Shown here one piece after another: positions 1-64,000 of a DNA stretch of 64,000 nucleotides. The stretch comes from Bacteroidota bacterium (GTDB lineage: Bacteria > Bacteroidota > Bacteroidia > Flavobacteriales_D > Crocinitomicaceae): NCBI GenBank assembly GCA_016192075.1, contig JACPUU010000009.1, forward strand, positions 62,001-126,000, in the 5' to 3' direction. How positions within the stretch are numbered: position 1 is the first letter of the stretch; the number at the start of each line of letters is the position of its first letter. The notes under the pieces were generated by a model. The model saw only the letters and a list, made by a program, of their open reading frames with translations, ran no database searches and had not been told where the DNA came from. A program made the position numbers and the translations under genes.

Positions 1-1
1 G

Positions 2-283
2 GCATACGTGGCTTACAACCAAACGCTTTCTGAGCTTTGGGTTTCAGATGCACAAAACGGTGGCGTACACAACTATCAGCTGGTGGCCGGTTCATGGGTT
101 GAACAGGCTTTTCTTGCTACCGGCTCCAATGCACATGCCATTGCGTTTAATGCAGATTATTCAAAGGCATACGTAACCAACCAGGGACAAGGCAATGTGT
201 CCGTCATAAACCCAACCACATTTGTCAAAATCAAAGACATAACCGTAGAAACAAAACCAAACGGAATTTACATACGGGACTGA
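2..283 (+). CDS. C-terminal end of a YVTN-family beta-propeller protein (5' truncated)
   Basis: The frame is open to the left edge, so this is the end of a longer gene. The visible residues include AIAFNADYSKAYVTNQGQGN followed by VSVINPTTF, the repeating blade signature (AYVTN, then a Val/Ile-rich strand) of YVTN/YncE-like beta-propellers. The protein stops shortly after KPNGIYIRD, with no T9SS tail. Such propellers are usually secreted or periplasmic ligand-binding scaffolds. The GTG at position 8 lies inside the frame and is not taken as the start. Function beyond the fold cannot be read. Confidence 0.7.
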   Translation, partial: AYVAYNQTLSELWVSDAQNGGVHNYQLVAGSWVEQAFLATGSNAHAIAFNADYSKAYVTNQGQGNVSVINPTTFVKIKDITVETKPNGIYIRD

Positions 284-410
284 TACCAGGAACTACAAGC
301 TGTCGTACCCGGACTCTATTCCTGAATAAATTCATCCATTACCAGATTCATACAGATCTGTTGATTGGTTTTAGTTACATTCGGAGACACCTAAATCAAC
401 CGTATCTCTT

Positions 411-3302
411 TTGAGTTTCCATTATAAACCGGAATTTAAGCAGCTGATTTGTTTTTTTACATTTCTGCTTCTCACTTCTGCCATGGGTCAAAGCCGGCAG
501 CCGGCCTACTTTATTCTGGGAGAAGATCAGTTTAAGGGAGCCCGGATTTATGATGTTATCCAGGATCAGGACCTGAATTATTGGTTTTCTACAAACGAAG
601 GTCTCTTTTTCTATGACCATTACCGGTATCGCAAAATAGAATGCAACGCCTCCAAAAGCATCTCCTTTTTCAACTTTGTCATTAACGGCAACGGAACCAT
701 TTTTTGCAACAACCTCAACAACCAGGTTTTTGCAATTAAAAATCAAACCTGCTCCCTGCTTTATGAATTAAAGCCCGATGAAATTCAGCCCGATCTTAGT
801 CTTGCAGTCACCCCAGAAAACCACATTCTCATTGGCGGCAGAAAACTCATTCTTGCCGCTGAAAATGGCTCTGTCACTGCACGTTACGACCTCACGGGCA
901 ATTACGTTGGTGTACCATTTACGACCCGGGATCAACGTATACTCTACCCGCTTTCACAAAAAGATTCGGTTGCTGTCTGTCAAAACGGAAAATTCGAAAA
1001 ACGCAAACTGATATATACAAACACGCCACCCAAAACAAAAAAAGTACTTCAATTCTTCCGTTTTGGAGATACCGCCTATGCCATAAATATGGAAAGCAAA
1101 GATTTGTTTCTTTTCAATGAAGCAGATTACACCCTCACGGCCATTGAAACCTATGATGTGTTAAAGCGCAGCGAGTCGCTTCGGTTATACGCTACATCTG
1201 CCAATTTATGGGCTGCCGGCACCCTGCCTGGTGTTGCATCATTTGATAAAACCCTTTCAGAAAAAACCGCCGGTTTGTTTTATACCGATGTGTTTGTTTC
1301 AGATATTTATGAAGACAATGAACAAAATATACTCATCAGTACCTTTGACCATGGTGTCTATGTTATTCCCGATTTAAAAATTCCGGATCTCATCAAAGAC
1401 TTTCTGGATGAGCCGGTGGGTGTAATTACGCAAAACGATAGCCTGGGCCTGATTTTAGGAACCTCCCGGGGAAAACTGGTGACTTTCAAAAACGGAAAAT
1501 TTGACATCATTCATGAAAACGGAAAAAGATCCATTGAAGTAATTATTGACAACAACAAGGCTCCGTTTCTTATTTTTGACGATGGTTCCATCAGGGCCCT
1601 GGACAAAAAAAACGGGCGTGTTTATGGAATTATTCAGGCCTCACTGAAAGACGGTGTATTTGTCAATCCAACTACCTTTTACCTGAGTACAAACAACGGC
1701 TTAATGCGCGGTGAACGGAAAAATTCAGGGAATTTTGAAACAACCTGGGTACCCGGACTTCACTTCAGAAACTATGCTGTTGAAAAAGAGGACAGCGCTA
1801 ATACCCTTTATGTTGCCACCATTAACGGGCTCTTTGTTTTAGATAGTTTGGACCATGTCACCGAATTAAAACACGATAACCAGTCAATCTTCTCCTCTAC
1901 CCTGTGTTCAGATGGTCACTTCATTTATGCACCGTTAACCAAACCCGGAATTTTAATTCTGGAGCACGGGCAGGTTATTCGAAAAATTGAACCTGAAATT
2001 GACGGAAAACCCGTCCTGGTTTTCAAAATGAGGGTTCATAAAAAATCCATTTTTGCCCATTCTGAAGCGGGTGTCTGCCAGTTTGATATGAACGGAAAAA
2101 TGATCCGTTCGTTTACCAATTCAGGCGGCCAGGCAAACAGGCGTATTCTTGATTTTACACTGGAAGAAGATAAACTATGGATCAGTACCCCCAACGGTTT
2201 GCAAAGTATTGATCTGAACTACACCGGTAATCCCGTTCCCGTTCCATTGGTCAAAATCATACACATTTATGCCAATGATTCCGAAGTGCAGGCCGGCGCA
2301 CAAAATGAATTTGACAGTGATACCCGAAAATTTAAATTCTTTGTTTCATCACCAACGCTCCGGTACAAATCATCCATCCGCTATCACTACCAGTTAAAAG
2401 GTTACGACACCGGTTGGCTGGTCAATGATTATTTTTCAAATGAAATACTTTACAATGCCCTGGCACCCGGAGCTTATGAATTTAAGGTAAAGGCAGAAAA
2501 CCAGGGTAAATTCAGCGAAACGGTCAGTTATAAATTTTCAATTTCAGCGCCTTTTTACATTACGTGGTGGTTTATTTCACTGCTGGTTTTTTCTTTTCTC
2601 AGTATTGTTCTGCTTGTCTATAAAAAGCAACTTAACCGGCAGCGTATCAAAGCACAGCAGATAAATGAACTGAATGCATCCAAATTAACCGCTATACAAT
2701 CACAAATGAACCCGCATTTTATTTTCAATTCACTGAACTCTATACAGGATCTGATTCTGAAAGGTGATGTAGAAAATTCATACTCTTACATTACAACATT
2801 CTCAAACCTGGTGCGCAGAACGCTGAACTATTCTGACAAGGATTTTATTGATTTTGAACAGGAATTAAAATTGCTGGAACTATACCTCTCGTTAGAAAAG
2901 CTGCGATTCAAAAAAGACTTTAACTATGTAATTGAAACCAATGGTATTGTTGACATCCAGATTCCGCCTATGCTGATACAACCTTTTATCGAAAATGCCC
3001 TGGTGCATGGCCTGTTGCATAAAGAGGGTGAAAAACGACTGAAAATTTCGTTCAGATTAAACGATCACCTGATCTGCATTATCGAAGACAATGGAATTGG
3101 AAGAAATAAAGCCCGGTCCATTAAAGAAAGACAACGAACTGATCACGAATCATTTTCAGGTCAGGCCATCCGGAAACGATTTGAAATTCTGAGCAGCCAT
3201 TTTCAGGGAGAACTTGGATATACCTACGAAGATCTGGAAGAAAATGCGAAACCATCAGGCACAAGGGTCATTCTTCAGATTCCGGTTAGATACAAATATT
3301 AA
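411..3302 (+). CDS. Propeller-sensor LytS-type histidine kinase
   Basis: 963 residues from a TTG start; no ATG or GTG lies between the upstream in-frame stop at 372 and this codon. A signal-like hydrophobic stretch near residues 10-25 ends in SAMGQ. Next come about 600 residues of short repeats of the two-component-sensor propeller type, a Y_Y_Y-like Ig domain (about 620-710), one membrane helix (about 716-738, WWFISLLVFSFL), and a His_kinase domain (PF06580 type). That domain has the phospho-acceptor His near residue 769 in QMNPHFIFNSLN and an ATP-binding N-box, PPMLIQPFIENALVHG. The extracytoplasmic propeller should sense a ligand and pass phosphate to the LytTR regulator encoded next. Confidence 0.9.
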   Translation: MSFHYKPEFKQLICFFTFLLLTSAMGQSRQPAYFILGEDQFKGARIYDVIQDQDLNYWFSTNEGLFFYDHYRYRKIECNASKSISFFNFVINGNGTIFCNNLNNQVFAIKNQTCSLLYELKPDEIQPDLSLAVTPENHILIGGRKLILAAENGSVTARYDLTGNYVGVPFTTRDQRILYPLSQKDSVAVCQNGKFEKRKLIYTNTPPKTKKVLQFFRFGDTAYAINMESKDLFLFNEADYTLTAIETYDVLKRSESLRLYATSANLWAAGTLPGVASFDKTLSEKTAGLFYTDVFVSDIYEDNEQNILISTFDHGVYVIPDLKIPDLIKDFLDEPVGVITQNDSLGLILGTSRGKLVTFKNGKFDIIHENGKRSIEVIIDNNKAPFLIFDDGSIRALDKKNGRVYGIIQASLKDGVFVNPTTFYLSTNNGLMRGERKNSGNFETTWVPGLHFRNYAVEKEDSANTLYVATINGLFVLDSLDHVTELKHDNQSIFSSTLCSDGHFIYAPLTKPGILILEHGQVIRKIEPEIDGKPVLVFKMRVHKKSIFAHSEAGVCQFDMNGKMIRSFTNSGGQANRRILDFTLEEDKLWISTPNGLQSIDLNYTGNPVPVPLVKIIHIYANDSEVQAGAQNEFDSDTRKFKFFVSSPTLRYKSSIRYHYQLKGYDTGWLVNDYFSNEILYNALAPGAYEFKVKAENQGKFSETVSYKFSISAPFYITWWFISLLVFSFLSIVLLVYKKQLNRQRIKAQQINELNASKLTAIQSQMNPHFIFNSLNSIQDLILKGDVENSYSYITTFSNLVRRTLNYSDKDFIDFEQELKLLELYLSLEKLRFKKDFNYVIETNGIVDIQIPPMLIQPFIENALVHGLLHKEGEKRLKISFRLNDHLICIIEDNGIGRNKARSIKERQRTDHESFSGQAIRKRFEILSSHFQGELGYTYEDLEENAKPSGTRVILQIPVRYKY

Positions 3303-3305
3303 TCC

Positions 3306-3371
3306 ATTGCTGAAAAAACAGGGTCGTTGGTTCAAAAAATAGCATTTATTGTCTGACAATTGATAGGTTTA
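3306..3371 (+). promoter_or_regulatory. Promoter and double half-site operator of the LytTR regulator gene (copy A)
   Basis: Half-sites attgctgaa (3306-3314) and gttggttca (3326-3334) are spaced 20 bp start to start. After 29 bp comes TAGGTTTA (3364-3371), one mismatch from the Bacteroidota -7 element TAnnTTTG. The same layout occurs at 4220-4285, 5783-5849 and 7820-7886. Direct repeats two helical turns apart are typical of LytTR-domain binding sites (family knowledge), which suggests autoregulation (inference). The -7 element ends only 11 bp before the ATG, so the leader would be very short. Confidence 0.6.
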
Positions 3372-3382
3372 CAAAATTAAGC

Positions 3383-4123
3383 ATGGAAAAAATACGCGCG
3401 ATTATAGTTGACGATGAAGAAAGTGCACGGGATGTGCTTCAGAATTTACTGCTGAGGTTTTGCCCTGCGGTAGAATTAATCTGCAAATGCGAAAACCTCG
3501 TTCAGGCAGTGGAGCAAATCAAAAAACACAAGCCTGACCTCGTTTTTCTGGATATTGAAATGCCGCAGTACGCCGGTTATGAAATTGTACGGTTTTTTGA
3601 TGACGTCTATTTTGAAATGATTTTTGTAACGGCCTATGACAACCACGCTATTCGTGCGTTTGAAGTTGCTGCGGTTGATTATTTACTGAAGCCCATTGAC
3701 ATTGAGCGGCTTAAAAACTCCATTTTAAGGGTGAGTAAAAAAATCAGCAAAGGCAATGCCGGTCAGCTTAGTATTCTGAGCCAGGTGCTGGAATCCAAAT
3801 CTGTCAAAAATATAGTCATTACGGATAAGGGTGAGCAATACATCGTTCCGGTTGAAACAATCATTGCAATTGAAGCGCAGGAATCCTATTGCCAGATTTA
3901 CACGTCTTCAAAAAAATACCTGGTCAGTAAAAACCTGAAACATTTTGAGACCATTCTGGAGGGAAATAAACAATTTTTCCGCACGCACAAATCCTGGGTT
4001 ATCAACAGCAAACACATGCTGCACTATTCCAAATCAAACTTTACCATTGCGCTCACAAATAATATTATTGCCAGGCTGAGCAAATACAAAAAAGAGGAGT
4101 TTGAAAAAGCAATTCTTTCTTAG
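3383..4123 (+). CDS. LytTR-family response regulator
   Basis: 246 residues. The N-terminal receiver domain has the acidic pair in AIIVDDEES, the phospho-acceptor Asp57 in LVFLDIEMP, and the conserved Thr and Lys in VTAYDNHA and YLLKPIDIE. The C-terminal LytTR DNA-binding domain (about 145-245) contains IAIEAQESYCQIYTSSKKYL and FFRTHKSWVINSKH. It follows the propeller kinase by 80 bp and should be its partner. Its own promoter and three downstream secreted-protein promoters share a paired half-site, so it probably controls itself and that group (inference from spacing and repetition). Confidence 0.93.
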   Translation: MEKIRAIIVDDEESARDVLQNLLLRFCPAVELICKCENLVQAVEQIKKHKPDLVFLDIEMPQYAGYEIVRFFDDVYFEMIFVTAYDNHAIRAFEVAAVDYLLKPIDIERLKNSILRVSKKISKGNAGQLSILSQVLESKSVKNIVITDKGEQYIVPVETIIAIEAQESYCQIYTSSKKYLVSKNLKHFETILEGNKQFFRTHKSWVINSKHMLHYSKSNFTIALTNNIIARLSKYKKEEFEKAILS

Positions 4124-4219
4124 TATCTGAATAAACATCCGTTAATTGATCGCACCCGATCTTTTGTACTTTCCGTCTCTTTCTGCCACGGGGCAGGTTC
4201 AATAGTCCTTTCGAATGCT

Positions 4220-4285
4220 ATTCATGAGGTAAATCGGCTGTTGGTGAATTTTATCCAAAAGCACAGCTACAGGACCCTATTTTTG
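4220..4285 (+). promoter_or_regulatory. Promoter and double half-site operator (copy B)
   Basis: Half-sites attcatgag (4220-4228) and gttggtgaa (4240-4248) are 20 bp apart. After 29 bp there is an exact TAnnTTTG element, TATTTTTG (4278-4285), 24 bp before the chosen ATG at 4310. The first half-site is the weakest of the set, with 6 of 9 matches to attgctgaa. The -7 element lies inside the longer reading frame that could begin at TTG 4241, which supports the start at 4310. Confidence 0.55.
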
Positions 4286-4309
4286 GTCTATCCTAAAAAT
4301 CTTTTTATT

Positions 4310-5593
4310 ATGAAAATAAAAATAAACGTCACCCTTTTACTTTGCATTTTAGCCTTTCAACCGCTGAATGCACGAACATTTTTCAGAGCGGCCATTTTTG
4401 CAAAATCCAGTGTAGCCGCCACTACTGCCCTCGTTAGCCAATCAGTCACAGCTTCAACCTGGCTTGATGGCGAATACGCCTTTTTCAAAAGACAAGGCGA
4501 TATTCTTGTAAAACAGACGGAGAAAAGAAAACTCACGTTTACAAAAAATGAAAAAGGAGAAGTTATTGAATTTACATTGGATGACTTAACCTACAGGGGT
4601 GATGAATCCGGCAAATCTGAATTCGTTCGTTATTTTCAATCTGATAACGGATATTGTCTTTACTTTACTCCCAAAACCATCTACCAGTTTGAATCGCCGG
4701 GCTCTACTACGATAAAAGGGAGTATTGGTGCAAAAGGCAATATCGCCGCACGAACAACGATCGAAACCTTCTTAACTGAATCTGTAGTCATGCAAGAAGA
4801 AGACATTAAAAAATACAATGAGAAGATGGCCGAAGAAGCACGGCTTGCGCAACTGGAAAAGGAGAAAAAATTCTCAATCAAAGACAAAGAAGTCAGCAAA
4901 CTTGAAATAGTCAACATTGTAATTCCCGAAAAATTTGGTCACTATGTTGGATTTACCTACGACATTAAAGCAACGTTAAAAGATGGTTCCGTTTTGTCTA
5001 CAGACAACGGCGGTTTTCGGTCAGACTATGAAATTACCTATGTCGGAGGTGAATATACGGATGGAAAAATTCAGGGCACATTTATAAAGGATGATAAAAT
5101 AACAATTACGGTTGTCTCAAAATTCAATCCGGCAGATAAAGTTACCGCCGATGTTGTGGTTTTATACAACCAGGATATTTCATTCAACTACACAGCAACC
5201 GGATGGTCAAGATCAGCCGGTGAATCTGCCAATAATTTTAAAATAGAAGTAAAGCAGGTAAAACACAAAGTAAACGGTACGTTATTAAATGCTGTCCGAA
5301 TCACAAACGTAACCACGGGAACGGTGGTTGCGCAATTTAAAATTGGAGTTGATCAGACGTTACATTTTTACTGCAACGGAGGATATGGTGGTAGCGATGA
5401 TGGTTATGGAAAAGACGGTGGTAACGGCGGAAACCTGACCGTAATTAAAGATCCATCTGTGAAAACGTTCAACCTGGATTATTCCAATCGTGGCGGTAAA
5501 GCCGGTAAAGGTACAACATCCAGTTACGATGGCCGGGCCGGAAGAGACGGTGAATACATACAGGAATCTGCCGCGGTAACATTCCCTCTTTAA
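4310..5593 (+). CDS. Secreted protein with a glycine-rich C-terminal tail, unknown function
   Basis: 427 residues from ATG 4310, which gives a clear signal peptide (MKIKINVTLLLCILAFQPLNA); an in-frame TTG at 4241 is rejected because the promoter lies downstream of it. The N-terminal part contains DGEYAFFKRQGDILVKQTEK and an acidic/basic helix near 165-185 rich in E, K and A. The middle is beta-rich. The last 70 residues are glycine/aspartate-rich (GGYGGSDDGYGKDGGNGG, DGRAGRDGEY), resembling collagen-like or flexible Gly tails. No T9SS tail is seen. It lies behind a LytTR-type operator and ahead of a strong terminator. I do not recognise a family. Confidence 0.75.
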   Translation: MKIKINVTLLLCILAFQPLNARTFFRAAIFAKSSVAATTALVSQSVTASTWLDGEYAFFKRQGDILVKQTEKRKLTFTKNEKGEVIEFTLDDLTYRGDESGKSEFVRYFQSDNGYCLYFTPKTIYQFESPGSTTIKGSIGAKGNIAARTTIETFLTESVVMQEEDIKKYNEKMAEEARLAQLEKEKKFSIKDKEVSKLEIVNIVIPEKFGHYVGFTYDIKATLKDGSVLSTDNGGFRSDYEITYVGGEYTDGKIQGTFIKDDKITITVVSKFNPADKVTADVVVLYNQDISFNYTATGWSRSAGESANNFKIEVKQVKHKVNGTLLNAVRITNVTTGTVVAQFKIGVDQTLHFYCNGGYGGSDDGYGKDGGNGGNLTVIKDPSVKTFNLDYSNRGGKAGKGTTSSYDGRAGRDGEYIQESAAVTFPL

Positions 5594-5727
5594 AAAAGGA
5601 CACTTGTTTAAAATCAGTTTTATAAGAACGGCCTGCAATTTGGGGATTCAACCCATCACAGAATTCAGGACGAACAAAGCAATTGCCCTGCTTACTCTGT
5701 AAAAATCATACGCACAAAATTTACCAG

Positions 5728-5762
5728 CAGTCAACTTCAAAACGAAGTTGACTGTTTTTTTT
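5728..5762 (+). terminator. Rho-independent terminator
   Basis: A perfect 11-bp stem, cagtcaacttc (5728-5738) pairing with gaagttgactg (5744-5754), with a 5-nt loop, followed by eight T. It ends the Gly-tail protein gene and separates it from the next promoter. Confidence 0.9.
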
Positions 5763-5782
5763 ATCCGGTGGTCAAATAATCC

Positions 5783-5849
5783 ATTGCTGAATTCAATTGG
5801 TTATTGCTGAACAACAACTTTTGAAATCAAGCGCGTTGCCCTATCCTTG
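5783..5849 (+). promoter_or_regulatory. Promoter and double half-site operator (copy C)
   Basis: Two identical half-sites attgctgaa (5783-5791 and 5803-5811) are exactly 20 bp apart. After 30 bp comes TATCCTTG (5842-5849), a near match to TAnnTTTG, 23 bp before ATG 5873. The 15 bases taatccattgctgaa at 5777-5791 are also found exactly at 3300-3314 before the LytTR gene. The 29-bp block 5783-5811 reappears with two differences at 7820-7848. Confidence 0.65.
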
Positions 5850-5872
5850 CCGGATAAACAAATCAATTGATT

Positions 5873-7765
5873 ATGAAAAAAGTTATACCTGGCATAATTT
5901 TCATTAGTGCTTTTGCATTCTTTTCAAGAGCCCAATCGCCTGATCTGATATGGGCTAATGGTTCAGGCAGTGCTGATTTTGAAATGGTCCGTGATATGAT
6001 AACAGACCAGGCAGGCAATGTTATTTCTGTTGGTCAGTTCACCAATACCGTTGATTTTGATCCGGGACCCGGCATTCATAACCTGACCAGTAATGGTGCT
6101 TCAGATATTTTTATTATGAAGCAGGATTCAGATGGAAATTTGCTGTGGGCTTACAACATTGGTGATTATGACAGTGATGCGGCATACGGCGTGGGTGTTG
6201 ATGCATTAAACAACATTTATGTAACCGGTGTATTCAGATATGAGGTTGATTTCGATCCGGGTCCGGGAGATTACACGATCGGTTACTGGGGCACTAACGC
6301 CGGCCAGGTATTTTTACTCAAATTAAATTCCGATGGTGATCTTACCTGGGTGAACTGGATGGGTATAACCTCCGGAACAAGCCAGGGTCTTGTAATAACT
6401 GTTGAGCCTAACGGGCAGGCAATCATCTCAGGAACGTTCTACGGTACAGTTGATTTTGACCCGGCTGCCGGAACAACCAATCTTACAGCCAATATGACAA
6501 CCAACTACGATATCTTTCTTGCCAGTTACAACACCATGGGTGATATTAGCTGGGCTTATGGATTCGGAGGCACAAGCGGCAACAATTTTCCAGAGGATAT
6601 TACACTGGATGTAACAAACAATATTATTCTGACAGGGTCTTTTGGCGGAACCGCAGACCTTGATCCAACGGCTGGTGATCAAACCGTTGTTTCGCAGGGA
6701 TATGATGATGCATTTATTATGAAGCTGACATCAGGCGGTATGTTTCTATGGGCAAAAACCATCGGCAGTATCTGGGGAGATTATGGTTTTGCCACAGTAG
6801 CAGATTCGAACGAAGACATCTATTTTACCGGGTCATTCAGGCAGGATATTGATCTTGATCCGGGAGCGGGTACAGCCAATTATTCGATTGGGTCCAATGA
6901 AAACACATTTCTCATCAAACTTTCCTGGAACGGAACCTTTGTCTGGGCAAAGACGTTTGAAAATGGTTACAATCGTCCGCGATCGGTTGATCTGGATGAA
7001 AACGACAACCTGTATGTTGTTGGTGGCTATTCCATGACAGCTGATTTTGACCCGGGAGTTGGTGTAGTAAATCATACCAGCTCTGACAATTTTGACGATG
7101 TTTTTATGGTGAAATTGGATCCGGATGGATTATATCAGTCCTCTTTCACGTTTGGAACAACAACTGATGACCGCGGCGAAGCAATTTCTGTGGTGAGTTC
7201 AGATGAGTTTTACATAGCCGGATTTTTTAACGGTACCGTCGATTTTAATCCTGCCCCGGATACATACGCACTAACATCAAATGGAAGCACCGACAACTTT
7301 GTTGCCAGGTATGGTACATGTAGCCTGAATCTTTCTGTTTCAACATCAGGAGTTACGTTAACGGCTGATCAATCAGGAGCAACGTATGCCTGGATGGACT
7401 GCAACCTGTTCTCAACCATTGGGGTTACAACACAAAGTCTGACGCCTGCATCTGATGGTGATTATGCGGTAATTATTACGCAAGGCGGATGCAAAGACAC
7501 GTCAACCTGCTATTCAGTTGTGGGAGTTGGAATAGACGAACATTCAGCTACTTCAATTGCGCTTTTTCCAAATCCGGCACAATCAAATCTGACCATTGAA
7601 GTAACAGAACCCATTGAATTTATCCAGATCTTTAATTCAACCGGAACGCTTGTTCAAACAGAAGTAAAAAACAGTTTCTCTGTAGAGAACCTTCCGGCAG
7701 GAGTGTATGTTCTGCAGGTTCAAACCAAAAGCGGAATTTCAACTGCCCGGTTTGTAAAAGAATAA
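5873..7765 (+). CDS. T9SS-secreted SBBP-like beta-propeller protein
   Basis: 630 residues from ATG 5873, preferred over the TTG six bases upstream. The signal peptide ends near FFSRAQ. About nine repeats each carry a VDFDPGPG-type strand (TVDFDPGPG, EVDFDPGPG, TADLDPTAG, DIDLDPGAG) with GNVISVGQF-like turns, a bacterial SBBP-like propeller. Then follow an Ig-like module with paired cysteines (TYAWMDCN and GCKDTSTCY) and a type A T9SS sorting domain (ALFPNPAQSNLTIEV to the end, VYVLQVQTKSGISTARFVKE). It is expected to reach the cell surface or medium through T9SS. The tail is nearly identical to that of the next gene. Confidence 0.9.
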   Translation: MKKVIPGIIFISAFAFFSRAQSPDLIWANGSGSADFEMVRDMITDQAGNVISVGQFTNTVDFDPGPGIHNLTSNGASDIFIMKQDSDGNLLWAYNIGDYDSDAAYGVGVDALNNIYVTGVFRYEVDFDPGPGDYTIGYWGTNAGQVFLLKLNSDGDLTWVNWMGITSGTSQGLVITVEPNGQAIISGTFYGTVDFDPAAGTTNLTANMTTNYDIFLASYNTMGDISWAYGFGGTSGNNFPEDITLDVTNNIILTGSFGGTADLDPTAGDQTVVSQGYDDAFIMKLTSGGMFLWAKTIGSIWGDYGFATVADSNEDIYFTGSFRQDIDLDPGAGTANYSIGSNENTFLIKLSWNGTFVWAKTFENGYNRPRSVDLDENDNLYVVGGYSMTADFDPGVGVVNHTSSDNFDDVFMVKLDPDGLYQSSFTFGTTTDDRGEAISVVSSDEFYIAGFFNGTVDFNPAPDTYALTSNGSTDNFVARYGTCSLNLSVSTSGVTLTADQSGATYAWMDCNLFSTIGVTTQSLTPASDGDYAVIITQGGCKDTSTCYSVVGVGIDEHSATSIALFPNPAQSNLTIEVTEPIEFIQIFNSTGTLVQTEVKNSFSVENLPAGVYVLQVQTKSGISTARFVKE

Positions 7766-7810
7766 TTTTTGTTTTTGATTAGTAAGGCCCCATTCTTAAC
7801 CGGATGGGGC
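7563..7810 (+). repeat. Copy 1 of a 248-bp repeat (T9SS tail plus terminator)
   Basis: It aligns without gaps to 9367-9614, with 18 mismatches by eye. It covers the last 67 codons, the stop codon, the 3' spacer and the terminator stem. The preceding parts of the two genes are much less alike, so the tail behaves as a module that was recently copied or is kept alike by gene conversion. Confidence 0.9.
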
Positions 7811-7816
7811 TTTTTT
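7785..7816 (+). terminator. Rho-independent terminator
   Basis: Stem gccccat (7787-7793) pairs with atggggc (7804-7810) across a 10-nt loop, followed by six T. It is part of the 248-bp repeat. Confidence 0.85.
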
Positions 7817-7819
7817 GCT

Positions 7820-7886
7820 ATTACTGAATTCAATTGGCTATTGCTGAAAGTTAAAACGGTATTTACCCGGCGTTGCTCTATTCTTG
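7820..7886 (+). promoter_or_regulatory. Promoter and double half-site operator (copy D)
   Basis: Half-sites attactgaa (7820-7828) and attgctgaa (7840-7848) are 20 bp apart. After 30 bp comes TATTCTTG (7879-7886), a TAnnTTTG-like element 21 bp before ATG 7908. It starts only a few bases after the previous terminator. Confidence 0.65.
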
Positions 7887-7907
7887 TGGTATATAAACCA
7901 AACAAAT

Positions 7908-9569
7908 ATGAAAAAATTTATACTTTCCATTTTTGCAGTTCCGCTTATTTTTAATTCCGGTTATTCGCAACTTAATCTTGTGAGTAACATGAATCCGGGT
8001 GCAACAAGTTCTATACCGGATTTTCTCTACGTATTCAATGACAAAGTCTACTACACCGCCGATGATGGAACGTTTGGCGCTGAAGTTTGGGAGTACAACG
8101 GATCCGCTTCACCACAACTCGATTATGAAGTAAACACATCCGGCTCAAGTGCAACCGCCGGCCACTTCTGCGAATTCAATGGTAAGCTCTGTTTTTCAGG
8201 ATATGAGTCAGTCTATGGCAATGAGCTTTATGAATACGACGGAATAAATGCACCTGTGCGAATTTCAGATATTAATCCAGGTAGTGCCAATTCAATTCCT
8301 ACCGGGATGACCGTTTTTAACGGCAAACTTTACTTTTATGGAGTAGGCCCGGGTAATGACTATGAGTTTTATGTTTACGATGGTATTAATCCGCCATCAT
8401 TGGTAGCTAATATAAATCCAACCGGAAATTCTTTTCCCGCCGGATTCACCGAATTTAACGGAAAATTATACTTCAGTGCAAATGATGGCGTAAACGGCAT
8501 TGAACTATGGGAATATGACGGAACAAATCCACCAACCATGCTTTTGGACATTAATCCAGGTACAAATAATTCCATTCCTCAGTATTTTAAAGTTTACAAC
8601 AATAAACTTTATTTCAATGCTGACAACGGTGTTAACGGAACAGAAATATGGATGTATGACGGAACAAACCCTCCGGCTATGGTTGTTGATATGATCGCTG
8701 GTTCAGGTTCTTTTGATCCAAGATATTTTTATGTGTATAACAGCAAATTAATTTTCAGCGCCATTGATGCTGTTGCCGGAAATGAACTGTGGCAATACGA
8801 TGGAGTCAATACCCCAACACTGGTTTTTGACATCAACACCAATCCGTCCATTGGCCTTCACAATTCACATCCGCGCCATTTTATTGAATACAACAACCTG
8901 CTTTATTTCAGAGCGCAGGATGAAACACATGGAAGAGAATTGTGGGCCTGGGATGGTGTAAATAATCCTGTTTTTATTGTTGATATAAATCCTGGTACGG
9001 CACATTCATCGGAAGACTGGAATCTGAATACAACCAAACGAATGGTGGTATTAAATGGCAAATTGATTTTAGCTGCCGACGATGGTGTTGTTGGTGAAGA
9101 ACTTTTTGAATATACCGGCTGCCTGGTCAATGCGGCTGTTACCGAATCAAACATGATCATTACAGCAACGCAGTCCGGCGCTTCTTATCAGTGGATTGAC
9201 TGTAACACAAATACACCAATCTCTGGTGAAACCAATCAAAGTTTTACAGCAACCGCTGACGGTGATTATGCTGTTATTGTCGCTGACGGAGCATGCATTG
9301 ACACATCTGTTTGTACCACCATTCTGGGACTTGGTTTGAATAACGATTCGCAAAACAGGCTTGCTGTTTTTCCAAATCCGGCACAAACAAATCTGACCAT
9401 TGAAATAACAGAACCCATTGAATTTATCCGGATCTTTAATTCAACCGGAACGCTTGTTCAAACTGAAGTAAAAAACAGTTTCCCGGTAGAAAACCTTCCG
9501 GCCGGAATGTATGTTTTGCAGGTTCAAACGGAAAGCGGAATTTCAACAACACGATTTGTAAAAGAATAA
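7908..9569 (+). CDS. T9SS-secreted ELWxxDGT-type beta-propeller protein
   Basis: 553 residues from ATG 7908; the upstream in-frame TTG at 7884 lies inside the -7 element. The signal peptide ends near NSGYSQ. About eight repeats follow the pattern FNGKLYFSANDGVNGIELWE, then YDGTNPP, the ELWxxDGT family. An Ig-like module (SYQWIDCN, ACIDTSVC) and a type A T9SS sorting domain (AVFPNPAQTNLTIEI to TTRFVKE) follow. The architecture matches the preceding gene but with a different propeller family. It is likely surface-exposed or released; the ligand is unknown. Confidence 0.9.
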   Translation: MKKFILSIFAVPLIFNSGYSQLNLVSNMNPGATSSIPDFLYVFNDKVYYTADDGTFGAEVWEYNGSASPQLDYEVNTSGSSATAGHFCEFNGKLCFSGYESVYGNELYEYDGINAPVRISDINPGSANSIPTGMTVFNGKLYFYGVGPGNDYEFYVYDGINPPSLVANINPTGNSFPAGFTEFNGKLYFSANDGVNGIELWEYDGTNPPTMLLDINPGTNNSIPQYFKVYNNKLYFNADNGVNGTEIWMYDGTNPPAMVVDMIAGSGSFDPRYFYVYNSKLIFSAIDAVAGNELWQYDGVNTPTLVFDINTNPSIGLHNSHPRHFIEYNNLLYFRAQDETHGRELWAWDGVNNPVFIVDINPGTAHSSEDWNLNTTKRMVVLNGKLILAADDGVVGEELFEYTGCLVNAAVTESNMIITATQSGASYQWIDCNTNTPISGETNQSFTATADGDYAVIVADGACIDTSVCTTILGLGLNNDSQNRLAVFPNPAQTNLTIEITEPIEFIRIFNSTGTLVQTEVKNSFPVENLPAGMYVLQVQTESGISTTRFVKE

Positions 9570-9614
9570 TTTTTGCTTTTGATCAGTAAGGCCCCATTCT
9601 TAACCGGATGGGGC
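9367..9614 (+). repeat. Copy 2 of the 248-bp repeat (T9SS tail plus terminator)
   Basis: Ungapped partner of 7563-7810 at a constant offset of 1804 bp. Many differences fall at third codon positions, so the encoded tail stays functional. Confidence 0.9.
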
Positions 9615-9617
9615 CTT
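9588..9617 (+). terminator. Terminator hairpin
   Basis: Stem aaggccccat (9588-9597) pairs with atggggcctt (9608-9617), loop 10 nt, followed by an AT-rich stretch rather than a pure T run. Confidence 0.75.
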
Positions 9618-9725
9618 ATTATTTTAAATTTGAATAAACGACTGAAAAACAGAACTATAGCTCTCAAAACAGGCGCTCCTTGTAACTTTTAGCCGGCAAA
9701 ATTGTTTCACTATCAAACGCGATTG

Positions 9726-10685
9726 ATGAAATATTTGCTTTCAATAGTATTTTCAATTTGCCTTTTTTCAAAAGCAAGTGCAGCGGTTATTCCCCAATCG
9801 TTGATTGCGCATGCTGATTCCTGCAGCAAAGCAGTACAGATCAGTCACCAGCGGTTAAGTAAATACCTGGCCTCAGGTGCTCAGACAGACGAGGACAAAG
9901 TGCTCATTTTTTCATACTGGATTGCAAAAAACATCTCCTATAACCTGAAAGAGGCCCGTGAACACCACCGTACCAATAAAACGGCCTACGAAGTTTTGAG
10001 AAACCAGAATGCGGTGTGTGAAGGGTATGCCATACTTTTTCAGCAGTTCTGCCTTGACCAGGAAATTCCCTGTTATGTGGTATACGGCCATGGCTACGGT
10101 AATTTTATAAAACGTGCGTTTTCGATGGCGCACATGCGGCACGCCTGGAATGTTGTTTACCTGAACGGACAATGGAAACTCCTGGATGTTACCTGGGCAT
10201 CCGGCGAAATGAAACACACTGATTTTGAAAAGACGCGCGAACTGTCCTGGATTTTTGCAGACCCGTCTGAATTTATCAAAACCCATTATCCAAACGATCC
10301 ACGATGGCAACTTTTGAAAAGTCCCGCATCACGCCGTGAATTCTGGAGCCAGTCACCAACCATTTCTGAAAAACAATATGCGCTTGAAGATTCACTCAGT
10401 GTATTGCTTCATCGTGAAAGGTACCTGAACGAAGTATACATCTGCAAAAGTGAATTTGAAGAACAGGGTGATGAATATGTTTACATTAAAAACCTGATTC
10501 ACCTGGGATGGTCATACGTGGGCGGATCTTTTGATTCAGAAAAGGTAAAACAAGGCATTGAAATTTTTTCGTTTGCAGAGGCTGAGCTGAAGCGGATTCA
10601 TACACCGCTTACACAGGTATTGTATCAGCCGGACATCAAAAAAGGCATTCACACAGCGGCAATCAGGCTTGAGACAAAAAAATAA
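9726..10685 (+). CDS. Secreted transglutaminase-like cysteine protein
   Basis: 319 residues from ATG 9726 (a TTG at 9702 is possible). The signal peptide ends near SKASA. A transglutaminase-like core carries the full triad: Cys98 in NAVCEGYAILFQ, His in MRHAWNVVYLNGQW, and Asp in KLLDVTWASG. In secreted bacterial proteins this fold usually acts as a peptidase or amidase, or as an inactive binder, rather than a crosslinker. The C-terminal 120 residues are helical and unassigned. A TAnnTTTG-like TAACTTTT occurs upstream. Confidence 0.82.
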   Translation: MKYLLSIVFSICLFSKASAAVIPQSLIAHADSCSKAVQISHQRLSKYLASGAQTDEDKVLIFSYWIAKNISYNLKEAREHHRTNKTAYEVLRNQNAVCEGYAILFQQFCLDQEIPCYVVYGHGYGNFIKRAFSMAHMRHAWNVVYLNGQWKLLDVTWASGEMKHTDFEKTRELSWIFADPSEFIKTHYPNDPRWQLLKSPASRREFWSQSPTISEKQYALEDSLSVLLHRERYLNEVYICKSEFEEQGDEYVYIKNLIHLGWSYVGGSFDSEKVKQGIEIFSFAEAELKRIHTPLTQVLYQPDIKKGIHTAAIRLETKK

Positions 10686-10782
10686 CGAGAGTCCGGCATA
10701 ACTGACAAAGATCAGTTCATCTGCTTTCAAACCGTGGTAACGGTATAATTCGTAATTTGCAATTTTACGCTTCTAAAAACAG

Positions 10783-11190
10783 ATGGTTATGAAAAATACC
10801 GCCGAAGTTATGAATCACTTTTATCAGAATCTGGGTAAACTCTTTTATGCAGTTGCTGCGGCTGATAAGAAAGTAAGTGAAGCTGAAGTTGAAAAACTGA
10901 AAGCCGATGTTACAAAGTACTGGCTGGCACTTGAAGATTCGACCGATTACTTTGGTTCTGACGCCGCTTTTCAGATTGAAATTGTCTTTGACTGGTTAAT
11001 TGAAGAAATGCCAAATTCTGAAAAATGTTACCAGGATTTTGCCACTTTCCGCAAAAAACACGACAGCATTTTTACAAAACCGGTTAAAGAACTTATCTGG
11101 AAAACCTGCGAAGATATTGCTTCTTCATCCAACAGTAAAAACAAATCTGAACTGGTTTTACTGAGCCGCATTTCCCAGTTATTGGGATAA
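10783..11190 (+). CDS. TerB-like small helical protein
   Basis: 135 residues; ATG at 10783 or two codons later. The segment LGKLFYAVAAADKKVSEAEVEKLKADV resembles the acidic-helix pattern of TerB/co-chaperone-like domains (AxADGxVSxxE). The rest is helical with no signal or membrane segment. It is probably a cytoplasmic TerB-fold protein. Its role is not readable, and no Ter genes lie nearby. Confidence 0.55.
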   Translation: MVMKNTAEVMNHFYQNLGKLFYAVAAADKKVSEAEVEKLKADVTKYWLALEDSTDYFGSDAAFQIEIVFDWLIEEMPNSEKCYQDFATFRKKHDSIFTKPVKELIWKTCEDIASSSNSKNKSELVLLSRISQLLG

Positions 11191-11378
11191 TAAACGTGCG
11201 CTTCTGAAACACAGGTCTTTTCAGGCTTGTTGCCTTGTCTGCAAACAGGTTGTGCCGGATTTCTAAGCCGTGTAGCCGCCGTATTTTTGCAATACGTGAT
11301 TTTGTTTCCATGTACTTAATTTCTGCCGGGTCAGGCAAATTAACTATCTTTGATGCCTGAAAATTAGGACCTTTAATC

Positions 11379-11966
11379 ATGGAAATCATTGAACAATACA
11401 GGACTCAGATTCTTGAAACAGCAATTGTTCTGGGCATTTTAATCCTGATCAATTTTGCCATTCGCAAATGGAGTTTCAGAATTGCCAAAAAATTTCACCT
11501 TGGGCTGGAACGCAGACGTATCACAACACGTATTGTAAACCTTTTATTGCTACTGGTTGGTGCCATTTCGATTATGGGTATCTGGGGGCTTGATCAAAAA
11601 GAGCTGTTTGTTTTTCTCACCTCTACGCTCACCGTGCTGGGTGTTGGATTTTTTGCCACCTGGTCTATCTTAAGCAATATCACATCAGGCCTGTTGCTGT
11701 ATTTCAATCACCCGCTGCACATTGGTGATCACATTAAAATAATGGATAAAGAAGCTCCCGTAGAAGGTATTTTAACCGATATATCCATGTTTTTTATGCA
11801 CATTGAAACAACTGATGGAGAAAAAATAACCATTCCCAATTCAATTGTTACCCAAAAAACAATTTCCATTAAAACCAGTGAGGAGAATAAAAATACAGCC
11901 GTAAAAAAAGAAGCAAAACCGCTGCCGTTTGAAAACCCGGTCAGCACCAAAACAGAAGTGAATTAA
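11379..11966 (+). CDS. Small MscS-family mechanosensitive channel
   Basis: 195 residues with three hydrophobic segments (about 12-32, 55-75, 80-110). The pore-lining helix and beta-domain hallmarks are GVGFFATWSILSNITSGLLLYFNHPLHIGDHIKI, then EGILTDISMFFMHIETTDGEKITIPNS. That is the conserved MscS core with a short C-terminus and no extra N-terminal helices. It should gate ions and solutes on membrane tension. It ends one base before the convergent Fe-S gene. Confidence 0.88.
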   Translation: MEIIEQYRTQILETAIVLGILILINFAIRKWSFRIAKKFHLGLERRRITTRIVNLLLLLVGAISIMGIWGLDQKELFVFLTSTLTVLGVGFFATWSILSNITSGLLLYFNHPLHIGDHIKIMDKEAPVEGILTDISMFFMHIETTDGEKITIPNSIVTQKTISIKTSEENKNTAVKKEAKPLPFENPVSTKTEVN

Positions 11967-11967
11967 C

Positions 11968-12924
11968 CTACGGGCGGTTTAGTTTATTGTACGCGTGTTT
12001 TTTGGCATCATCCACATCATCTGCCAGCGGTGGTGGCTCTTCCATTATTATTTCAGGAAAAAGGCTGGTTTGAAAGCCTTCAAAATCTTTTGCCCATTCT
12101 TTGTGATTGTATACACAAACAGGCAGGCAGATAGAACAGTAATTGTGTTTGGCAAAATACGGAAAACACCGGGCCGTGTCTACTACATACCGGTCATTCC
12201 CCAGGTGATCTTTTCCTGCTTCAGCGCTGCGGTTATCTGGTATGGCTTTTGCCGGACAGTAAATACGGCAGGCTTTGCACTTTTCACAAAATTTACCAAT
12301 ACCCGCATCAACCGGATGGTCAATTTGCAGCTGCATGGGTGTAGCAATGCTACCCATTCTGAAAAGTGGTCCCAGTTTGGGATGAATAATGGATCCATGC
12401 CTGCCTAACTCGCCAAAACCCGCCTTCAGTCCAATAGGTATGTGCAGCAAATCACTGTCTCCAATGGGGTGTTCTACTTTGCAGGGATATCCCAGGCTTC
12501 GGATGTGAGCCGCCAGCCGGATAATTACCTCACCCAGGGAATGGTAGATCCGCATGCATTCAATGGCTGATTCACGCGAGGGTACAACCTGAAATTCCCG
12601 CCAGCGCATACGCTGCCCCAATGCAATTGCAAAAGGTTCCTGAACGGTTTTACCTTTGTATACATCACCGGGTTCAATTTCACAAATGCCAACAATGTCT
12701 GCCCCAAACTCAAGCGCTTTTGATTTAATGTGGGCAGCTGCCTCCTGCGGGTTTTTAAAAATGGTTTTATGGGAATTTACCGGTGAATCAAACCGGCGGT
12801 ACTGATCTTCACGAATTTCTTTCAGCATGCGCTCCACTTCATCAATGTGAATAGTTCTGCCACCAACTGCGCTGTACCAGTCGTCCCAGGCAAATGCCGG
12901 AGGAGATGCTGCTTTATCACTCAT
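11968..12924 (-). CDS. RdhA/QueG-like protein with two [4Fe-4S] clusters
   Basis: 318 residues. The C-terminal half has two cluster motifs: CEKCKACRIYCP, and CFPYFAKHNYCSICLPVC. The middle GFGELGRHGSIIHPKLGP resembles the cobamide-binding region of reductive dehalogenases and of epoxyqueuosine reductase QueG. There is no Tat signal and no membrane anchor gene beside it, so a respiratory dehalogenase is unlikely; a cytoplasmic corrinoid Fe-S reductase is more plausible. The substrate is unknown. It converges with the MscS gene. Confidence 0.7.
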   Translation of the reverse strand: MSDKAASPPAFAWDDWYSAVGGRTIHIDEVERMLKEIREDQYRRFDSPVNSHKTIFKNPQEAAAHIKSKALEFGADIVGICEIEPGDVYKGKTVQEPFAIALGQRMRWREFQVVPSRESAIECMRIYHSLGEVIIRLAAHIRSLGYPCKVEHPIGDSDLLHIPIGLKAGFGELGRHGSIIHPKLGPLFRMGSIATPMQLQIDHPVDAGIGKFCEKCKACRIYCPAKAIPDNRSAEAGKDHLGNDRYVVDTARCFPYFAKHNYCSICLPVCVYNHKEWAKDFEGFQTSLFPEIIMEEPPPLADDVDDAKKHAYNKLNRP

Positions 12925-13049
12925 TCACCGAAAAATACGCATTTTTACCAGAATAGTGCCACCTGCAGCCGGAAGATTCTTTTTGCGTTATTTTTGCTGC
13001 TGTGGTTCTTTCTGAATCAGGAAGCCTGAAAACAAAAGCCCGTTTTTAA

Positions 13050-13463
13050 ATGACAACTCAAACGCGTGACATACTTTTCCCTGACACGGAGCAAAAAATA
13101 CGGCAGCGGATAAGAACCGGAAAAAATGTCGACGTTGCCGACAACGGAACCGTCCTTGTTGTTTCACGCGTGCGCAGACTTCCCAGGCATGGATTGCTGC
13201 GCATACTTATTCCACGGGTTCAGGTAAAAATCAGCACCTCACCGAAAAGTCTGTCTTATAAAATCAGTCCTGATAAACTGGCCTGGTTTTGCCTGGTTGT
13301 TTTTGCCCTGGGTATTGTTGTGGAACTGGCAATGGATCGTCAAAAATTTCCACGCGATTATCCGCCGGAATTTAGTTATGCCCTGTTTGTTTATTATACA
13401 TCGATGTGCATTTTTGAAATCAAAAAAACGCGACGCTTGTTTGAAGAAATACTGGCCGGCTAA
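13050..13463 (+). CDS. Small membrane protein, unknown
   Basis: 137 residues. A basic N-terminal half (RQRIRTGKNVDVADNGTVLVVSRVRRLPRHG) is followed by two hydrophobic segments, LAWFCLVVFALGIVVELAM and FSYALFVYYTSMCIFEI, and a short basic tail. It is divergent from the Fe-S gene and ends three bases before the convergent biotin carboxylase gene. I do not recognise a family. Confidence 0.55.
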   Translation: MTTQTRDILFPDTEQKIRQRIRTGKNVDVADNGTVLVVSRVRRLPRHGLLRILIPRVQVKISTSPKSLSYKISPDKLAWFCLVVFALGIVVELAMDRQKFPRDYPPEFSYALFVYYTSMCIFEIKKTRRLFEEILAG

Positions 13464-13466
13464 GTA

Positions 13467-14933
13467 TTACCGGTTGGTTTTCCAGGCTGAATATTTCTGG
13501 TCAAGGTAAACCGGCTCCGCGTCATTTCTGATCTTTTTAAACACTGTATACGCAGCCTCAGCCAATTCAGGACTGATTTCAGACCGGAGGTATTCTGGTT
13601 TAAAAAATTCAGGTACAAAATTGATGGTAAATTTTCCGGATCTGAATTCAGGATGATCGAGTGCAAAACGACAGAATCCAAGGGTGGTTGAAAAACCGCA
13701 GATTTCAAATTCATCAATAGCCTTCAGCATTTTTGAAATAGCCTCTTCACGGTCTTTGCCATGAACAATCAGTTTGGCAATCATGGGGTCGTACATGAGT
13801 GGAATGTTCATTCCTTCAGTATACCCATCATCAACACGCACGCCGATGCCAACTGGTTTTACATAGCGCACAATTTTACCTAAATCAGGTAAAAAGTTAT
13901 TTTCAGGATCTTCAGCACAGATACGAACTTCGATGGAATGTCCGTCCAGTTTTACATCCTGCTGGGTGTATGCCAGCTTTTCTCCGCGGGCAACCTTAAT
14001 TTGCTCTTCTACCAGGTCAAGGCCGGTAATCATTTCAGTAACCGGATGTTCTACCTGCAAACGGGTATTCATTTCCAGGAAATAAAAATTTTTGTCTTTG
14101 TCAAGCAAAAACTCAACTGTTCCAACCCCTTCATAATCGCACGAACGGGCTACATTGACAGCTGCCTCACCTATTTTTTTGCGCAATGCAGCATCAACTA
14201 CTGCAGACGGTGCCTCTTCAATCAGTTTCTGGTGCCGGCGCTGGACAGAACATTCACGCTCATTCAGGTAAATGACATTCCCATGCTGATCTGCTATCAC
14301 CTGAATTTCGATGTGCTTAGGCTGCTGCACAAATTTTTCAATAAAAACGGCTCCGTTTCCGAATGATGAAATGGCTTCAGAGGTAGCACGCTCAAACTGC
14401 TCTTTGAAATCAGCCTCTTTTTCAACGGTTCTCATTCCTTTTCCACCGCCGCCGGCTGATGCTTTAATCAAAATGGGATACCCCACTTCTTTTGCAATTT
14501 TCTTTCCGGTTTCAATGTCGGTAATGGCTTCATCAGTGCCGGGTACCATAGGTACATCAAACTTTTTAACGGCCTGTTTGGCATCCAGCTTATCACCCAT
14601 TACCCGAATAGCTTTAAGCGTGGGGCCAATGAACTTAATCCCTGCCTTTGCCACGCGTTCAGCAAACACGGCATTCTCTGATAAAAAACCATATCCCGGA
14701 TGAATACCATCTGCCTGGGATGCTTTTGCAACCGCCAGAATTTTATCCATGTTCAGGTAACTTTCAGAAGGTGTTGGATTTCCAATGCAATAGGACTCGT
14801 CTGCAAACTTTACAAAGGGAGCATCTGCATCTGCTTCAGAATAGACAGCAATACTGGCAATGTGAAGTCTTTTCAGCGTTTTCATTACGCGAAGTGCTAT
14901 TTCACCCCGGTTTGCTATGAGTACTTTTTTCAT
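13467..14933 (-). CDS. accC: Biotin carboxylase subunit
   Basis: 488 residues, ATP-grasp fold. It shows GYGFLSENAVFAE, the ATP-binding glycine loop KASAGGGGKGMRTVEKE, GTVEFLLDKDKNFYFLEMN, and the active-site strand TRLQVEHPVTE. It carboxylates biotin on a BCCP partner for acetyl-, propionyl- or other acyl-CoA carboxylase; the partner is not next to it. Its ATG overlaps the TGA of the TamB-like gene by four bases (ATGA), so the two are probably translated together. Confidence 0.93.
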   Translation of the reverse strand: MKKVLIANRGEIALRVMKTLKRLHIASIAVYSEADADAPFVKFADESYCIGNPTPSESYLNMDKILAVAKASQADGIHPGYGFLSENAVFAERVAKAGIKFIGPTLKAIRVMGDKLDAKQAVKKFDVPMVPGTDEAITDIETGKKIAKEVGYPILIKASAGGGGKGMRTVEKEADFKEQFERATSEAISSFGNGAVFIEKFVQQPKHIEIQVIADQHGNVIYLNERECSVQRRHQKLIEEAPSAVVDAALRKKIGEAAVNVARSCDYEGVGTVEFLLDKDKNFYFLEMNTRLQVEHPVTEMITGLDLVEEQIKVARGEKLAYTQQDVKLDGHSIEVRICAEDPENNFLPDLGKIVRYVKPVGIGVRVDDGYTEGMNIPLMYDPMIAKLIVHGKDREEAISKMLKAIDEFEICGFSTTLGFCRFALDHPEFRSGKFTINFVPEFFKPEYLRSEISPELAEAAYTVFKKIRNDAEPVYLDQKYSAWKTNR

Positions 14934-17900
14934 GTGTTGGTTGGTGTTGTTTCAGCAGGGACAGGTGTTCTTCTGCGGTTAGGTTTAGACGCATCCCTGA
15001 TTTTAATGTCTTTTGATTCAGGTCTGAAAATATTTAAGAAGCCTTGCAGTAACTTAAATTCTTTGGTGGTCTCAAAAGTCTCCTGGTAGTGCATACTGAC
15101 ACCTTGTGTGAAAGCGCCCTGGTCTGTTTCAGCACCCGAGTTAGACTCATTAAAAAAGTTCATGGTGAATGTACCGTCTTCATTCAACTGGTATTCTACC
15201 CTCACATCTCCAACCACTGTGCTGGCTGACTGCTCATCCCCTTCAACCACACCGCCGCTGACAGAAACAGTTACGTTATCACTAAGCTGACGCTGAACCT
15301 GGAATCCTTTTGTACCGGTAAGGTTGGCCGATATTTTAAAGTTACCGCTGATAGCATCAAACATGGCATTCATCTGATCTTCCAGCACACCCAATGCACC
15401 GCTGCCGGCTTCACCTGTTCCGTAAACGGGAATAAAACGCTGCAGTACCAGTATTGCAAAAAACTGTTTGGTGAGCATGTCTTTTTCAGCGGTAAGTGCT
15501 TTTACGGCATCTTTTCCTTCCTGGTCTGATTCAGGTGCATCAATATTAAAATCAAGCTGCGGTGCCATTAATGTTTTGCTCATCAGCAGGTATCCTCTTA
15601 CAAGGTCTTTGTTGTTTCCGCGGGGAGTTGTGCCCGGCGGCATAACATCCTGCAATGACAAGGTGCGGTCAAATGTTGCTGTAATATCAATGTCTGCATC
15701 ATAGGGTGAACGTGTCCAGCGAATAGTACTTTCAGGGTCAATGGCAAAATCTTCACGCACCAGTGTTTTCATGCGCATGTTGTAAACGCCTTTCAGAATC
15801 TGGTATTTTCCAAACATGGTCATTTCACCGTAATCGTCCATTGCTATTTCAATATCTCCGACACCGCGTGCAACAATCTGATCACCGTAAACCGGCTCAA
15901 ATACAATAGTCACCTGGGCTTCTTGTGTCACGTGAAATTTCATATCAAGCGTCATTCCCATACGCTCTATTTCTTCCACAATGGTCACTGCAGTTGTATC
16001 TTCAGGTTTGGTAAATTTGATAAACGATGTTTCTTCAAGTTCAGAAGTACCATACAACGGCAGCACCAGGTCTGTTCCCTTTTTAGTAGTAGCGTCTACC
16101 GTAATCTGCACCAGGTCATCATACCCAAAAATATTGACAAGCCCTGAGATGTAAGCTTTACCATAATAGTAACTGCCCTCTTCATAAACGGTATTCATAA
16201 CCAGGAATTTTTCAGACAGGGAGGGATCTTCCATATCAAGCGTTACATCGTAGTTAAAGCCACTCCAGTCATCGTGATAAATCTGCATGTTGGCATAGGC
16301 CTGGTTTCCTTCCTGGTCAAAAAGATCCATGTGGTTTACAATAATTTCACCTTCACCAAATTCAACACCCCCTGAAAAACCAAAGCCAACGTTGAACATT
16401 GGCACCATTACCCCTGCCATCAGAATATCCAGGTCTCCGTTAATAACCGGGTTTGTAAGTTCACCGGTAACTTTGAGTTCACCGTTCAGAATACCTTCAA
16501 TATCGGTATACAACTCCGGATCTTCGAAAGCATTTAAGAATGAAATATCGGTGTAATCAAAAAGCAGATCCAGCTGTATGTTGTCTTCTTCTTTATCCAT
16601 CCAGTAGTTTCCTTCAAAACGGAATGTTTCACTTTTATCACGTTTGAGATTTCCAAGCACGCCAATACTGTTGGTTGTTTTGTCCCACTGGCTGCCAACC
16701 ATGAGATCACCCACCAGTTCACCGTTAACCACAAAGTTGGTAACGTCAGACACCGATTGAAAACGAATGTTGTCATACACGTCTGCCACGCCGCCATCAA
16801 TGTTCAGAATACCTCCCAGGGTAATGTCACCGCCAAGCATACCATTCAAATCACTCAGGTCAAAATCTTCGACATAGAAATAGAGCCAGTCATTCGGGTT
16901 TTTGGAAATTTTACCGTCAAAACTCACCAGGTGATCGTCATGCGAAATGTTGAATTTTGACAATTGAATCAAATCAGGATTCCAGAGAATTTTGGAGCTC
17001 GGGTTAATTTCCCACTTGTCTTCTTTCAGGTAGAAAAAGGACGGATCAAAATCTGTCAGGACATTTTTTTGCTGATCAACCACGGTTTTGAAGGCAAAAA
17101 GTGCCGGTTCTGTTCCTTTATAACCGTCCCACCCGAGGTTGGTTAAAAAGGTGTTGTTTTTAACGTAAGAGTCAATGTACAGATTGCGCACCTGAACACT
17201 GTCATTCAGTTTTGCATACTGTGCCTGGTAATAAACACTTGCTTTAAGACTGTCAAACCGGTTTTCCAGTTTTATTTCATTCAATGACATGCCATGATAC
17301 AACAGCGTTTCTACATTCACATCCAGCGCAAACCGCTTTTGCGATACGTTGTAATAGGACTGAATTCTGGAATCTTCGGCAATATACATCTGGTCGTCAA
17401 AAAACTGCAGCAGCGGGTTCACATTGGTTAAGTGAATGTCCAGGTCAAAATATTTGTTTTTGGTTTTGGCAACTTCTTTTGGCGGCACCAGGTTATCAAC
17501 CACGTATGAAAGCTGCGTTTGCAATACCGGGTAAATGTCTGTGAAATCAAATTTACCGGTGAGGTCTACCGTCAGGTAAGGTGAAAATAATTTAATGGTG
17601 TCTGACTCTTTTGACCGGCGGATTGTAAGTGAAAGGGTGTCCATTTCAAAGTCAATGTTTTTTTCTTTGTAGCTCAGGTCTGAAATGCGCACATCACCAC
17701 TCAGGTTATCCATCGACGTTCCACGCACCTGCACTTTGATTTTTGACTGAAACCGGTTGGCAATACTGTCATTGGTAAAATTCAGATCAGCCAGGTGGGC
17801 ACTGTCAATTTTTACGGTAAAATCAAAAAACATGGAACCGTTCAAATCTACTTTTCCATCGTAATTGAGTGCGAGGTTATCATCTTCAATATCAATAACA

Positions 17901-19417
17901 CCGGTAAAAACATTGTGGGCAAAGTTTCCCTTTTTGACTTTAATACCATGGTAATTGTACCCGTTAAGGCCTATAGTGGTAAGGTTACCGGCAAAATTAA
18001 TGCTCAGGTCTTTTTCTGAAAACCCTTTTCCGTCAATGTCCAGGTAACCGCTGATATCTCCCAGCATGGGGTTACCGGAAATGGCACGCAGATTAACGTT
18101 GCTGACAATAATATCTTCACCATGTGGATTTCCATCCGGACCGTCATAATAATAAAGTCCATCCTCTTTTTTGGTGAACTGAATTCCATACTGTGATTTT
18201 AAAGAACCCAATCCTGAATTCAAATCACCGTCTACGACAAAACTCTCCAGTCCTCCGTCAAAATGCCCGGCTGTGAGTGTCACAATATGTGCTCTTTCAA
18301 AGTTTGAAGGAACTTCAATGTGTTTCATACCGTCTTTCAGGAACGGGGAAAGGTTTAGTTTTTCAATATCACCAATACTGGTTCTGAACGTGTCAATACG
18401 CTCACTGAAAATGGCCGAATTCATGTCATTCAGTTTCGGAATCTGAAAATCTCCGGCAATGAGCGTATGATCCAGCATGCGGATGCGGGTTTCTTTTAAG
18501 CGCATACCATAAACGGGCCCGGTGATTTTGAGGTTATCAATTTTAACCACATCATCCATACCCCAGAGTGACGGCACAAAATAAGCCACGTCAGCCATTG
18601 AAACGCGCGAGTTTGAAAGGTACGCGTTAAAGCGAACCTCTTCTACAAAATTTGAAAACTCAGTTCCGCCTTTTGGAGTCTGCAGCTCAAAATAATCTGC
18701 CAGCAAAAGGGAATTATTAAACGCCAGTTTCAGCTTGTTCAGTGATATAATTTCAGGACAGTACAAAACCCGTGTGCTAAGTTCAGCCAAGGTAAACCCG
18801 CTTTGTTCTTTAAACCGCAGATTTGAAATGTTTACCGAAATGGAATCACCCACCAGGCCAAATTCGTTAAATTCACCGGACAAATTCTGAAAATGAAGAT
18901 TTGCAAAATCCATTCCGTGACTGACTTTTTCTGCATTCTGATCCTGGTAAATAAAATTGATGTTGTTTAATGCAATGGCATTGATGTTTACCGTAAAGGC
19001 AGATTTGGTGGTATCTTCTGGTTCATCACTGGCAAAATAATCAACAATGTGCTGAAAGTTGAACGTTGAATCACCCTGGTATTTACGGATATAGCAATAC
19101 GTATCATTCAGTTCAGCCCGCTCCAGCGTTACAAATGATTTTCTCAGGCTCCAGTCAGCAATGTCTGCATGAATCAACCCGGAATAAAGCAAGGTATCAT
19201 TGAATTTATCTGCAACGTAAACCCCTTCAATGTCTACCCGGTCAAAAAAAACAATATCTACCCGGTCGATAGCCACATCAGTACCCCACTCACTGCTCAG
19301 GTAAGCGGCTACCTGCTGTGCAGCCCATGTTTGAAACCAGGATGTGCGAACAGCAAAAGCAAGAAAAATCAGAAATACCAGCAGTAACTCGACCAACACG
19401 TGAATGCTTCGCCCCAA
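14930..19417 (-). CDS. tamB: TamB-like (DUF490) envelope protein
   Basis: 1495 residues. One N-terminal membrane helix (VLVELLLVFLIFLAFAV) precedes a very long beta-rich AsmA/TamB-type body with repeated ADxxFxxxxIxG-like strands. The C-terminal TamB domain includes GTTPRGNNKDLVRGYLLMSK, QFFAILVLQRFIPVYGTG and an outer-membrane-facing end. Family members span the periplasm and help lipid transport or outer-membrane protein assembly. The start is uncertain: TTG 19417 is used, since no ATG lies between it and the in-frame stop at 19460-19462. A TATTTTTG -7 element sits at 19471-19464 on this strand. Confidence 0.88.
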   Translation of the reverse strand: MGRSIHVLVELLLVFLIFLAFAVRTSWFQTWAAQQVAAYLSSEWGTDVAIDRVDIVFFDRVDIEGVYVADKFNDTLLYSGLIHADIADWSLRKSFVTLERAELNDTYCYIRKYQGDSTFNFQHIVDYFASDEPEDTTKSAFTVNINAIALNNINFIYQDQNAEKVSHGMDFANLHFQNLSGEFNEFGLVGDSISVNISNLRFKEQSGFTLAELSTRVLYCPEIISLNKLKLAFNNSLLLADYFELQTPKGGTEFSNFVEEVRFNAYLSNSRVSMADVAYFVPSLWGMDDVVKIDNLKITGPVYGMRLKETRIRMLDHTLIAGDFQIPKLNDMNSAIFSERIDTFRTSIGDIEKLNLSPFLKDGMKHIEVPSNFERAHIVTLTAGHFDGGLESFVVDGDLNSGLGSLKSQYGIQFTKKEDGLYYYDGPDGNPHGEDIIVSNVNLRAISGNPMLGDISGYLDIDGKGFSEKDLSINFAGNLTTIGLNGYNYHGIKVKKGNFAHNVFTGVIDIEDDNLALNYDGKVDLNGSMFFDFTVKIDSAHLADLNFTNDSIANRFQSKIKVQVRGTSMDNLSGDVRISDLSYKEKNIDFEMDTLSLTIRRSKESDTIKLFSPYLTVDLTGKFDFTDIYPVLQTQLSYVVDNLVPPKEVAKTKNKYFDLDIHLTNVNPLLQFFDDQMYIAEDSRIQSYYNVSQKRFALDVNVETLLYHGMSLNEIKLENRFDSLKASVYYQAQYAKLNDSVQVRNLYIDSYVKNNTFLTNLGWDGYKGTEPALFAFKTVVDQQKNVLTDFDPSFFYLKEDKWEINPSSKILWNPDLIQLSKFNISHDDHLVSFDGKISKNPNDWLYFYVEDFDLSDLNGMLGGDITLGGILNIDGGVADVYDNIRFQSVSDVTNFVVNGELVGDLMVGSQWDKTTNSIGVLGNLKRDKSETFRFEGNYWMDKEEDNIQLDLLFDYTDISFLNAFEDPELYTDIEGILNGELKVTGELTNPVINGDLDILMAGVMVPMFNVGFGFSGGVEFGEGEIIVNHMDLFDQEGNQAYANMQIYHDDWSGFNYDVTLDMEDPSLSEKFLVMNTVYEEGSYYYGKAYISGLVNIFGYDDLVQITVDATTKKGTDLVLPLYGTSELEETSFIKFTKPEDTTAVTIVEEIERMGMTLDMKFHVTQEAQVTIVFEPVYGDQIVARGVGDIEIAMDDYGEMTMFGKYQILKGVYNMRMKTLVREDFAIDPESTIRWTRSPYDADIDITATFDRTLSLQDVMPPGTTPRGNNKDLVRGYLLMSKTLMAPQLDFNIDAPESDQEGKDAVKALTAEKDMLTKQFFAILVLQRFIPVYGTGEAGSGALGVLEDQMNAMFDAISGNFKISANLTGTKGFQVQRQLSDNVTVSVSGGVVEGDEQSASTVVGDVRVEYQLNEDGTFTMNFFNESNSGAETDQGAFTQGVSMHYQETFETTKEFKLLQGFLNIFRPESKDIKIRDASKPNRRRTPVPAETTPTNT

Positions 19418-19435
19418 TCCTTTCAGTATTTTCTT

Positions 19436-19471
19436 TACTTTTGCGATGGTTTTTAATTTTCACCAAAAATA
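19436..19471. promoter_or_regulatory. Divergent promoters of the tamB-like gene and tsaD
   Basis: The plus strand has TACTTTTG (19436-19443) and the minus strand has TATTTTTG (19471-19464), both exact TAnnTTTG. They give tsaD and tamB separate start sites in a 59-bp gap, and they show that the tsaD frame reaching upstream to 19318 is not fully used. Confidence 0.6.
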
Positions 19472-19476
19472 ATCAT

Positions 19477-20499
19477 TTGAACGGTTCAGACATCATCATT
19501 TTGGGAATTGAATCATCGTGTGATGATACCTCTGCCGCTATTCTTAAAAACGGAGAAATTTTATCCAATATTGTAGCAGGGCAAAAAGTTCATGAAAAAT
19601 TTGGCGGCGTGGTGCCTGAACTGGCTTCCAGGGCGCATCAGCAGAACATTATACCAACCGTTGATACCGCAATTCGCGAAGCCGGAATTTCGAAAAAAGA
19701 CATTCACGCCGTTGCTTTTACCCGTGGGCCTGGTTTGCTGGGCTCGTTAATTGTGGGCACCAGTTTTGCCAAAAGTTTTGCGCTGGGACGTAACATACCG
19801 CTGGTTGAGGTGAATCATATGCAGGGTCATATTCTGGCGCATTTTATCAAAAATGCTGACGCAAACTATCCGCATTTTCCGTTTATCTGCATGACCGTTT
19901 CAGGCGGACACACTCAACTGGTATTGGTTAAGGATTATTTTGACATGGAAATTCTGGGGCAAACCCTTGATGACGCAGCCGGTGAAGCCTTTGATAAAGC
20001 GGCTAAAATACTGGGACTTCCCTACCCCGGCGGACCCCTGATCGACCAATATGCGCGTGAAGGAAACCCGGCTAAATTTCAATTCCCGGTCTCGAATATA
20101 CCGGATTACAATTTCAGTTTCAGTGGATTAAAAACCAGCATTCTTTATTTTCTGCAAAAAGAAACCGCCAAAAATCCAAACTTTATTGCTGAAAACCTGA
20201 AGGATATTTGTGCCTCGTATCAACACACCATTCTTAAAACACTGTTCCGGAAACTGGTTAAAGCCACCCGTGAATATAAAATCAGCGATGTGGCTATTGC
20301 CGGCGGTGTATCTGCCAATTCACAATTACGCGCTGAACTTGAGCAAATTGGAAAAGAAGAAAACTGGCGCACGTTTATTCCACCGTTTCAATACACAACC
20401 GATAACGCAGGGATGATTGCCATTGCCGGCTACTATAAATTTCTGAAAAAAGAATTTGTGGGACAGGACGTTGCTGCAGATGCGCGGTTGAAGTTTTGA
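19477..20499 (+). CDS. tsaD: tRNA N6-threonylcarbamoyladenosine synthase subunit TsaD
   Basis: 340 residues from TTG 19477; TTG 19501 is also possible. Hallmarks are IIILGIESSCDDTSAAI, the metal-binding HMQGH, SGGHTQLVLV, GGPLIDQYAREG and the C-terminal GGVSANSQLR and TDNAGMIAIAG. It transfers threonylcarbamoyl from TC-AMP to A37 of ANN-decoding tRNAs together with TsaB and TsaE, which are not in this window. Usual family length. Confidence 0.95.
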   Translation: MNGSDIIILGIESSCDDTSAAILKNGEILSNIVAGQKVHEKFGGVVPELASRAHQQNIIPTVDTAIREAGISKKDIHAVAFTRGPGLLGSLIVGTSFAKSFALGRNIPLVEVNHMQGHILAHFIKNADANYPHFPFICMTVSGGHTQLVLVKDYFDMEILGQTLDDAAGEAFDKAAKILGLPYPGGPLIDQYAREGNPAKFQFPVSNIPDYNFSFSGLKTSILYFLQKETAKNPNFIAENLKDICASYQHTILKTLFRKLVKATREYKISDVAIAGGVSANSQLRAELEQIGKEENWRTFIPPFQYTTDNAGMIAIAGYYKFLKKEFVGQDVAADARLKF

Positions 20500-20923
20500 T
20501 CACAACCGTAATCACCCAACCGGCTAATTGACGTTATTCATTCCGACAATCATTCGAATACACGTTCTGTGTATTTTCAACTGCAAACAGCTTTTTACGA
20601 CAACGTATTGGTTCAGCTAAGGCGCTCCACAAAACAAACACAAAACGATAACAATCAGCATATTACTAATTACGTTATTTTTCATTTTATTATGCACACA
20701 TAATACATAGCCTGAATCAGGCCGTTCGTCTAACGCTTTTTTGAAACTGTCGAAAAGACCACTTTTAAATTGCAATGGGATCTTTTTCGGCGTAACTTAT
20801 ACCAAACAAAACACCAAAATTATCCCCATCCGAAAATGAATTTCGCAACAGGTTAAATGTTAGACTTTTTTTGATCGCAGGTTTTTTGGTGAAGTACACA
20901 TTACAAACTTAATACGCCGCGTT
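20500..20923. other. 424-bp intergenic region
   Basis: No open frame of note. It holds a small palindrome, gcctgaatcaggc (20711-20723), and a weak hairpin formed by cgaaaaga near 20752 and tctttttcg near 20785. The last 100 bp are AT-rich and presumably carry the promoter of the Asp/Gly-repeat gene, but no good TAnnTTTG at a convincing distance was seen. Confidence 0.5.
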
Positions 20924-22516
20924 ATGAAAAACTACTACCTCCTCCCCCTGCTTACGTTGCTGCTTACTACAAACACTGCTGGCGCTGCATATACCTCAAA
21001 TCATTCCGGTTTTGAAGGTGAAATAAATACCCTGCCTAAACAGGCTGATGTTATTGATTGCATTACCCCCATCATGACAGAGCTTTCATCTTCAATCACC
21101 ATTACAGATGATTCGGGCGCAATTGTTTTAACGGTTTTGGGCGTTTCAACTACCAGCACCCTGTTTGGCACAACCTACAATATTGTAGTAATGGTCAACG
21201 GAATTGAATATGTGTATATCTATGATCCCACCAGCGGAACGTTAACTACCAATTTTGAAATAACACCCGGTGAAAATGAAATTATTGTAACCGCACTGAA
21301 TGATTGCGGACAAACCAGCGATACAGTTATTGTGGTTGTACCCGATGACGGTGGAAATGGAAATGGCGGTGGTGGAAACCCGAATGGTGACAATGGAAAC
21401 GGAAACAACGAAGACGGAGTAGATGTGAGCAATCCAGGTCAGGGAGGCGGCGGACCGAATGGCGAGACAGACCCTTCAGGCGATGTGGATGATGAGACCG
21501 GTGGTGGAGGCAGCGGTGGCGGTGGAAATGATGACGACGATGATGACAACGGAAACGGCGGCGGAAACCCGAATGGTGACAATGGAAACGGAAACAACGA
21601 AGACGGAGTGGATGTGAGCAATCCAGGTCAGGGAGGCGGCGGACCGAATGGCGAGACCGACCCTTCAGGCGATGTGGATGATGAGACCGGTGGTGGCAGC
21701 GGTGGCGGTGGAAATGATGACGACGACGATGACAACGGAAATGGAAACGGCGGTACCGGAAATGATGATGACGATGATGACAATGGAAACGGCGGCAGTG
21801 GAAATGATGATGACGACGATGACGGAAATGGGAACGGCGGTAATGGAAATGATGATGACGACGATGACAACGGAAATGGAACCGGCGGTGCAGGAAATGA
21901 CGGAACACCAACCGGGGCTGCCGGTACGCCAACTGCTGGCACCAGCGATACCACCGCTACAGATATATCAACAACTACCGATATGCCATGCCCACTCCCC
22001 GTACTAACTGTTTTGTCAATTTCAACCACCAGCAGTTTTACCACCGGTACAACGTACGGCGTTCTTTTTACCATGGACGGTATTCAGTACACCAGCTCTT
22101 ATAACCCGCAAACCGGCGCATTCACTTCTACGTTCCCGGGCGCAACACCAGGCGGAACAATTGGCAACAGTTACCTGGTTATTTCTGAATCAAACTTCTG
22201 CGGCACCCTGCTGGATACCATCTTCTTTAACTCGTCCGGATCTGGCATTCAATTACAGGAACCGCTTACAGCTACTGGTACTCCCGTTTATCCGGTACCC
22301 GCTATTGAGTTTGTCTACGTGAATTACTTTCCGTCAGAAGCTGCAGCAACCATTGAGTTTGTACTGATTGATCTTTCTGGCAAAGTACGTTTAACCGAAG
22401 TGATTACACAAGAGAATCAACGCATTGAAGTATCAGGCCTGGAAAGAGGTGTCTATTCTTACTATATTCAATCAAATAACACCGTTGAAAAGAAAGGAAA
22501 AATGGTACTGCAATAA
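20924..22516 (+). CDS. T9SS-secreted protein with Asp/Gly/Asn-rich repeats
   Basis: 530 residues. The signal peptide (LLPLLTLLLTTNTAGAA) is followed by a beta-rich domain (about 40-140) with GTTYNIVVMVNGIEYVYIYD, then a 180-residue low-complexity block. The block has two copies of a 63-residue unit (NPNGDNGNGNNEDGVDVSNP...) and about five GNDDDDDDNGNG units. A second domain follows, similar to the first (SFTTGTTYGVLFTMDGIQYTSSYN), and then a T9SS-like tail, EFVLIDLSGKVRLTEV to KGKMVLQ. The Asp runs could bind calcium (inference). The two flanking domains look like a duplicated pair around the linker. Confidence 0.82.
   Translation: MKNYYLLPLLTLLLTTNTAGAAYTSNHSGFEGEINTLPKQADVIDCITPIMTELSSSITITDDSGAIVLTVLGVSTTSTLFGTTYNIVVMVNGIEYVYIYDPTSGTLTTNFEITPGENEIIVTALNDCGQTSDTVIVVVPDDGGNGNGGGGNPNGDNGNGNNEDGVDVSNPGQGGGGPNGETDPSGDVDDETGGGGSGGGGNDDDDDDNGNGGGNPNGDNGNGNNEDGVDVSNPGQGGGGPNGETDPSGDVDDETGGGSGGGGNDDDDDDNGNGNGGTGNDDDDDDNGNGGSGNDDDDDDGNGNGGNGNDDDDDDNGNGTGGAGNDGTPTGAAGTPTAGTSDTTATDISTTTDMPCPLPVLTVLSISTTSSFTTGTTYGVLFTMDGIQYTSSYNPQTGAFTSTFPGATPGGTIGNSYLVISESNFCGTLLDTIFFNSSGSGIQLQEPLTATGTPVYPVPAIEFVYVNYFPSEAAATIEFVLIDLSGKVRLTEVITQENQRIEVSGLERGVYSYYIQSNNTVEKKGKMVLQ
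21374..21741 (+). repeat. 189-bp tandem repeat inside the Asp/Gly/Asn-rich gene
   Basis: Unit 1 starts at 21374 and unit 2 at 21563. They are almost identical, except that unit 2 lacks one glycine codon and has a few silent changes. The period of 63 codons keeps the frame. Shorter repeats coding GNDDDDDDNGNG continue to about 21890. Confidence 0.85.
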
Positions 22517-22571
22517 AAGTGACCAATGCTCTGAGCGGTTGATTGATTCCTGAAATTTTGGAGCGGAGAAA

Positions 22572-23798
22572 TTACTTTTTCCAGCCAAACTTTTCTTCAG
22601 CCATTTCAGCTACATACTCGCCAATGGCAAGGGAAGCGGTGGCAGCCGGTGATGGTGCATTCAATACGTGAATACTGTCTTCAAGGTGCTCAATCCGAAA
22701 ATCATCCCGCGTGTCACCGTCTGTGCCCAACAACATAGCACGCACGCCGGAGCGGCCGGGTTTGATGTCATCCATCGTCAGTGACGGAATCATGGTTTGC
22801 AGTGTTTTAAGGAATAACTTTTTAGAAAAAGCCCGGCGGTATTCATTGATTCCGAAACGGACATTTCCAAAAAACAATTTCCAGGTTCCGCGGTAGGTTA
22901 ATGCATCCCAGGTATCTTTCCAACTGAAATCAGTTTTGCCATACCCTTCCCGTTTAAAGGTAAACACCGCATTTGGACCACATTCAATTTCACCATCGGT
23001 CATACGTGTAAAGTGAACCCCCAAAAACGGAAACGCCGGATTTGGAACCGGGTAAATCAGGTTTTTTACTTTGTGATGCGCTTTTTCAGTTAACTCGTAA
23101 TAATCACCTCTGAAACCAACCACCCGTTCTTTGAGTTTAACACCATCCATTTTTGCCAGACGATCAGCCTGCAATCCGGCACAGAAAATCATTTTTTTGG
23201 CCTTGAATACTTTAAATTCGGTTACAATTTCATGATGACCGGATTTGTTATTGATTGCAATCACTTTTTCACCTAAAACCACTTTGGATAAGGGTTGTTT
23301 GGCCACCGCCAGTTCAGCCATTTTATTGGTGGCCCCCACAAAATCAATGATTCCGGTACAAGGCACCCAAAGGCCGGCAATACCTTCCACAAAGGGTTCT
23401 ATTTCTTTTAAGCGTTTGGCATCAATTTTTTCAAGCCCCTCGGTTCCGTTTGCAATGCCGTTTTCATAAATTTTATCCATGAATTCGAGCTCGCTTTCTT
23501 TGGTTGCCACCACCACTTTACCGCAAACATCGTGTGCAATACCGTGCTCTTTGGCAAAAGCAACAAGTTCATGCCGCCCCTTAACACAGTTTTTGGCTTT
23601 CAGTGACCCGGGTTTGTAGTAGAGGCCTGAGTGAATGACTCCTGAATTGTGCCCGGTCTGATGCCCTGACAGCACTTTCTCTTTTTCAATCAAAACGATT
23701 TTAAGATTGGGATTGCGCATTTGCAATTTATAGAGCGTTGCGGCACCGACGATTCCACCACCGATTATTGCAACATCAAAAAGATCGTTGTTTTCCAA
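22572..23798 (-). CDS. lhgO: L-2-hydroxyglutarate oxidase/dehydrogenase
   Basis: About 409 residues from TTG 23798. FAD-binding VAIIGGGIVGAATLYKL is near the N-terminus, then LSGHQTGHNSGVIHSGLYYKPGS, the LhgO/L2HGDH signature, and a C-terminal GRSGVRAMLLG with NAPSPAATASLAIGEYVA. It oxidises L-2-hydroxyglutarate to 2-oxoglutarate. An in-frame TTG at 23819 is possible but falls inside a TAGTTTTG -7 element on this strand (23824-23817), so the later TTG is chosen. Confidence 0.9.
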   Translation of the reverse strand: MENNDLFDVAIIGGGIVGAATLYKLQMRNPNLKIVLIEKEKVLSGHQTGHNSGVIHSGLYYKPGSLKAKNCVKGRHELVAFAKEHGIAHDVCGKVVVATKESELEFMDKIYENGIANGTEGLEKIDAKRLKEIEPFVEGIAGLWVPCTGIIDFVGATNKMAELAVAKQPLSKVVLGEKVIAINNKSGHHEIVTEFKVFKAKKMIFCAGLQADRLAKMDGVKLKERVVGFRGDYYELTEKAHHKVKNLIYPVPNPAFPFLGVHFTRMTDGEIECGPNAVFTFKREGYGKTDFSWKDTWDALTYRGTWKLFFGNVRFGINEYRRAFSKKLFLKTLQTMIPSLTMDDIKPGRSGVRAMLLGTDGDTRDDFRIEHLEDSIHVLNAPSPAATASLAIGEYVAEMAEEKFGWKK

Positions 23799-23804
23799 TT
23801 TGAT

Positions 23805-23824
23805 TAAATTTGAGTACAAAACTA
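23805..23824. promoter_or_regulatory. Overlapping divergent -7 elements (lhgO and acyltransferase)
   Basis: The plus strand has TAAATTTG (23805-23812) and the minus strand has TAGTTTTG (23824-23817). The two elements lie only a few bases apart, so the two promoters interlock. Both genes then start at TTG codons about 18-26 bp downstream. Confidence 0.55.
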
Positions 23825-23838
23825 ATCAAAGTTCAACT

Positions 23839-24966
23839 TTGTCTAATCCAACCGGTCAAAAAATCACACCTGCCTACTTTCCAAACCTGGATGCGCTTCG
23901 CTTTCTGGCAGCCTTTAGTGTCTTTGTTTTCCATTATTTCAGAGATATCCGGTCTTTTTACCCGGGCATAGAATCAAACCGGCTTTTTGATGTGCTGCTG
24001 GTGGTGGCTGATAAGGGCGGACTGGGCGTTAATTTCTTTTTTGTCTTATCGGGTTTTCTCATTACGTATCTGATTCTTTGTGAGAAACAACGAACCGGTC
24101 ACTTTTCCCTGCGCAAATTTCTGATCAGGCGTACGTTGCGTATATGGCCGGTTTATTTTGTGGTAGTTGCCATTGGTTTTCTTCTCTTTCCGGTTCTTTT
24201 TGATTCATACCACACGGTTCACAACCCAACACTGTACCTGTTTTTTCTGGCCAATTTTGATGAAATCTACCATGGTGCCAATGATTCTGTTAATTTTCTG
24301 ACGGCTCCCTGGTCTGTGGCTGTTGAAGAACAATTCTACCTGTTCTGGAGCCTGGCGTTGTTTCCCCTGCTCAAAATCAAAACGTTCAGACTGGAATATC
24401 TGATTTTGGTGCTATACCTGGCCTCCTTCTATTTCAGATGGATCAACCTGGACAATGAACGGGTCATATACTACCATACCTTTTCTGTCTGCCAGGATAT
24501 TTTAACCGGCGCCTTTATTGGATTGTCGTTATTTAACGGAAAGCGGTGGATCAGCGCACTCACCAACCTTCCCAAATGGAGCCTGGTGTTGATTTACCTG
24601 GCCGGATTTCTGATCTGCCTGGGTAAAAACAAAATTTTTGCCGGTGATCTGCAGGTAACAGAACGGTTTGTACTCTCTTTATTTTTTGGATTTATTATTC
24701 TGGACCAGAGCCTGGGTAAAAATTCAGTTATCAAAGCCGGTAAGTTCAAACTGCTGAATGATGCGGGCAAAATCTCGTATGGATTTTACATGTATCATCT
24801 CATTGTTATGTTTGTATTATGCCGGTTGATTGAGACCTATCTGCCAACCGGTTATTACCTGATTCCCCTCTATTTTTTGGTGTCTCTGGCAGGTACCGTG
24901 TTATGTGCTGCCCTGAGCTATAAATTTATGGAGGCTCCGCTGCTGAAATTAAAACCAAAAGACTAA
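23839..24966 (+). CDS. Acyltransferase family 3 membrane protein (OafA-like)
   Basis: 375 residues from TTG 23839; other TTG codons at 23788 and 23800 lie upstream of or inside the promoter. It has the family start NLDALRFLAAFSVFVFHYFRD with the catalytic-type His, RRTLRIWPVYF, and about ten membrane helices. Family members O-acylate surface sugars or lipids using acyl-CoA in the inner membrane. The acceptor is unknown, and no polysaccharide cluster is nearby. Confidence 0.85.
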   Translation: MSNPTGQKITPAYFPNLDALRFLAAFSVFVFHYFRDIRSFYPGIESNRLFDVLLVVADKGGLGVNFFFVLSGFLITYLILCEKQRTGHFSLRKFLIRRTLRIWPVYFVVVAIGFLLFPVLFDSYHTVHNPTLYLFFLANFDEIYHGANDSVNFLTAPWSVAVEEQFYLFWSLALFPLLKIKTFRLEYLILVLYLASFYFRWINLDNERVIYYHTFSVCQDILTGAFIGLSLFNGKRWISALTNLPKWSLVLIYLAGFLICLGKNKIFAGDLQVTERFVLSLFFGFIILDQSLGKNSVIKAGKFKLLNDAGKISYGFYMYHLIVMFVLCRLIETYLPTGYYLIPLYFLVSLAGTVLCAALSYKFMEAPLLKLKPKD

Positions 24967-24983
24967 ATGCTTAAATTTAGGCA

Positions 24984-25766
24984 ATGAGAATTTTCAACCT
25001 TTCTGTTTTTTGGCTAATCATCTGTATGATGAACCAGGGAATGTATGCGCAGCAGGACAGTTCAAAAAATGAACCGCAGCCTATACAAAAAAACACCCGT
25101 GGTTCTTATTTCGACGTTACCTGGGCACCGGTTGGATTAAGTCTTTTAAGCGTAAGCCTGATGACAGATTCTTCCAAATACGGTCTGCAAACCTTAATCA
25201 GGCAGCCTTTTAACGGCTATGAAACAAACCTGGATGATTACATTCAATACGCACCCATTGCCCTTATGTACACCGCTGACTTATTTCATGTACCAGCAAA
25301 AAACAATGCCTGGAATCAAACCAAATTTCTGGCTATGTCTGAACTGGGAACGTCGGCCATTGTGCAACTGCTGAAATACAGTTTAAAAGTACAGCGGCCC
25401 AATAACGGCTCGTATAACTCATATCCATCCGGGCACACTTCACAGGCATTTGTCGCCAGCCAGGTGCTGTTTAATGAATACCGTGAAACCAATAAATTTT
25501 TGGCCTGCAGCGGCTTTTTATTTTCCATATCAACCGGAACGCTGCGCATTGTAAACAACCGTCACTGGGTGCCAGACGTTTTATTGGGGGCAGGCATTGC
25601 CATGCTGGTTACCAATACCGTTTATTATTTTGAACCACTAAAAAACTGGACTCCCCGTTTGTTTAACCGGCGGAATTCAGAGACGAAAAAAAACAAAACA
25701 CAGCTTGGTTTTATACCTACCTGGAATGATGACTACATTGGCGGATATTTGACTTTAAATTTTTGA
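24984..25766 (+). CDS. PAP2-family phosphatase, exported
   Basis: 260 residues with a signal peptide ending at MYAQQ. The three PAP2 motifs are present: KYSLKVQRP (motif 1), SYPSGHTSQAF (motif 2), and RIVNNRHWVPDVLLGAG (motif 3). It has a few weak hydrophobic segments. It should dephosphorylate lipid phosphates (phosphatidic acid, undecaprenyl or lipid A phosphate) on the periplasmic side. It lies 17 bp after the acyltransferase gene, so both may act on envelope lipids. Confidence 0.88.
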   Translation: MRIFNLSVFWLIICMMNQGMYAQQDSSKNEPQPIQKNTRGSYFDVTWAPVGLSLLSVSLMTDSSKYGLQTLIRQPFNGYETNLDDYIQYAPIALMYTADLFHVPAKNNAWNQTKFLAMSELGTSAIVQLLKYSLKVQRPNNGSYNSYPSGHTSQAFVASQVLFNEYRETNKFLACSGFLFSISTGTLRIVNNRHWVPDVLLGAGIAMLVTNTVYYFEPLKNWTPRLFNRRNSETKKNKTQLGFIPTWNDDYIGGYLTLNF

Positions 25767-25768
25767 CT

Positions 25769-26539
25769 ATGATAACCATTGGAGATTACGGTATCTGTAA
25801 CCTTTCAATTGTTCCGGTAAGAGCCGGGGCTTCAGATACGGCAGAGATTATTACCCAATTGCTTTTCGGAGATTTTGTGGAGATACTTGAAAAAGGTGAA
25901 CCCTGGATCAAAATCAGGTTTATACGTGATAATTATGAGGGATGGATGGATTTTAAACAACTGGTTTATGTAGACAAAGAAATTTATGATGCCGGAATTT
26001 CACAGCGTCAGAAAGTACTTTTTGAGCCAATTTTAGAGCTTGAAGGCCCTAAAGGAATTCAAAACATTATGCTGGGGTCAGACCTGCCTTTTTATAAAGA
26101 CGGAAAACTCCGGTTAGGTTCTGAAATCTATACCGTACTCTCACCGGTTGATATGACCATTCAGCCAAATTTGTTTGAAGTAGCTGAAATTTACCTCAAC
26201 ACCCCCTACCTCTGGGGCGGTAAATCAATTTTTGGAATTGACTGTTCAGGACTCATTCAACTGGTTTTTAAAGTTTGCGGTTTTGACCTGCCGCGCAACG
26301 CATCTGACCAGGTTACGGCAGGAACAGAAGTTGCCTTTGCTGACCGGCGGCCGGGTGACCTTGCTTTTTTTATCAATGCCAGCGGAAAAATTCATCACGT
26401 GGGTATGTTAACCAGCCCGCACGAAATAATTCATGCCTCAGGGCGGGTGCGCAAAGACCGGTTTGATCAAAACGGCATTTACAACCTTGATCTCGAAAAA
26501 CAAACCCACGCGTTTCACTCCATCAAACGCATTTTGTAA
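25769..26539 (+). CDS. SH3 plus NlpC/P60 peptidoglycan hydrolase-like protein
   Basis: 256 residues from ATG 25769, two bases after the previous stop; a TTG at 25763 would overlap it. Two SH3-like domains (about 1-140; ISQRQKVLF marks the second) are followed by an NlpC/P60 catalytic domain: YLWGGKSIFGIDCSGLIQLV with the nucleophile Cys, KIHHVGMLTSPHEIIHASG with His, and RPGDLAFF. It probably cleaves gamma-D-Glu-diamino acid bonds of cell-wall peptides. No signal peptide is visible, which suggests muropeptide recycling in the cytoplasm. Confidence 0.9.
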   Translation: MITIGDYGICNLSIVPVRAGASDTAEIITQLLFGDFVEILEKGEPWIKIRFIRDNYEGWMDFKQLVYVDKEIYDAGISQRQKVLFEPILELEGPKGIQNIMLGSDLPFYKDGKLRLGSEIYTVLSPVDMTIQPNLFEVAEIYLNTPYLWGGKSIFGIDCSGLIQLVFKVCGFDLPRNASDQVTAGTEVAFADRRPGDLAFFINASGKIHHVGMLTSPHEIIHASGRVRKDRFDQNGIYNLDLEKQTHAFHSIKRIL

Positions 26540-26544
26540 GTGCA

Positions 26545-26958
26545 ATGACAGAAACCAATCATTTTGAAACGCTGGCGGATGAAATCATTTATGAGGGACA
26601 ATTCAAGGCCCTGTTTCATCAAAACGGCATTGTAGAACTTGTATGGGATAAGGATATTCGTATAATCACGCTTCAGGTTCTTGAAAATGTCAAAGAAGCA
26701 TTGTACCAGTTTGGTCAGGGCAAACGCATGCCGGTTTACGTTGCAACATTTGCTTTTATGGAGGTCAGTGAAGATGCCAAACAATTTACAGCTACACCTG
26801 AAGCGCAGCAATACACACTGGCTAACGCGGTTCAAATTGATAACCTGGCTAAAAAAATTATGTATAATTTTTTTCTGAAATTTTACGGATTAACCATACC
26901 CTCCAAGGCATTCAAAAATAAAGCAGAGGCCTTTAAATGGCTTCTTTCACACACGTAA
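26545..26958 (+). CDS. STAS/SpoIIAA-like small protein (paralog of the gene at 35792-36196)
   Basis: 137 residues; it starts five bases after the NlpC/P60 stop. The pattern is HQNGIVELVWDKDIRIITLQVLENVKEALYQF, then PVYVATFAFMEVSEDAKQF, and a C-terminal helix EAFKWLLSHT. It resembles the STAS/SpoIIAA fold and matches in layout the 134-residue protein encoded at 35792-36196. No catalytic residues can be read. Function unknown; the likely last gene of the group starting at 23839. Confidence 0.6.
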   Translation: MTETNHFETLADEIIYEGQFKALFHQNGIVELVWDKDIRIITLQVLENVKEALYQFGQGKRMPVYVATFAFMEVSEDAKQFTATPEAQQYTLANAVQIDNLAKKIMYNFFLKFYGLTIPSKAFKNKAEAFKWLLSHT

Positions 26959-27053
26959 ACCCGTTGCATTTTTCAGGCAAACCAGTCTAAAAGGTATCCG
27001 CTTTTTCATGAGGTGGTATAGTACCTTCAACAGATAGATTTTCAGATTGAAAA

Positions 27054-27091
27054 AAAATCCCGCCACCCAAGCAGACAGGCAGCGGGATTTT
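27054..27091. terminator. Bidirectional terminator between convergent genes
   Basis: Stem aaaatcccgc (27054-27063) pairs with gcgggatttt (27082-27091), loop 18 nt. A and T flanks give a U run in either direction. It sits between the plus-strand gene ending at 26958 and the minus-strand gene ending at 27114. Confidence 0.8.
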
Positions 27092-27113
27092 AGCCCTGCA
27101 GAGTGAACAGGAA

Positions 27114-27821
27114 TTAATTATACAAATCAATGGTATAGGCCGTTCCGTTAATGGTCACCGTCGCCTGTCCGTTTCCTGAAAAGGTGATGCTGCCGGTCAA
27201 TGTCAGCGAATTTTCTTCACCGGTAGCGTCAATGGTCAATGTACCCGTTCCTTCTGTTATTTCATAGGTGGTTTTATTTACATGTAAACCTGAAAGCCCC
27301 ACTGTTACTACCGTTGAAACTGACTTTTCAGTTCCCTGGGCAGTAAAGTCAGATGTGCCGTTTGCCACTAAATTTCCATTTGCCACGAGGTATGTTTCAG
27401 CCGGGTCAAGGTTTGTAAAGGTAAGTGCACCTGTTTCTGTTCCGCTGCGGGTCAGGCGCGGACCTGAATAAGAACCACTCCGACTGTAATCAAACGTTAC
27501 GGCATTTACCTGTCCGCCACTGCAATCAACGGTCCATGCCAAATTCATCGTCATGTCGTATGTTCGGGTACCGGTTGACTGGTAAATGGCATACGATGTA
27601 TCGTCTGTATAACTGCAATCAAACTGGTACAGTGTATAATCATCTACGGCAATTTTAGCCATTTCAGTATAGTCTTCACAAACCCCGGCATCTTTGGTAG
27701 ACATGGTAGATTCAACCACATCGGCCGATTCTTCTTCGGTCAGCACAGGTTCTTCATTTTTTTTGCAAGAGGTCATCCAGATAAGTGATACCGCAGCAAG
27801 GAGCATTGTTTTCATTTTCAT
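27114..27821 (-). CDS. Lipoprotein, unknown function
   Basis: 235 residues. The N-terminus MKTMLLAAVSLIWMTSCKKNEEP is a lipobox signal with the acceptor Cys after TS. The rest is Thr/Ser-rich beta structure (DYTLYQFDCSYTDDTSYAIYQ, TVTVGLSGLHVNKTTYEI) without a recognised family. A conserved-looking DCSGGQVNAVTFDYSRSGSY segment lies in the middle. Confidence 0.65.
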   Translation of the reverse strand: MKMKTMLLAAVSLIWMTSCKKNEEPVLTEEESADVVESTMSTKDAGVCEDYTEMAKIAVDDYTLYQFDCSYTDDTSYAIYQSTGTRTYDMTMNLAWTVDCSGGQVNAVTFDYSRSGSYSGPRLTRSGTETGALTFTNLDPAETYLVANGNLVANGTSDFTAQGTEKSVSTVVTVGLSGLHVNKTTYEITEGTGTLTIDATGEENSLTLTGSITFSGNGQATVTINGTAYTIDLYN

Positions 27822-27837
27822 AGGTATTGTTTTAAGG

Positions 27838-28647
27838 TTAGAATTTAGTGTGTTCAGTTATAATTTTTTTTGAGGAGGCCACGCGCTCAAAATCGCGTTT
27901 GTAATTCTTAAAATTTGTTTTCATCAGCGTATCCCAAAAATTGAAATACAAACCGTAATTGCCATTTCCAAAACGATGGTGCATGTTATGGTGTGTGGGT
28001 GTATTCAGCCATTTCAAAAGAGGCCTTTCCAGGAAACCCGAGCGGAACAATTCATACCCGCTGTGACCAAGTACATTGAAAAGCAAAGACCAGGTACCGG
28101 CCAGTGCCAGGGCAATGGGGTGTACCGGCAGAATAAGAATAATAAGTGGAAAAAAGGCTATTTCAAAAACCGACTCAACCGGGTGAAATGACAACGATGT
28201 AAATGGTGTTGGATTAAATGATTTGTGATGGTGTGCATGAAACTTCATCAGCCAGCGCGACTGATGCATGGCAAAATGCATCCAGTAAAAATAAGCGTCA
28301 TGCAACAGAATCAGCAGAAAAAAGGAACACACAAACCAAAGACTGGAGTAAGCCTCAAAATCTGTATACATGGCCGTAAACCCATTTATACGCATATACC
28401 GGATAAGCAGGGCAAAACCAGAAAAAATCAGGATAGTAATGACCGAACTGGTTATTTCACGTTTAAACTGCCTGCGTTTTGGAAAGGCCGTTTGAATTTT
28501 GCGTGAGATAAACTGAGACCTGAATAACTTATAAAAAAGCCAGAAAACAATGCCCGCTATCAGGAAATAACGAATGGCCATAAAAACAGAACTCAATGTC
28601 AAAAAAGCAATTGGGGTAAGGTTAAGCACGAAACTCTGACTGTCCAT
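27838..28647 (-). CDS. Sterol desaturase / fatty acid hydroxylase-family membrane enzyme
   Basis: 269 residues with about five membrane helices. The di-iron histidine motifs of the family are present: HDAYFYWMHFAMH, KFHAHHH, and THHNMHHRFG with NYG following. Such proteins oxidise sterol, carotenoid or fatty-acyl chains with O2. The substrate is unknown. It lies 16 bp upstream of the lipoprotein gene on the same strand. Confidence 0.85.
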   Translation of the reverse strand: MDSQSFVLNLTPIAFLTLSSVFMAIRYFLIAGIVFWLFYKLFRSQFISRKIQTAFPKRRQFKREITSSVITILIFSGFALLIRYMRINGFTAMYTDFEAYSSLWFVCSFFLLILLHDAYFYWMHFAMHQSRWLMKFHAHHHKSFNPTPFTSLSFHPVESVFEIAFFPLIILILPVHPIALALAGTWSLLFNVLGHSGYELFRSGFLERPLLKWLNTPTHHNMHHRFGNGNYGLYFNFWDTLMKTNFKNYKRDFERVASSKKIITEHTKF

Positions 28648-28825
28648 ACAATTAAATTCTGAGACAAGTTTAGAGCGGAATCAGGCTGAAAAAAAATCTG
28701 ATCTGCAAGCGGTATCAATTGATCTGCAAAATGCAGCAAGTGTACTTTAAAAACAGTTCGTAGATAAAAATACGCAGTTGATGTATTATTCGCTGTCCGG
28801 ACTGGTTTACCAAAAAACAATCCCT

Positions 28826-28833
28826 TACTTTTG
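28826..28833 (+). promoter_or_regulatory. -7 element just before the GTG start of the LytS-type kinase
   Basis: TACTTTTG is an exact TAnnTTTG and ends five bases before the GTG at 28838, so the transcript would begin at or next to the start codon. Confidence 0.5.
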
Positions 28834-28837
28834 AAAC

Positions 28838-29848
28838 GTGAACCAGAAAATTATACGTGCACTTCATTCCCTTGCCTGGGCGCTGGCATTTATAGCCGGA
28901 TTTTCGGTTTATGCGCAATTCATTGATCCTGACACCGCCTTTGCACGCACTATTGTTAACGTGGGGTTGCTGGCCCTGCTTTTTTACACAAACATTCACC
29001 TGATAGCCCGCTATTATGAGCACGGCAGAAAAGAATACTATTACCTGCTAAGCACGTTGCTTGTGCTGTTTATCATGGCTATTCGCATAACACTGAATTA
29101 CGTTTTTGCAACCTACACCGATTCAGCCACCATTCCTGAAAAACCCATCGTCTATATTGCTGTCACCTGCATTACATCAATCATTATCTACATTCTGAGC
29201 AGCCTGCTGGCGGTTATGCAAAACCGAAACAAAGCTGAAAAAAGGCATCTTGAACAGCTGAATCAATTGCAGCAATCACAGCTTAAATTTTTAAAGGCAC
29301 AAATTAATCCGCACTTTTTGTTTAATACACTCAACAATATTTATGCGCTTGTTTTAGCAAAATCTGACCGGGCTCCTGAAATGCTGGTCAAACTTTCAGA
29401 ACTGTTGCGGTATGCCATTTACCAGGAACCGGATTCAAACGTAAATCTGAAAAAGGAACTGGAACAGGTTTCAAAATACATTGAATTATTTCGCATGCGC
29501 AGCAAACAACCGCTGCCTATACTGTGGGTGCAGGCACTGGATGATGAAGAGTACCAGATTCCGCCCATGATGCTGATCAGCCTTGTTGAAAATGCCTTTA
29601 AACACGGTGATATTGCAGAAAACGCGAATGCCACGTGCCACTTTAACCTTGAAACACGAAAAGGCGTGCTGCATTTTTCAGCCGAAAATTCATTCAACCC
29701 AAACAAAGTAAAAGACACCACCCGTGGAATAGGCTTGAAAAACCTGGAAGAAACCCTGTCTATTCTATACCCCGGAAATTTTGAGTTTAAACATGTTGCA
29801 AAAAACGGTATTTTTAGAATTGACCTTAAAATAATGCATGGCCATTAA
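28838..29848 (+). CDS. LytS-type sensor histidine kinase
   Basis: 336 residues from GTG 28838. Four N-terminal membrane helices (about 8-140) are followed by a short coiled coil (KAEKRHLEQLNQLQQSQLK) and a His_kinase domain with phospho-acceptor His in QINPHFLFNTLNNIY and N-box IPPMMLISLVENAFKHGD. There is no extracytoplasmic sensor domain, so the signal is probably felt in the membrane. It overlaps the next gene by 11 bp. Confidence 0.92.
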   Translation: MNQKIIRALHSLAWALAFIAGFSVYAQFIDPDTAFARTIVNVGLLALLFYTNIHLIARYYEHGRKEYYYLLSTLLVLFIMAIRITLNYVFATYTDSATIPEKPIVYIAVTCITSIIIYILSSLLAVMQNRNKAEKRHLEQLNQLQQSQLKFLKAQINPHFLFNTLNNIYALVLAKSDRAPEMLVKLSELLRYAIYQEPDSNVNLKKELEQVSKYIELFRMRSKQPLPILWVQALDDEEYQIPPMMLISLVENAFKHGDIAENANATCHFNLETRKGVLHFSAENSFNPNKVKDTTRGIGLKNLEETLSILYPGNFEFKHVAKNGIFRIDLKIMHGH

Positions 29849-30566
29849 AACAATTATTGTTGATGATGAGTATTTGGGTATTCAGGTGCTGGAAAATTTT
29901 GTTTCAAAAATTCCGACCCTGAACCTGTGCGGAACATTTGAAAATCCGCTGGAAGCCATTGACTATATTCAGCGAAACCCGGTTGACCTGATTTTTCTGG
30001 ATATTCAAATGCCGCAAATCAGCGGCACCAGCTTTTTAAAATCATTGTCAAAACCACCGCTTGTTGTTTTTACCACCGCCTATTCTGAGTACGCTGTTGA
30101 AGCATTTGACCTCAACGTTGTGGATTACCTGTTAAAGCCCATTCCGTTCGAACGCTTTTTGAAAACCATCAATAAAATCAATGACATTTTTCAGCGCGGA
30201 AACAATTCACCTGATCTCAAAAAAACGGAAACAGGTACACTGACGGTTAAATCAGACGGGGCCCTGTACAAAATACCATTCGCTGAAATACGCTACATTG
30301 AAAGTGACCGGGAATATGTTAAACTGTTTACTCAAAACAAACGGTATTATTACCTTGAAACCATGAAAAACCTGGAAGAGTCTTTACCCCCTGACCAGTT
30401 TATACGGGTTCACAAATCATACATTGTTTCAAAGGCCTGTGTCCGGTCTATTGACGGCAACCAGCTTGACCTGGGAGGTGTTCAGATACCGGTAAGCCGG
30501 GAAAAAAGAACGGATATTATAACGGCATTATTCGGAAAACCAACCGGTAAAAAACCGCAGAATTAA
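29838..30566 (+). CDS. LytTR-family response regulator
   Basis: 242 residues. Receiver domain: TIIVDDEYL, phospho-acceptor Asp55 in LIFLDIQMP, TTAYSEYA and YLLKPIPFE. LytTR domain (about 135-235): IRYIESDREYVKLFTQNKRYYYLETMKNLEESL and FIRVHKSYIV. It is the partner of the overlapping kinase. No TTGCTGAA-type paired site was seen before this operon, so its target site probably differs from that of the first LytTR pair. Confidence 0.92.
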   Translation: MAIKTIIVDDEYLGIQVLENFVSKIPTLNLCGTFENPLEAIDYIQRNPVDLIFLDIQMPQISGTSFLKSLSKPPLVVFTTAYSEYAVEAFDLNVVDYLLKPIPFERFLKTINKINDIFQRGNNSPDLKKTETGTLTVKSDGALYKIPFAEIRYIESDREYVKLFTQNKRYYYLETMKNLEESLPPDQFIRVHKSYIVSKACVRSIDGNQLDLGGVQIPVSREKRTDIITALFGKPTGKKPQN

Positions 30567-30951
30567 AAATCTGACACTTTACTCAAAAGAAACTACCGTT
30601 GACAGGATAATTATTTTCAGCGAACGATGTATTACTACCTTTACATCAAGGGTTATACATTAAGATTTAGTTCTTACATGTTATATGAGTCCCGGTTCTG
30701 AGTGTTATTTCTTTTCATAGGGTTTAAATTGGTTAACAGTACACGGCGTACTTTACAATGCTCAGGACCGGGGTTACTCGTATTTCTCTCTCTTCAGGAA
30801 TCAGGGTTTTAATAAAACCCGCCCTTTTTCTTATTAAAGGCAATTCCGACGAAATTTTGTAAAGTCCATCTTTCACCTGCATAACTACTCTTCCACATCA
30901 GCAAGGGATTAAGGCAGACTCTTGAGTGTAAAATGGATCAACTTTAAAGGT
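30567..30951. other. 385-bp intergenic region with a branched inverted repeat
   Basis: Between convergent genes. cccggttctgag (30691-30702) pairs with ctcaggaccggg (30761-30772) with one G-T wobble, and gagt (30687-30690) pairs with actc (30776-30779) past a 3-nt bulge. Inside the loop, agtac (30738-30742) pairs with gtact (30748-30752). No open frame of note; no T run follows, so it is not an ordinary terminator. Confidence 0.5.
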
Positions 30952-31482
30952 TCATATACCCTGAAAAGCTTGTTCAGGATGTAATTTTGAAAATTGTTTT
31001 GAAACAGGCTTGTAGGTTGATTTTGAAACCGCCCTTCCGGTTTCAAGATGGTACTTTAAGCCCACCAGTACTTTAAAAAGCATTTTTCTGAACATTCCTT
31101 TAACCAATACTGCCATGAAGGAAGGTTTGGTCGTGTATTCCACTTCCAATTGAACCCGGGTTTTCCCGACACCAATCGGAGAGATTAAAAACTTCAACCG
31201 CATTTCATGCACCATGGGCATATTTCCACCAATCACATCAATCGTTACCGATTTATACATGTCGGCGTTAACAATACGCTCCCTGATGAATGTTTTTTTA
31301 TCCAGGCTACATTCACGTTCACATCCAACTTCACCCTGTTTATTGTTCAATTCATGCGAGCCTTCAATGTTCGGATTGTATAAATGAATTTCTCCGAAAC
31401 GATTGAATAGTAAATCCCAAATAGTTTCTGTGGACGAATGGATTGTGACAACATTTGTTTTAAAAGATCTTGAATTTTTCAT
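30952..31482 (-). CDS. SRPBCC-family protein
   Basis: 176 residues from ATG 31482; a TTG at 31515 is possible. The N-terminus TNVVTIHSSTETIWDLLFNRFGEIHLYNPNIEGSHEL and the later RVQLEVEYTTKPSFMAVLVKGMFRKML fit the START/SRPBCC ligand-binding fold used for polyketide cyclase or dehydrase-like and lipid-binding proteins. It is encoded 58 bp after the AraC regulator on the same strand. Confidence 0.72.
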   Translation of the reverse strand: MKNSRSFKTNVVTIHSSTETIWDLLFNRFGEIHLYNPNIEGSHELNNKQGEVGCERECSLDKKTFIRERIVNADMYKSVTIDVIGGNMPMVHEMRLKFLISPIGVGKTRVQLEVEYTTKPSFMAVLVKGMFRKMLFKVLVGLKYHLETGRAVSKSTYKPVSKQFSKLHPEQAFQGI

Positions 31483-31540
31483 TCCTGTATATTTTTTAAT
31501 ACTAATACAGAACAAAATTCGGTTAATTCAAGTCCGGTCT

Positions 31541-32410
31541 TTAGTGAAAATTGTTCAACAATCCGGCTTTTTGGTTCAATCTGTAGTTTGAAGGTGTAAC
31601 ACCGAATTTTTGCATAAATAACCTGGAAAAATTATCGGCATTAGAAAACCCACATGTAAAGGCAATATCCGATATTCGCTCATTTGACAACCGTAGCAAT
31701 TCACATGCCTTATCCAGTTTTTTAGTTCGAACGTAGGTAGCCGGTGTTTCGTTAAAAATTCGCACAAACTCTCTTTTGAAGGAGGATAAGCTACAACCTG
31801 TCAGTGTGGCCAGATCACCCAGATTCAAATCATGAAAAAGGTGGGCATCAATAATCTGCTTAAAGCTGCGTTCTGTTGGCGAAAAAAGTTCCCTGAAAAG
31901 CAACTGAATTTCATTTGACTCCTCCGTGCGCAGCAGGAGTAAAACGAGCTCTTTAAATTTCAGGACTAATAAATCCTCACTTATCAGATCCGGATTTTCA
32001 AAATAGAATACCATACTTTCAATATACATCCTGAGCAGATAGTCTGTATTTATACTAACTGCATTTGATTTTCTCTGAGCAGGTTTTTGAATAAAAAAAT
32101 CAGGCAGGTCGTTTCGATATATCTTTTGCAGTACCTCCGGATAAAAATGTATCGCTACGGCCTGAAATGTTTGTTCATGATCAACAGGCAGGGCCCTCAG
32201 GATATAATTTCCACACTTCATAAGCAGGGAACCGGAAGGACTCAAATTATTCATTTCAGTTTCTGAAACAGTATCACCCTGACCTTTCATCACATAAAAA
32301 AAACAAGCTTCGTCAGTCATCTGGTTTGACTGGCGGAAAGGAGGCCTAACAACCATTTTTTCAAATACCATTCTTCCAAAAAGAGTATATTTTTTGTGCT
32401 CAACGATCAT
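31541..32410 (-). CDS. AraC-family transcriptional regulator
   Basis: 289 residues. The N-terminal part looks like a cupin-type sensor (ACFFYVMKGQGDTVSETEMNNL). The C-terminal double helix-turn-helix reads LGDLATLTGCSLSSFKREF and RISDIAFTCGFSNADNFSRLF, then FGVTPSNYR. It is likely to control the adjacent SRPBCC gene (inference). It starts seven bases after the T9SS protein gene. Confidence 0.88.
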   Translation of the reverse strand: MIVEHKKYTLFGRMVFEKMVVRPPFRQSNQMTDEACFFYVMKGQGDTVSETEMNNLSPSGSLLMKCGNYILRALPVDHEQTFQAVAIHFYPEVLQKIYRNDLPDFFIQKPAQRKSNAVSINTDYLLRMYIESMVFYFENPDLISEDLLVLKFKELVLLLLRTEESNEIQLLFRELFSPTERSFKQIIDAHLFHDLNLGDLATLTGCSLSSFKREFVRIFNETPATYVRTKKLDKACELLRLSNERISDIAFTCGFSNADNFSRLFMQKFGVTPSNYRLNQKAGLLNNFH

Positions 32411-32417
32411 GACCTGA

Positions 32418-33080
32418 TTATAACTGGCTTACCCTGATTTTTTGAACAATCCGTTTTCCATTTCCGGCAACTACTTCAACGAAATAAACGCCCTCTGGAA
32501 AATTAATCAACGATACAGAACTAATGGCTTCAAGTTTCATTAACAAAACCAATTTGCCGGAAATATCGTAAACACGAAGCGATGCCCCTGCGTTTTCATT
32601 TTCAAGAAATACAGTTACCACATTAAGCGAAAAATTAATCTTGGCCCAGGGCTGAACTTCAGTTACAGTCTCTTTTCCTGCCTCATATACAAACGTCAGC
32701 GTATCATTAATTTCCGGATGAACTTTGTCAAATATCCGATAACGAATCTGCCCGCTTCCGGCAACATCATTTGTTCCAAGATTCGTTGCAATGTAAGCCT
32801 GACCTCCGGGCGACACTTCACCAAAAATGCCATCGTCAGGGACCCCTGGGTAACAAATTATATTTGTACAGCCGGAAACAGACCATTCCTGAGGCAACGT
32901 ATTTTCAATCAACTCAAAACTTAATGAAATTGTTTCTGCACCTTCATTGGTTATAAAGATATATTCTGTGTCGTAATACGTCAGAGAAACGCTGTTTTCT
33001 GACTGCATAGCCGGACTGAAAGAAATACTCTGTGACAGAGCAAAATCAGATATAGAACAAATCAGAAGTAAAAATCTCAT
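32418..33080 (-). CDS. Small T9SS-sorted secreted protein
   Basis: 220 residues with a signal peptide ending near DFALSQ. A beta-sandwich middle contains a Cys pair (SGCTNIICYPG), then comes a type A T9SS tail: ASLRVYDISGKLVLLMKLEAI, FPEGVYFVEVVAGNGKRIVQKIRVSQL. It lies downstream of the ECF sigma/anti-sigma genes, which may control it. Confidence 0.78.
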   Translation of the reverse strand: MRFLLLICSISDFALSQSISFSPAMQSENSVSLTYYDTEYIFITNEGAETISLSFELIENTLPQEWSVSGCTNIICYPGVPDDGIFGEVSPGGQAYIATNLGTNDVAGSGQIRYRIFDKVHPEINDTLTFVYEAGKETVTEVQPWAKINFSLNVVTVFLENENAGASLRVYDISGKLVLLMKLEAISSVSLINFPEGVYFVEVVAGNGKRIVQKIRVSQL

Positions 33081-33147
33081 ACCTGCGGTTTATGTAAAAT
33101 CCTTTCGAACCAGCGAATGAAAGGGATCAAGCGCATTAAGGCATAGA

Positions 33148-33411
33148 CTACAACGAAGAAATAATCCTTTTTTTCAACTCCTCATTGGTTGAATAAGGTA
33201 TATCGGATAATTTTTTATCATTCAGTTTTGAATATAAAATTTTATCCAACAAAATGCTCTGCTTTTCATAAGCCTGACATGCACCACATACTTTTAAATG
33301 CAATCGCAGCATAATGCGTTCTCTCAGGCTTAATTTACGAAATGACCGTTTAGTAACAAGCTCACCTGCAACCTGACATGAAATCATCATTTTTCGCATC
33401 AATCGCTTCAT
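33148..33411 (-). CDS. Zinc-finger anti-sigma-like protein
   Basis: 87 residues. SCQVAGELVTKRSFRKLSLRERIMLRLHLKVCGACQAY carries the HxxxCxxC zinc motif of zf-HC2 anti-sigma domains. There is no membrane helix, so it would be a soluble anti-sigma factor. It starts four bases after the ECF sigma gene, the usual pairing. Confidence 0.8.
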   Translation of the reverse strand: MKRLMRKMMISCQVAGELVTKRSFRKLSLRERIMLRLHLKVCGACQAYEKQSILLDKILYSKLNDKKLSDIPYSTNEELKKRIISSL

Positions 33412-33415
33412 ATCC

Positions 33416-33991
33416 TTACTTTTTAAACCAATATTCTTCCAGGCATTTTCTTAATTGAATTTTTGCCCTGTGAATCTTTTGCCAAAGGTTAGACTCTGTA
33501 ATATTCAATTCCTGACAAATATCAGCGGTCTTTTTTTCCTCAAGAAATCTCAAATGCAGAGTAGCCGCATAATGCTCTGGTAAATGTTTCATACATTGAC
33601 CTAACACCTCTGAAAATTCAGGATTATCAAGCAGGTGTCCTTCGTCAGTGTTCCAACCAGAAGGGCGCTGGTTAGCCTTCCAGCTTCCGTTTTCATCAAA
33701 GAAGACATCCATAAATTCTGAACCGCTAACAACAGGTTTTTTGAATGAATTTCTATAGTGATCGGTAATTTTATTTTTCAAAATGGCAATAAGCCAGGTT
33801 TTTGGATTACTCTTTCCTTCAAATTTTTCAAATGAATTAAACGCGGCAACGAATGTATCCTGCACAAGATCTTCTGCTAATTCTTTGGAAGACAATCGTT
33901 GCATAGCCCAGTTATACATCATATCTGAGTACTCTTCAACCCAGGTTCTGAAGAGAATTGACTTTTCTGATGCTACTTTTTGATCTTCCAC
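33416..33991 (-). CDS. ECF-type RNA polymerase sigma factor
   Basis: 191 residues. Region 2: LAEDLVQDTFVAAFNSFEKFEG, then PKTWLIAILKNKITDHYRN. Region 4: LPEHYAATLHLRFLEEKKTADIC, then NITESNLWQKIHRAKIQLRKCL. A 40-residue insert (about 85-125, SGSEFMDVFFDENGSWK) lies between the regions. It is followed by a soluble zf-HC2 anti-sigma gene. Likely targets include the CGTC-containing promoters before the peroxiredoxin-like and Grx-TrxR fusion genes (inference). Confidence 0.92.
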   Translation of the reverse strand: MEDQKVASEKSILFRTWVEEYSDMMYNWAMQRLSSKELAEDLVQDTFVAAFNSFEKFEGKSNPKTWLIAILKNKITDHYRNSFKKPVVSGSEFMDVFFDENGSWKANQRPSGWNTDEGHLLDNPEFSEVLGQCMKHLPEHYAATLHLRFLEEKKTADICQELNITESNLWQKIHRAKIQLRKCLEEYWFKK

Positions 33992-34029
33992 GATTCAAAG
34001 TTAATCATTTGGCCAGAATATGGTAAAAT

Positions 34030-34242
34030 TCAGGAACAACAATTCCCTTCTTCCTGCACTGGCGGGCATTTGACTGAGCCATAACTGCAAAACACGCAAC
34101 AGTCACCATCACTAGGTTTAAGTATTCTTTTGCAGTTGGAGCACTCATAAAAAAACTGGCAGGATTCAACGGGCATTGTTTCTTCTTTCTTGTGTCCACA
34201 GTTTGGGCAGGTGATTGTTGATTGTAATATAGTTTTACTCAT
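34030..34242 (-). CDS. GDCCVxC-motif metal-associated small protein
   Basis: 70 residues with many cysteines: CPNCGHKKEE, SCQFFYECSNC, GDCCVFCSYGSVKCPPVQ and a CCS tail. The GDCCVFCSYG segment defines the GDCCVxC family, often found beside mercury-transport genes and sometimes a selenoprotein; here both residues are Cys. It probably binds or passes on thiophilic metals. It starts 46 bp after the MerTP-like gene. Confidence 0.82.
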   Translation of the reverse strand: MSKTILQSTITCPNCGHKKEETMPVESCQFFYECSNCKRILKPSDGDCCVFCSYGSVKCPPVQEEGNCCS

Positions 34243-34288
34243 TTATATTAAATTTATAAGGTGTTCGTGGACTATAAAAGGTTTCATT

Positions 34289-34888
34289 TCAATTTTCCTT
34301 TATACCGGTTACAGAATATCCTGTTGAGTTAATTGCTTCTTCAATTTCATCAATGGTCGTTTTGGAATTGTCAAATTCTACAACTGCATTTCCATTTTCG
34401 TATGAAACGCCCGAACTTATTATCCCTGTCAATTTATTTACCTCGTGGTTAACGTGTTCTTCACAACTTGCACAAGTCATTCCGCTAATTGTAAACTCCA
34501 CCTCCTGCACATTGGATTTGTCTGCTACTATGATTCGCTTATCCGCCTTTGGGTAGAAAATGCCTGAATAATATGGAAAAGCAAGCATAACGACTGCAAA
34601 TGCAGTTACAATTCCTAAAAACTTTTTTGACTGAATGAATTTTGGTTTTTCTTCTGTATCACAGCTGCAGTCAATTTGATTTTTAGGCTTTAACTTTTGG
34701 TACCAGGCAAATCCAAGGACCAAAATTGTCAATCCGATAAAATACGGTCTGAATGGTTCAAGCCAGGAAAAAGTGGAGGCAAGCCCACTTGTTCCTGCTA
34801 TCATTGCCAAAACAGGGGTGATACAACATAATGAAGCCGCAATAGCTGTCAAAAGTCCTGCTCCGATTAGTTTATTGCCGGTTTTCAT
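34289..34888 (-). CDS. merTP: MerTP-type mercuric ion transport fusion
   Basis: 199 residues. The N-terminal MerT-like membrane part has GLLTAIAASLCCITPVLAMIAGTSGLASTF with the metal Cys pair, two further helices, and a cytoplasmic CSCDTEE motif. The C-terminal HMA domain carries ISGMTCASCEEHVNHEV. It should move Hg(II) or another soft metal inward; no mercuric reductase is in the window. It overlaps the arsR-type gene by four bases (ATGA). Confidence 0.88.
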   Translation of the reverse strand: MKTGNKLIGAGLLTAIAASLCCITPVLAMIAGTSGLASTFSWLEPFRPYFIGLTILVLGFAWYQKLKPKNQIDCSCDTEEKPKFIQSKKFLGIVTAFAVVMLAFPYYSGIFYPKADKRIIVADKSNVQEVEFTISGMTCASCEEHVNHEVNKLTGIISSGVSYENGNAVVEFDNSKTTIDEIEEAINSTGYSVTGIKEN

Positions 34889-35259
34889 ACTATTTCCATG
34901 ATTTTGTTTTTGTCAAGTATTTTAAAAAACGGTTTCAACAATTTTTCATATTCTTTTGTAATGGAATAAAATATAGTCTGCGCCTCTCTGTCTGTTAGAA
35001 TCAGTTTACGATCTTTGAGTTTTCGCAAATGTTGAGAAACTGCCGAAATTGTCATACCGAGAATGTCGCTGATGTCGCAAACACAAAGCCGTTTTTCTTC
35101 ATAAAGCAGAAAGAGAATTTTCAGTCTTACATTGTTTCCCGCCAATTCAAGACTGTTTGATAAATAGCCGAACGCGTCATTGAGTTCTGAAACCCGGTCT
35201 TTGCAGCGGTTGATTTGTTTAATGTCAGCCTGTTGTCGTATACATGAATTGTTATCCAT
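34885..35259 (-). CDS. ArsR/SmtB-family metal-responsive repressor
   Basis: 124 residues from ATG 35259; the longer frame to 35406 would run through the operator and is rejected. Winged helix: KILFLLYEEKRLCVCDISDILGMTISAVSQHLRKLKD. The CVC pair is the ArsR-type metal site on helix 3. The operator palindrome at 35277-35310 lies 17 bp upstream. It is predicted to repress itself, merTP and the GDCCVxC gene until metal binds. Confidence 0.9.
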   Translation of the reverse strand: MDNNSCIRQQADIKQINRCKDRVSELNDAFGYLSNSLELAGNNVRLKILFLLYEEKRLCVCDISDILGMTISAVSQHLRKLKDRKLILTDREAQTIFYSITKEYEKLLKPFFKILDKNKIMEIV

Positions 35260-35276
35260 AGGACAAATATAGTCAA

Positions 35277-35310
35277 TTTGCTTATTTAAGCAAATGCTTA
35301 AATAAGCAAA
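35277..35310. promoter_or_regulatory. ArsR operator palindrome
   Basis: A perfect 16-bp inverted repeat, tttgcttatttaagca (35277-35292) and tgcttaaataagcaaa (35295-35310), with 2 nt between. Each arm is itself nearly palindromic (ttgctta...taagcaa), so two or three dimers could bind. It is close to the ATAN TGAA-type ArsR/SmtB operators in layout. Confidence 0.85.
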
Positions 35311-35368
35311 TAAGTTGATAAATGAGATTCGACAAAATTTTCGGTGCCCCAAACTGAATCTTAATCTA

Positions 35369-35788
35369 TCAAAGCTTCCTGTCAGATTCCAGAATCGGCA
35401 GATCATTAATACTGGCGAACCTCTTTTTCATCAAACCGTTCTCATCAAATTCCCAGTTCTCATTCCCATAAGCCCTCCACCATTGTCCGGAAGCATCGCG
35501 GTATTCATATTCAAATCGCACTGCAATCCTGTCATTGGTATGGGCCCAATATTCTTTCCGGAGTTTATAATCAATTTCTTTTTTCCATTTTTCAGTCAGA
35601 AACCGGACTATTTCATCACGCCCGTTTATAAATTTATCACGATTTCGCCATTCGCTATCTGGGGTGTAAGCCTTGGAAACACGTTCTGGGTCTTTACTAT
35701 TCCAGGCATCTTCAGCCATTTGAATTTTTTGCTTTGCGGTTTCTTCCGTGAACGGAGGAACGGGTATACGCTTTTCAAGAGTACTCAT
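35369..35788 (-). CDS. DUF1348 / NTF2-like protein
   Basis: 139 residues. [58 protein letters not shown] is the typical SnoaL/NTF2-like start, and [25 protein letters not shown] is typical of DUF1348. Function unknown. It starts three bases after the STAS-like gene. Confidence 0.85.
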
Positions 35789-35791
35789 ATC

Positions 35792-36196
35792 TCAAAATAA
35801 ATTATCGGTTTTTCTTTCCAGCAACCATTGAATTGCCTCTCTCTCCTGATCAATTTTAAACGCTTTAATAGCATAATCAGGTTTGGAATGTACAATGTGT
35901 TTTAGTATAATCAATTTATGATGGGTCTGGCTTGTCAGTAATGCTTCCGCAATAATCATTTTTGTCCGGTCTTTATCTGAAAAATAATTCTCAGCATCCC
36001 TGTCTATTGTTGCATTTTCTCCAAGTATCGTCAGAAAAAGTGCCTCGCGACCTTGCAATAATTGTTCGAATGCCTGATCATTTTCAATCATAAATTCAAC
36101 TGTAATATGGACGTTTGAATGTCCATGTACTTTGATGATGCCATTCTCCAGCATACTAATCAGTGCAATTTTTGTGGAGATTGATTTTATAGTCAT
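35792..36196 (-). CDS. STAS/SpoIIAA-like small protein (paralog of the gene at 26545-26958)
   Basis: 134 residues. ENGIIKVHGHSNVHITVEFMIENDQAFEQLLQGREALFLTILGENATIDRDAENYF ends in an EAIQWLLERK helix, matching in layout the protein encoded at 26545. No catalytic residues. It starts 56 bp after the AhpD-like gene and is followed at once by the DUF1348 gene. Confidence 0.6.
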   Translation of the reverse strand: MTIKSISTKIALISMLENGIIKVHGHSNVHITVEFMIENDQAFEQLLQGREALFLTILGENATIDRDAENYFSDKDRTKMIIAEALLTSQTHHKLIILKHIVHSKPDYAIKAFKIDQEREAIQWLLERKTDNLF

Positions 36197-36252
36197 GAAG
36201 CATTATAAATTGTTTGAAATTTTATTCTTTGCAGGCATTTCTTTTCTTCCAC

Positions 36253-36810
36253 CTAATATTTATACCCTGGCCCATCATCCTGTTCCAGTTCAACACCCAA
36301 TCCCAAAACAATGCGATTTACAAAATTAAAATAGGCGATCACCAGGGTAGCGTCAAGTACTGCCCGATCATCTATTTCAAGTTCTTTTAACGATTCAATT
36401 AAAGATTCCGTCGATTTCTCAGGATACTTTGTCAATTGTGCTGCTAATTCACAGAGTAATAAATCCGGTGATATTAAATCTGCCTTTGTAAAATCATTAA
36501 TGAATTTCTTCAGTTTTATATCATCCCTCCAATAGTGATTGAGTGCCTCTGCGTGATGCTGCCTGCAATAGCTGCATTTATTCGTAACACTGACAACCAC
36601 AGCAATCATTTCCCGTTGTGCCCTGGACAACGGAGACCTTGCATACATAATGGACATGTACAAATCCATGTGCTTGATAATTGACTCCGGATTTAAGCTT
36701 TGAATTTTATGTACTTCGGCAAGCTTTCCTCTGCTTTCAACCAAAACATCATACGTTTTCTTCAGCAAGCCTGTTGCCTGCTCATGCTGAATAACTTTGA
36801 TATGTGCCAT
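36253..36810 (-). CDS. AhpD-like / carboxymuconolactone decarboxylase-family peroxidase-related protein
   Basis: 185 residues. EMIAVVVSVTNKCSYCRQHHAEAL has the redox CxxC and following His of AhpD-type enzymes. It probably reduces peroxides or passes electrons between thiols. A paralog at 41490-42062 keeps the fold but lacks the second Cys. It follows the YceI gene by 135 bp and the terminator at 36894. Confidence 0.88.
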   Translation of the reverse strand: MAHIKVIQHEQATGLLKKTYDVLVESRGKLAEVHKIQSLNPESIIKHMDLYMSIMYARSPLSRAQREMIAVVVSVTNKCSYCRQHHAEALNHYWRDDIKLKKFINDFTKADLISPDLLLCELAAQLTKYPEKSTESLIESLKELEIDDRAVLDATLVIAYFNFVNRIVLGLGVELEQDDGPGYKY

Positions 36811-36893
36811 ACTTTTTTACCAGATCAGAAATTATAACCAACCCATTTAATAGGAGTCGAATGTATTCTTTTTAATCCACTTTTTTCAAAAGC

Positions 36894-36925
36894 GAATGCA
36901 ACGCCGGGACGTTGCATTCATCAAA
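36894..36925 (-). terminator. Terminator hairpin after the yceI-like gene
   Basis: A perfect 10-bp stem, gaatgcaacg (36894-36903) and cgttgcattc (36910-36919), loop 6 nt. On the minus strand it is followed by a short, imperfect T run. It separates the RND operon from the AhpD-like gene. Confidence 0.7.
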
Positions 36926-36945
36926 AACAGATTTATTAAACAATA

Positions 36946-37524
36946 TTATTCAATAACATATTTTGCTTTGACAGTTACTTCAACCGACTTTGCAATATTT
37001 GTAGAAGGCTTTCCCTTTTCAAAAGCCACATGATAGTCTGCCAGCACTATTACTGTTTTGGCATCTACTGTAATTGAATTTCCCTGAACGGTAATCGTAC
37101 CGGCTTCTGTTACTTTTTTTGTGACATCTTTGATTGTCATCTCGCCTTCAAGTTTTGCGTGATAGGTACCATCTTTGTCAAAATTAATTTCTGACAAATT
37201 AGTTATTGTACCCTTGAATTTTGATTTCGGATAAACTTTTGTATCCATAAAATCAGGAGAGTTGTAATGTTTTTGCATCAGCGCTTTCTCAAACTCAAAA
37301 CTTTGCATCGGTACTGAAAAAGAGACGTCTCCGCTAGCAGGATCAATTGTACCAATTACGGCATAATTATTCGCACTGATATCTTCAATATCTGTATGTG
37401 AAAAGAAACTGATGTGTGCAGATTTGGTCACATATTTTCCGGAAGGGGGAGCGCTTAGCGACGTTAAAACTATTGCTGCGAGAATCGCAAAATAAATACC
37501 GGCATTTTTCATTCGTTTTTTCAT
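36946..37524 (-). CDS. YceI-family periplasmic lipid-binding protein
   Basis: 192 residues with a signal-like N-terminus (IYFAILAAIVLTSLSA). KYVTKSAHISFFSHTDIEDISANNYAVIGTIDPASGDVSFSVP is typical of YceI, which forms a lipocalin-like barrel binding polyisoprenoids or amides. It is the last gene of the operon starting at 40590 and lies 8 bp after the OB-fold gene. Confidence 0.9.
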   Translation of the reverse strand: MKKRMKNAGIYFAILAAIVLTSLSAPPSGKYVTKSAHISFFSHTDIEDISANNYAVIGTIDPASGDVSFSVPMQSFEFEKALMQKHYNSPDFMDTKVYPKSKFKGTITNLSEINFDKDGTYHAKLEGEMTIKDVTKKVTEAGTITVQGNSITVDAKTVIVLADYHVAFEKGKPSTNIAKSVEVTVKAKYVIE

Positions 37525-37532
37525 AACTCTTT

Positions 37533-38003
37533 TTATTTTAGTATATCACATTTTTCAATTATTGCATCTTCATATAAATCAAGATCTTCATCATACTCTG
37601 CTCCTGACCGGATAACCCCTTTGATTGTTACATCCTGGCCTGTTTTCAGGCTTGCCGCATTTTCGTTCGTGGAAGTCATAAATGTACACCTCACTCCCAC
37701 TTCAGATTCCGGTTCTTTTAAATAGACAACATACTGGTTATTCATATCTTTCTCTACTGAAAAAACATTACCCGTAACAGCAATTATCTTTGAATCTCCT
37801 TCTTCCTGAAGATATTTCTGATTAGCAGCAGCAGGGTCTGATAAGTATTCCGAAACCAGGTCTTCGGACGTGATTTCAATATCTACCGGGAGCGATTGAA
37901 TATCGCGGTGCGGCATGTACCAATAATATAAAAATATACTAACGGCTGCTATTGCACCAAGTATAAAAACGAGCAGCGTCCATTTTAAAATCTTCCTTTT
38001 CAT
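37533..38003 (-). CDS. Membrane-anchored OB-fold (tRNA_anti-like) protein
   Basis: 156 residues. An N-terminal membrane anchor (WTLLVFILGAIAAVSIFLYY) precedes an OB-fold: KIIAVTGNVFSVEKDMNNQYVVYLKEPESEVGVRCTF, LKTGQDVTIKGVIRSG, IEKCDILK. This is the tRNA_anti-like family common in Bacteroidota. Its ATG overlaps the RND stop (ATGA). It may assist the transporter at the membrane (inference). Confidence 0.82.
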   Translation of the reverse strand: MKRKILKWTLLVFILGAIAAVSIFLYYWYMPHRDIQSLPVDIEITSEDLVSEYLSDPAAANQKYLQEEGDSKIIAVTGNVFSVEKDMNNQYVVYLKEPESEVGVRCTFMTSTNENAASLKTGQDVTIKGVIRSGAEYDEDLDLYEDAIIEKCDILK

Positions 38004-40321
38004 AGTTCCTTAAAAGTTTCGATTCTGACGTCAGCATTTTTAAATCCTGACAAAAATATTTTTCTAAAACGGGAGTGGTTTTCTATATGTGACTTTTTAT
38101 CGAAAAAAAGAATAATCGAAGGCAGCAAATAAATATCACAATAGTATGCCAATAACAAAGCAAATGAAACAATCATTCCCAAATAACTAATACTGAAAAA
38201 TTCAGAAAATGAAAAAATGAAAAAGCCAAAAGCAAGAATCAACGAAGAATGAAGTATGGGGCGTTTGTATTCGCTGATTGTCTGGTGCAGCGCTTCCAAA
38301 GTGGACCTGAATTTCTTTTTATTTATACCATATCCGACAAGGAAATGAATAGTATCGTCAACAGCCAGGCCAAGAACGATTGTAAAAACAGTAGCTGTGC
38401 CCACTTTCAACGGAACATCAAAGAGCCACATAACAATGGTCATTGCCAACAATGGAATAATATTGGGAATCAAAGACAACAGTGCCATTTTAATACTTCT
38501 GGTGATTAACCACAAACAAAGTGTTATAAGAATGAATGAAATAATCAATCCCTGCATTAACTGGCTTGTCAAACCGCGATTCATTTCGTCTATCAGGTTG
38601 GCTACCCCTGTCATGCGAAGTTCTGTTTCAGGATACTGCCCTGCCACAAATTTTTTCACCTCTTCTATACGCTGAAAATGGTAGCTGCTTCCCAGATCTT
38701 TGGTACGGAACGAAATCCGATAAACATTTTGACTCTCAGAGAACAACTTTGTTGATTTATTCAGCAGATCATACTTTTCAACCGTCTTATGCAGGCTTTG
38801 GAATTCATCTGTATCTTCCGGTATCCGATACGCCTTATAGTTTCCTCCATGAAGGCATTGATTCGTGAATTTATAGATTGAAGCCGGAGAAACCGAAATT
38901 TTCGTCTCATAAATTTCCGCCAATTTATCTTCTAACGCTTCTAATTTATTTAATGAGGAGAATGGATCAGGATCACCTTTAATCAAAATTTCAACCGGAC
39001 GGATTCCCGAAAATTTTTTTTCAAAAAAATTCAATGATGTTTTTAACGAATTGTCTTCTGAAAGATCATCCAGAAAATTATTTCCGCTCTGAACCTGGAA
39101 AACAGAAATAACACCCAGTATTAAAAAAACAATTACAACCAGCATTTTTAATGCGCCATTCCTGGAATTCGATCGATCAGCTATCCTTGTATTTATCTCC
39201 CGGTCTCTAACCACATTTTTTTTGAAGACCGGAATAAGTATCAGAAGCGAGATGATACCTGTTATTAAAATACCAAATGCTGTAAAAAGACCAAATAACC
39301 GGATTGGAAGGATTGGTACAAATGCTAAAGAAGCAAACCCGGCAATTGTGGTTAACAGACTTAATCCGGCGGGTAGCAATCCTTCCTTCAAAGTATAGTA
39401 AATACGGTCATCGATTGTACGTTGAAACCCACGACTCTGTCTGAATTTTGCAGCAAGATGAACAAACAATGAAGTACCGGTAATTACAACAATGGCAGGT
39501 ATAAGGGTAATCATTAATTCAACCTTATAACCACTCATGGCAATCAGCGCAAATGTAAACAGATTCGATAAAACGATTGTGACCAATGCCCCGACCACCA
39601 GAAAAAAGGATCGGATAAAATAACTTAGAGCCATGATAAATGTGAATACAGAAATCAACCCAAACCACTTCATTTCTGACTTCATTTGACTCACAAAATA
39701 ATCCTGTGTGACTAACCTGCCTGCTAAATGAAAGACGTGAAAATTTTTCTCTTCAACCGTTGAATGAATGAATTTTAAAAAGGCTTCCGATTCAGTTCGC
39801 GTCAGGTCCGGCTTATACTCAACAACAATCTGAACCGCGCTTCCGTCCTCTGAAATCAATCCTTTAAAGGGAGAATTGCGACTCAACATAGAACCTATAT
39901 CTTCAGATACAGTAATGTCAGAATCTGTCCGGATTAATTTTCTACTGATAAACCCAATGATCGGAACTTTAATCTTATACGAAACCCGGTCGATAGATTG
40001 AACATCAGCTACCCATGGATGGTTATTCAGTTCCTCAGACAAAATGGCTATCTGGGACAGAAATTCCTTGTCAACTACCTTTCCGTTGTCAATTCCTATA
40101 AGTATTGAATTATTTTCATTCCCAAATTCAGATTTGAATTGCTGATAGGCAATAACTTCAGGATCATTTCCAGAAAAAAAAGACTCAATATTATATTCAA
40201 ATGAAAGCCCTGAAAGGATGTAAACCGAAGGAATACTGACGGTGAACAGGAGCGGTGCCACCCACCAGGCCTTAATCTTTGAGATCAGCACGATCCATCT
40301 GTTACGCTTGTTTTGGTTCAT
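38000..40321 (-). CDS. RND/MMPL-type exporter
   Basis: 773 residues from ATG 40321 (a GTG at 40324 is possible). Twelve membrane helices in two halves, each led by a periplasmic domain. Signature stretches are LIPAIVVITGTSLFVHLAAKFR and GTATVFTIVLGLAVDDTIHFLVGYG. It is of the RND-superfamily predicted-exporter type (MmpL/HpnN-like), which moves lipids or hydrophobic compounds. No membrane-fusion protein is encoded nearby. Start and stop overlap its neighbours. Confidence 0.9.
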   Translation of the reverse strand: MNQNKRNRWIVLISKIKAWWVAPLLFTVSIPSVYILSGLSFEYNIESFFSGNDPEVIAYQQFKSEFGNENNSILIGIDNGKVVDKEFLSQIAILSEELNNHPWVADVQSIDRVSYKIKVPIIGFISRKLIRTDSDITVSEDIGSMLSRNSPFKGLISEDGSAVQIVVEYKPDLTRTESEAFLKFIHSTVEEKNFHVFHLAGRLVTQDYFVSQMKSEMKWFGLISVFTFIMALSYFIRSFFLVVGALVTIVLSNLFTFALIAMSGYKVELMITLIPAIVVITGTSLFVHLAAKFRQSRGFQRTIDDRIYYTLKEGLLPAGLSLLTTIAGFASLAFVPILPIRLFGLFTAFGILITGIISLLILIPVFKKNVVRDREINTRIADRSNSRNGALKMLVVIVFLILGVISVFQVQSGNNFLDDLSEDNSLKTSLNFFEKKFSGIRPVEILIKGDPDPFSSLNKLEALEDKLAEIYETKISVSPASIYKFTNQCLHGGNYKAYRIPEDTDEFQSLHKTVEKYDLLNKSTKLFSESQNVYRISFRTKDLGSSYHFQRIEEVKKFVAGQYPETELRMTGVANLIDEMNRGLTSQLMQGLIISFILITLCLWLITRSIKMALLSLIPNIIPLLAMTIVMWLFDVPLKVGTATVFTIVLGLAVDDTIHFLVGYGINKKKFRSTLEALHQTISEYKRPILHSSLILAFGFFIFSFSEFFSISYLGMIVSFALLLAYYCDIYLLPSIILFFDKKSHIENHSRFRKIFLSGFKNADVRIETFKEL

Positions 40322-40590
40322 CACATTCCTGAATTTTTACTCTTGTCTTCCATTGATTGATTGAGTTTCAATTTAATTTCTTCTTTTTGAGCATCCGTCA
40401 GCCGATATGCTATGTCATGTTCATGGTCGGTTTTTGGCCGAATTGCTTTTTCTAAAAGGACACTGTAATGTTTATAATTTTTACAATCGCTACATAAAGA
40501 CAAATGAACTCTCAATGCCAAAAACTCTTTTAAGGTCAATGGCTGAATAAATCCCTTTTCAACAAGCTCAGTCGCTTTTTTACAATTCAT
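40321..40590 (-). CDS. Second zf-HC2 anti-sigma-like protein, first gene of the RND operon
   Basis: 89 residues from ATG 40590; an upstream in-frame start at 40629 is less likely. MNCKKATELVEKG and LRVHLSLCSDCKNYKHY give the zf-HC2 pattern, including HxxxCxxC, like the anti-sigma at 33148-33411. No sigma factor lies beside it. It overlaps the RND gene at TGATG. Confidence 0.75.
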   Translation of the reverse strand: MNCKKATELVEKGFIQPLTLKEFLALRVHLSLCSDCKNYKHYSVLLEKAIRPKTDHEHDIAYRLTDAQKEEIKLKLNQSMEDKSKNSGM

Positions 40591-40642
40591 AACTCCGGTC
40601 AAATAAGAGTGTGAGAGACACATCCGCACCTGAAAATTAGAA

Positions 40643-40818
40643 TCAGGAACATTCGATTCCTGACGAATTTTTGAAAATATTTTTCGATTCGTTCAATTTT
40701 GAGTTGCCGCATCACTCGTAAACAGCAGGAGAGGATATAACATTCATAGTAATGGCGAAAAACCAAAAGATCAGGTACAATTCCTACCGATTATGTCAGG
40801 AATTTGTCTTTTTACGTC
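40643..40818. promoter_or_regulatory. Divergent control region with repeated TCAGGAA sites
   Basis: TCAGGAA occurs at 40643-40649 and 40796-40802, and inverted (TTCCTGA) at 40657-40663, giving a 7-bp dyad with 7-nt spacer. Another dyad is aattcct (40779-40785) / aggaatt (40798-40804). The plus-strand box gtcagg (40795-40800), N10, tttacgtccaa (40811-40821) matches the box before the Grx-TrxR fusion. Confidence 0.55.
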
Positions 40819-40848
40819 CAACATCAAAACTGTATCCAACCTAAAAAA

Positions 40849-41469
40849 ATGAGGCACTTAATTTTTATGCTTATTTCTATAACATTTCTTTCGCTCATTG
40901 GCGCAAAAAAGACAGATCAACAAACGACATCCGTTTCACCGGCAGAGATTGGAGATACTGTATTGAACTTCACAGCAAAAGATCAGTATGATTCACTGTT
41001 TAATTTAGATTTAGTTTTAAAGAATACACCTATCGTATTGGTCTTTTATCGGGGACAGTGGTGCCCTTATTGCAATAAACATCTCAGTGAACTGCAAGAC
41101 AGTTTAGAATTAGTTATTCAGCGTGGAGCGACGGTTATAGCTATATCACCTGAAAAACCCGAACAACTGATGGCAATGGAAAAGAAGTCCGGCACAACCT
41201 TCACGCTGCTCTATGATGAGAACTATAAAATTGCAAAAATGTTCGGGGTTTCATTTATTCCGGATGAAACTACAGTTAAAAAGTACAACACTTTTCTGAA
41301 TGCAGATTTAAATTCGGCACACGAAAATTCCGGAACAATAGAATTGCCTGTTCCCGCAACATATATCATTAATCAGGATCATACAATTCGCTGGAGGCAT
41401 TATGACCCTGATTATAAAAAGCGGGCATCGGTTAAGGATATTCTGGACAATTTACCCATCAAACCTTAG
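40849..41469 (+). CDS. Exported peroxiredoxin-like (AhpC/TSA) protein
   Basis: 206 residues from ATG 40849. The signal-like N-terminus (MRHLIFMLISITFLSLIGA) is followed by the Prx-like2 fold: VLVFYRGQWCPYCNKHLSELQ with Cys-x-x-Cys, AISPEKPEQLMAMEKKSGTTFTLLYDENYKIAKMFGV, PVPATYIINQDHTIRWRH. It probably reduces peroxides in the periplasm. It heads a plus-strand run; its promoter box matches that of the Grx-TrxR fusion. Confidence 0.85.
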   Translation: MRHLIFMLISITFLSLIGAKKTDQQTTSVSPAEIGDTVLNFTAKDQYDSLFNLDLVLKNTPIVLVFYRGQWCPYCNKHLSELQDSLELVIQRGATVIAISPEKPEQLMAMEKKSGTTFTLLYDENYKIAKMFGVSFIPDETTVKKYNTFLNADLNSAHENSGTIELPVPATYIINQDHTIRWRHYDPDYKKRASVKDILDNLPIKP

Positions 41470-41489
41470 TCAATCCATTTCTTTAATTT

Positions 41490-42062
41490 ATGACCAGAAT
41501 TAAAATTATAGACGAATCAAAAGCACAGGGAAGATTGAAAGAAATTTACACTGTGCAACAAAAGTACGGCATAAAAATGGCCTCTATTTATAAAGCTCAG
41601 AGTCTGAAACCTTCAATATTACTGGCTCATATTGAATTACATGCAGAATTGATTAATTCTCACTCTGAGATTACCCGTGCAGAAAAAGAATTAATTATTG
41701 TTATCGTCTCCTTGTGCAACGGATGCGCCTATAGTCAATTCCGACACGCGGATTTTTTGAATCTTGAATGGAAAGACGAGGCAAAAATTATTCGTGTTTT
41801 CAATGATTATACACAAGCCGGTTTGACACCCAGAGAGATTATACTTTGCGATTTTGCAAAGCACCTTACAATGATGCCAGAAGATTTTGAAAACCCACGT
41901 TATATTGAAAATCTTAAAAAAACAGGATTCAGCGATGATGGAATACTTGATATTGTTCTGATTTCATCTTACGCTAATTACATTAACCGGATCGCTTTAG
42001 CGCTTGATCTTGACCCGGAACTTATTACAACAAATGATTCAGAGTCTGACACATGTGCCTGA
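41490..42062 (+). CDS. AhpD-like paralog lacking the second redox Cys
   Basis: 190 residues, colinear with the protein at 36253-36810. The site reads ELIIVIVSLCNGCAYSQFRHADFL: CxxC has become CxxS while the neighbouring His is kept. It ends in a SDTCA tail that supplies one more Cys. It may have lost peroxidase turnover, use one Cys plus the tail Cys, or serve as a partner of the intact copy (inference). Confidence 0.8.
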   Translation: MTRIKIIDESKAQGRLKEIYTVQQKYGIKMASIYKAQSLKPSILLAHIELHAELINSHSEITRAEKELIIVIVSLCNGCAYSQFRHADFLNLEWKDEAKIIRVFNDYTQAGLTPREIILCDFAKHLTMMPEDFENPRYIENLKKTGFSDDGILDIVLISSYANYINRIALALDLDPELITTNDSESDTCA

Positions 42063-42087
42063 AAAGACCAAACACTCCATTTAATTT

Positions 42088-42558
42088 ATGACAGTTGAGG
42101 AACTTTGCATTAATAAGCTAAAAACTTTAGAAAACATTCTTCTTGAAATTACAGAAGCTGACTATTTTATTGAACACAAAAAATTAAATTCAGGATCGCT
42201 GGCCGATACGATCGATTTTACGACCAGCCTTTATTTATGCTTGATTGAGGGGGCGTCAGCCGGTACAGTGTGCTATGAAGTTAAAAGAAAAGAGGAAAGT
42301 GTTTCTGAATCAAAATTAAAGCATGCAATTTATACACTTCAAAAAATCCAGGCAAACATTCCCCGGAAAATCAAAAATTTTGCTCTGAACGTGAAACGGA
42401 TTAATTCAAATACAGGCGAAACGATCGCAATGGTATCCACTACGTATTGCCGTGAACTTCTGTTTTGCTATGAATCAAGTTTTGCGGAATGCTCAAAAAT
42501 AGAATCACTTATACCAGAATTAAAAAATCAAATCAGAAATGGAAACCTGGCAAATTAA
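42088..42558 (+). CDS. DinB-like paralog without metal-binding histidines
   Basis: 156 residues. Comparison with the protein at 45263-45811: SIGSHVRHILEFYGCLL there reads SLADTIDFTTSLYLCLI here, and SYSRELYYCFEHSIHHQAL reads TYCRELLFCYESSFAECSK. The four-helix layout is kept, but the histidines that bind metal in DinB-type enzymes are gone. Function unknown. It overlaps the next gene by 20 bp. Confidence 0.6.
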   Translation: MTVEELCINKLKTLENILLEITEADYFIEHKKLNSGSLADTIDFTTSLYLCLIEGASAGTVCYEVKRKEESVSESKLKHAIYTLQKIQANIPRKIKNFALNVKRINSNTGETIAMVSTTYCRELLFCYESSFAECSKIESLIPELKNQIRNGNLAN

Positions 42559-42922
42559 CCTGTCGCTTATTCCCAGCATTGCTGTGATACTAACAAGTGC
42601 CAACCGAATGGCGTTAGGACTTACAGATGAGATTAATGTGCGGCTATCTGTCAATGTGGAAGCCTATAGTGAAATTCTGCCGCTTAAAATTAAACAACTG
42701 AAAAGATTAAGTATTTCCATATTTCTGATGTACCTGAGCCTGGTTGTTCTAATTCTAAACGCAATAATAAGTTCATTTTATCCAACTAATCCATCCTGGG
42801 ATAAGCCTGTCATGCTGCTAGCCATTTTATTATTTTTTGTAGCGGTAATCTTCAAGGTTCTGTTTTCATTCAATGCCTATTTCATAAGACAAAAACAGTT
42901 CAAAAAATTTCTTGACTTATAA
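42539..42922 (+). CDS. DUF2721-like membrane protein
   Basis: 127 residues with three hydrophobic segments (about 6-25, 58-80, 85-110). NLSLIPSIAVILTSANRMALGLTDEINVRLSVN resembles the start of DUF2721 proteins, and LKRLSISIFLMYLSLVVLILNAI their second helix. Function unknown. It overlaps the previous frame by 20 bp, suggesting translational coupling. Confidence 0.65.
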   Translation: METWQINLSLIPSIAVILTSANRMALGLTDEINVRLSVNVEAYSEILPLKIKQLKRLSISIFLMYLSLVVLILNAIISSFYPTNPSWDKPVMLLAILLFFVAVIFKVLFSFNAYFIRQKQFKKFLDL

Positions 42923-43020
42923 TCAATATTACATCTAACGAAGAGGATGTAAGAAATTGATACACCCAGCGTCTAAACAACAAAGCTATACCGCAAAAAT
43001 TTACTTTTATTAAAAATACT

Positions 43021-43731
43021 ATGTGTACCCTGAGCACAGTACCTGCCAACAACAAACTAATTTTCACCTTTAACCGGGATGAAAGCCCTTTCCGCGACAG
43101 CACTCCGCCGCAAATATTTATACAGGAATCGTTTTACTATCTTGCACCGGTTGACCTAATAGCCTATGGAACCTGGCTTGGCATTTCAAATACAGGAATT
43201 TTGATTTTTCTCATGAATGGCGCCTTTGTAAAACATAAACGTCAGCCAAAGTACCGGCATAGCCGAGGAGTTATAATACCCGAATTTTTCAATAATGGAG
43301 GGGAAATTGAATTTATTGACACGTTTGACTTAAATGATATCGAACCATTTACTTTGATCATTTACAAAGACAAAAAACTTTATCATTTTGTATGGGACGG
43401 TCAAAAAAAGTTCTGGAACGAACTGTCACCTTCAGTTCCCCATTTATTTTCTTCTGCTACCCTCTACTCCCCACAAGCCAAAGAGGAAAGAAGAAAGTGG
43501 TTTATGAATGAATTAATTGATCTGCAAGACAACCATGCTTCAAAAATATTAAACCTGCATCAAAGGTCACATTCAGAAAAAGGGTTTCGTTACCCGGGAA
43601 CAAGTGTTGTAGAAACGGTAAGTACAAGCCAGATTATTGTAGCCGGATCCGGAGCAGCATTTGATTACTATGACTTCATTCTAGGGCGGACTATACATAA
43701 TGAACTGACATGGAAAAAGATTATGCATTAG
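43021..43731 (+). CDS. NRDE-family (TANGO2-like) protein
   Basis: 236 residues. MCTLSTVPANNKLIFTFNRDESPFRDS carries the Cys2 that becomes N-terminal after Met removal and the NRDE motif. GTWLGISNTGILIFLMNGAF follows. The family has an Ntn-hydrolase-like fold; eukaryotic TANGO2 is linked to lipid and haem handling. The bacterial role is not established. It overlaps the next gene by 22 bp, the first of a three-gene chain. Confidence 0.88.
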   Translation: MCTLSTVPANNKLIFTFNRDESPFRDSTPPQIFIQESFYYLAPVDLIAYGTWLGISNTGILIFLMNGAFVKHKRQPKYRHSRGVIIPEFFNNGGEIEFIDTFDLNDIEPFTLIIYKDKKLYHFVWDGQKKFWNELSPSVPHLFSSATLYSPQAKEERRKWFMNELIDLQDNHASKILNLHQRSHSEKGFRYPGTSVVETVSTSQIIVAGSGAAFDYYDFILGRTIHNELTWKKIMH

Positions 43732-44318
43732 TTATTGCCTGGCCAGAAACCTATTGTAAGCAAACCGGATCGTGGTATGATCCGGTATTGAATTTGCTTT
43801 CTATTGCTGATAATGGGTATTACAAAGTTGGTCATGCCGCCGTTGTACTCATTAATGGTTCAACCGGCGAAACTCATTATTTCGATTTTGGAAGATATCA
43901 CGCACCAAAAGGATATGGCAGGGTGCGAAGCAAAATATCCGATCACGACCTCGAATTGAAAACTCAGATTAAATTCAGAAATGACCAGATACTGAATATT
44001 CATGAATTAATTCGTGAACTTAATTCTAATGAATCATGCCATGGAAATGGCCCGCTGGTTTCTTCACTTGTAAAAATAAATTTTCATTCCAGCTTCAACA
44101 AAGCGAATGAGTTGCAGGAAAGAATATTTATAAAATATGGTCCATTTATTCCGAACGGAACCAATTGCTCCAGGTTTATAAATTCTGTCGTCCGATCAGG
44201 AGTCCTAAGTACAAAAATAAAGTTTTCGCTTTTTTCTCCTGTTATGCTGACTCCAACTCCTGTCTGGAATGTTCAGGTTTCCGGTAAAATTATCAGTCAA
44301 CCCATAGTTCAATCATGA
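43710..44318 (+). CDS. Permuted papain-like (LRAT/NlpC-like) amidase candidate
   Basis: 202 residues. GYYKVGHAAVVLINGSTGETHYFDFGRYHAPKGYGRVRS places a His first, and NGTNCSRFINSVVRSG places a Cys later. This His-before-Cys order is that of circularly permuted papain-fold enzymes (LRAT, YiiX/YaeF). It could hydrolyse or transfer acyl or amide groups (inference). It is coupled to the NRDE gene before and the Cys-tail gene after. Confidence 0.6.
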   Translation: MEKDYALVIAWPETYCKQTGSWYDPVLNLLSIADNGYYKVGHAAVVLINGSTGETHYFDFGRYHAPKGYGRVRSKISDHDLELKTQIKFRNDQILNIHELIRELNSNESCHGNGPLVSSLVKINFHSSFNKANELQERIFIKYGPFIPNGTNCSRFINSVVRSGVLSTKIKFSLFSPVMLTPTPVWNVQVSGKIISQPIVQS

Positions 44319-44695
44319 GCATTCACAATGCAACAACAAAAAGATCTATCCTAAAACGAATTGCTGAAAAAGCATTTCCAAAATTACCTTCTGTACTTCC
44401 TGCTCCTGAAAGACCAGCAGGAACTCCGGTCAGTTCGCAATGGCTTTCCGGTGAGGGTGCCGGTTCATGGTTTGAGATAGTTGTAAAAGATCAGGCTAAA
44501 TCTCTTTCACAAATTAACCGGTATAATCCTTCTGGAAAAATGGAATGTTCTTCAATGTTCCGCTCAGACAAAATTTTCATAGAAACTATTTCTTTTGAAA
44601 TCGTCTACCCAAGCCATTGCAATGAAGTAACGGTTATTCAAAACGGCCGGAAAATTCATTTCAAACGATGTCAAAACTGCGGCAACAGATTGTGA
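44315..44695 (+). CDS. Small protein with C-terminal CxxC, unknown
   Basis: 126 residues. The N-terminus is basic (TTKRSILKRIAEKAFPKLP), the middle reads SSQWLSGEGAGSWFEIVVKD, and the end is KIHFKRCQNCGNRL, a half zinc-ribbon-like CxxC. It overlaps the permuted papain-like gene by four bases (ATGA). I do not recognise a family; it may be the partner of the two upstream enzymes. Confidence 0.5.
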   Translation: MSIHNATTKRSILKRIAEKAFPKLPSVLPAPERPAGTPVSSQWLSGEGAGSWFEIVVKDQAKSLSQINRYNPSGKMECSSMFRSDKIFIETISFEIVYPSHCNEVTVIQNGRKIHFKRCQNCGNRL

Positions 44696-44747
44696 AGAAA
44701 AAGATCTTTGACCGAACCCCCTCAGAATTACACATATATCTAAAAGT

Positions 44748-44778
44748 AAAGGGACAGCTCATGATAGACTGCCCCTTT
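44748..44778. terminator. Hairpin between convergent genes
   Basis: aaagggacag (44748-44757) pairs with ctgcccctttc-side bases ctgcccccttt region 44769-44778, read as ctgcccctt plus t, with one mismatch and an 11-nt loop. It lies between a plus-strand and a minus-strand gene end. There is no strong T run. Confidence 0.5.
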
Positions 44779-44810
44779 GATAAACTGCGCAGTTGTTTTA
44801 ACCAAACCAA

Positions 44811-45191
44811 CTAAATAAATCGTGACCATTGTGAATCTGCGAGTTTACGTTTCTCAGCCGGGTCTTTAACCCATTGTCGCTTTGCATCGATAAGTCCAAA
44901 AAGCATCCGGGAAAAAAAATACAACTTATTACCCTCGAGAATATAACTAACCGGATTGGGATTCAAAAATTTTCCATCTGACACACCAATTGCGCAAAAC
45001 CCTCCATATTGCGGTAAATAGCGTACAGGATTCGCCTCAAACTTATTTTTATTTGACTCATCTTTGAAGTAAAAAAGAGTCTCTTCGAACTTTGTTGCAT
45101 GCGCGTCACATCCTTTAACAACCTGGTTCGCATGAAACTCAACGAGGTCATATCCATTAGCGAAAACAGGTTTTATAGTATTTATATTCAT
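44811..45191 (-). CDS. YHS-domain protein
   Basis: 126 residues. NGYDLVEFHANQVVKGCDAHATKFEETLFYFKDESNKNKFEANPVRYLPQYGGFCAIGVSDG matches the YHS pattern (tyrosine, histidine, serine motif with cysteines), a small metal-binding module. There is no signal peptide. It is often found with metal or redox proteins. A stretch of 71 bp separates it from the DinB-like gene upstream on the same strand. Confidence 0.8.
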   Translation of the reverse strand: MNINTIKPVFANGYDLVEFHANQVVKGCDAHATKFEETLFYFKDESNKNKFEANPVRYLPQYGGFCAIGVSDGKFLNPNPVSYILEGNKLYFFSRMLFGLIDAKRQWVKDPAEKRKLADSQWSRFI

Positions 45192-45262
45192 CCGGATTCG
45201 ACAGATTAATTATAACACCAGAAGTTGGAGATATAGAACTGAATTTTTGAAGAGCCCTCTGT

Positions 45263-45811
45263 TTATCTTTTTTTGTGATATCTGATGGTCGAAGGGGCTA
45301 CACCGAAATCCTCAGAGACCATTTCAACCAGATCCATTTCATTTAATGCTACTTTTATTAGCGCCTGGTGATGAATGCTGTGTTCAAAACAATAATAAAG
45401 TTCGCGGGAATAGCTGCTTCTCAGTCTCACTTTAGAATCGTCCTGTAAGCCGGTTTTCGCTTCGAGTATTAGTTCGCTATCTTCAATATTTGAATCAACG
45501 TATCGGATTAAATCGGCAATATACGCCCGCGCATATCCGGGATCTGTCTCTAAAATACCATTGCGTTCACGATTATCATAACAAATTAAACCACCCGCAT
45601 TTTGGATCAACAGACACCCATAAAATTCAAGAATATGTCGCACATGACTTCCTATACTGTAATCAGAAAGCAACTTAATTTTCTCTCTATACGCGTCTTC
45701 ATTCAGGCCGTTAAGGAGTCTTTCAATCGTTCTCAAATCTTCAGTTGCATAAGAGTACTCAAATTTTTCTTCTTGAATTTTCATAGGAGGCATTTCGAAT
45801 TGAGACGGCAT
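45263..45811 (-). CDS. DinB-like putative metal-dependent enzyme
   Basis: 182 residues. A four-helix DinB-like pattern: SIGSHVRHILEFYGCLL with His and SREL...CFEHSIHHQALIKVAL with further His, then GVAPSTIRYHKKR. DinB-fold proteins include thiol-dependent S-transferases (for bacillithiol or mycothiol) and other metalloenzymes. The substrate is unknown. A His-free paralog lies at 42088-42558. Confidence 0.72.
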   Translation of the reverse strand: MPSQFEMPPMKIQEEKFEYSYATEDLRTIERLLNGLNEDAYREKIKLLSDYSIGSHVRHILEFYGCLLIQNAGGLICYDNRERNGILETDPGYARAYIADLIRYVDSNIEDSELILEAKTGLQDDSKVRLRSSYSRELYYCFEHSIHHQALIKVALNEMDLVEMVSEDFGVAPSTIRYHKKR

Positions 45812-45898
45812 TTTTTCATTTTCTTACATCTTCATCTGATTTATTTTTTGTTACAGACCAAATTTGCAATGAAGCACACATAAATTCAACTATTGTTT

Positions 45899-45926
45899 GT
45901 CAGGGTAAGAATTTATTTACGTCCAA
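45899..45926 (+). promoter_or_regulatory. ECF-like promoter box before the Grx-TrxR fusion
   Basis: gtcagg (45899-45904), N11, tttacgtccaa (45916-45926); the same box with N10 lies at 40795-40821. CGTC is the common -10 core of ECF promoters. It is 26 bp before the ATG. Confidence 0.55.
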
Positions 45927-45951
45927 ACGATACCTGATTTTTAAGAAACGT

Positions 45952-47364
45952 ATGACTGAAATAAAATTTTACGGTGCGGAATGGTGTCCTGATTGCAGAC
46001 GAACCAAAGACTTTTTAAAGGGCAACAATGTAGCGTTTGAGTATATCAATGTAGATCTGAGTGCTGAATCATCTCAATTGGTAGAAAAACTCAATAATGG
46101 TAAACGCATTATACCTACACTTCTGATTGATGGGCAATCTTATTCTAACCCGGACAATCTCCTGTTGTCACAAAAACTTGGAATAAATAAAGGAGGTAGA
46201 ATCATTTTTTACGGAGCAGATTGGTGTCCGGATTGCAGGCGCGCAAAGCGGTTTTTGCAGGATAACGGACAATACTTCCAATTCGTTGATGTTGATACGG
46301 ACAATGCCGCGGCAGATAAAGTAACTAAAATAAATAACGGCAAAAGAATAATCCCTACTCTTGAAATTGCCGGTTTAGCATATTCCAACCCTTCTAATGT
46401 GCAGCTGACAGAAATTTTAGGATTAAACAAACCCAGCGATGACAGGATTTACGATGCAATTATAATCGGTGCCGGTGCGGCTGGATTGACTACAGCGATC
46501 TACGCTCAACGCGATAAATTCGACACACTGATTCTGGAAAGAAAGAATGTTGGTGGAAATGCCTTTATCACAAAAAAAATTGAAAATTATCCCGGATTCA
46601 AAGAGATATCCGGGCCTGAATTAATGGATCGGATGGCAGATCAGGCATTGGTACTTGGTGCAAAAATTGAAACCGGAATTGAAGTTTCTTATATCGAAAA
46701 GAAAGCAGATTTTTTTGAAATCTACACAGAAGGACAAAATTACAAAGGCAAATCTGTTGTTATAGCTACTGGTAGTACATATCGAACATTAGGTGTTCCG
46801 GGAGAAGCTGAATTAATAGGTGCCGGAGTTCATTTCTGTGCAACCTGCGACGGTGCATTCTATCGTGATAAAGAGGTAATCGTTGTCGGTGGCGGAAACA
46901 GCGCGTTGGAAGAGGGAATGTTTTTAGCCGGGTTTTGTAAAAAAGTAACAATCATTCATCGGTCTGAGAAATTCAATGCTACTGAAACATACATTGAAAA
47001 GCTGAATTCATTCTCAAATATTGAATCCTATCTCAACCATAGTGTCAAAGAATTTGTTGCAGATGACAAGGGTTTGTTCAAGCAAATAGAACTCATCAGT
47101 AATTCAGGCGCATCGGAAAAAACAATTCAGGCCGATGGCGTCTTTATATTTGCCGGACTTGTACCAAATACAAATCCTTACAAAAGTCTTCTGAATCTTT
47201 CTGAAAGCGGGCATATATTAACCCGGGGATTAAACCATACGAATGTTGAAGGTATTTTTGCCGCCGGAGATTGCAGAAAAGGAGCCATTGCCCAGGTCGC
47301 GGCTGCAACCGGGGAGGGCGTGGTTGCCAGTTACGGATTGCGGGAGTATCTGAAAAGATATTGA
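45952..47364 (+). CDS. Two glutaredoxin domains fused to a thioredoxin reductase
   Basis: 470 residues. Grx-like domain 1 (1-80) has Cys12-Pro-Asp-Cys15 in YGAEWCPDCRR; Grx-like domain 2 (82-158) has Cys92-Pro-Asp-Cys95 in YGADWCPDCRR. Both keep the cis-Pro in GKRIIPTL. The TrxR part (about 165-470) has IIGAGAAGLTTAIYA for FAD, the active site Cys296-Ala-Thr-Cys299, VVGGGNSALEEGMF for NADPH and GIFAAGDCRKGAI. NADPH electrons could pass through FAD and CATC to the two built-in CPDC domains and on to thiol targets such as the island peroxidases (inference). Confidence 0.93.
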   Translation: MTEIKFYGAEWCPDCRRTKDFLKGNNVAFEYINVDLSAESSQLVEKLNNGKRIIPTLLIDGQSYSNPDNLLLSQKLGINKGGRIIFYGADWCPDCRRAKRFLQDNGQYFQFVDVDTDNAAADKVTKINNGKRIIPTLEIAGLAYSNPSNVQLTEILGLNKPSDDRIYDAIIIGAGAAGLTTAIYAQRDKFDTLILERKNVGGNAFITKKIENYPGFKEISGPELMDRMADQALVLGAKIETGIEVSYIEKKADFFEIYTEGQNYKGKSVVIATGSTYRTLGVPGEAELIGAGVHFCATCDGAFYRDKEVIVVGGGNSALEEGMFLAGFCKKVTIIHRSEKFNATETYIEKLNSFSNIESYLNHSVKEFVADDKGLFKQIELISNSGASEKTIQADGVFIFAGLVPNTNPYKSLLNLSESGHILTRGLNHTNVEGIFAAGDCRKGAIAQVAAATGEGVVASYGLREYLKRY

Positions 47365-47521
47365 ACTCGTTTGAATTGAACGCTTTTGTCATTTTTTAAA
47401 ACGGGGGCATGAATAGTCTTGCAATCTAAGGGATTAGCTTAAAAACGAACACAAAGACAGATACCTTTCTGCCAGCAAACAGACAGGGAAACACAAAGAC
47501 AAAAACTTAGTGAATTCTGAA

Positions 47522-47869
47522 TTAACTACCCCCTATTTTCTTCACTTTGTATTTCAGATCAACCAGCAGATTTATTATTTTTTGAACCTGGTTTCCCTGA
47601 ATCAGAATTTCACCGTCTTTGACTGAGCCACCTACACCGCACTTTTGTTTCAGCGTTTTTCCCAAAGCCTCCAGGTCTTCTGTTTTTCCAATAAAACCGG
47701 TAATCAGCGTAGCCTCTTTCCCGTTCCGCTGCTTGCGGTCAAGCTGTACACGCAAATCCTGCTGCTGTGGAGGAAGTGTGTCAGCATCATCAGCTGACGT
47801 ATACGAAAATTCAAAATCAGGATTGGTTGAATAAACCACGTCAATGCGTTCTTTTTTCTTTTTACTCAT
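47522..47869 (-). CDS. SUI1/YciH-like translation factor
   Basis: 115 residues. Lys-rich start, then LRVQLDRKQRNGKEATLITGFIGKTEDLEALGKTLKQKCGVGGSVKDGEILIQGNQVQKII, the SUI1 (eIF1-like) fold as in bacterial YciH. It may affect start-codon fidelity. It lies two bases after the GDPD gene. Confidence 0.92.
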   Translation of the reverse strand: MSKKKKERIDVVYSTNPDFEFSYTSADDADTLPPQQQDLRVQLDRKQRNGKEATLITGFIGKTEDLEALGKTLKQKCGVGGSVKDGEILIQGNQVQKIINLLVDLKYKVKKIGGS

Positions 47870-47871
47870 AA

Positions 47872-48690
47872 TTACCTGGTTAATTTTTGGGTATAGGCAA
47901 CGTTATCGGTAATAATCCGCAACGGGGCAAAGGTAAGGGCTCTCTCTATTTCTTCGCGCGTTTTGACACCAAAAACACTGTAATTTATTCCTGCCCCCTG
48001 GAGGGTTTGAACCACCCCGGCATTCATGGCCGTAAGTGAAATACAAAGTTCCCGCGCTGCGCCTGATTCAAAAATTTCAATGCCCAGCCCGATATTTTCT
48101 GTTTCAAATGAGCGTACAATGCTGCTATCTGTAAGAGCCATCAAAAGGTCTGCAGTACGACTATTGACAACTATGTCTGAACGTTCTGCTGCAGAAAAGG
48201 CTGCCATTGATTTATTCAATGCGCGGTTAAAAACAGCAAAATCAATGTCAACAGAATCACAATAATGGTAAGGCTTCAGGTCAAGAAAAAGTTTTTTATG
48301 ACGCTCTGTGCAAATTTGCAGAACCTCATCCAGGGTGGCAATTTCATAACGGCTATGATAGAGATCGAGGTTGCTGAGTTGTGATAAATTATAGTTTGGA
48401 ATGCAACCGGTAAGATGTGTGTTTTCATCCAGGTAAGCATCGTGATAAAGTACCAGCACACTGTCTTTTGTCATTTGCACATCTACCTCTACCCCTTCGG
48501 CATCCAGCACATCCAGGGCATAAATGACCGATTCGGCTGTATTGGCCGGATACACCCACCGTTCAGGATAGATTGTAGTTCCGGCGTGACCGTACACCAG
48601 CGAATCAGCATAGGTTTCTTCTTTTTTGCAGGCAAAATTACCTGCCAGAAAAAGTATGCCAGTAATATTTAATGCCAATCGAAAATTCAT
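47872..48690 (-). CDS. Glycerophosphodiester phosphodiesterase-like lipoprotein
   Basis: 272 residues. Lipoprotein signal ending LAGNFAC. GDPD core: YGHAGTTIYPERW...NTAESVIYALDVLDAEGVEVDVQMTKDSVLVLYHD, which keeps the catalytic His, Glu, Asp and second His, although the first motif is HAG rather than HRG. It probably releases glycerol-3-phosphate or other alcohols in the periplasm. It overlaps the barrel gene by 53 bp. Confidence 0.88.
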   Translation of the reverse strand: MNFRLALNITGILFLAGNFACKKEETYADSLVYGHAGTTIYPERWVYPANTAESVIYALDVLDAEGVEVDVQMTKDSVLVLYHDAYLDENTHLTGCIPNYNLSQLSNLDLYHSRYEIATLDEVLQICTERHKKLFLDLKPYHYCDSVDIDFAVFNRALNKSMAAFSAAERSDIVVNSRTADLLMALTDSSIVRSFETENIGLGIEIFESGAARELCISLTAMNAGVVQTLQGAGINYSVFGVKTREEIERALTFAPLRIITDNVAYTQKLTR

Positions 48691-49126
48691 AGTTGATGTA
48701 ACCCGAAGTTGATTTTGAAACCGTATTTACTGTCTGATATGTATTCATCACCGCCCCCAGCCCAATGGATGAATAAACGGCAAATGGTTTGCCAAATTCA
48801 TATCCCAGTGTATTGCGCAACAAAAACTCAGACAAAAAAAGTTCAGATGCAGACTTGGTTTCATGAAAAAAACCGCCCGATACACCGGGACCAAACCACC
48901 ATCTGTTTTTTGAAAAGGAGTATGTATACCCCAGGCTCACCCCTAAAACATCTGACTCAAAAACATAATCGGGTCCATAATAACGTGCGCCAAGGTGAAC
49001 CTGGTGTGACTGAATTGCCAGCTCTAACCCGGCATCTGCGTAAAGCCCGACCCGGTTGAAGCCACTATTCAAACTGACCCCAATACGGGTTTGAGAATAG
49101 ACCAGGCTAACCGCAAAAAAGAGCAA
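48638..49126 (-). CDS. Small outer-membrane beta-barrel-like protein
   Basis: 162 residues from TTG 49126. Start uncertain: no ATG is seen, and a longer hydrophobic N-terminus is possible from a rarer codon. LVYSQTRIGVSLNSGFNRVGLYADAGLEL and repeated aromatic beta strands (VSLGYTYSFSK, WWFGPGVSGGFF) end in FSIGIKYYWHTF, typical of 8-strand barrels. It overlaps the lipoprotein gene. Confidence 0.6.
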   Translation of the reverse strand: MLFFAVSLVYSQTRIGVSLNSGFNRVGLYADAGLELAIQSHQVHLGARYYGPDYVFESDVLGVSLGYTYSFSKNRWWFGPGVSGGFFHETKSASELFLSEFLLRNTLGYEFGKPFAVYSSIGLGAVMNTYQTVNTVSKSTSGYINYEFSIGIKYYWHTFSGR

Positions 49127-49173
49127 AGATGTAATGACCAGACGAATAAGATAGTAGATTTTGCAGATCGAAT

Positions 49174-51414
49174 TTACTCTAAATTCAGCAATTCAAAAAG
49201 TTTCTCAGCCTGCTTTGTGTTGTACTCATTTTTATAGATACGCTTGATGTCATTTTTTTCACGCTGTGTCAGGTGCCAGCTCAGTGAAATTAATTCAGAC
49301 GGATCTTTACGCAAAATAAAGGTCACGCGTTCAACCGGTACATTATCACAATAACCTCCCTCAAAAAGCTCATCGGCATTATACTCCTGGGCATGCTGAA
49401 AATTGCCGTAGAAATTGGATATTGGCTTAATTAAACGGTCAAACAACGATGATTGCTCAGGACCAACCATGTTGTAATCTTTATTAATATCCCTGATTTC
49501 AACAATTACCACACCGCTGGTATGTTCTGCAAGCCAGTCTTTAATTCCGGCAATAAACCGCACCGTTGTTTTGGTACCGTAATTATCGCGGATACCGGCA
49601 TCCATTACCTGAATTTCAGGTAAGGTAGGTAATGACACCATTGGCAATACATAAGGAAACGTAGAATTCATGCGGATTATGGATGTAAACCGGGTTCTGA
49701 ACGCCTCATTTTTTTCAAACAGTTTGATGTATTCAATGTTTTCAGGACCTGTTGTTTTGTTTGTAAAATCAGTCCCATTCAAAAAGGCCATGGGTTGCGT
49801 GGCGATAATCATTCGCCGCCCGTCGTTAATAATGGTTGGAGAAAAAATCATCTGCGGTATTTCCGCCAGGTATTCAGGTATTACATAAGCATCAAACGGT
49901 TTATCAAGGACACTGTCGGTATTAAAATTCAATTGCTGTTCAAAAGCATATCCGCGGTCCATCAGGTATGTTTTGCCATCAATCTGTTTCTTTTTAAAGC
50001 GCAAAAAGATATCATGCGATGCCAGGTTAAATGCAACACTGTTTAAAAGATCCTGCGAAATTTTATTGAGGTAGGCAGAGTCAGACAACCGGATGGTAGA
50101 ATCAGAAAGAGACTGCAGGTAGAGTTCACGGTAATAAGAGGCTCCAATCATTCCGCCGGACGCACCTGTAATCATGTGTACATTTGGAAAAAAGCTGCCT
50201 TCTGAACGGATATCCAACTGCTGAATAATGTATGTTGTCCACATGGCTGCGCGCAACCCACCTCCGGATGAATTAATGATCACCAGTTTGGGCCTTACTT
50301 TATTTTGCTCAATGCTTGCCTTTTTATACCAGTTGTCCAGAATGGCATATTGATGTTTGGTATCATTGGCCAGGCTTGCTGAGTCAAACTGAACCCGGCT
50401 CAAATGCTCCAGATCATAGGTCGGTTTGTTGCCATAACTCAACCCATACGCATAGTTTTTAGGTTGAAAAAAAGACGTGTTTCTTGAAACAAAATTGATG
50501 GTTAAAACCACCAGAACAATGACAGATATAGCCCACCCTTTAAACCAAGAGTAAAAAATGGTAATGACCATTAAAATTACGGTAAACAAAAGAATGGCAC
50601 TGGCGCCTGAAGGAATCTGAACCGGGCTGAAATCCTGAAAAATGCCAAGCAATAAAAACGAAAGAATCATGGCCACTTCAAAGACAGACGCATTCAGGTG
50701 ATTTTGTTTAAAGACCTCACGCAATATATGCCTGTCATAATGCTTTGCTTCACGGGCCAGGTGAATCTTTAGCAGTGATGAAAAATAATACGACGGCTGA
50801 TAGGTGTGTACATCGTGTCCCTCAAACCAATAATTGCGGCGCGCAAAAAGTGTACCGGTGCTTGCGTACAGGTTTTTCTTTTTATTAAACCTGATTTTCT
50901 GAAAATCAACATTGGTTTTAAAAAAGTAGAGCACTGAAATGGTAATGAATAAAACAATACCGCAGGTAAGGGAAACCATGTCTACGAGTATTTCTTTCCA
51001 GCCCCTGAGTTCCTCATATGCCTGAATATCGTATATATTGAACAGCGTTACAAGGTAAAAGATAGTTGGAATGCTGGAGTTGTTGATGCAGAATTTATAG
51101 AACGGACGCGAAAGCGTTGCAATAAATGGAAATGACGGACCGAAGATGATGTAACTGTATAAGTGGAATGCCATAAAAAAACCACCTATTGAAAATCCCA
51201 GAATCAAAAAAGACAACCAGTCAACCTGCCCCAGGTATTCCGGCGATAAAAAAAGGTATGGAAGCCCCATTTTTACCCCAACATTCTGAGTTACCAAGCC
51301 AAACAAAACCAACCATAAAAGTAAAAGCAGGTGATTTTTCTTGAACTGTAAAAACAGCAGCTGTACCGGAAAAAACCGGATCATGATCAGGCTGAATTTC
51401 TTAAGGTTCTTCAT
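49174..51414 (-). CDS. Patatin-like phospholipase with N-terminal membrane helices
   Basis: 746 residues. About eight membrane segments (up to ~320) precede a patatin-like domain: IINSSGGGLRAAMW (oxyanion glycines), ITGASGGMIGASY with the catalytic Ser, and VMDAGIRDNYG with the catalytic Asp. It probably hydrolyses acyl lipids at the inner membrane. The fusion of so many helices to a patatin domain is less usual than soluble forms. Confidence 0.85.
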   Translation of the reverse strand: MKNLKKFSLIMIRFFPVQLLFLQFKKNHLLLLLWLVLFGLVTQNVGVKMGLPYLFLSPEYLGQVDWLSFLILGFSIGGFFMAFHLYSYIIFGPSFPFIATLSRPFYKFCINNSSIPTIFYLVTLFNIYDIQAYEELRGWKEILVDMVSLTCGIVLFITISVLYFFKTNVDFQKIRFNKKKNLYASTGTLFARRNYWFEGHDVHTYQPSYYFSSLLKIHLAREAKHYDRHILREVFKQNHLNASVFEVAMILSFLLLGIFQDFSPVQIPSGASAILLFTVILMVITIFYSWFKGWAISVIVLVVLTINFVSRNTSFFQPKNYAYGLSYGNKPTYDLEHLSRVQFDSASLANDTKHQYAILDNWYKKASIEQNKVRPKLVIINSSGGGLRAAMWTTYIIQQLDIRSEGSFFPNVHMITGASGGMIGASYYRELYLQSLSDSTIRLSDSAYLNKISQDLLNSVAFNLASHDIFLRFKKKQIDGKTYLMDRGYAFEQQLNFNTDSVLDKPFDAYVIPEYLAEIPQMIFSPTIINDGRRMIIATQPMAFLNGTDFTNKTTGPENIEYIKLFEKNEAFRTRFTSIIRMNSTFPYVLPMVSLPTLPEIQVMDAGIRDNYGTKTTVRFIAGIKDWLAEHTSGVVIVEIRDINKDYNMVGPEQSSLFDRLIKPISNFYGNFQHAQEYNADELFEGGYCDNVPVERVTFILRKDPSELISLSWHLTQREKNDIKRIYKNEYNTKQAEKLFELLNLE

Positions 51415-51531
51415 GCCAATTGGTGCGTTACAGGTTGCCGGTGAATGGTGTTTAGTGTGAAAAGGGTGAAAGTACTAACCGGGACCCAATATGTCCTTAT
51501 AATTTACGAAATATATTTTGTTCATCACGAT

Positions 51532-52155
51532 TTATTTCCATTCAACCGGTCCGTTGCATTTCACTTCAAGCCTGTACTTGTAGGTTTTTCCGAACCTGGC
51601 AAGCAGTGAATCCTGAAAACTTCTCCAGGTATTTTTAGGATCTGAGCAGGCGTATTCAACGGCTACAATGGTGGTGTCATACACCAGTGTAAAAGAAGGA
51701 TTGGCCTGAATCTTATCCAGTTTGCGGTTGAGTTGAACAGGCTCACAGGCGCTGCCAAAACAATCCAGCCAATTGTAAAACGCATTTTTTGTTTTGAGTG
51801 AGTCTGTAAAAGTGTAATAATAAACAGAGGCTTTGGAAACTGCCGCCTCCGGATTACCTGAAACCAACCTGCTGCTAAAGTCAAGTTTAATAGCCGTTGA
51901 ATAACCAAAACGGTCCAGCGGATGCGGACTCAGATTCTGACTTGTATCAAGCTGCGAAGTCTGGCTTTTAATAAAATCCAGAAATTCAGGGGCGTATTTA
52001 TATGGGTCAGCACCAGTTGCAGCGGGTGCACTTTGTTCAGTGCCGGTTTCCCCTGCCAGGTCTTCAAATGAAATCAATTCAGGTTCCTGCTCCTTTGTTC
52101 CACAAGCAAAAAGAGATAGGGTCATTATGAGTGTCGTTACTATTTTCATTCGCAT
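51532..52155 (-). CDS. Lipoprotein, unknown
   Basis: 207 residues. MKIVTTLIMTLSLFACGTKEQEPE is a lipobox signal. The body includes an Ala/Thr-rich linker (TEQSAPAATGADPYKYAPEF) and Cys pair (WLDCFGSACEPV). No family recognised. It overlaps the small lipoprotein gene before it by about 10 bp. Confidence 0.65.
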   Translation of the reverse strand: MRMKIVTTLIMTLSLFACGTKEQEPELISFEDLAGETGTEQSAPAATGADPYKYAPEFLDFIKSQTSQLDTSQNLSPHPLDRFGYSTAIKLDFSSRLVSGNPEAAVSKASVYYYTFTDSLKTKNAFYNWLDCFGSACEPVQLNRKLDKIQANPSFTLVYDTTIVAVEYACSDPKNTWRSFQDSLLARFGKTYKYRLEVKCNGPVEWK

Positions 52156-52382
52156 TTATCTGCCAGTTCAACAGCCGTTTCAAAGTCCATTTTAGCAGCA
52201 TCGTCCGCATTGGGATATTTTTCCATAACCTGATCAAGGTAACACCGGCAATACGATCTGCCCCCTCCTTCTGCTGCACACTCATCCAGAAACTCATCCT
52301 GCTTTTCAGAAGGCCAGCTGCCTGACCCGCAGGAAACCAAAAGAGCGGCCAATGCAAAAAGAAGAAGTTGTTTTATTCCCAT
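52146..52382 (-). CDS. Small Cys-rich lipoprotein
   Basis: 78 residues from ATG 52382. The signal MGIKQLLLFALAALLVSCGSGSW ends in a lipobox Cys. Then FLDECAAEGGGRSYCRCYLDQVMEKYP holds a Cys cluster (CxnCxC) and the protein ends in ELADKCE. It is likely anchored on the periplasmic side. Function unknown. Confidence 0.65.
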   Translation of the reverse strand: MGIKQLLLFALAALLVSCGSGSWPSEKQDEFLDECAAEGGGRSYCRCYLDQVMEKYPNADDAAKMDFETAVELADKCE

Positions 52383-52489
52383 GAACAAAGCTTTACACCA
52401 CTGTTTACGTTAAAACCGACCCGATAGTTTAACTTTTTTGAAAATCATCCCAAAAAGTACAGATTATGCCTGAATTTCTTATCTTTACA

Positions 52490-52497
52490 AGCAACTG
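52490..52497 (+). promoter_or_regulatory. -7 like element
   Basis: TATCTTTA, one mismatch from TAnnTTTG, 47 bp before ATG 52545. Confidence 0.35.
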
Positions 52498-52544
52498 TTT
52501 GATGGGACTAACCGTCTAAACCGAGAAACTCAACGTTATTATTT

Positions 52545-52925
52545 ATGAAAAAACTGATTTTAGCCTCTTTCCTTTTTCTGGCTCTTGGAATTCAGTCAAT
52601 TGCCGCACCGCGCATTGTTCTTGAAGACAAAAAGGAAAACTATGTACAAACGGAAACAGGTTATTCACTGCAGTTTAAACTCCTAGCCACATCCAATGAA
52701 TTATCAGCTATTATGGCTGAAGTTCAGAATCAGGCTGACCGTATTGGTCTTCAATTATCTGAAGGATCAGGCAATACATACGATTGTGTTTTTACGGTAA
52801 ATCATCAGAATCATCCTGAATACGTTCACAAAATGTTGCTTTCTATTGGAATTACCGATCTTGAATACAAAGGAACAGTACAAGCGCTGGATACAATCAT
52901 CCAGATTTTATACTCTTACCTGTAA
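52545..52925 (+). CDS. Small secreted protein, unknown
   Basis: 126 residues. The signal peptide ends near IQSIAAP. The mature part (YSLQFKLLATSNELSAIMAEVQNQADRIG, YDCVFTVNHQNHPEYVHKMLLSIGI) looks like a small alpha/beta domain. No T9SS tail. A terminator follows directly. Confidence 0.65.
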   Translation: MKKLILASFLFLALGIQSIAAPRIVLEDKKENYVQTETGYSLQFKLLATSNELSAIMAEVQNQADRIGLQLSEGSGNTYDCVFTVNHQNHPEYVHKMLLSIGITDLEYKGTVQALDTIIQILYSYL

Positions 52926-52947
52926 TTCTAAAAATAATATTAGTAAG

Positions 52948-52973
52948 AGCCGTTCCACTGAACGGCTTTTTTT
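52948..52973 (+). terminator. Rho-independent terminator
   Basis: Stem agccgttc (52948-52955) pairs with gaacggct (52960-52967), loop cact, then T to 52973. Confidence 0.9.
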
Positions 52974-52980
52974 ATGCGCT

Positions 52981-53532
52981 ATGATTGACTACCTGCCCTC
53001 TGAATCTGATATTTTTACTTCCAACAAAATGTACTGTGAAACCACGTGTGCTGCTTTGAAAGATAAGGGCTATAGCATTAAGGGTTCTTGCTCCAGCTAT
53101 GGATATACACTTTTGGCCCAGGCAAAGAAAGAGGGATTGAGCCTTAACCTCAAACTCGAAAAAAATCAAAGTACCCAGGGCGGAAACGTCATGTTTAATC
53201 CCGGCGCTGTTAATACAGAGGTTGGCCAATTGCGCATAGAAGGACTCAGTACCGCATTCACGATCCGTTTAGGGCAATCAGGCCTGGTGCGGCTGTTCAG
53301 TACCCCCGAAGCCCGGATGATTATTCCAAAACCGGCTTACCTGTTCTGGACAAAAAACTGCCCGGCAGATACCATTCAGAAGCTGGCATTATTCGTAAAA
53401 ACCCATTCGGTCTATGCTTTTAAACTGAATCGTGGAAAAGTGCTTCTAAAATTCGATGGCCCCAAAACAAACATACCTCAGTTTCTTTCTGAAGCATTAA
53501 ACCTGGTTAAAAACGCCGGATTCAATTCATAA
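52981..53532 (+). CDS. Cytoplasmic protein, unknown
   Basis: 183 residues from ATG 52981; the longer frame to 52846 crosses the terminator. MIDYLPSESDIFTSNKMYCETTCAALKDKGYSIKGSCSSYGYTLLAQAKKEGLSLNLKLE, then IPKPAYLFWTKNCP. Ordinary composition, no membrane segments. No family recognised. Confidence 0.55.
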   Translation: MIDYLPSESDIFTSNKMYCETTCAALKDKGYSIKGSCSSYGYTLLAQAKKEGLSLNLKLEKNQSTQGGNVMFNPGAVNTEVGQLRIEGLSTAFTIRLGQSGLVRLFSTPEARMIIPKPAYLFWTKNCPADTIQKLALFVKTHSVYAFKLNRGKVLLKFDGPKTNIPQFLSEALNLVKNAGFNS

Positions 53533-53533
53533 A

Positions 53534-53565
53534 AAAACCGCCCCCGGAATGGGAGCGGTTTTGTG
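53534..53565. terminator. Terminator hairpin between convergent genes
   Basis: aaaaccgc (53535-53542 region) and gcggtttt (53555-53562) pair, with ccc/ggg extending the stem. A and T flanks suit both strands. It follows the gene ending at 53532 and precedes the end of the giant minus-strand gene. Confidence 0.75.
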
Positions 53566-53585
53566 ATACTGTTTTTTGTTTTTAG

Positions 53586-56500
53586 TTATTTCAGAACGGT
53601 GACATGTCCTCTGTGTTTTTGTTTTTTGTCAGAGAGTTTTTCTCCAAACTCAATCTGCCAAACATAAACGCCATCTTCAACCAGTCCCTGATCACCATAC
53701 GTTCCATCCCAGCCAAAGTCATAGTTGAATGATTCAAACACTATTTCACCCCAGCGGTTGAAAATGGTCAGGTGATATTCATACATATCAATACCCGATG
53801 TTATTACTGGTTTAAATGTTTGGTTATTCGGATCTCCGTCTGGTGTAAACACATTTGGAATGTAGAAGAAAATTTCTTCGTAAATAGTCACATCCTGGCA
53901 AAGTGTATCAGTACATCCGTCAACAGATGTAACAATCTGGCAAACGTTGTAAACGGTTTCTTCATTTACAACCGGGAATGTAAATTCCGGATTTTGTTCA
54001 AGTGATGTTCCAACCCCTCCAAAGTTATATTGGTAGAATACCGCACCCGATGAAATATCTACAATGTTAATCGTAGGCTCAAGCGTGGTCGGATCATTCG
54101 GAGTCCAGTAGAATCCTGCTACCGGGTTAGGGTTTACGCAAACAGCGTCTGTTATTGTTGTTGATCCGACACAACCATCCAGCGAAGTGAGGGTCAGTGT
54201 TACATCATAACAGCCCGGATTCACGTAGAGGTTTGAATCAATCATACCTGCACCGGTATTACCATCACCAAAGGTCCATATTTCTGATCCTGCAAGGGTG
54301 TTCAGAGTTGTATTTTCAAAGGAAACCATGAGCGGGGCGCAACCTATGTTTACTGCATCAAACGTAGGTACCGGCACACCGTTAAATGTAACCGCAACCG
54401 CCAGGGTATCTGTTGACTGACACTGATCTGTTCCAACGACATAAACAGTTTCTGCCTGTGTTGGTACGTATGAGAACGGATTGGTAACGCCTATTGAATC
54501 CATGGCTGAATTCAGGAAAGCAAATGTATACCCTGGTACCCCATCAAATCCCTGGGCTGAAATAGTTGCCAGGTCGCCCGGGCAAAGTGTCAGATCAGGA
54601 GAAACAGTTTCAAAGAACGGAGGAATAATACTTACATCTACAGACTCAACGTTTGAAACGCAACCATTCATGTCATAAACCGTGCAGGTAAATGTGGTAG
54701 GTACAGTCAGGTTAACGGTATAATATTGGGCCGTGTCTCCGGTATTCCAGACATAATAATAGGCACCGCTTCCGCCGGTTGCATTGGATGAGATAACGCC
54801 GTATCCGTTATAACACATGGTTATATCTGTAATCGGATCCTGAACAACCGGGGTTGGCTCAATCAGTGTTATTTGCTGTGTTTGTGTACAGCCCGCCAGG
54901 TTTTGGATAACCAGGTCGTACGTTCCGGCGCAAAGGTTGGTAAATGTATTACCGGCAGTAAACGTAACACCGTTATCAATACTATAACCGCTTGCATTGG
55001 CTGCATTTATGGTAATGGTTCCATCACAGGCTGCGTTACAGGTAATATCGGTTCCGGCAACACTGTTAAAGCCTAACATGGCTGGTTGGTTGACACTAAA
55101 TGTGGTTGAAACCAGGCATGCGTTGTCATCTGTAACATCCACATCGTATCCACCGGCACAAAGGTTGATGGCTGAATTAGATCCGATTCCGGCAACACCG
55201 CCAGCCCAGATATAGGTATAGGCTCCTGTTCCACCGGCAATGGTTAATGTAGCAGAACCGTCACAAAGTCCAAAGCACGATGCATCTGTAGCATTCTGCG
55301 TAACAATGGTTAATTGTGCTGGTTCAACCAATGTCACAGGTTGCGCAGCAATACAGCCATTGTCGTCCTGCACCTGAATGGTGTAGTTACCGGCAGCCAG
55401 GTTTTGAGCCAGATCCTGAACAATGAATGTTGCACCACCGTCAAAACTATACATGTATGGTACTGTACCTCCGGCTGCATCGGCATCAATGCTGCCGGTG
55501 TTGTCGTTAAAGCACAACAGATCTGTATTTATAGTTGCCAGTGTTAATACCGTTGGTTCAGTAATAACCTCGTTCTGCGTATCGGTGCAGCCATTGGCAT
55601 CTGTTACAGTAATGGTGTACGTGTTTGGACACAACCCAGCAAACGTACCTGAAGCCTGCCCGGCACCGCCAATGTCAAAAGACAACGCACCGGTTCCGCC
55701 TGAAGCGGTAACATCAAACTGACCATCACAGGCAGCGTTACAGGTCACGTTGGTAACCACCAGGCCTGTAATAATCGGAGAAGCTTCGCTTGGAACAAAT
55801 TCAACTGAAGTGGTCTGGCATCCGTTCTGATCTTCAACAATTACGTTGTAGTTATTGGAAGCCAGCCCTGTAATTAAACTGCCAGGCTGGAATGATGTAC
55901 CACCATCAGCGCTGTAGCTATATACCGGTGTTCCGCCATTGGCATTGATTTGTATTTCACCGTTTGGTAAGTTGCAGGTAGATGGTGTTATAACTGTAGT
56001 ATAAGTTAATGGTGTTGGTTCTCCTACCACCTGAACTGCTGCCAGGGTACAGTTATTGAGATCTTTCACCATCACGTTCTGGTTACCTGCACACAAGCCG
56101 GTTAATGTAGAACCGGATTGGTAGGTTGTACCGCCGTTGCTGCTGTAAAGATAGGTTGGTGTTCCGCCGGCTGCTGTTACAGCTATCTCACCATCACATG
56201 ATCCGTTACAAAGTGTATTGGTAATAACATAGGTTGCTGACAGTACAGCTGGTTCAGTAATCACCTGCGTCGTATTGTAAGTACATCCCTGCGGATCAGT
56301 TACCACCACGTTATAGGTATTCGCTGCAAGACTTGGGAAAATTCCGGTTCCGTTGGTGGTTGCACCAAAGGTGTAAGTATAAGCCGGGCCGTTGGATCCT
56401 GCTGCTACAATTTGCACAAAACCACTGTTGTTGGCATTGCACGTAAGGTTGGTTGCATTAATTACAACGTTGAACGGAACAGGTTCTTCTACATCAACAT

Positions 56501-59500
56501 CCATTGCTCCAAGGCAGCCGTTGCCATCCTGTGCATAAACTGAATACGTACCAGCAGCCAGTCCGGTAAAGGTTGCACCGGCCTGATACGTTACACCGCC
56601 ATCAATTGAGTAGGTATACGGACCACCATCACCGCCAAGAGGAGCCGTAATCGTAATCTCACCATCCGTTCCGGTGTTGCAGGTAACGTCTGTTACAACT
56701 GGTGTAAATGTTATGGAGTCCGGCTCGGTCACTGTGAATTGCTGAATACCGATGCAAAGACCGTTATCCTGAATAGTTACATAATAGGTATCTGCAGACA
56801 GCCCGTTAAATACACCGCTGAAATTGGTTGTACCTCCCGGTGTGATTGTATAGGTGAACGGTGGCGCACCAAACTGCTGAGATACAATTCCCAAACCGTC
56901 AGTACCATTGTAACAGGTTGTACCTGCCACCAGATCAACCTGGGTTGTCATAACGTTGTCTGAAAGTGCTGAATAAATAGAGTCAATACAGCCATTGGCA
57001 TCTTCAACCACCAGGTTATAAAGGCCTGAATAAAGTCCGCCAAAGAATCCATTATTTACCTGAACGGTTACACCACCATCAATGGAATAGAAGTATGGAG
57101 CGAGACCATTGCTGGCTACAATTTCGAAACTTCCGTCATTGGCGCCGCAGTTAGAGGGGTTGTTGGCAATAAAGTTGAATGAAAATGCAGGTGGATCAGT
57201 CAGCGTAACAGTACTGTTGAATAAACAGCCGTTGTTGTCTTTTACCACCACATCATAAACACCGGCCATCAGACCGGTTACGGGCGTGGTACCGCCAAAA
57301 GTGGCTCCATTGTCTACGCTATAGGTATACCCTGGAGTTCCGCCAGCAGGTGTGAACGAAATTTCACCGGTAGGGGTTTGATAACATGCCGGGTCAACAA
57401 AGCCTTGTGTTGAGGTAAGTGCCGGTGGCTGGGTAATTGCTACAACCGCATTGGCCAAACATCCGTTGGCATCTTTTACAACCACGTTGATATTGCCCGC
57501 ACATAAACCTGTTAACACGTTAGATGCCTGGAAAGTCAACCCGTTATTTGAACTATATTCATACGGTGGTGTAGCATTGGAAGCGTTTACAGTAATCTGC
57601 CCGTCGCATACACCATTGCAAGTCGCAGCAACAGCAACAGAAGTGAATGTGAGCGCTGTAGGTTGCGTAATGGTAAAGTTCACTGTACCCAAACATCCGT
57701 TGGCATCCTGAACAGTTACGGTATGCGCTCCGGCAGCAACACTGTTAAAGGTATTACTGGCCTGGAAAGCACCGGCATCTATTTTATACTGATAGGCTGG
57801 TGAACCACCGGTTACACCAATAGTAACAGAACCGGTTAATGCACCGGCACATGCCACGTTTGTCTGAACGTCTACAAATGGAACCGGTCCGGGAGCATCA
57901 ACGATTGTCACGTTGAGTGTTTCAGTACACCCGTTGCCATCAGTCACGGTAATTACTTTAGCGCCTGGGGTCAGGCCGGTGAAAACACCTGTTGTATTGG
58001 TTGTTACACCCAATGTATAGGTATAGGTTGGTGTTCCGCCGCCGGCAGTAACCGTCACAGAACCATTATTTAAACCACAGGTTGACGGAGCAATTGCAGT
58101 TTGTGCAAGGGTTAAATCAGTAGGTTGTGTAATACTTGGTGTAAGTGACAGCAGACATCCGTTGGCATCTTTTACAGAAATGGTATAGGCACCGGGACAA
58201 AGTGCTGAGAATGTATTTCCGGCCTGATAAGCACCGCCGTTATTAGAGTAAGTGTAACCAGGTGTACCACCGGTAGGCGCGTTCACCAGAATAGATCCGT
58301 TACAGAGTCCAAAACAGGTAACGTTGGTTGGTGTTGCTGTAGCAGCAAGTGCTGCCGCGGGTTGTCCTACCACAATACTTGTAGTTGCTGTGCAACCTGT
58401 ATTATCGGTAATGGTGACGTTGTACGTACCGGCAGCAAGGTTAATTGCTGTCTGTGTTGTCTGCCCGATTGGAACCATACCTGCATTATACCAGACATAG
58501 GTATAAGGTGCAACGCCGTTGGCCGGATTTGCAGTGGCTGTACCACTGGCCTGACCAAAACAAAGGGCTGGTATAGAGGTAGCGGTTACAGTACAGCAGG
58601 TCGGTCCGGCAGTGATACTGAAGGTTCCGTTATACTGACATCCGTTGGCTGCAACTACTGTATAGGTGTAGTTACCATCCGGTAAATTGGTGAATGACGC
58701 TACGGCACCAACTGTATTGGCTTCCACAACAGAACCGGTAGTTGGACCGTTGATGGTTACGGTGTAAGGACCAGAACCAACTGCATTATCAATGGTAACA
58801 GATCCGTTATTATATCCTGAACAGGTTTCTGCCACAGCATTAACTGTAGGCGCAGGCAATGAAGAATAGGAAACAACTACATCATCATAATCTGTAATTA
58901 CCAGACCATCGCAACGGGTATAAGTAACCCGGGCTGTGTACGTGGTAGTTACACCATTTGGACAAACGTTAATTGAGTTTCCTGTACCAATTACAGTTCC
59001 TCCTACTCCGGCTACAGCTCCTGTAACCCACTCAACAGTGTAAATAGGGGCTCCATTTGGTGTAAATCTCCAGCCTTCAGGTGAGGCAGTGCTAACAGAC
59101 CAGTCAGGCGTTGGGGCATTTCTGCCGGGTGCAGCCATACCTGCTGTACCTGCCTGATTCTGAATTCCGACAATAGCATTTCCACCATTCCAGGTGGTAC
59201 AAAGATCTTTACGGTTAATATAGACGTCAATTACGTTTGTTGTTTCATAAAGTACCATCATGTGGGTACTGCGCATGGATGTACAACTGTAGTGTCCCAG
59301 GTTGTTGAAAACCACAACCAGAATGCGGCAGGGAGCAGTTCCCTGCAGATACCATTTAACTGTACCGGCAACTGTTGGATCAATGTCATGATAAACCCCG
59401 AAAATGTCACCGGCAGAGGTTAGTGCCGCCGCCGGACAACCGGCAGAAAATGACCAGGGACAAAACCCACCCGGTGTAGAAGGTCCGCCAAAGTCAATTG

Positions 59501-59840
59501 AACCGTTGGATCCAATCTGGCAATCATTATACGTTGTCCCATAAAAACAAAACGGAAACGGCAGTGCAATGTTTGGACTCCAGATATCATCTGTCCCTAC
59601 CGATACAGCAGTACCACCGGCAGCTGTATACGAAATTGGCGGTGAATGCGGTATTGAACTAACGGTGTAGGTTGTGGTGTTACCAACGGCAAACGGAGTT
59701 GCATTTAGCGTGACACAGTTTTGTGTACAAGGCAATACTTGGTTGGGATCAGCAACGATGTTGGGGCATCCCGGAAACTGGGCAAGTGCACTAAATCCTA
59801 CAAAAATGAGTAATGCAAGGGTAATTTTTTTCATGAACAT
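53586..59840 (-). CDS. Giant SprB-repeat surface protein with gliding/T9SS type B C-terminus
   Basis: 2084 residues from ATG 59840; an upstream TTG at 59861 is possible. Signal peptide near KKITLALLIFVGFSALAQ. An N-terminal domain (about 30-330) precedes about 17-18 SprB-type repeats of 76-80 residues, each with a CNGxCDG-like start and a VxDANGC strand. PKD-like modules (GDGNTGAGMIDSNLYVNPGCY) follow. The C-terminus IPNVFTPDGDPNNQTFKP to GHVTVLK is the type B gliding-motility C-terminal domain. It is probably a secreted or motile surface adhesin. Confidence 0.92.
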   Translation of the reverse strand: MFMKKITLALLIFVGFSALAQFPGCPNIVADPNQVLPCTQNCVTLNATPFAVGNTTTYTVSSIPHSPPISYTAAGGTAVSVGTDDIWSPNIALPFPFCFYGTTYNDCQIGSNGSIDFGGPSTPGGFCPWSFSAGCPAAALTSAGDIFGVYHDIDPTVAGTVKWYLQGTAPCRILVVVFNNLGHYSCTSMRSTHMMVLYETTNVIDVYINRKDLCTTWNGGNAIVGIQNQAGTAGMAAPGRNAPTPDWSVSTASPEGWRFTPNGAPIYTVEWVTGAVAGVGGTVIGTGNSINVCPNGVTTTYTARVTYTRCDGLVITDYDDVVVSYSSLPAPTVNAVAETCSGYNNGSVTIDNAVGSGPYTVTINGPTTGSVVEANTVGAVASFTNLPDGNYTYTVVAANGCQYNGTFSITAGPTCCTVTATSIPALCFGQASGTATANPANGVAPYTYVWYNAGMVPIGQTTQTAINLAAGTYNVTITDNTGCTATTSIVVGQPAAALAATATPTNVTCFGLCNGSILVNAPTGGTPGYTYSNNGGAYQAGNTFSALCPGAYTISVKDANGCLLSLTPSITQPTDLTLAQTAIAPSTCGLNNGSVTVTAGGGTPTYTYTLGVTTNTTGVFTGLTPGAKVITVTDGNGCTETLNVTIVDAPGPVPFVDVQTNVACAGALTGSVTIGVTGGSPAYQYKIDAGAFQASNTFNSVAAGAHTVTVQDANGCLGTVNFTITQPTALTFTSVAVAATCNGVCDGQITVNASNATPPYEYSSNNGLTFQASNVLTGLCAGNINVVVKDANGCLANAVVAITQPPALTSTQGFVDPACYQTPTGEISFTPAGGTPGYTYSVDNGATFGGTTPVTGLMAGVYDVVVKDNNGCLFNSTVTLTDPPAFSFNFIANNPSNCGANDGSFEIVASNGLAPYFYSIDGGVTVQVNNGFFGGLYSGLYNLVVEDANGCIDSIYSALSDNVMTTQVDLVAGTTCYNGTDGLGIVSQQFGAPPFTYTITPGGTTNFSGVFNGLSADTYYVTIQDNGLCIGIQQFTVTEPDSITFTPVVTDVTCNTGTDGEITITAPLGGDGGPYTYSIDGGVTYQAGATFTGLAAGTYSVYAQDGNGCLGAMDVDVEEPVPFNVVINATNLTCNANNSGFVQIVAAGSNGPAYTYTFGATTNGTGIFPSLAANTYNVVVTDPQGCTYNTTQVITEPAVLSATYVITNTLCNGSCDGEIAVTAAGGTPTYLYSSNGGTTYQSGSTLTGLCAGNQNVMVKDLNNCTLAAVQVVGEPTPLTYTTVITPSTCNLPNGEIQINANGGTPVYSYSADGGTSFQPGSLITGLASNNYNVIVEDQNGCQTTSVEFVPSEASPIITGLVVTNVTCNAACDGQFDVTASGGTGALSFDIGGAGQASGTFAGLCPNTYTITVTDANGCTDTQNEVITEPTVLTLATINTDLLCFNDNTGSIDADAAGGTVPYMYSFDGGATFIVQDLAQNLAAGNYTIQVQDDNGCIAAQPVTLVEPAQLTIVTQNATDASCFGLCDGSATLTIAGGTGAYTYIWAGGVAGIGSNSAINLCAGGYDVDVTDDNACLVSTTFSVNQPAMLGFNSVAGTDITCNAACDGTITINAANASGYSIDNGVTFTAGNTFTNLCAGTYDLVIQNLAGCTQTQQITLIEPTPVVQDPITDITMCYNGYGVISSNATGGSGAYYYVWNTGDTAQYYTVNLTVPTTFTCTVYDMNGCVSNVESVDVSIIPPFFETVSPDLTLCPGDLATISAQGFDGVPGYTFAFLNSAMDSIGVTNPFSYVPTQAETVYVVGTDQCQSTDTLAVAVTFNGVPVPTFDAVNIGCAPLMVSFENTTLNTLAGSEIWTFGDGNTGAGMIDSNLYVNPGCYDVTLTLTSLDGCVGSTTITDAVCVNPNPVAGFYWTPNDPTTLEPTINIVDISSGAVFYQYNFGGVGTSLEQNPEFTFPVVNEETVYNVCQIVTSVDGCTDTLCQDVTIYEEIFFYIPNVFTPDGDPNNQTFKPVITSGIDMYEYHLTIFNRWGEIVFESFNYDFGWDGTYGDQGLVEDGVYVWQIEFGEKLSDKKQKHRGHVTVLK

Positions 59841-60026
59841 TTTATTGGGCTTCTGTTTCAAATTTAACGATTAAGGAATTCCCGGGTTGCTTTAGGACCA
59901 AAAAAAAAATGCCCCCTATCGTGTAAAAAAGTACACAAACCTGACAATCAGAGATATAAATAATTATATATCAGCTAATTAAATTTAGCTAAATCGTTTT
60001 TTTGAGGGGGGACCACTCACCTTGAT

Positions 60027-61046
60027 TCAGAAGGAGTTAGGCAAGTTTTTACGAACAAATTCGATATCCTGGTCGGTTATGTCCAAATGGGCAACCATAC
60101 GAATGCGGCCTTTACCAAAAGTAACGGCCAGAATTCCGGCATCCTTGAGTTTTTCAACAACCGCCTGCTCGCTGAGGCCTGTTTTAACATGCCCGACCAC
60201 AATGTTTGTTTCAACCGGAATTACAGTGTCAATCCAATCAACATTTTGCAGAATCAGTGCCAGTTCTTTGGCTCTCCGGTGATCATCTGCCAGGCGCTGA
60301 ATGTTGTTTTTCAAAGCATACAGGCCTCCGGCGGCTATGATGCCTGCCTGTCTCATACCACCGCCCATTACTTTTCTGACTCTGCGGGCTTTTTTGATAA
60401 ATTCAGAGGTACCCAATAGCAGCGAACCCACGGGTGCACCCAGCCCTTTGGAAAGGCATACGGAAATAGAATCAAACTGTGAGCCGTAGGTCTTTATGTC
60501 CGTTTTGCTTACTTCAAGCGCATTAAAAACACGGGCGCCGTCCAGGTGAAATGCCAGTTTTTTTTGTTTACAGATCTGGCTGATTTTCTGAATGTCTGAA
60601 AAATTGTATACGACACCGCCTCCGCGGTTGGATGTATCTTCAATACTCACCAGGCTGGTAACCGGATAATGCTGATCATCGGGATTAATGTTGTCCGCAA
60701 TTTCATCCGGATTAATGCGCCCGCTGTTACCCCGCAGTAAACGGACAGAAGCCCCTGAATTACGCATAATTCCGCCGCCTTCATACCGGTATATGTGAGA
60801 CTCTTCATGACAAATGACTTCATCGCCGGGTTTGCAATGCACATTGATAGCTATCTGATTGGTTTGTGTACCGGAGGAACAAAATAAGCCTGCCTCTTTT
60901 CCAAAAAGCGCAGCGCCGTATTTTTCAAGTTCAATAACGGTTGGGTCATCTCCAAAAACATCATCTCCAACTTGAGCTCCAAGCATAAAATCAAGCATCG
61001 CCTTAGTCGGCCTGGTTACGGTATCACTTCTTAAATCAACTGCCAT
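60027..61046 (-). CDS. ltaE: Low-specificity threonine aldolase
   Basis: 339 residues. MAVDLRSDTVTRPTKAMLDFMLGAQVGDDVFGDDPTVIELE is the family start. The PLP lysine is in ISVCLSKGLGAPVGSLLLG; HLDGARVFNAL and GGGMRQAGIIAAGGLYAL follow the family pattern. It cleaves threonine and allo-threonine to glycine and acetaldehyde. It lies 10 bp after the phosphatase gene. Confidence 0.95.
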   Translation of the reverse strand: MAVDLRSDTVTRPTKAMLDFMLGAQVGDDVFGDDPTVIELEKYGAALFGKEAGLFCSSGTQTNQIAINVHCKPGDEVICHEESHIYRYEGGGIMRNSGASVRLLRGNSGRINPDEIADNINPDDQHYPVTSLVSIEDTSNRGGGVVYNFSDIQKISQICKQKKLAFHLDGARVFNALEVSKTDIKTYGSQFDSISVCLSKGLGAPVGSLLLGTSEFIKKARRVRKVMGGGMRQAGIIAAGGLYALKNNIQRLADDHRRAKELALILQNVDWIDTVIPVETNIVVGHVKTGLSEQAVVEKLKDAGILAVTFGKGRIRMVAHLDITDQDIEFVRKNLPNSF

Positions 61047-61056
61047 GGTACAATCA

Positions 61057-63036
61057 TTAAATTCTTACTCCAATAACACAAATGTCATCAATTTGTTCCA
61101 GTTCTCCTTTCCAGGTATCAAATACTTTTTCAATCTCTTTTCGCTGCTCGCCCATTGGTTTTTGACTCACCTCAATCAACAGTTTACGCAATGAACCTGA
61201 CTTGAATTTTTTTCCGGCCTGGCCCCCGAACTGGTCACTGTATCCGTCTGAAAAAAGATAAAGTACATCACCGGTCAGTAAATTAAAGGTGGTTGTTTCA
61301 AAGGGTGTCATGTACTCATGTTTGCCAACCGGCTGTTTCATTGGTTTAAGTTCTGTTATTTCATTGCCGCGAATTATCCACAGGGGATTATTGGCACCTG
61401 AATATTCCAGCACCGCAGATTTATCAGGTAGAAATTTCAATGCTACCAACGCAATATCCATTCCGTCACGCACATTCTCTTCTGATTTTGAAAATTGTTC
61501 AGCAATGAGAGTCCTGGTCTGGTCTAAAATTTCACCGGGCCGGGTATATCCAAACTCACGCACCGCCCTGTTCAACGCATTGTGACAGACCACGCTCACC
61601 ATAGCACCCGGAACGCCGTGCCCGGTACAATCAGCCACACCAAAAAGCAACACGTCTTTGAATTTATCCATCCAGTAAAAATCACCCGCAACAATGTCTT
61701 TGGGGCGGTAAAAAATGAACGAATCATTGAAGTATTCTTTAACCAGTTTATCAGGCGGTAAAATAGCTGTCTGAATTCTTTTGGCATATTCAATCGATGA
61801 AAGTATTTCTTCATTTTTCAATTGCAGCGATTGCCGCTGACTTTCAATCTGATTGTTTTGTTCTTTGATTTTTTTGTTATCGCGTGATTTCAATAAAAAT
61901 CCGGCAATTACCAGCAGTAACAACATGCCCAGCAATATGGCACTCCACAAAATATAACGGGACCGCGCCTCCTGCTGCTCACGTTTGGATTGTTCCAGCT
62001 TATTTTCCTTGTCTAATTTTTCTATCTGCAGCTGTTTTTTTTCAGTCTCATATTTCTCTTTCAAGTCATTAATCTGCGACAGGTTTTCAACACTGTATAT
62101 AGAATCTGTTACATCCAGCAACTGATGTAAATAGGTGTTGGCATCTTTTAAATTGCCTTTCATTTCGCTGGCACGGATCAGTGTTCTTAACAGGTACGTC
62201 ATTTCACGCGTATACACATTACTGCCCGCAATTTCTTTTGCTTTGCTCAGCATTTGAATGGCCTTTTCAACTTGTCCGAGTTCAAGGTATACCGCACCTA
62301 AATTCTGGTACCATATTTTCAGTGAAAGGTCGTTGGGAGATTGCAGCTCCATAATCTCAACACACTTTTCAAGATATTCCCTGGCCTTTTCGTGACGGCC
62401 GGTTGTTGAATAAATGAGTCCAAGATTTCCGTAAATATCAGGATCCAAAGCACCTGAGGCAATCATAATTTCATACGCTTTGTTCAAACTGACCTCAGCA
62501 CTGTCATGCATGTCTAAATTCATCTGACAGATTCCAATATTTGCATAACACAATTGAACGCCCCGGGTAAACTCATACTGAACAAATGTTTTCAATGATT
62601 TTCTGAAATAATCAATTGCAACGTCCTGCTTTTTCATGTTGCGGTAAATCATTCCAATATTGGCTTCACATTTGGCTACACCCAATGAGTCATTTATTTT
62701 TTCATATTCATCAATGGCTTTGAGATAGGCATCAACAGACGCTGTATAAAGGCCTTTTTCATCAAGTGCTATGCCCTTGAGTTTATAGGCAAAGGCAGCC
62801 TCGGCGGTATATCCCTTTTGCGTTGCAATGCGAATACTTTCATCAGCAATATCTTCAGTAACCTCAAGGCTTATGTATTTTCCCTGCCAGCCAAGGTCAT
62901 TCAGCGCCCTTACCTTACTGGTATCTGCAGGCAGCTTCATAATTGAATCAAACGCCCGTTGGTATGACACACTGTCTTGCTGCGCAAAGGCAACAAAGAA
63001 CCCCAGGGAAAGAAAAAGAGAAAACAAAAGTTTCAT
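61057..63036 (-). CDS. TPR and SpoIIE-type PP2C phosphatase protein
   Basis: 659 residues. The signal-like N-terminus (LLFSLFLSLGFFVAFAQQ) is followed by about six TPR repeats (40-330), a coiled coil (about 335-365), one membrane helix (YILWSAILLGMLLLLVIAGFL), a second coiled coil and a SpoIIE/RsbU-like phosphatase domain. That domain has YRPKDIVAGDFYW, FGVADCTGHGVPGAMVSVV and LFSDGYSDQFGG. It probably dephosphorylates an anti-anti-sigma-type or other target in response to a periplasmic signal. Confidence 0.92.
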   Translation of the reverse strand: MKLLFSLFLSLGFFVAFAQQDSVSYQRAFDSIMKLPADTSKVRALNDLGWQGKYISLEVTEDIADESIRIATQKGYTAEAAFAYKLKGIALDEKGLYTASVDAYLKAIDEYEKINDSLGVAKCEANIGMIYRNMKKQDVAIDYFRKSLKTFVQYEFTRGVQLCYANIGICQMNLDMHDSAEVSLNKAYEIMIASGALDPDIYGNLGLIYSTTGRHEKAREYLEKCVEIMELQSPNDLSLKIWYQNLGAVYLELGQVEKAIQMLSKAKEIAGSNVYTREMTYLLRTLIRASEMKGNLKDANTYLHQLLDVTDSIYSVENLSQINDLKEKYETEKKQLQIEKLDKENKLEQSKREQQEARSRYILWSAILLGMLLLLVIAGFLLKSRDNKKIKEQNNQIESQRQSLQLKNEEILSSIEYAKRIQTAILPPDKLVKEYFNDSFIFYRPKDIVAGDFYWMDKFKDVLLFGVADCTGHGVPGAMVSVVCHNALNRAVREFGYTRPGEILDQTRTLIAEQFSKSEENVRDGMDIALVALKFLPDKSAVLEYSGANNPLWIIRGNEITELKPMKQPVGKHEYMTPFETTTFNLLTGDVLYLFSDGYSDQFGGQAGKKFKSGSLRKLLIEVSQKPMGEQRKEIEKVFDTWKGELEQIDDICVIGVRI

Positions 63037-63043
63037 GGATTGT

Positions 63044-63685
63044 TTATTTTTTGCGAATAATCATTATTCCGTCACGCAATGGTAACAGCATTGTTTCAAC
63101 CCGGTGATCGCGGTTTACTTTTTCATTAAAAGCACAGATGGCTTTTGTGCTTTGGTCATTTTCTTTCACCGGCTGAACCACTTTACCACTCCAGAGTACA
63201 TTGTCTGCCAAAAGAAATCCGCCCGGCCTGACCTTATCAATCAACAGGTCAAAATAACGGGAATAGTTTTCTTTATCCGCATCAATAAAGGCCAGGTCAA
63301 TCTGATCAGGTAAGGAAGGGATCAGGTCAGCTGCATTGCCCGCAAGAAACTGAATTTTAGAACCGTGTGGTGACCTGGCAAAATAACTTTCAGCAAAAGG
63401 TCTTAATTCCCGGTTATTGTCGATCGTAATCAGCCGGCCTTTTTCTGACAGCCCCTCGGCCAGGCACAGTGCCGAATAACCGGTATAGGTGCCTATTTCT
63501 ACAACCAGGTCAGGCCTGATCATGTTCGAAATTATGCTTAGAAAACGTCCCTGTAAATGCCCTGAAAGCATACGCGGTGACAAAACTTTGAGATGTGTTT
63601 CCCTGTTTAGTTCTTTCAAAAGCTCAGGCTCGGCAGAACTAAAATTGCGGGCATATTCATCTATTGAATCGGGTAAAAAATCCAT
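63044..63685 (-). CDS. O-methyltransferase (CCoAOMT-like, SAM dependent)
   Basis: 213 residues. HLQGRFLSIISNMIRPDLVVEIGTYTGYSALCLAEGL is the SAM-binding motif, DLAFIDADKENYSRYFDLL the metal-site Asp, and LADNVLWSGKVVQP follows. It is like bacterial caffeoyl-CoA-type O-methyltransferases, which use Mg2+ or similar. Substrate unknown. An inverted repeat covers its ATG. Confidence 0.9.
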   Translation of the reverse strand: MDFLPDSIDEYARNFSSAEPELLKELNRETHLKVLSPRMLSGHLQGRFLSIISNMIRPDLVVEIGTYTGYSALCLAEGLSEKGRLITIDNNRELRPFAESYFARSPHGSKIQFLAGNAADLIPSLPDQIDLAFIDADKENYSRYFDLLIDKVRPGGFLLADNVLWSGKVVQPVKENDQSTKAICAFNEKVNRDHRVETMLLPLRDGIMIIRKK

Positions 63686-63719
63686 TGTAACTTAGCTTGT
63701 GCTAAATATACAATGGATT
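63679..63719. promoter_or_regulatory. Dyad over the O-methyltransferase start
   Basis: aatccattgta (63679-63689) pairs perfectly with tacaatggatt (63709-63719); inside, ttagc (63692-63696) pairs with gctaa (63701-63705). The outer left arm contains the ATG of the minus-strand gene (63685-63683). It could be an operator or an RNA hairpin that hides the start codon. Confidence 0.5.
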
Positions 63720-63741
63720 TTTAATGTGTATATACTCAGCC

Positions 63742-64000
63742 TTATTTACCAGGCTCACAGCTTTCTGATCCCTGGCAGCATTTTGGCAGCGCCAGGTAAG
63801 CTTCACGGTTGCGCACAACGGTATCAGAACTGTAACCGAGGTTAGCCAGCACCTCTTTGATCTGCTGCTCCGTGATTATTTCAGTTTTATATTTAACGGT
63901 AAGCATTTTGTTTTCAAGATTAAGTTCAGCAAACAAAACGCCTTTGGTGTAGTTTAGTTTTTCTTCAATACGCTCTTTACACTCTTCACAAATAGCTGTT
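63742..64000 (-). CDS. HMA heavy-metal-binding protein (5' end outside window)
   Basis: The frame is open to the right edge. It reads TAICEECKERIEEKLNYTKGVLFAELNLENKMLTVKYKTE, a CxxC heavy-metal-associated (HMA) ferredoxin-like domain with CEEC, then ITEQQIKEVLANLGYSSDTVV, and a Cys-containing tail (LPKCCQGSESCEPGK). It could be a small metallochaperone. It ends 56 bp before the O-methyltransferase start on the same strand. Confidence 0.7.
   Translation of the reverse strand, partial: TAICEECKERIEEKLNYTKGVLFAELNLENKMLTVKYKTEIITEQQIKEVLANLGYSSDTVVRNREAYLALPKCCQGSESCEPGK

Follow-up and report, generated by a model that had tools for sequence, protein, structure and literature searches.

Paired direct repeats at a propeller-kinase/LytTR locus of Bacteroidota as candidate operators of a small surface-protein regulon

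Genes and paired repeats at the locus

The window, i.e., the whole stretch of 64 kb that was analysed (G000:C9:62001-126000), lies in a 4.65-Mb genome that is 99.9% complete. Five plus-strand genes follow one another from left to right: a sensor histidine kinase (P0001), a REC-LytTR response regulator (P0002), P0003, P0004, and P0005. The kinase (963 aa; 411..3302, + strand) presents a Reg_prop propeller, a Y_Y_Y domain, a transmembrane segment, and a LytS-type His_kinase core with the motif QMNPHFIFNSLNSI. Its match to PF06580 was above the cut-off (78.7 bits) and that to HATPase_c was under it (19.9 bits for a cut-off of 26.4); a PF06580 core plus HATPase is the composition of the LytS/YpdA-type sensors. 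Neither REC nor HTH was found in P0001 by the domain search, so that it is not of the HTCS type, with kinase, REC, and AraC HTH on one chain. Pairs of a propeller kinase and a LytTR regulator occur repeatedly in this group. The regulator (246 aa; 3383..4123, + strand) consists of a REC domain followed by a LytTR DNA-binding domain, both above their cut-offs (PF00072, 73.7 bits, and PF04397, 55.7 bits, respectively); having a REC domain and a kinase as partner, it is not of the LRS type (HdrRM/BrsRM), where the partner is a membrane inhibitor and there is no kinase.

P0003 (427 aa; 4310..5593, + strand) has a signal peptide and a Gly-rich C-terminus and belongs to a family found beside these regulators; it gave no Pfam or NCBIfam match, lacked a type IX secretion system (T9SS) sorting domain (PF18962/TIGR04183), and its AlphaFold model from the single sequence had a pLDDT of 35. 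P0004 (630 aa; 5873..7765, + strand) and P0005 (553 aa; 7908..9569, + strand) end in a T9SS type A sorting domain with PF18962/TIGR04183 above cut-off, and are thus T9SS cargo. Two of the putative targets had been described as secreted propellers; this holds for P0004, an SBBP-like propeller, but P0005 is an ELWxxDGT-repeat protein and the Gly-rich P0003 is an uncharacterised protein and not a propeller.

A pair of direct repeats with a period of 20 bp was found before the regulator gene and before each of the three following genes, all on the + strand. Putative operator 1 (site 3306; 3304..3334), which would be autoregulatory, reads ccATTGCTGAA-n11-GTTGGTTCA, with a degenerate second half, and the -7 element TAGGTTTA (3364..3371) lies 29 bp past its repeat 2. 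Putative operator 2 (site 4220; 4218..4248) reads ctATTCATGAG-n11-GTTGGTGAA, with the -7 element TATTTTTG (4278..4285) at the same distance of 29 bp. Putative operators 3 (site 5783; 5781..5811; ccATTGCTGAA-n11-ATTGCTGAA) and 4 (site 7820; 7818..7848; ctATTACTGAA-n11-ATTGCTGAA) are followed 30 bp past repeat 2 by the -7 elements TATCCTTG (5842..5849) and TATTCTTG (7879..7886), respectively. The four pairs, 20 bp from start to start, were all located where the earlier note had placed them, and the TAnnTTTG-like box that it had described 29–30 bp downstream agreed with the Bacteroidota sigma-A element in 5 or 6 of 6 letters at every site. Such promoters, together with the T9SS sorting domains, identify the genome as that of a Bacteroidota.

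The half-site consensus proposed at that stage, RTTGSTGAA, was too narrow, although the paired motif itself is real. In a scan of the window that tolerated a single mismatch in each half, 5783 and 7820 were the only sites to pass; the second half of 3306 needs two mismatches, and site 4220 (first half ATTCATGAG) was missed at two mismatches per half. The four upstream regions had also been regarded as unrelated. Those of 5783 and 7820 perhaps arose by duplication and may thus not count as independent, since P0004 and P0005 share a 152-aa C-terminal region (64% identical) and their genes have near-identical terminators; the spacers of both sites are largely alike as well. The window alone was therefore convincing only for these two, perhaps duplicated, sites, and evidence from outside it was required.

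Conservation of the motif and co-occurrence with the regulator

Regulator orthologs came from other genera (48–64% identity), with no same-genus genome among the matches. They nearly always adjoin an orthologous kinase, so that the gene pair is conserved at almost every ortholog locus. A search for related loci among genome contigs yielded remote regulators only, mostly from other phyla. The kinase-regulator gap and the DNA before the next genes were scanned in 15 close orthologs, the window excluded: 14 exact RTTNNTRAA pairs occurred at a spacing of 20, six at 21, and two at all 33 other spacings between 10 and 44, and control intergenic DNA from these loci, sixfold longer with both strands counted, contained three exact pairs altogether. 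A spacing of exactly 20 bp, as first stated, is thus found in all four window pairs, but relatives use 20 or 21. A self-similarity test without any consensus gave a weak excess at 20–21 bp, less clear than that of the consensus test.

Thirty sites from relatives were picked by the RTTNNTRAA pair pattern only, with no more than a single mismatch in the two halves together. A C two bases before repeat 1, a feature not used for picking, was present in all of them (30/30), and a G was common four bases ahead of repeat 2. A TAnnTTTG match of at least 5/6, which had likewise played no part in the picking, lay at offset 29 in 18 sites and at offset 30 in 12; any other offset had two matches at most. 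Given the constant C at -2 of repeat 1 in the aligned sites, the half-site becomes YC-RTTNNTRAA, from which site 4220 departs by one mismatch. Sigma-A promoters of Bacteroidota have a conserved -33 TTG/TTTG element; here TTG at a gap of 18–22 appeared in 5/30 relative sites vs. 2.8 expected, and no -33 element was conserved.

Both strands of the 64 kb were then scanned with a PWM trained on these 30 sites, none of which comes from the window. The four sites were exactly the top four (40.7 for 7820, 38.9 for 5783, 35.4 for 4220, and 25.4 for 3306); the next-best match, at 13739 on the minus strand, scored 18.6, and 20 Markov shuffles peaked at values from 6.8 to 20.3. For the whole genome we used R1, a calibrated sequence-only profile of 27 sites, and the highest matches (E 9e-6 to 1e-4) were 7820 (28.3 bits, E 9e-6), 5783 (28.2 bits, E 9e-6), an unlinked site at C4:48609, and 4220 (24.9 bits, E 1e-4). 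Site 3306 reached 15.1 bits, beneath two coding matches, and by itself is not outstanding genome-wide. Weak R1 matches on contigs C19 and C12 (16–17 bits) were discarded as they fall inside coding sequences. Sites 5783, 7820, and 4220 are strong, and 3306 is degenerate yet orthologous in position; in view of its low R1 score, the support for 3306 comes from its position and from conservation before orthologous regulator genes, the regulator gene being preceded by a site in close orthologs, and not from its own sequence.

Chance or base composition could be invoked for these pairs because TTGSTGAA-like words are frequent in the genome: with up to three mismatches the pair pattern gave 506 matches genome-wide against 138 for a reversed control, a count that is uninformative. 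This explanation is hardly credible at all, being refuted by the blind PWM ranking and the shuffles, by the specificity of the spacing, and by the co-occurrence with the regulator, results which uphold the initial judgement that the geometry is unlikely to be accidental.

That co-occurrence was determined in 240 genomes of the family, with a site defined as an R1 match with E <= 5e-4 and an ortholog as a protein with at least 50% identity. Sites were present in 25/26 genomes with a regulator ortholog vs. 7/214 others (Fisher 1.5e-26). Since the training sites derive from some of these genomes, which makes the count partly circular, the training genomes were removed in a second count, and sites remained in 8/9 ortholog genomes vs. 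7/214 others (p 4e-10). The R1 search found no site in one ortholog genome (G139). The seven site-bearing genomes without such an ortholog comprise three apparently coding matches, three assemblies that are 67–83% complete, and one genome with a 48% ortholog; two of the coding matches (G118 and G124) lie in one shared conserved coding stretch, and the third (G031) has no usable -7 box. The scan of related genomes that had been suggested as a check, for the paired motif plus TAnnTTTG, thus shows conservation where the regulator ortholog is present.

More distant orthologs (38–45% identity) have direct repeats of their own, with a period of 20–21, before neighbouring secreted genes, and their half-sites differ (e.g., GTTCATGAA, GATTCATAAA or TTTCGTTAA). 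The LytTR segments ESY/HKSW/LSKYKK, which we align with the known DNA-contact regions of AgrA, are kept where the half-site is kept and altered where it is altered, with forms such as GSY/HRSH/SR-KK in the distant orthologs. Such drift among orthologs offers material for reading the LytTR recognition code. It also bears, together with the co-occurrence, on the identity of the binding protein. The sites might be bound by another factor, either another LytTR protein or a different regulator, with P0002 merely its target; the genome encodes 23 LytTR domains, and the regulator gene carries a site as a target would. Relatives without a close ortholog, however, have other LytTR regulators and almost never sites, and the changes in the half-sites parallel those in the recognition segments of the P0002 orthologs, which makes another binder quite unlikely and points to P0002 itself as the protein that would occupy the sites.

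Local duplication of genes and promoters, with no common binding protein, would account for the resemblance between sites 5783 and 7820, given the similar C-termini, terminators, and spacers described above. For the set as a whole it is highly improbable, and in that role we consider it refuted, because the motif and its geometry stand before unrelated, unlinked genes in many genera, and because the half-sites vary yet the -2 C, the spacing, and the distance to the -7 element are constant. Duplication may nonetheless explain how the 5783/7820 pair arose.

Genes preceded by the sites

Weight-matrix matches with a total of at least 22 were counted in the close-ortholog loci. They precede the regulator gene, genes for signal-peptide proteins or, weakly, the kinase gene, and a few have no assigned ORF; before signal-peptide proteins the distance from site to ATG was mostly 83–94 bp. 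Among linked targets of close relatives other than the P0003 type, 13 of the 14 tested were T9SS cargo, the remaining one being a 96-aa exported protein. All eight strong unlinked sites inspected, from five close-relative genomes, precede genes for T9SS type A proteins with metalloprotease, propeller, Ig/laminin-G, PMP-repeat, and other architectures; as three similar pairs are among them, they represent around five families. Each genome of the group has at least 150 T9SS type A genes, a few percent of its genes, so that cargo is strongly enriched among the targets, though the regulon would be a small selected subset of it. The suggestion of a dedicated sensing-to-secretion regulon is thus borne out in close relatives, where linked and unlinked targets are nearly all T9SS cargo.

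P0003-type proteins are the second recurring target (in the window and in loci L089, L146, and L147). All near-full-length copies found adjoin a regulator ortholog, and none was present in the searched genomes lacking a close ortholog and site. In the window's genome, the fifth, unlinked site (C4:48609) precedes the gene of a 235-aa lipoprotein without a T9SS sorting domain (PF18962/TIGR04183), and only two of the four non-regulator targets are T9SS cargo. In sister genera with the 21-bp spacing, the targets included, besides T9SS proteins, small exported proteins and short peptides as well as ORF-less transcripts, the latter with no Rfam match. Owing to these more varied targets, the term T9SS cargo regulon does not apply universally.

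Proposed control circuit and related systems

LytTR operators described in the literature have two repeats of 9–11 nt with 11–13 nt between them and no common consensus (PMC4847170). The repeats found here (9 nt long, separated by 11 or 12 nt) agree with that description, and so does the proposal that direct repeats about two helical turns apart reflect the binding mode of LytTR domains; by domain content and operator geometry, P0002 is an ordinary LytTR response regulator. With the TAnnTTTG element of Bacteroidota sigma-A promoters placed at -12 to -5 (PMC9723704), the repeats would extend from about -71 to -43 relative to the predicted start, with their centre near -57. The sites from which AgrA activates have their centre near -60 (PMC4227749). 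The direction of control is unreadable from sequence and LytTR repression exists, as in that of bsaA by AgrA (PMC4227749); nevertheless, repeats that precede the -7 element by a constant 29–30 bp, with a centre close to that of the AgrA activating sites and no conserved -33 element, form the layout of an activator-dependent promoter, and we regard repression of these promoters as unlikely.

The presence of the paired address in relatives that have the regulator, mostly before genes of exported surface proteins, makes it very likely that this address is the switch through which the regulator itself controls its secreted products. With good confidence, the best explanation of the whole is that the four pairs are operators of P0002 within an autoregulated propeller-kinase/LytTR system that would activate a small surface-protein regulon. 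We infer from the sequence comparisons that the propeller-bearing kinase would sense an extracytoplasmic cue and phosphorylate the regulator, and that two LytTR domains would then occupy both YC-RTTNNTRAA half-sites on the same face of the DNA. Once bound, the regulator would bring sigma-A RNA polymerase to a promoter with a TAnnTTTG box and no conserved -33 element. The regulator gene, as a target itself, would provide positive feedback, and the other targets would be a small number of exported surface proteins, most of them T9SS cargo. A speculative extension, to which we give only a small chance, is that the propeller watches the secretion state or the secreted products themselves and the regulator tunes a dedicated cargo supply; if so, type IX secretion would be subject to a feedback loop at the level of its cargo, and in sister genera this loop would also command a small RNA and short GG-leader-like peptides.

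With a concrete candidate operator, the architecture of its promoter, and targets listed for more than 20 genomes, binding, specificity, and the sensed signal become directly testable. The findings also suggest that individual scattered T9SS cargo genes may be addressed by a sensor system of their own, and not only via control of the secretion machinery. A search of open-access literature revealed neither LytTR control of T9SS cargo, nor an operator or regulon for a propeller kinase/LytTR pair, nor a propeller sensor combined with a Bacteroidota promoter and a T9SS-cargo regulon; absence from open-access papers is weak evidence.

Several known systems share parts of this arrangement. The HTCS of Bacteroides likewise join a histidine kinase to a periplasmic propeller sensor of the Reg_prop/Y_Y_Y type; they carry REC and an AraC-type HTH on the same chain and control polysaccharide genes, whereas kinase and LytTR regulator are separate genes here. 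Autoregulation and secreted products as targets are known from AgrC/AgrA, ComD/ComE, and the Blp/Pln-type systems. As at our locus, LytTR direct repeats lie upstream of their promoters (AgrA: PMC4227749). These systems differ in being Gram-positive, with peptide-sensing polytopic kinases, and are not known to have a T9SS or a propeller sensor. PorY/PorX-SigP of Porphyromonas gingivalis likewise ties two-component control to type IX secretion, but PorX is not known as a LytTR protein. It is reported to control genes for T9SS components by way of an ECF sigma factor (PMC4800418, PMC8265659); cargo genes would be the targets here and a LytTR protein the regulator. YpdA/YpdB of E. coli resembles the present system in its His_kinase-type sensor and REC-LytTR regulator, in a tandem direct repeat whose units, about 10 nt long, recur after roughly two helical turns, and in a very small target set. 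YpdB recognizes the site GGCATTTCAT and responds to a pyruvate signal (PMC4847170); the system of the window is distinguished by its propeller sensor, its Bacteroidota -7 promoter, and its probable secreted targets.

Local duplication and a weak pair within the window

The C-terminal region common to P0004 and P0005, the products of the genes behind the third and fourth predicted operators, was 64% identical, and the terminators downstream of both genes were near-identical, reflecting a local duplication (7313-7815 and 9117-9620, region and terminator together). The family of P0003 (4310-5593; alignment A2) is exported and uncharacterised; in a profile comparison its glycine-rich C-terminus showed weak similarity (E 2e-4) to one segment found in GTPases of the Obg type, a resemblance that may be due to composition. 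A weak operator-like pair (318-346; weight-matrix score 16.9) was located 5' of the sensor kinase gene. Two relatives, L143 and L145, had similar weak pairs before the kinase, scoring about 23, so that a degenerate form of autoregulation is conceivable. The window also carries a second LytTR regulator gene (29838-30566; G000:C9:92264).

An unlinked site in the same genome

A fifth predicted operator, unlinked and outside the window, occurred at G000:C4:48615 (L233:4615; 27.6 bits). The gene starting 92 bp after it encodes a lipoprotein of 235 aa for which no family match was obtained.

Small products behind sites in other genomes

At four loci of one sister genus (L269, L276, L281, and L288) and the related L290, the site was followed by an ORF-less stretch of ~75 nt displaying a conserved core (AATTC..CCTCC.ACCTA) and a terminator-like hairpin; it had no match in Rfam and is a candidate for a LytTR-controlled small RNA. 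Small exported proteins encoded behind sites at L284, L285, L286, L293, and L270, several with CGxTVKLSDYL-like C-terminal ends, constitute a recurring family without a name. Genes behind sites at L273 and L291 encode peptides of 52 and 44 aa (KSIS...IKGGTD...PRYKGSRG / PRYRGDRG), which look like GG-leader precursor peptides.

Follow-up and report, generated by a model that had tools for sequence, protein, structure and literature searches.

Organization of the locus

The window, the whole 64-kb stretch of DNA that was analysed, carries a sensor histidine kinase gene, a response regulator gene and three further genes in one orientation (Table 1). The kinase adjoins the Response_reg-LytTR protein, which is the arrangement of a LytTR two-component system. 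The product of gene 0 is 28 % identical over 255 amino acids to that of the gene 3' of the orthologous regulator in genome G004. Genes 1 and 2 begin with MKK and a hydrophobic stretch, as read by eye, and end in type IX secretion system (T9SS) tails matched by PF18962 (42.5 and 41.7 bits, cut-off 27) and TIGR04183 (44.7 and 46.6 bits, cut-off 23). With a signal-peptide-like start and a type A tail over curated cut-offs, both resemble T9SS type A cargo; unlike such cargo in general, the tail here follows a regulator lineage as the body changes, and the tails of the two neighbours are nearly identical at the DNA level. Going by the established role of this tail family, the type IX system should export their products, which would then be displayed or released.

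The propeller bodies of genes 1 and 2 belong to different families, as the initial annotation had stated. The body of gene 2 is an ELWxxDGT propeller (TIGR04534, 259.8 bits over a cut-off of 65, seven stretches), whereas the body of gene 1 matches the SBBP-type propeller model NF047494 at 84.8 bits (E 4.9e-24), below that model's cut-off of 400 bits, and has no match to Pfam SBBP (PF06739) at E ≤ 1. No close orthologs of gene 1 were found in the family, where the best matches covering most of the gene are at most 42 % identical. The initial description of these bodies as sensor bodies is not supported: they belong to predicted secreted cargo, and sensing falls to the kinase.

Table 1 Features of the locus within the window
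Feature	Coordinates	Strand	Remarks
Weak operator-like match	318..346	+	9.2 bits, below the 12.1-bit noise hit; not claimed as a site
Sensor histidine kinase	411..3302	+	Reg_prop, Y_Y_Y and His_kinase domains (Pfam scan)
Intermediate operator-like site	3306..3334	+	16.1 bits, fourth best in the window; 48 nt before the regulator ATG
Response regulator	3383..4123	+	Response_reg and LytTR DNA-binding domain (Pfam scan)
Candidate operator, gene 0	4220..4248	+	61 nt before ATG
Gene 0	4310..5593	+	Gly-rich protein, signal-peptide-like start, no T9SS tail
Candidate operator, gene 1	5783..5811	+	ATTGCTGAA as a 9-bp direct repeat with an 11-nt gap; 61 nt before ATG
Shared leader element, gene 1	5833..5849	+	GCGTTGCCCTATCCTTG; local alignment, 0 of 2000 shuffles
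Gene 1	5873..7765	+	Signal-peptide-like start; SBBP-like propeller; Ig-like module (about 7330-7556); type A T9SS tail
Copied block, copy 1	7563..7810	+	Tail, stop, terminator hairpin (about 7786-7810, by eye)
Candidate operator, gene 2	7820..7848	+	Begins 10 nt past the likely end of the 3' block; 59 nt before ATG
Shared leader element, gene 2	7870..7886	+	GCGTTGCTCTATTCTTG
Gene 2	7908..9569	+	Signal-peptide-like start; ELWxxDGT propeller; Ig-like module; type A T9SS tail
Copied block, copy 2	9367..9614	+	Diagonal offset 1804 from copy 1

The direct-repeat site and the adjacent regulator

The 29-nt blocks upstream of genes 1 and 2 are identical at 27 positions, which bears out the two differences reported initially, and contain the conserved direct repeat RTTnnTRAA with a period of 20. 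A third site, before gene 0, is identical to the block at 21 of 29 positions and was matched by none of 2000 Markov sequences. When the window was scored with a matrix built from 20 sites of relatives only, the sites of genes 2, 1 and 0 ranked at the top with 35.6, 33.3 and 28.0 bits, followed by a score of 16.1 bits 5' of the regulator gene and then by noise at 12.1 bits; the weak match at the left end lies 64 nt before the listed start of the kinase open reading frame. In the 368 kb around this genome's own T9SS genes, a site with up to three mismatches stands 48-72 nt before the ATG of genes 0, 1 and 2 only. A genome-wide spread of the 5' block was ruled out, two sites being found at up to three mismatches to the strict pattern. 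The shared leader element behind the site resembles a Bacteroidota -7 box.

A direct-repeat pair about two helical turns apart, conserved and upstream of a presumed promoter, is the layout of a LytTR operator. According to PMC6193735, LytTR direct repeats mostly have 12 bp between them and in a minority 11 or 13, and the spacing of 11 nt found here is to that extent a point against the explanation offered below. The locus resembles the LytTR systems of that source in its Response_reg-LytTR protein and in its repeat pair upstream of a presumed promoter, a likeness of repeat spacing and position; it differs from them in the Reg_prop/Y_Y_Y pair, the Flavobacteriales-like genomes and the likely targets, which are secreted T9SS cargo.

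Across 200 genomes of the family, the site was found 56 times at up to one mismatch, compared with 13 times for the reversed pattern, and 9 of the 12 exact sites lay within 6 kb of an ortholog of the regulator, distances being measured against 22 regulator places. The consensus had been drawn partly from loci later counted, so that six of these nine sites were already in the set and three (one in G022 and two in G185) lay outside it. The regulator loci taken in numbered 20 of the 29 loci of relatives (L258-L274, L282, L284 and L286); L275-L281, L283 and L285 were left out, several of them for a different-looking order of neighbouring genes. Given its place 3' of the kinase and LytTR regulator genes, and its recurrence in relatives next to the same regulator, the 5' site is probably the operator of the adjacent LytTR regulator.

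The block might instead be a mere core promoter or the remnant of a copied cassette, as its position upstream of two neighbouring genes with common 3' ends would allow. This is improbable, for the block also precedes gene 0, which has an unrelated body and no tail, is conserved next to orthologs of the regulator in other genera as well as upstream of distant SBBP genes, and is absent upstream of the other T9SS genes examined in its own genome.

The near-identical 3' ends of genes 1 and 2

The maximum-likelihood segment shared by the 3' ends of genes 1 and 2 is the same ungapped 248 nt with 18 differences that the initial annotation had reported, and it comprises, as described there, the tail, stop codon and terminator, the last being a hairpin, preceded by the last codons before FPNPA. 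Extended to 7557-7816, the block has 22 differences in 260 nt (92 % identity). Chance is excluded: searched against the whole genome, the pair has a blastn E value of about 1e-102. On the left the similarity begins abruptly, with matches per 30 nt of 16, 12 and then 27 and 29, and a step (lnL -114.9) fitted better than every ramp tried, including those of 60 nt (-120.2) and 150 nt (-125.3). A sharp-edged tract within otherwise divergent genes is what gene conversion or segmental copying leaves. A search of the whole genome gave these two copies and no others, which rules out a genome-wide dispersed repeat; the genus holds one genome. A block unique to the two genes in all relatives and fading smoothly into the propellers had been named as the pattern that would speak against copying; in this genome the block is unique to them, but that pattern does not apply, because identity drops as a step and does not decay smoothly. 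The Ig module was considered as part of the copied tract and ruled out, at 57 % DNA identity and rank 14 of 11,026 pairs.

Among 149 T9SS tails of this genome, drawn from the best 150 of 219 candidates, a set from which weaker tails are absent and C8:146660 was dropped at a contig end, no other two are as alike as those of genes 1 and 2. Apart from one other neighbouring pair, the next-best pair reaches 66 % over 157 nt, and independent tails of unrelated genes are below 75 % identical at the DNA level. It is very unlikely that purifying selection by a common recognition machinery alone, with no copying, has kept the two tails alike. Synonymous change does exceed nonsynonymous change (NG86: dS 0.24, dN 0.053), as such selection would predict, but the other tails of the genome share the machinery and are no closer than those figures, the stretch from stop to terminator is conserved equally (4 differences in 51 UTR positions versus 18 in 209 coding positions in the extended block), and the block edges are steps.

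An older second case occurs in the same genome, where the tails of C5:243266 and 246061 are 77 % identical over 207 nt and the bodies are unrelated. Copying of tails between neighbours as a general habit was partly ruled out by counts from three further genomes (G004, G069 and G095; best 150 of 235, 208 and 234 candidates), in which 14 of 67 adjacent same-strand pairs have tails at 0.60 or more; twelve of these have related bodies and are whole-gene duplicates, and two have not (857172/858171 in G069 and 3969820/3972786 in G095).

The initial proposal that building blocks were copied or exchanged at both ends is supported for the 3' tail and terminator, given the sharp edges, the differing bodies and the older second case. 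The cause differs at the 5' end, where the proposal is not supported: this block is a conserved site, and its similarity is possibly functional, since it also precedes the unrelated gene 0 and numerous genes in other species. A single event of uniform age does not seem to account for both ends, because the leader behind the site (36 of 56 positions identical) has diverged far more than the 3' UTR (43 of 45; Fisher p 1.6e-4).

A plain tandem duplication of the whole cassette, after which one or both bodies were replaced or diverged until no likeness was left, and with no separate exchange of ends, is possible, at somewhat less than even odds. As a tandem junction predicts, the end of the 3' repeat (7810-7816) abuts the start of the 5' repeat, and weak 5' similarity continues across the leader, start codon and putative signal peptide (5783-5888 versus 7820-7923, 71.6 %, E 1e-6). 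The excess divergence of the leader means, however, that a single event of one age does not fit unless the 3' end was converted later. True tandem duplicates of this genome have the opposite pattern, with related bodies and tails at only 51-54 %, and the tail-adjacent Ig modules, which score 208, are hardly closer to each other than that of gene 2 is to its next partner (202).

The tail lineage and the proposed cassette

In a tree of 287 tails, 13 of 18 regulator-adjacent tails fell into one group (support 89), and the tree required 6 label changes as against 15-18 across 200 shuffles. Genus g19 supplies 8 of the 13 grouped tails, and the tree holds few g19 background tails; of the genomes used, only G000 had a near-complete tail set. 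After the addition of 36 further tails the group was less clean, with 12 of 13 rows, 8 label changes and a single outsider, the SBBP gene L030, which sits where a contig ends. Five regulator-adjacent tails lie outside the group (L288, three in L289, and L297), and 9 of the 20 loci of relatives had no regulator-adjacent tail gene. Leaving the gene 2 copy aside, the eight tails nearest to that of gene 1 are all regulator-adjacent and from other genomes. The lineage sits on SBBP, ELWxxDGT, YCF48, LRR and HYR bodies. At the level of sequence, the tail is thus shown to belong to a lineage that tracks the regulator and not the body. In related bacteria the switch, the site and the tail appear to be retained while the body changes.

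The explanation favoured here, with a probability of roughly three in four, is a switch-controlled secreted cassette whose operator and tail stay in place and whose body can be replaced. Downstream of the kinase and the LytTR regulator, the three genes with their sites 59-61 nt before the ATG would form the targets; the regulator most likely binds the direct-repeat site and controls genes 0, 1 and 2. In sequence, the tail lineage of genes 1 and 2 stays with the regulator across related genomes as the body in front is swapped. In this genome one cassette would have passed a copy of its tail, stop codon and terminator to its neighbour, with the sharp left edge at the border of body and tail. The route may have been tandem duplication of the cassette followed by body replacement, or a later gene-conversion tract.

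A sub-question of this explanation, and not an alternative to it, is whether the tail follows the regulator simply because the cassettes were inherited together at a single chromosomal site, recombination at the border of the tail having exchanged the bodies, with no signalling by the tail. This is somewhat more likely than not, needs no new function and fits all the data presented; that by itself it does not account for the tails being resident when the Ig modules are not is no decisive point against it. A rather doubtful idea is that the adjacent kinase takes the resident tail as its cognate signal, with kinase, operator and tail a coevolving trio reporting cargo export; this would account for a tail lineage that remains with the regulator from genus to genus despite the change of body. 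For example, the Reg_prop/Y_Y_Y domain might sense unexported or cleaved tails, and any secreted body could be plugged in.

In Porphyromonas gingivalis, a T9SS C-terminal-domain protein acts upstream of a two-component system (PorA - PorXY - SigP); in preliminary work its authors observed no direct interaction of PorA with PorY, and they found that PorV binds the tail (PMC7712824). The present locus is alike in linking a T9SS-tail protein with a two-component system; the PorA system has PorX/PorY and an ECF sigma factor, whereas here a LytTR regulator adjoins the cargo and tail signalling is hypothetical. Surface proteins of P. gingivalis likewise are modular, have a conserved C-terminal domain in common and recombine their modules; their domain rearrangement and allelic exchange take place between the genes and strains of a single species (PMC5266723). 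In contrast, the locus described here has a regulator-linked tail on unrelated bodies across genera. A search of the open-access literature by title and start of abstract found no paper describing such a locus.

Each searched genome of the group holds at least 150 T9SS cargo genes, and little is known of which regulator acts on which of them. This locus allows a regulator, its likely operator and its presumed targets to be deduced jointly from the DNA, and in other genomes the candidate operator leads to SBBP genes that are not linked to the regulator. The locus suggests, in concrete terms, how surface proteins might change, the operator and export tail being kept while the exposed body is swapped.

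A candidate operator before three consecutive genes

The window is G000:C9:62001-126000 in a genome (G000) of 4.65 Mb in 22 contigs, and the tail region has its best named relatives in metagenome bins of Flavobacteriales and Fluviicola. Both blocks shared by gene 1 (5873-7765, SBBP-like propeller) and gene 2 (7908-9569, ELWxxDGT propeller) are real and have the dimensions given in the initial annotation (27/29 identical at the 5' end; 3' end, see table). Two genes upstream of the 5' block encode a kinase (Reg_prop, Y_Y_Y and His_kinase domains) and the regulator, a Response_reg-LytTR protein. The 5' block is a 9-bp direct repeat with 11 nt between, and is 61 nt from the ATG of gene 1 and 59 nt from that of gene 2. 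Gene 0 (4310-5593), a gene without a T9SS tail, has a third copy 61 nt upstream of its ATG; the match of this copy (21/29) was reached by 0 of 2000 Markov sequences.

The 64-kb window was scanned on both strands with a matrix of 20 sites from other genomes, none from the window. These sites were hand-picked because each precedes a gene that is adjacent to a regulator or is long and of secreted type. The fourth-ranked match would fit self-regulation of the regulator, and in two other genomes (G063, G185) a site is found on the upstream side of the regulator gene, 43 and 65 nt away. No further gene with the site (at most 3 mismatches) 48-72 nt before its ATG was found in the 368 kb searched around T9SS genes of G000. 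By sequence comparison, a conserved site precedes three consecutive genes beside a LytTR two-component system, and the regulator would bind this site. In an account of LytTR regulatory systems (PMC6193735), the direct repeats lie close upstream of -35 and are in most cases separated by 12 bp, in a minority by 11 or 13; the 9-bp repeats here have 11 nt between. Elsewhere in the window, a second LytTR gene and a T9SS tail are close together.

Features and matrix matches in the window
Feature	Position	Strand	Score (bits)	Remarks
3' block	7563-7810 vs 9367-9614			248 nt, 18 differences
3' block edge ranges within 2 log units	left 7557-7565, right 7808-7816
Matrix rank 1	7820		35.6	before gene 2
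Matrix rank 2	5783		33.3	before gene 1
Matrix rank 3	4220		28.0	before gene 0
Matrix rank 4	3306		16.1	48 nt upstream of regulator ATG
Matrix rank 5	41400	minus	12.1
Matrix rank 6	318		9.2	below noise
Second LytTR gene and T9SS tail	29838-30566 and 32418-33080
LytTR domain of second LytTR gene	30264-30518
T9SS tail near second LytTR gene	32436-32624	minus

Occurrence of the site in relatives

Of 200 family genomes, 79 (G000 included) have an ortholog of the regulator at E<=1e-40. Downstream DNA was taken for 20 of the 29 relatives' regulator loci listed; same-strand T9SS-tail genes (16 tails) follow the regulator at 11 of the 20, and none does at the other nine. Three of these nine (L300-L302) have a Gly-rich gene resembling gene 0 after the regulator, that of L302 being 28% identical to gene 0, and L305 has one on the opposite strand. 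Ahead of most first genes after the regulator at the 20 loci, the direct repeat of the window recurs, typically at 55-65 nt from the ATG. The repeat lies 36 nt (L296) and 24 nt (L297) from start codons chosen by the analyst, is doubtful before the first gene of L299, and was not found before the first gene of L303, L304 and L306.

Allowing up to one mismatch, the site pattern matched at 56 sites in 41 of the 200 family genomes, and the reversed pattern at 13. Measured against 22 regulator places, 9/12 exact and 8/44 one-mismatch sites lie within 6 kb of one. An ORF of more than 300 aa begins 54-65 nt downstream at 8 of 29 site loci examined. The three exact sites not near a regulator are 59-60 nt before an SBBP gene (G069) and two long, related genes with signal-peptide-like starts (G079, G087), and two one-mismatch sites (G069:C1:1506036, G117:C21:19631) are immediately upstream of SBBP matches. 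Many of the remaining one-mismatch sites lack such an ORF and may be due to chance.

Extent and origin of the 3' block

The 3' block extends from the FPNPA border of the sorting tail to the terminator hairpin, and on the ungapped diagonal a step at its left edge was preferred by likelihood. Coding differences at codon positions 1/2/3 number 8/1/9, with 8 synonymous and 8 nonsynonymous codons (dN 0.053, dS 0.24), and 4 of 51 UTR positions differ. A whole-genome search of G000 for further copies, as proposed initially, gave two copies and no more. The Ig-like module preceding the tail was excluded from the copied tract at 57% DNA identity between genes 1 and 2; its score is 208 between these genes and 202 between gene 2 and an unrelated locus. 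The initial annotation suggested copied or exchanged building blocks at both ends; the alignment indicates that the 3' block, with its step edge, is a copied segment, while the 5' block, present also before the tail-less gene 0, is a predicted regulatory site.

The 3' block may stem from cassette duplication followed by body replacement, or from later conversion. The abutting ends (7810-7816 and 7820) speak for a duplication origin, and the greater divergence of the leader (36/56 identical) than of the 3' UTR (43/45) speaks for a later event at the 3' end.

All pairs were compared among 149 of 150 G000 tails found, the best 150 of 219 candidates. The tails of genes 1 and 2 are the most alike (92% over 254 nt), followed by C5:243266/246061 (L163, G000:C5:241766-246894; 74% over 240 nt) and a third pair at 66% over 157 nt. 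The second pair are same-strand neighbours with unrelated bodies, and their copied tail, 77% alike over 207 nt, stops at the stop codon. Same-strand neighbouring pairs at most 4 kb apart number 23 among the tails listed; true duplicate neighbours (C18:85-89k, C2:53-56k, C12:551-552k) have related bodies but tails only 51-54% alike.

Among 67 neighbouring pairs compared in G004, G069 and G095, tails reach at least 0.60 in 14, comprising 12 whole-gene duplicates and 2 pairs with unrelated or strongly diverged bodies. At L253 (G095:C1:3969120-3978227) two genes have a 223-nt tail block in common (86%), and their bodies, over the part compared, are 26% alike. This locus, with three adjoining genes, tails at 86%, one body distantly alike and, by eye, a LytTR-type regulator gene alongside, is a possible second regulator-linked tail set. 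Five-gene T9SS arrays with genes approximately 1.2 kb apart occur at G000:C12:504170-509170 and G004:C1:608439-613564, and are possibly conserved between the two genomes.

Tail lineage and changing bodies

Tails were ranked against a background of 147 G000 and 122 relatives' tails. Gene 2 aside, the eight nearest to the gene 1 tail are all regulator-adjacent in other genomes, ahead of any background tail, and the seven nearest to the gene 2 tail are all regulator-adjacent. A FastTree tree of 287 tails places 13 of the 18 regulator-adjacent ones together in a single group (support 89) that contains nothing else, and the label requires 6 changes, compared with 15-18 in 200 shuffles. The grouping is weakened by 36 added tails (323 rows), which give a 13-row group (support 80) of 12 regulator-adjacent tails and one outsider (L030, from an SBBP gene where a contig ends) and 8 label changes. 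The 13 tails grouped in the tree of 287 carry SBBP (gene 1, L290), ELWxxDGT (gene 2, L292), YCF48/BNR (L293 twice, L299), LRR (L296, L304), HYR with laminin G (L296, L303), weakly matching Fib_succ (L299) and unnamed (L291) bodies.

The SBBP gene downstream of the regulator in G123 (L289, oriented 855-4640) consists of two in-line ORFs of 628 and 633 aa, possibly a single gene broken by a stop. A T9SS-type tail is also encoded in L187 (CALPIT020000090.1), whose record title names a Streptomyces griseus bin; this bin label is probably wrong.

No published account of such a locus type was found in the open-access literature by titles and abstract openings. Exchange of modules among surface proteins is described for P. 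gingivalis (PMC5266723), and PMC7712824 provides a precedent in PorA, a protein with a T9SS tail that acts upstream of a two-component system, although no direct contact between it and the kinase was detected in that work. Proteins with the present tails would be exported, and, as judged from the tail comparisons, a tail lineage is linked to a LytTR two-component system while the bodies change.
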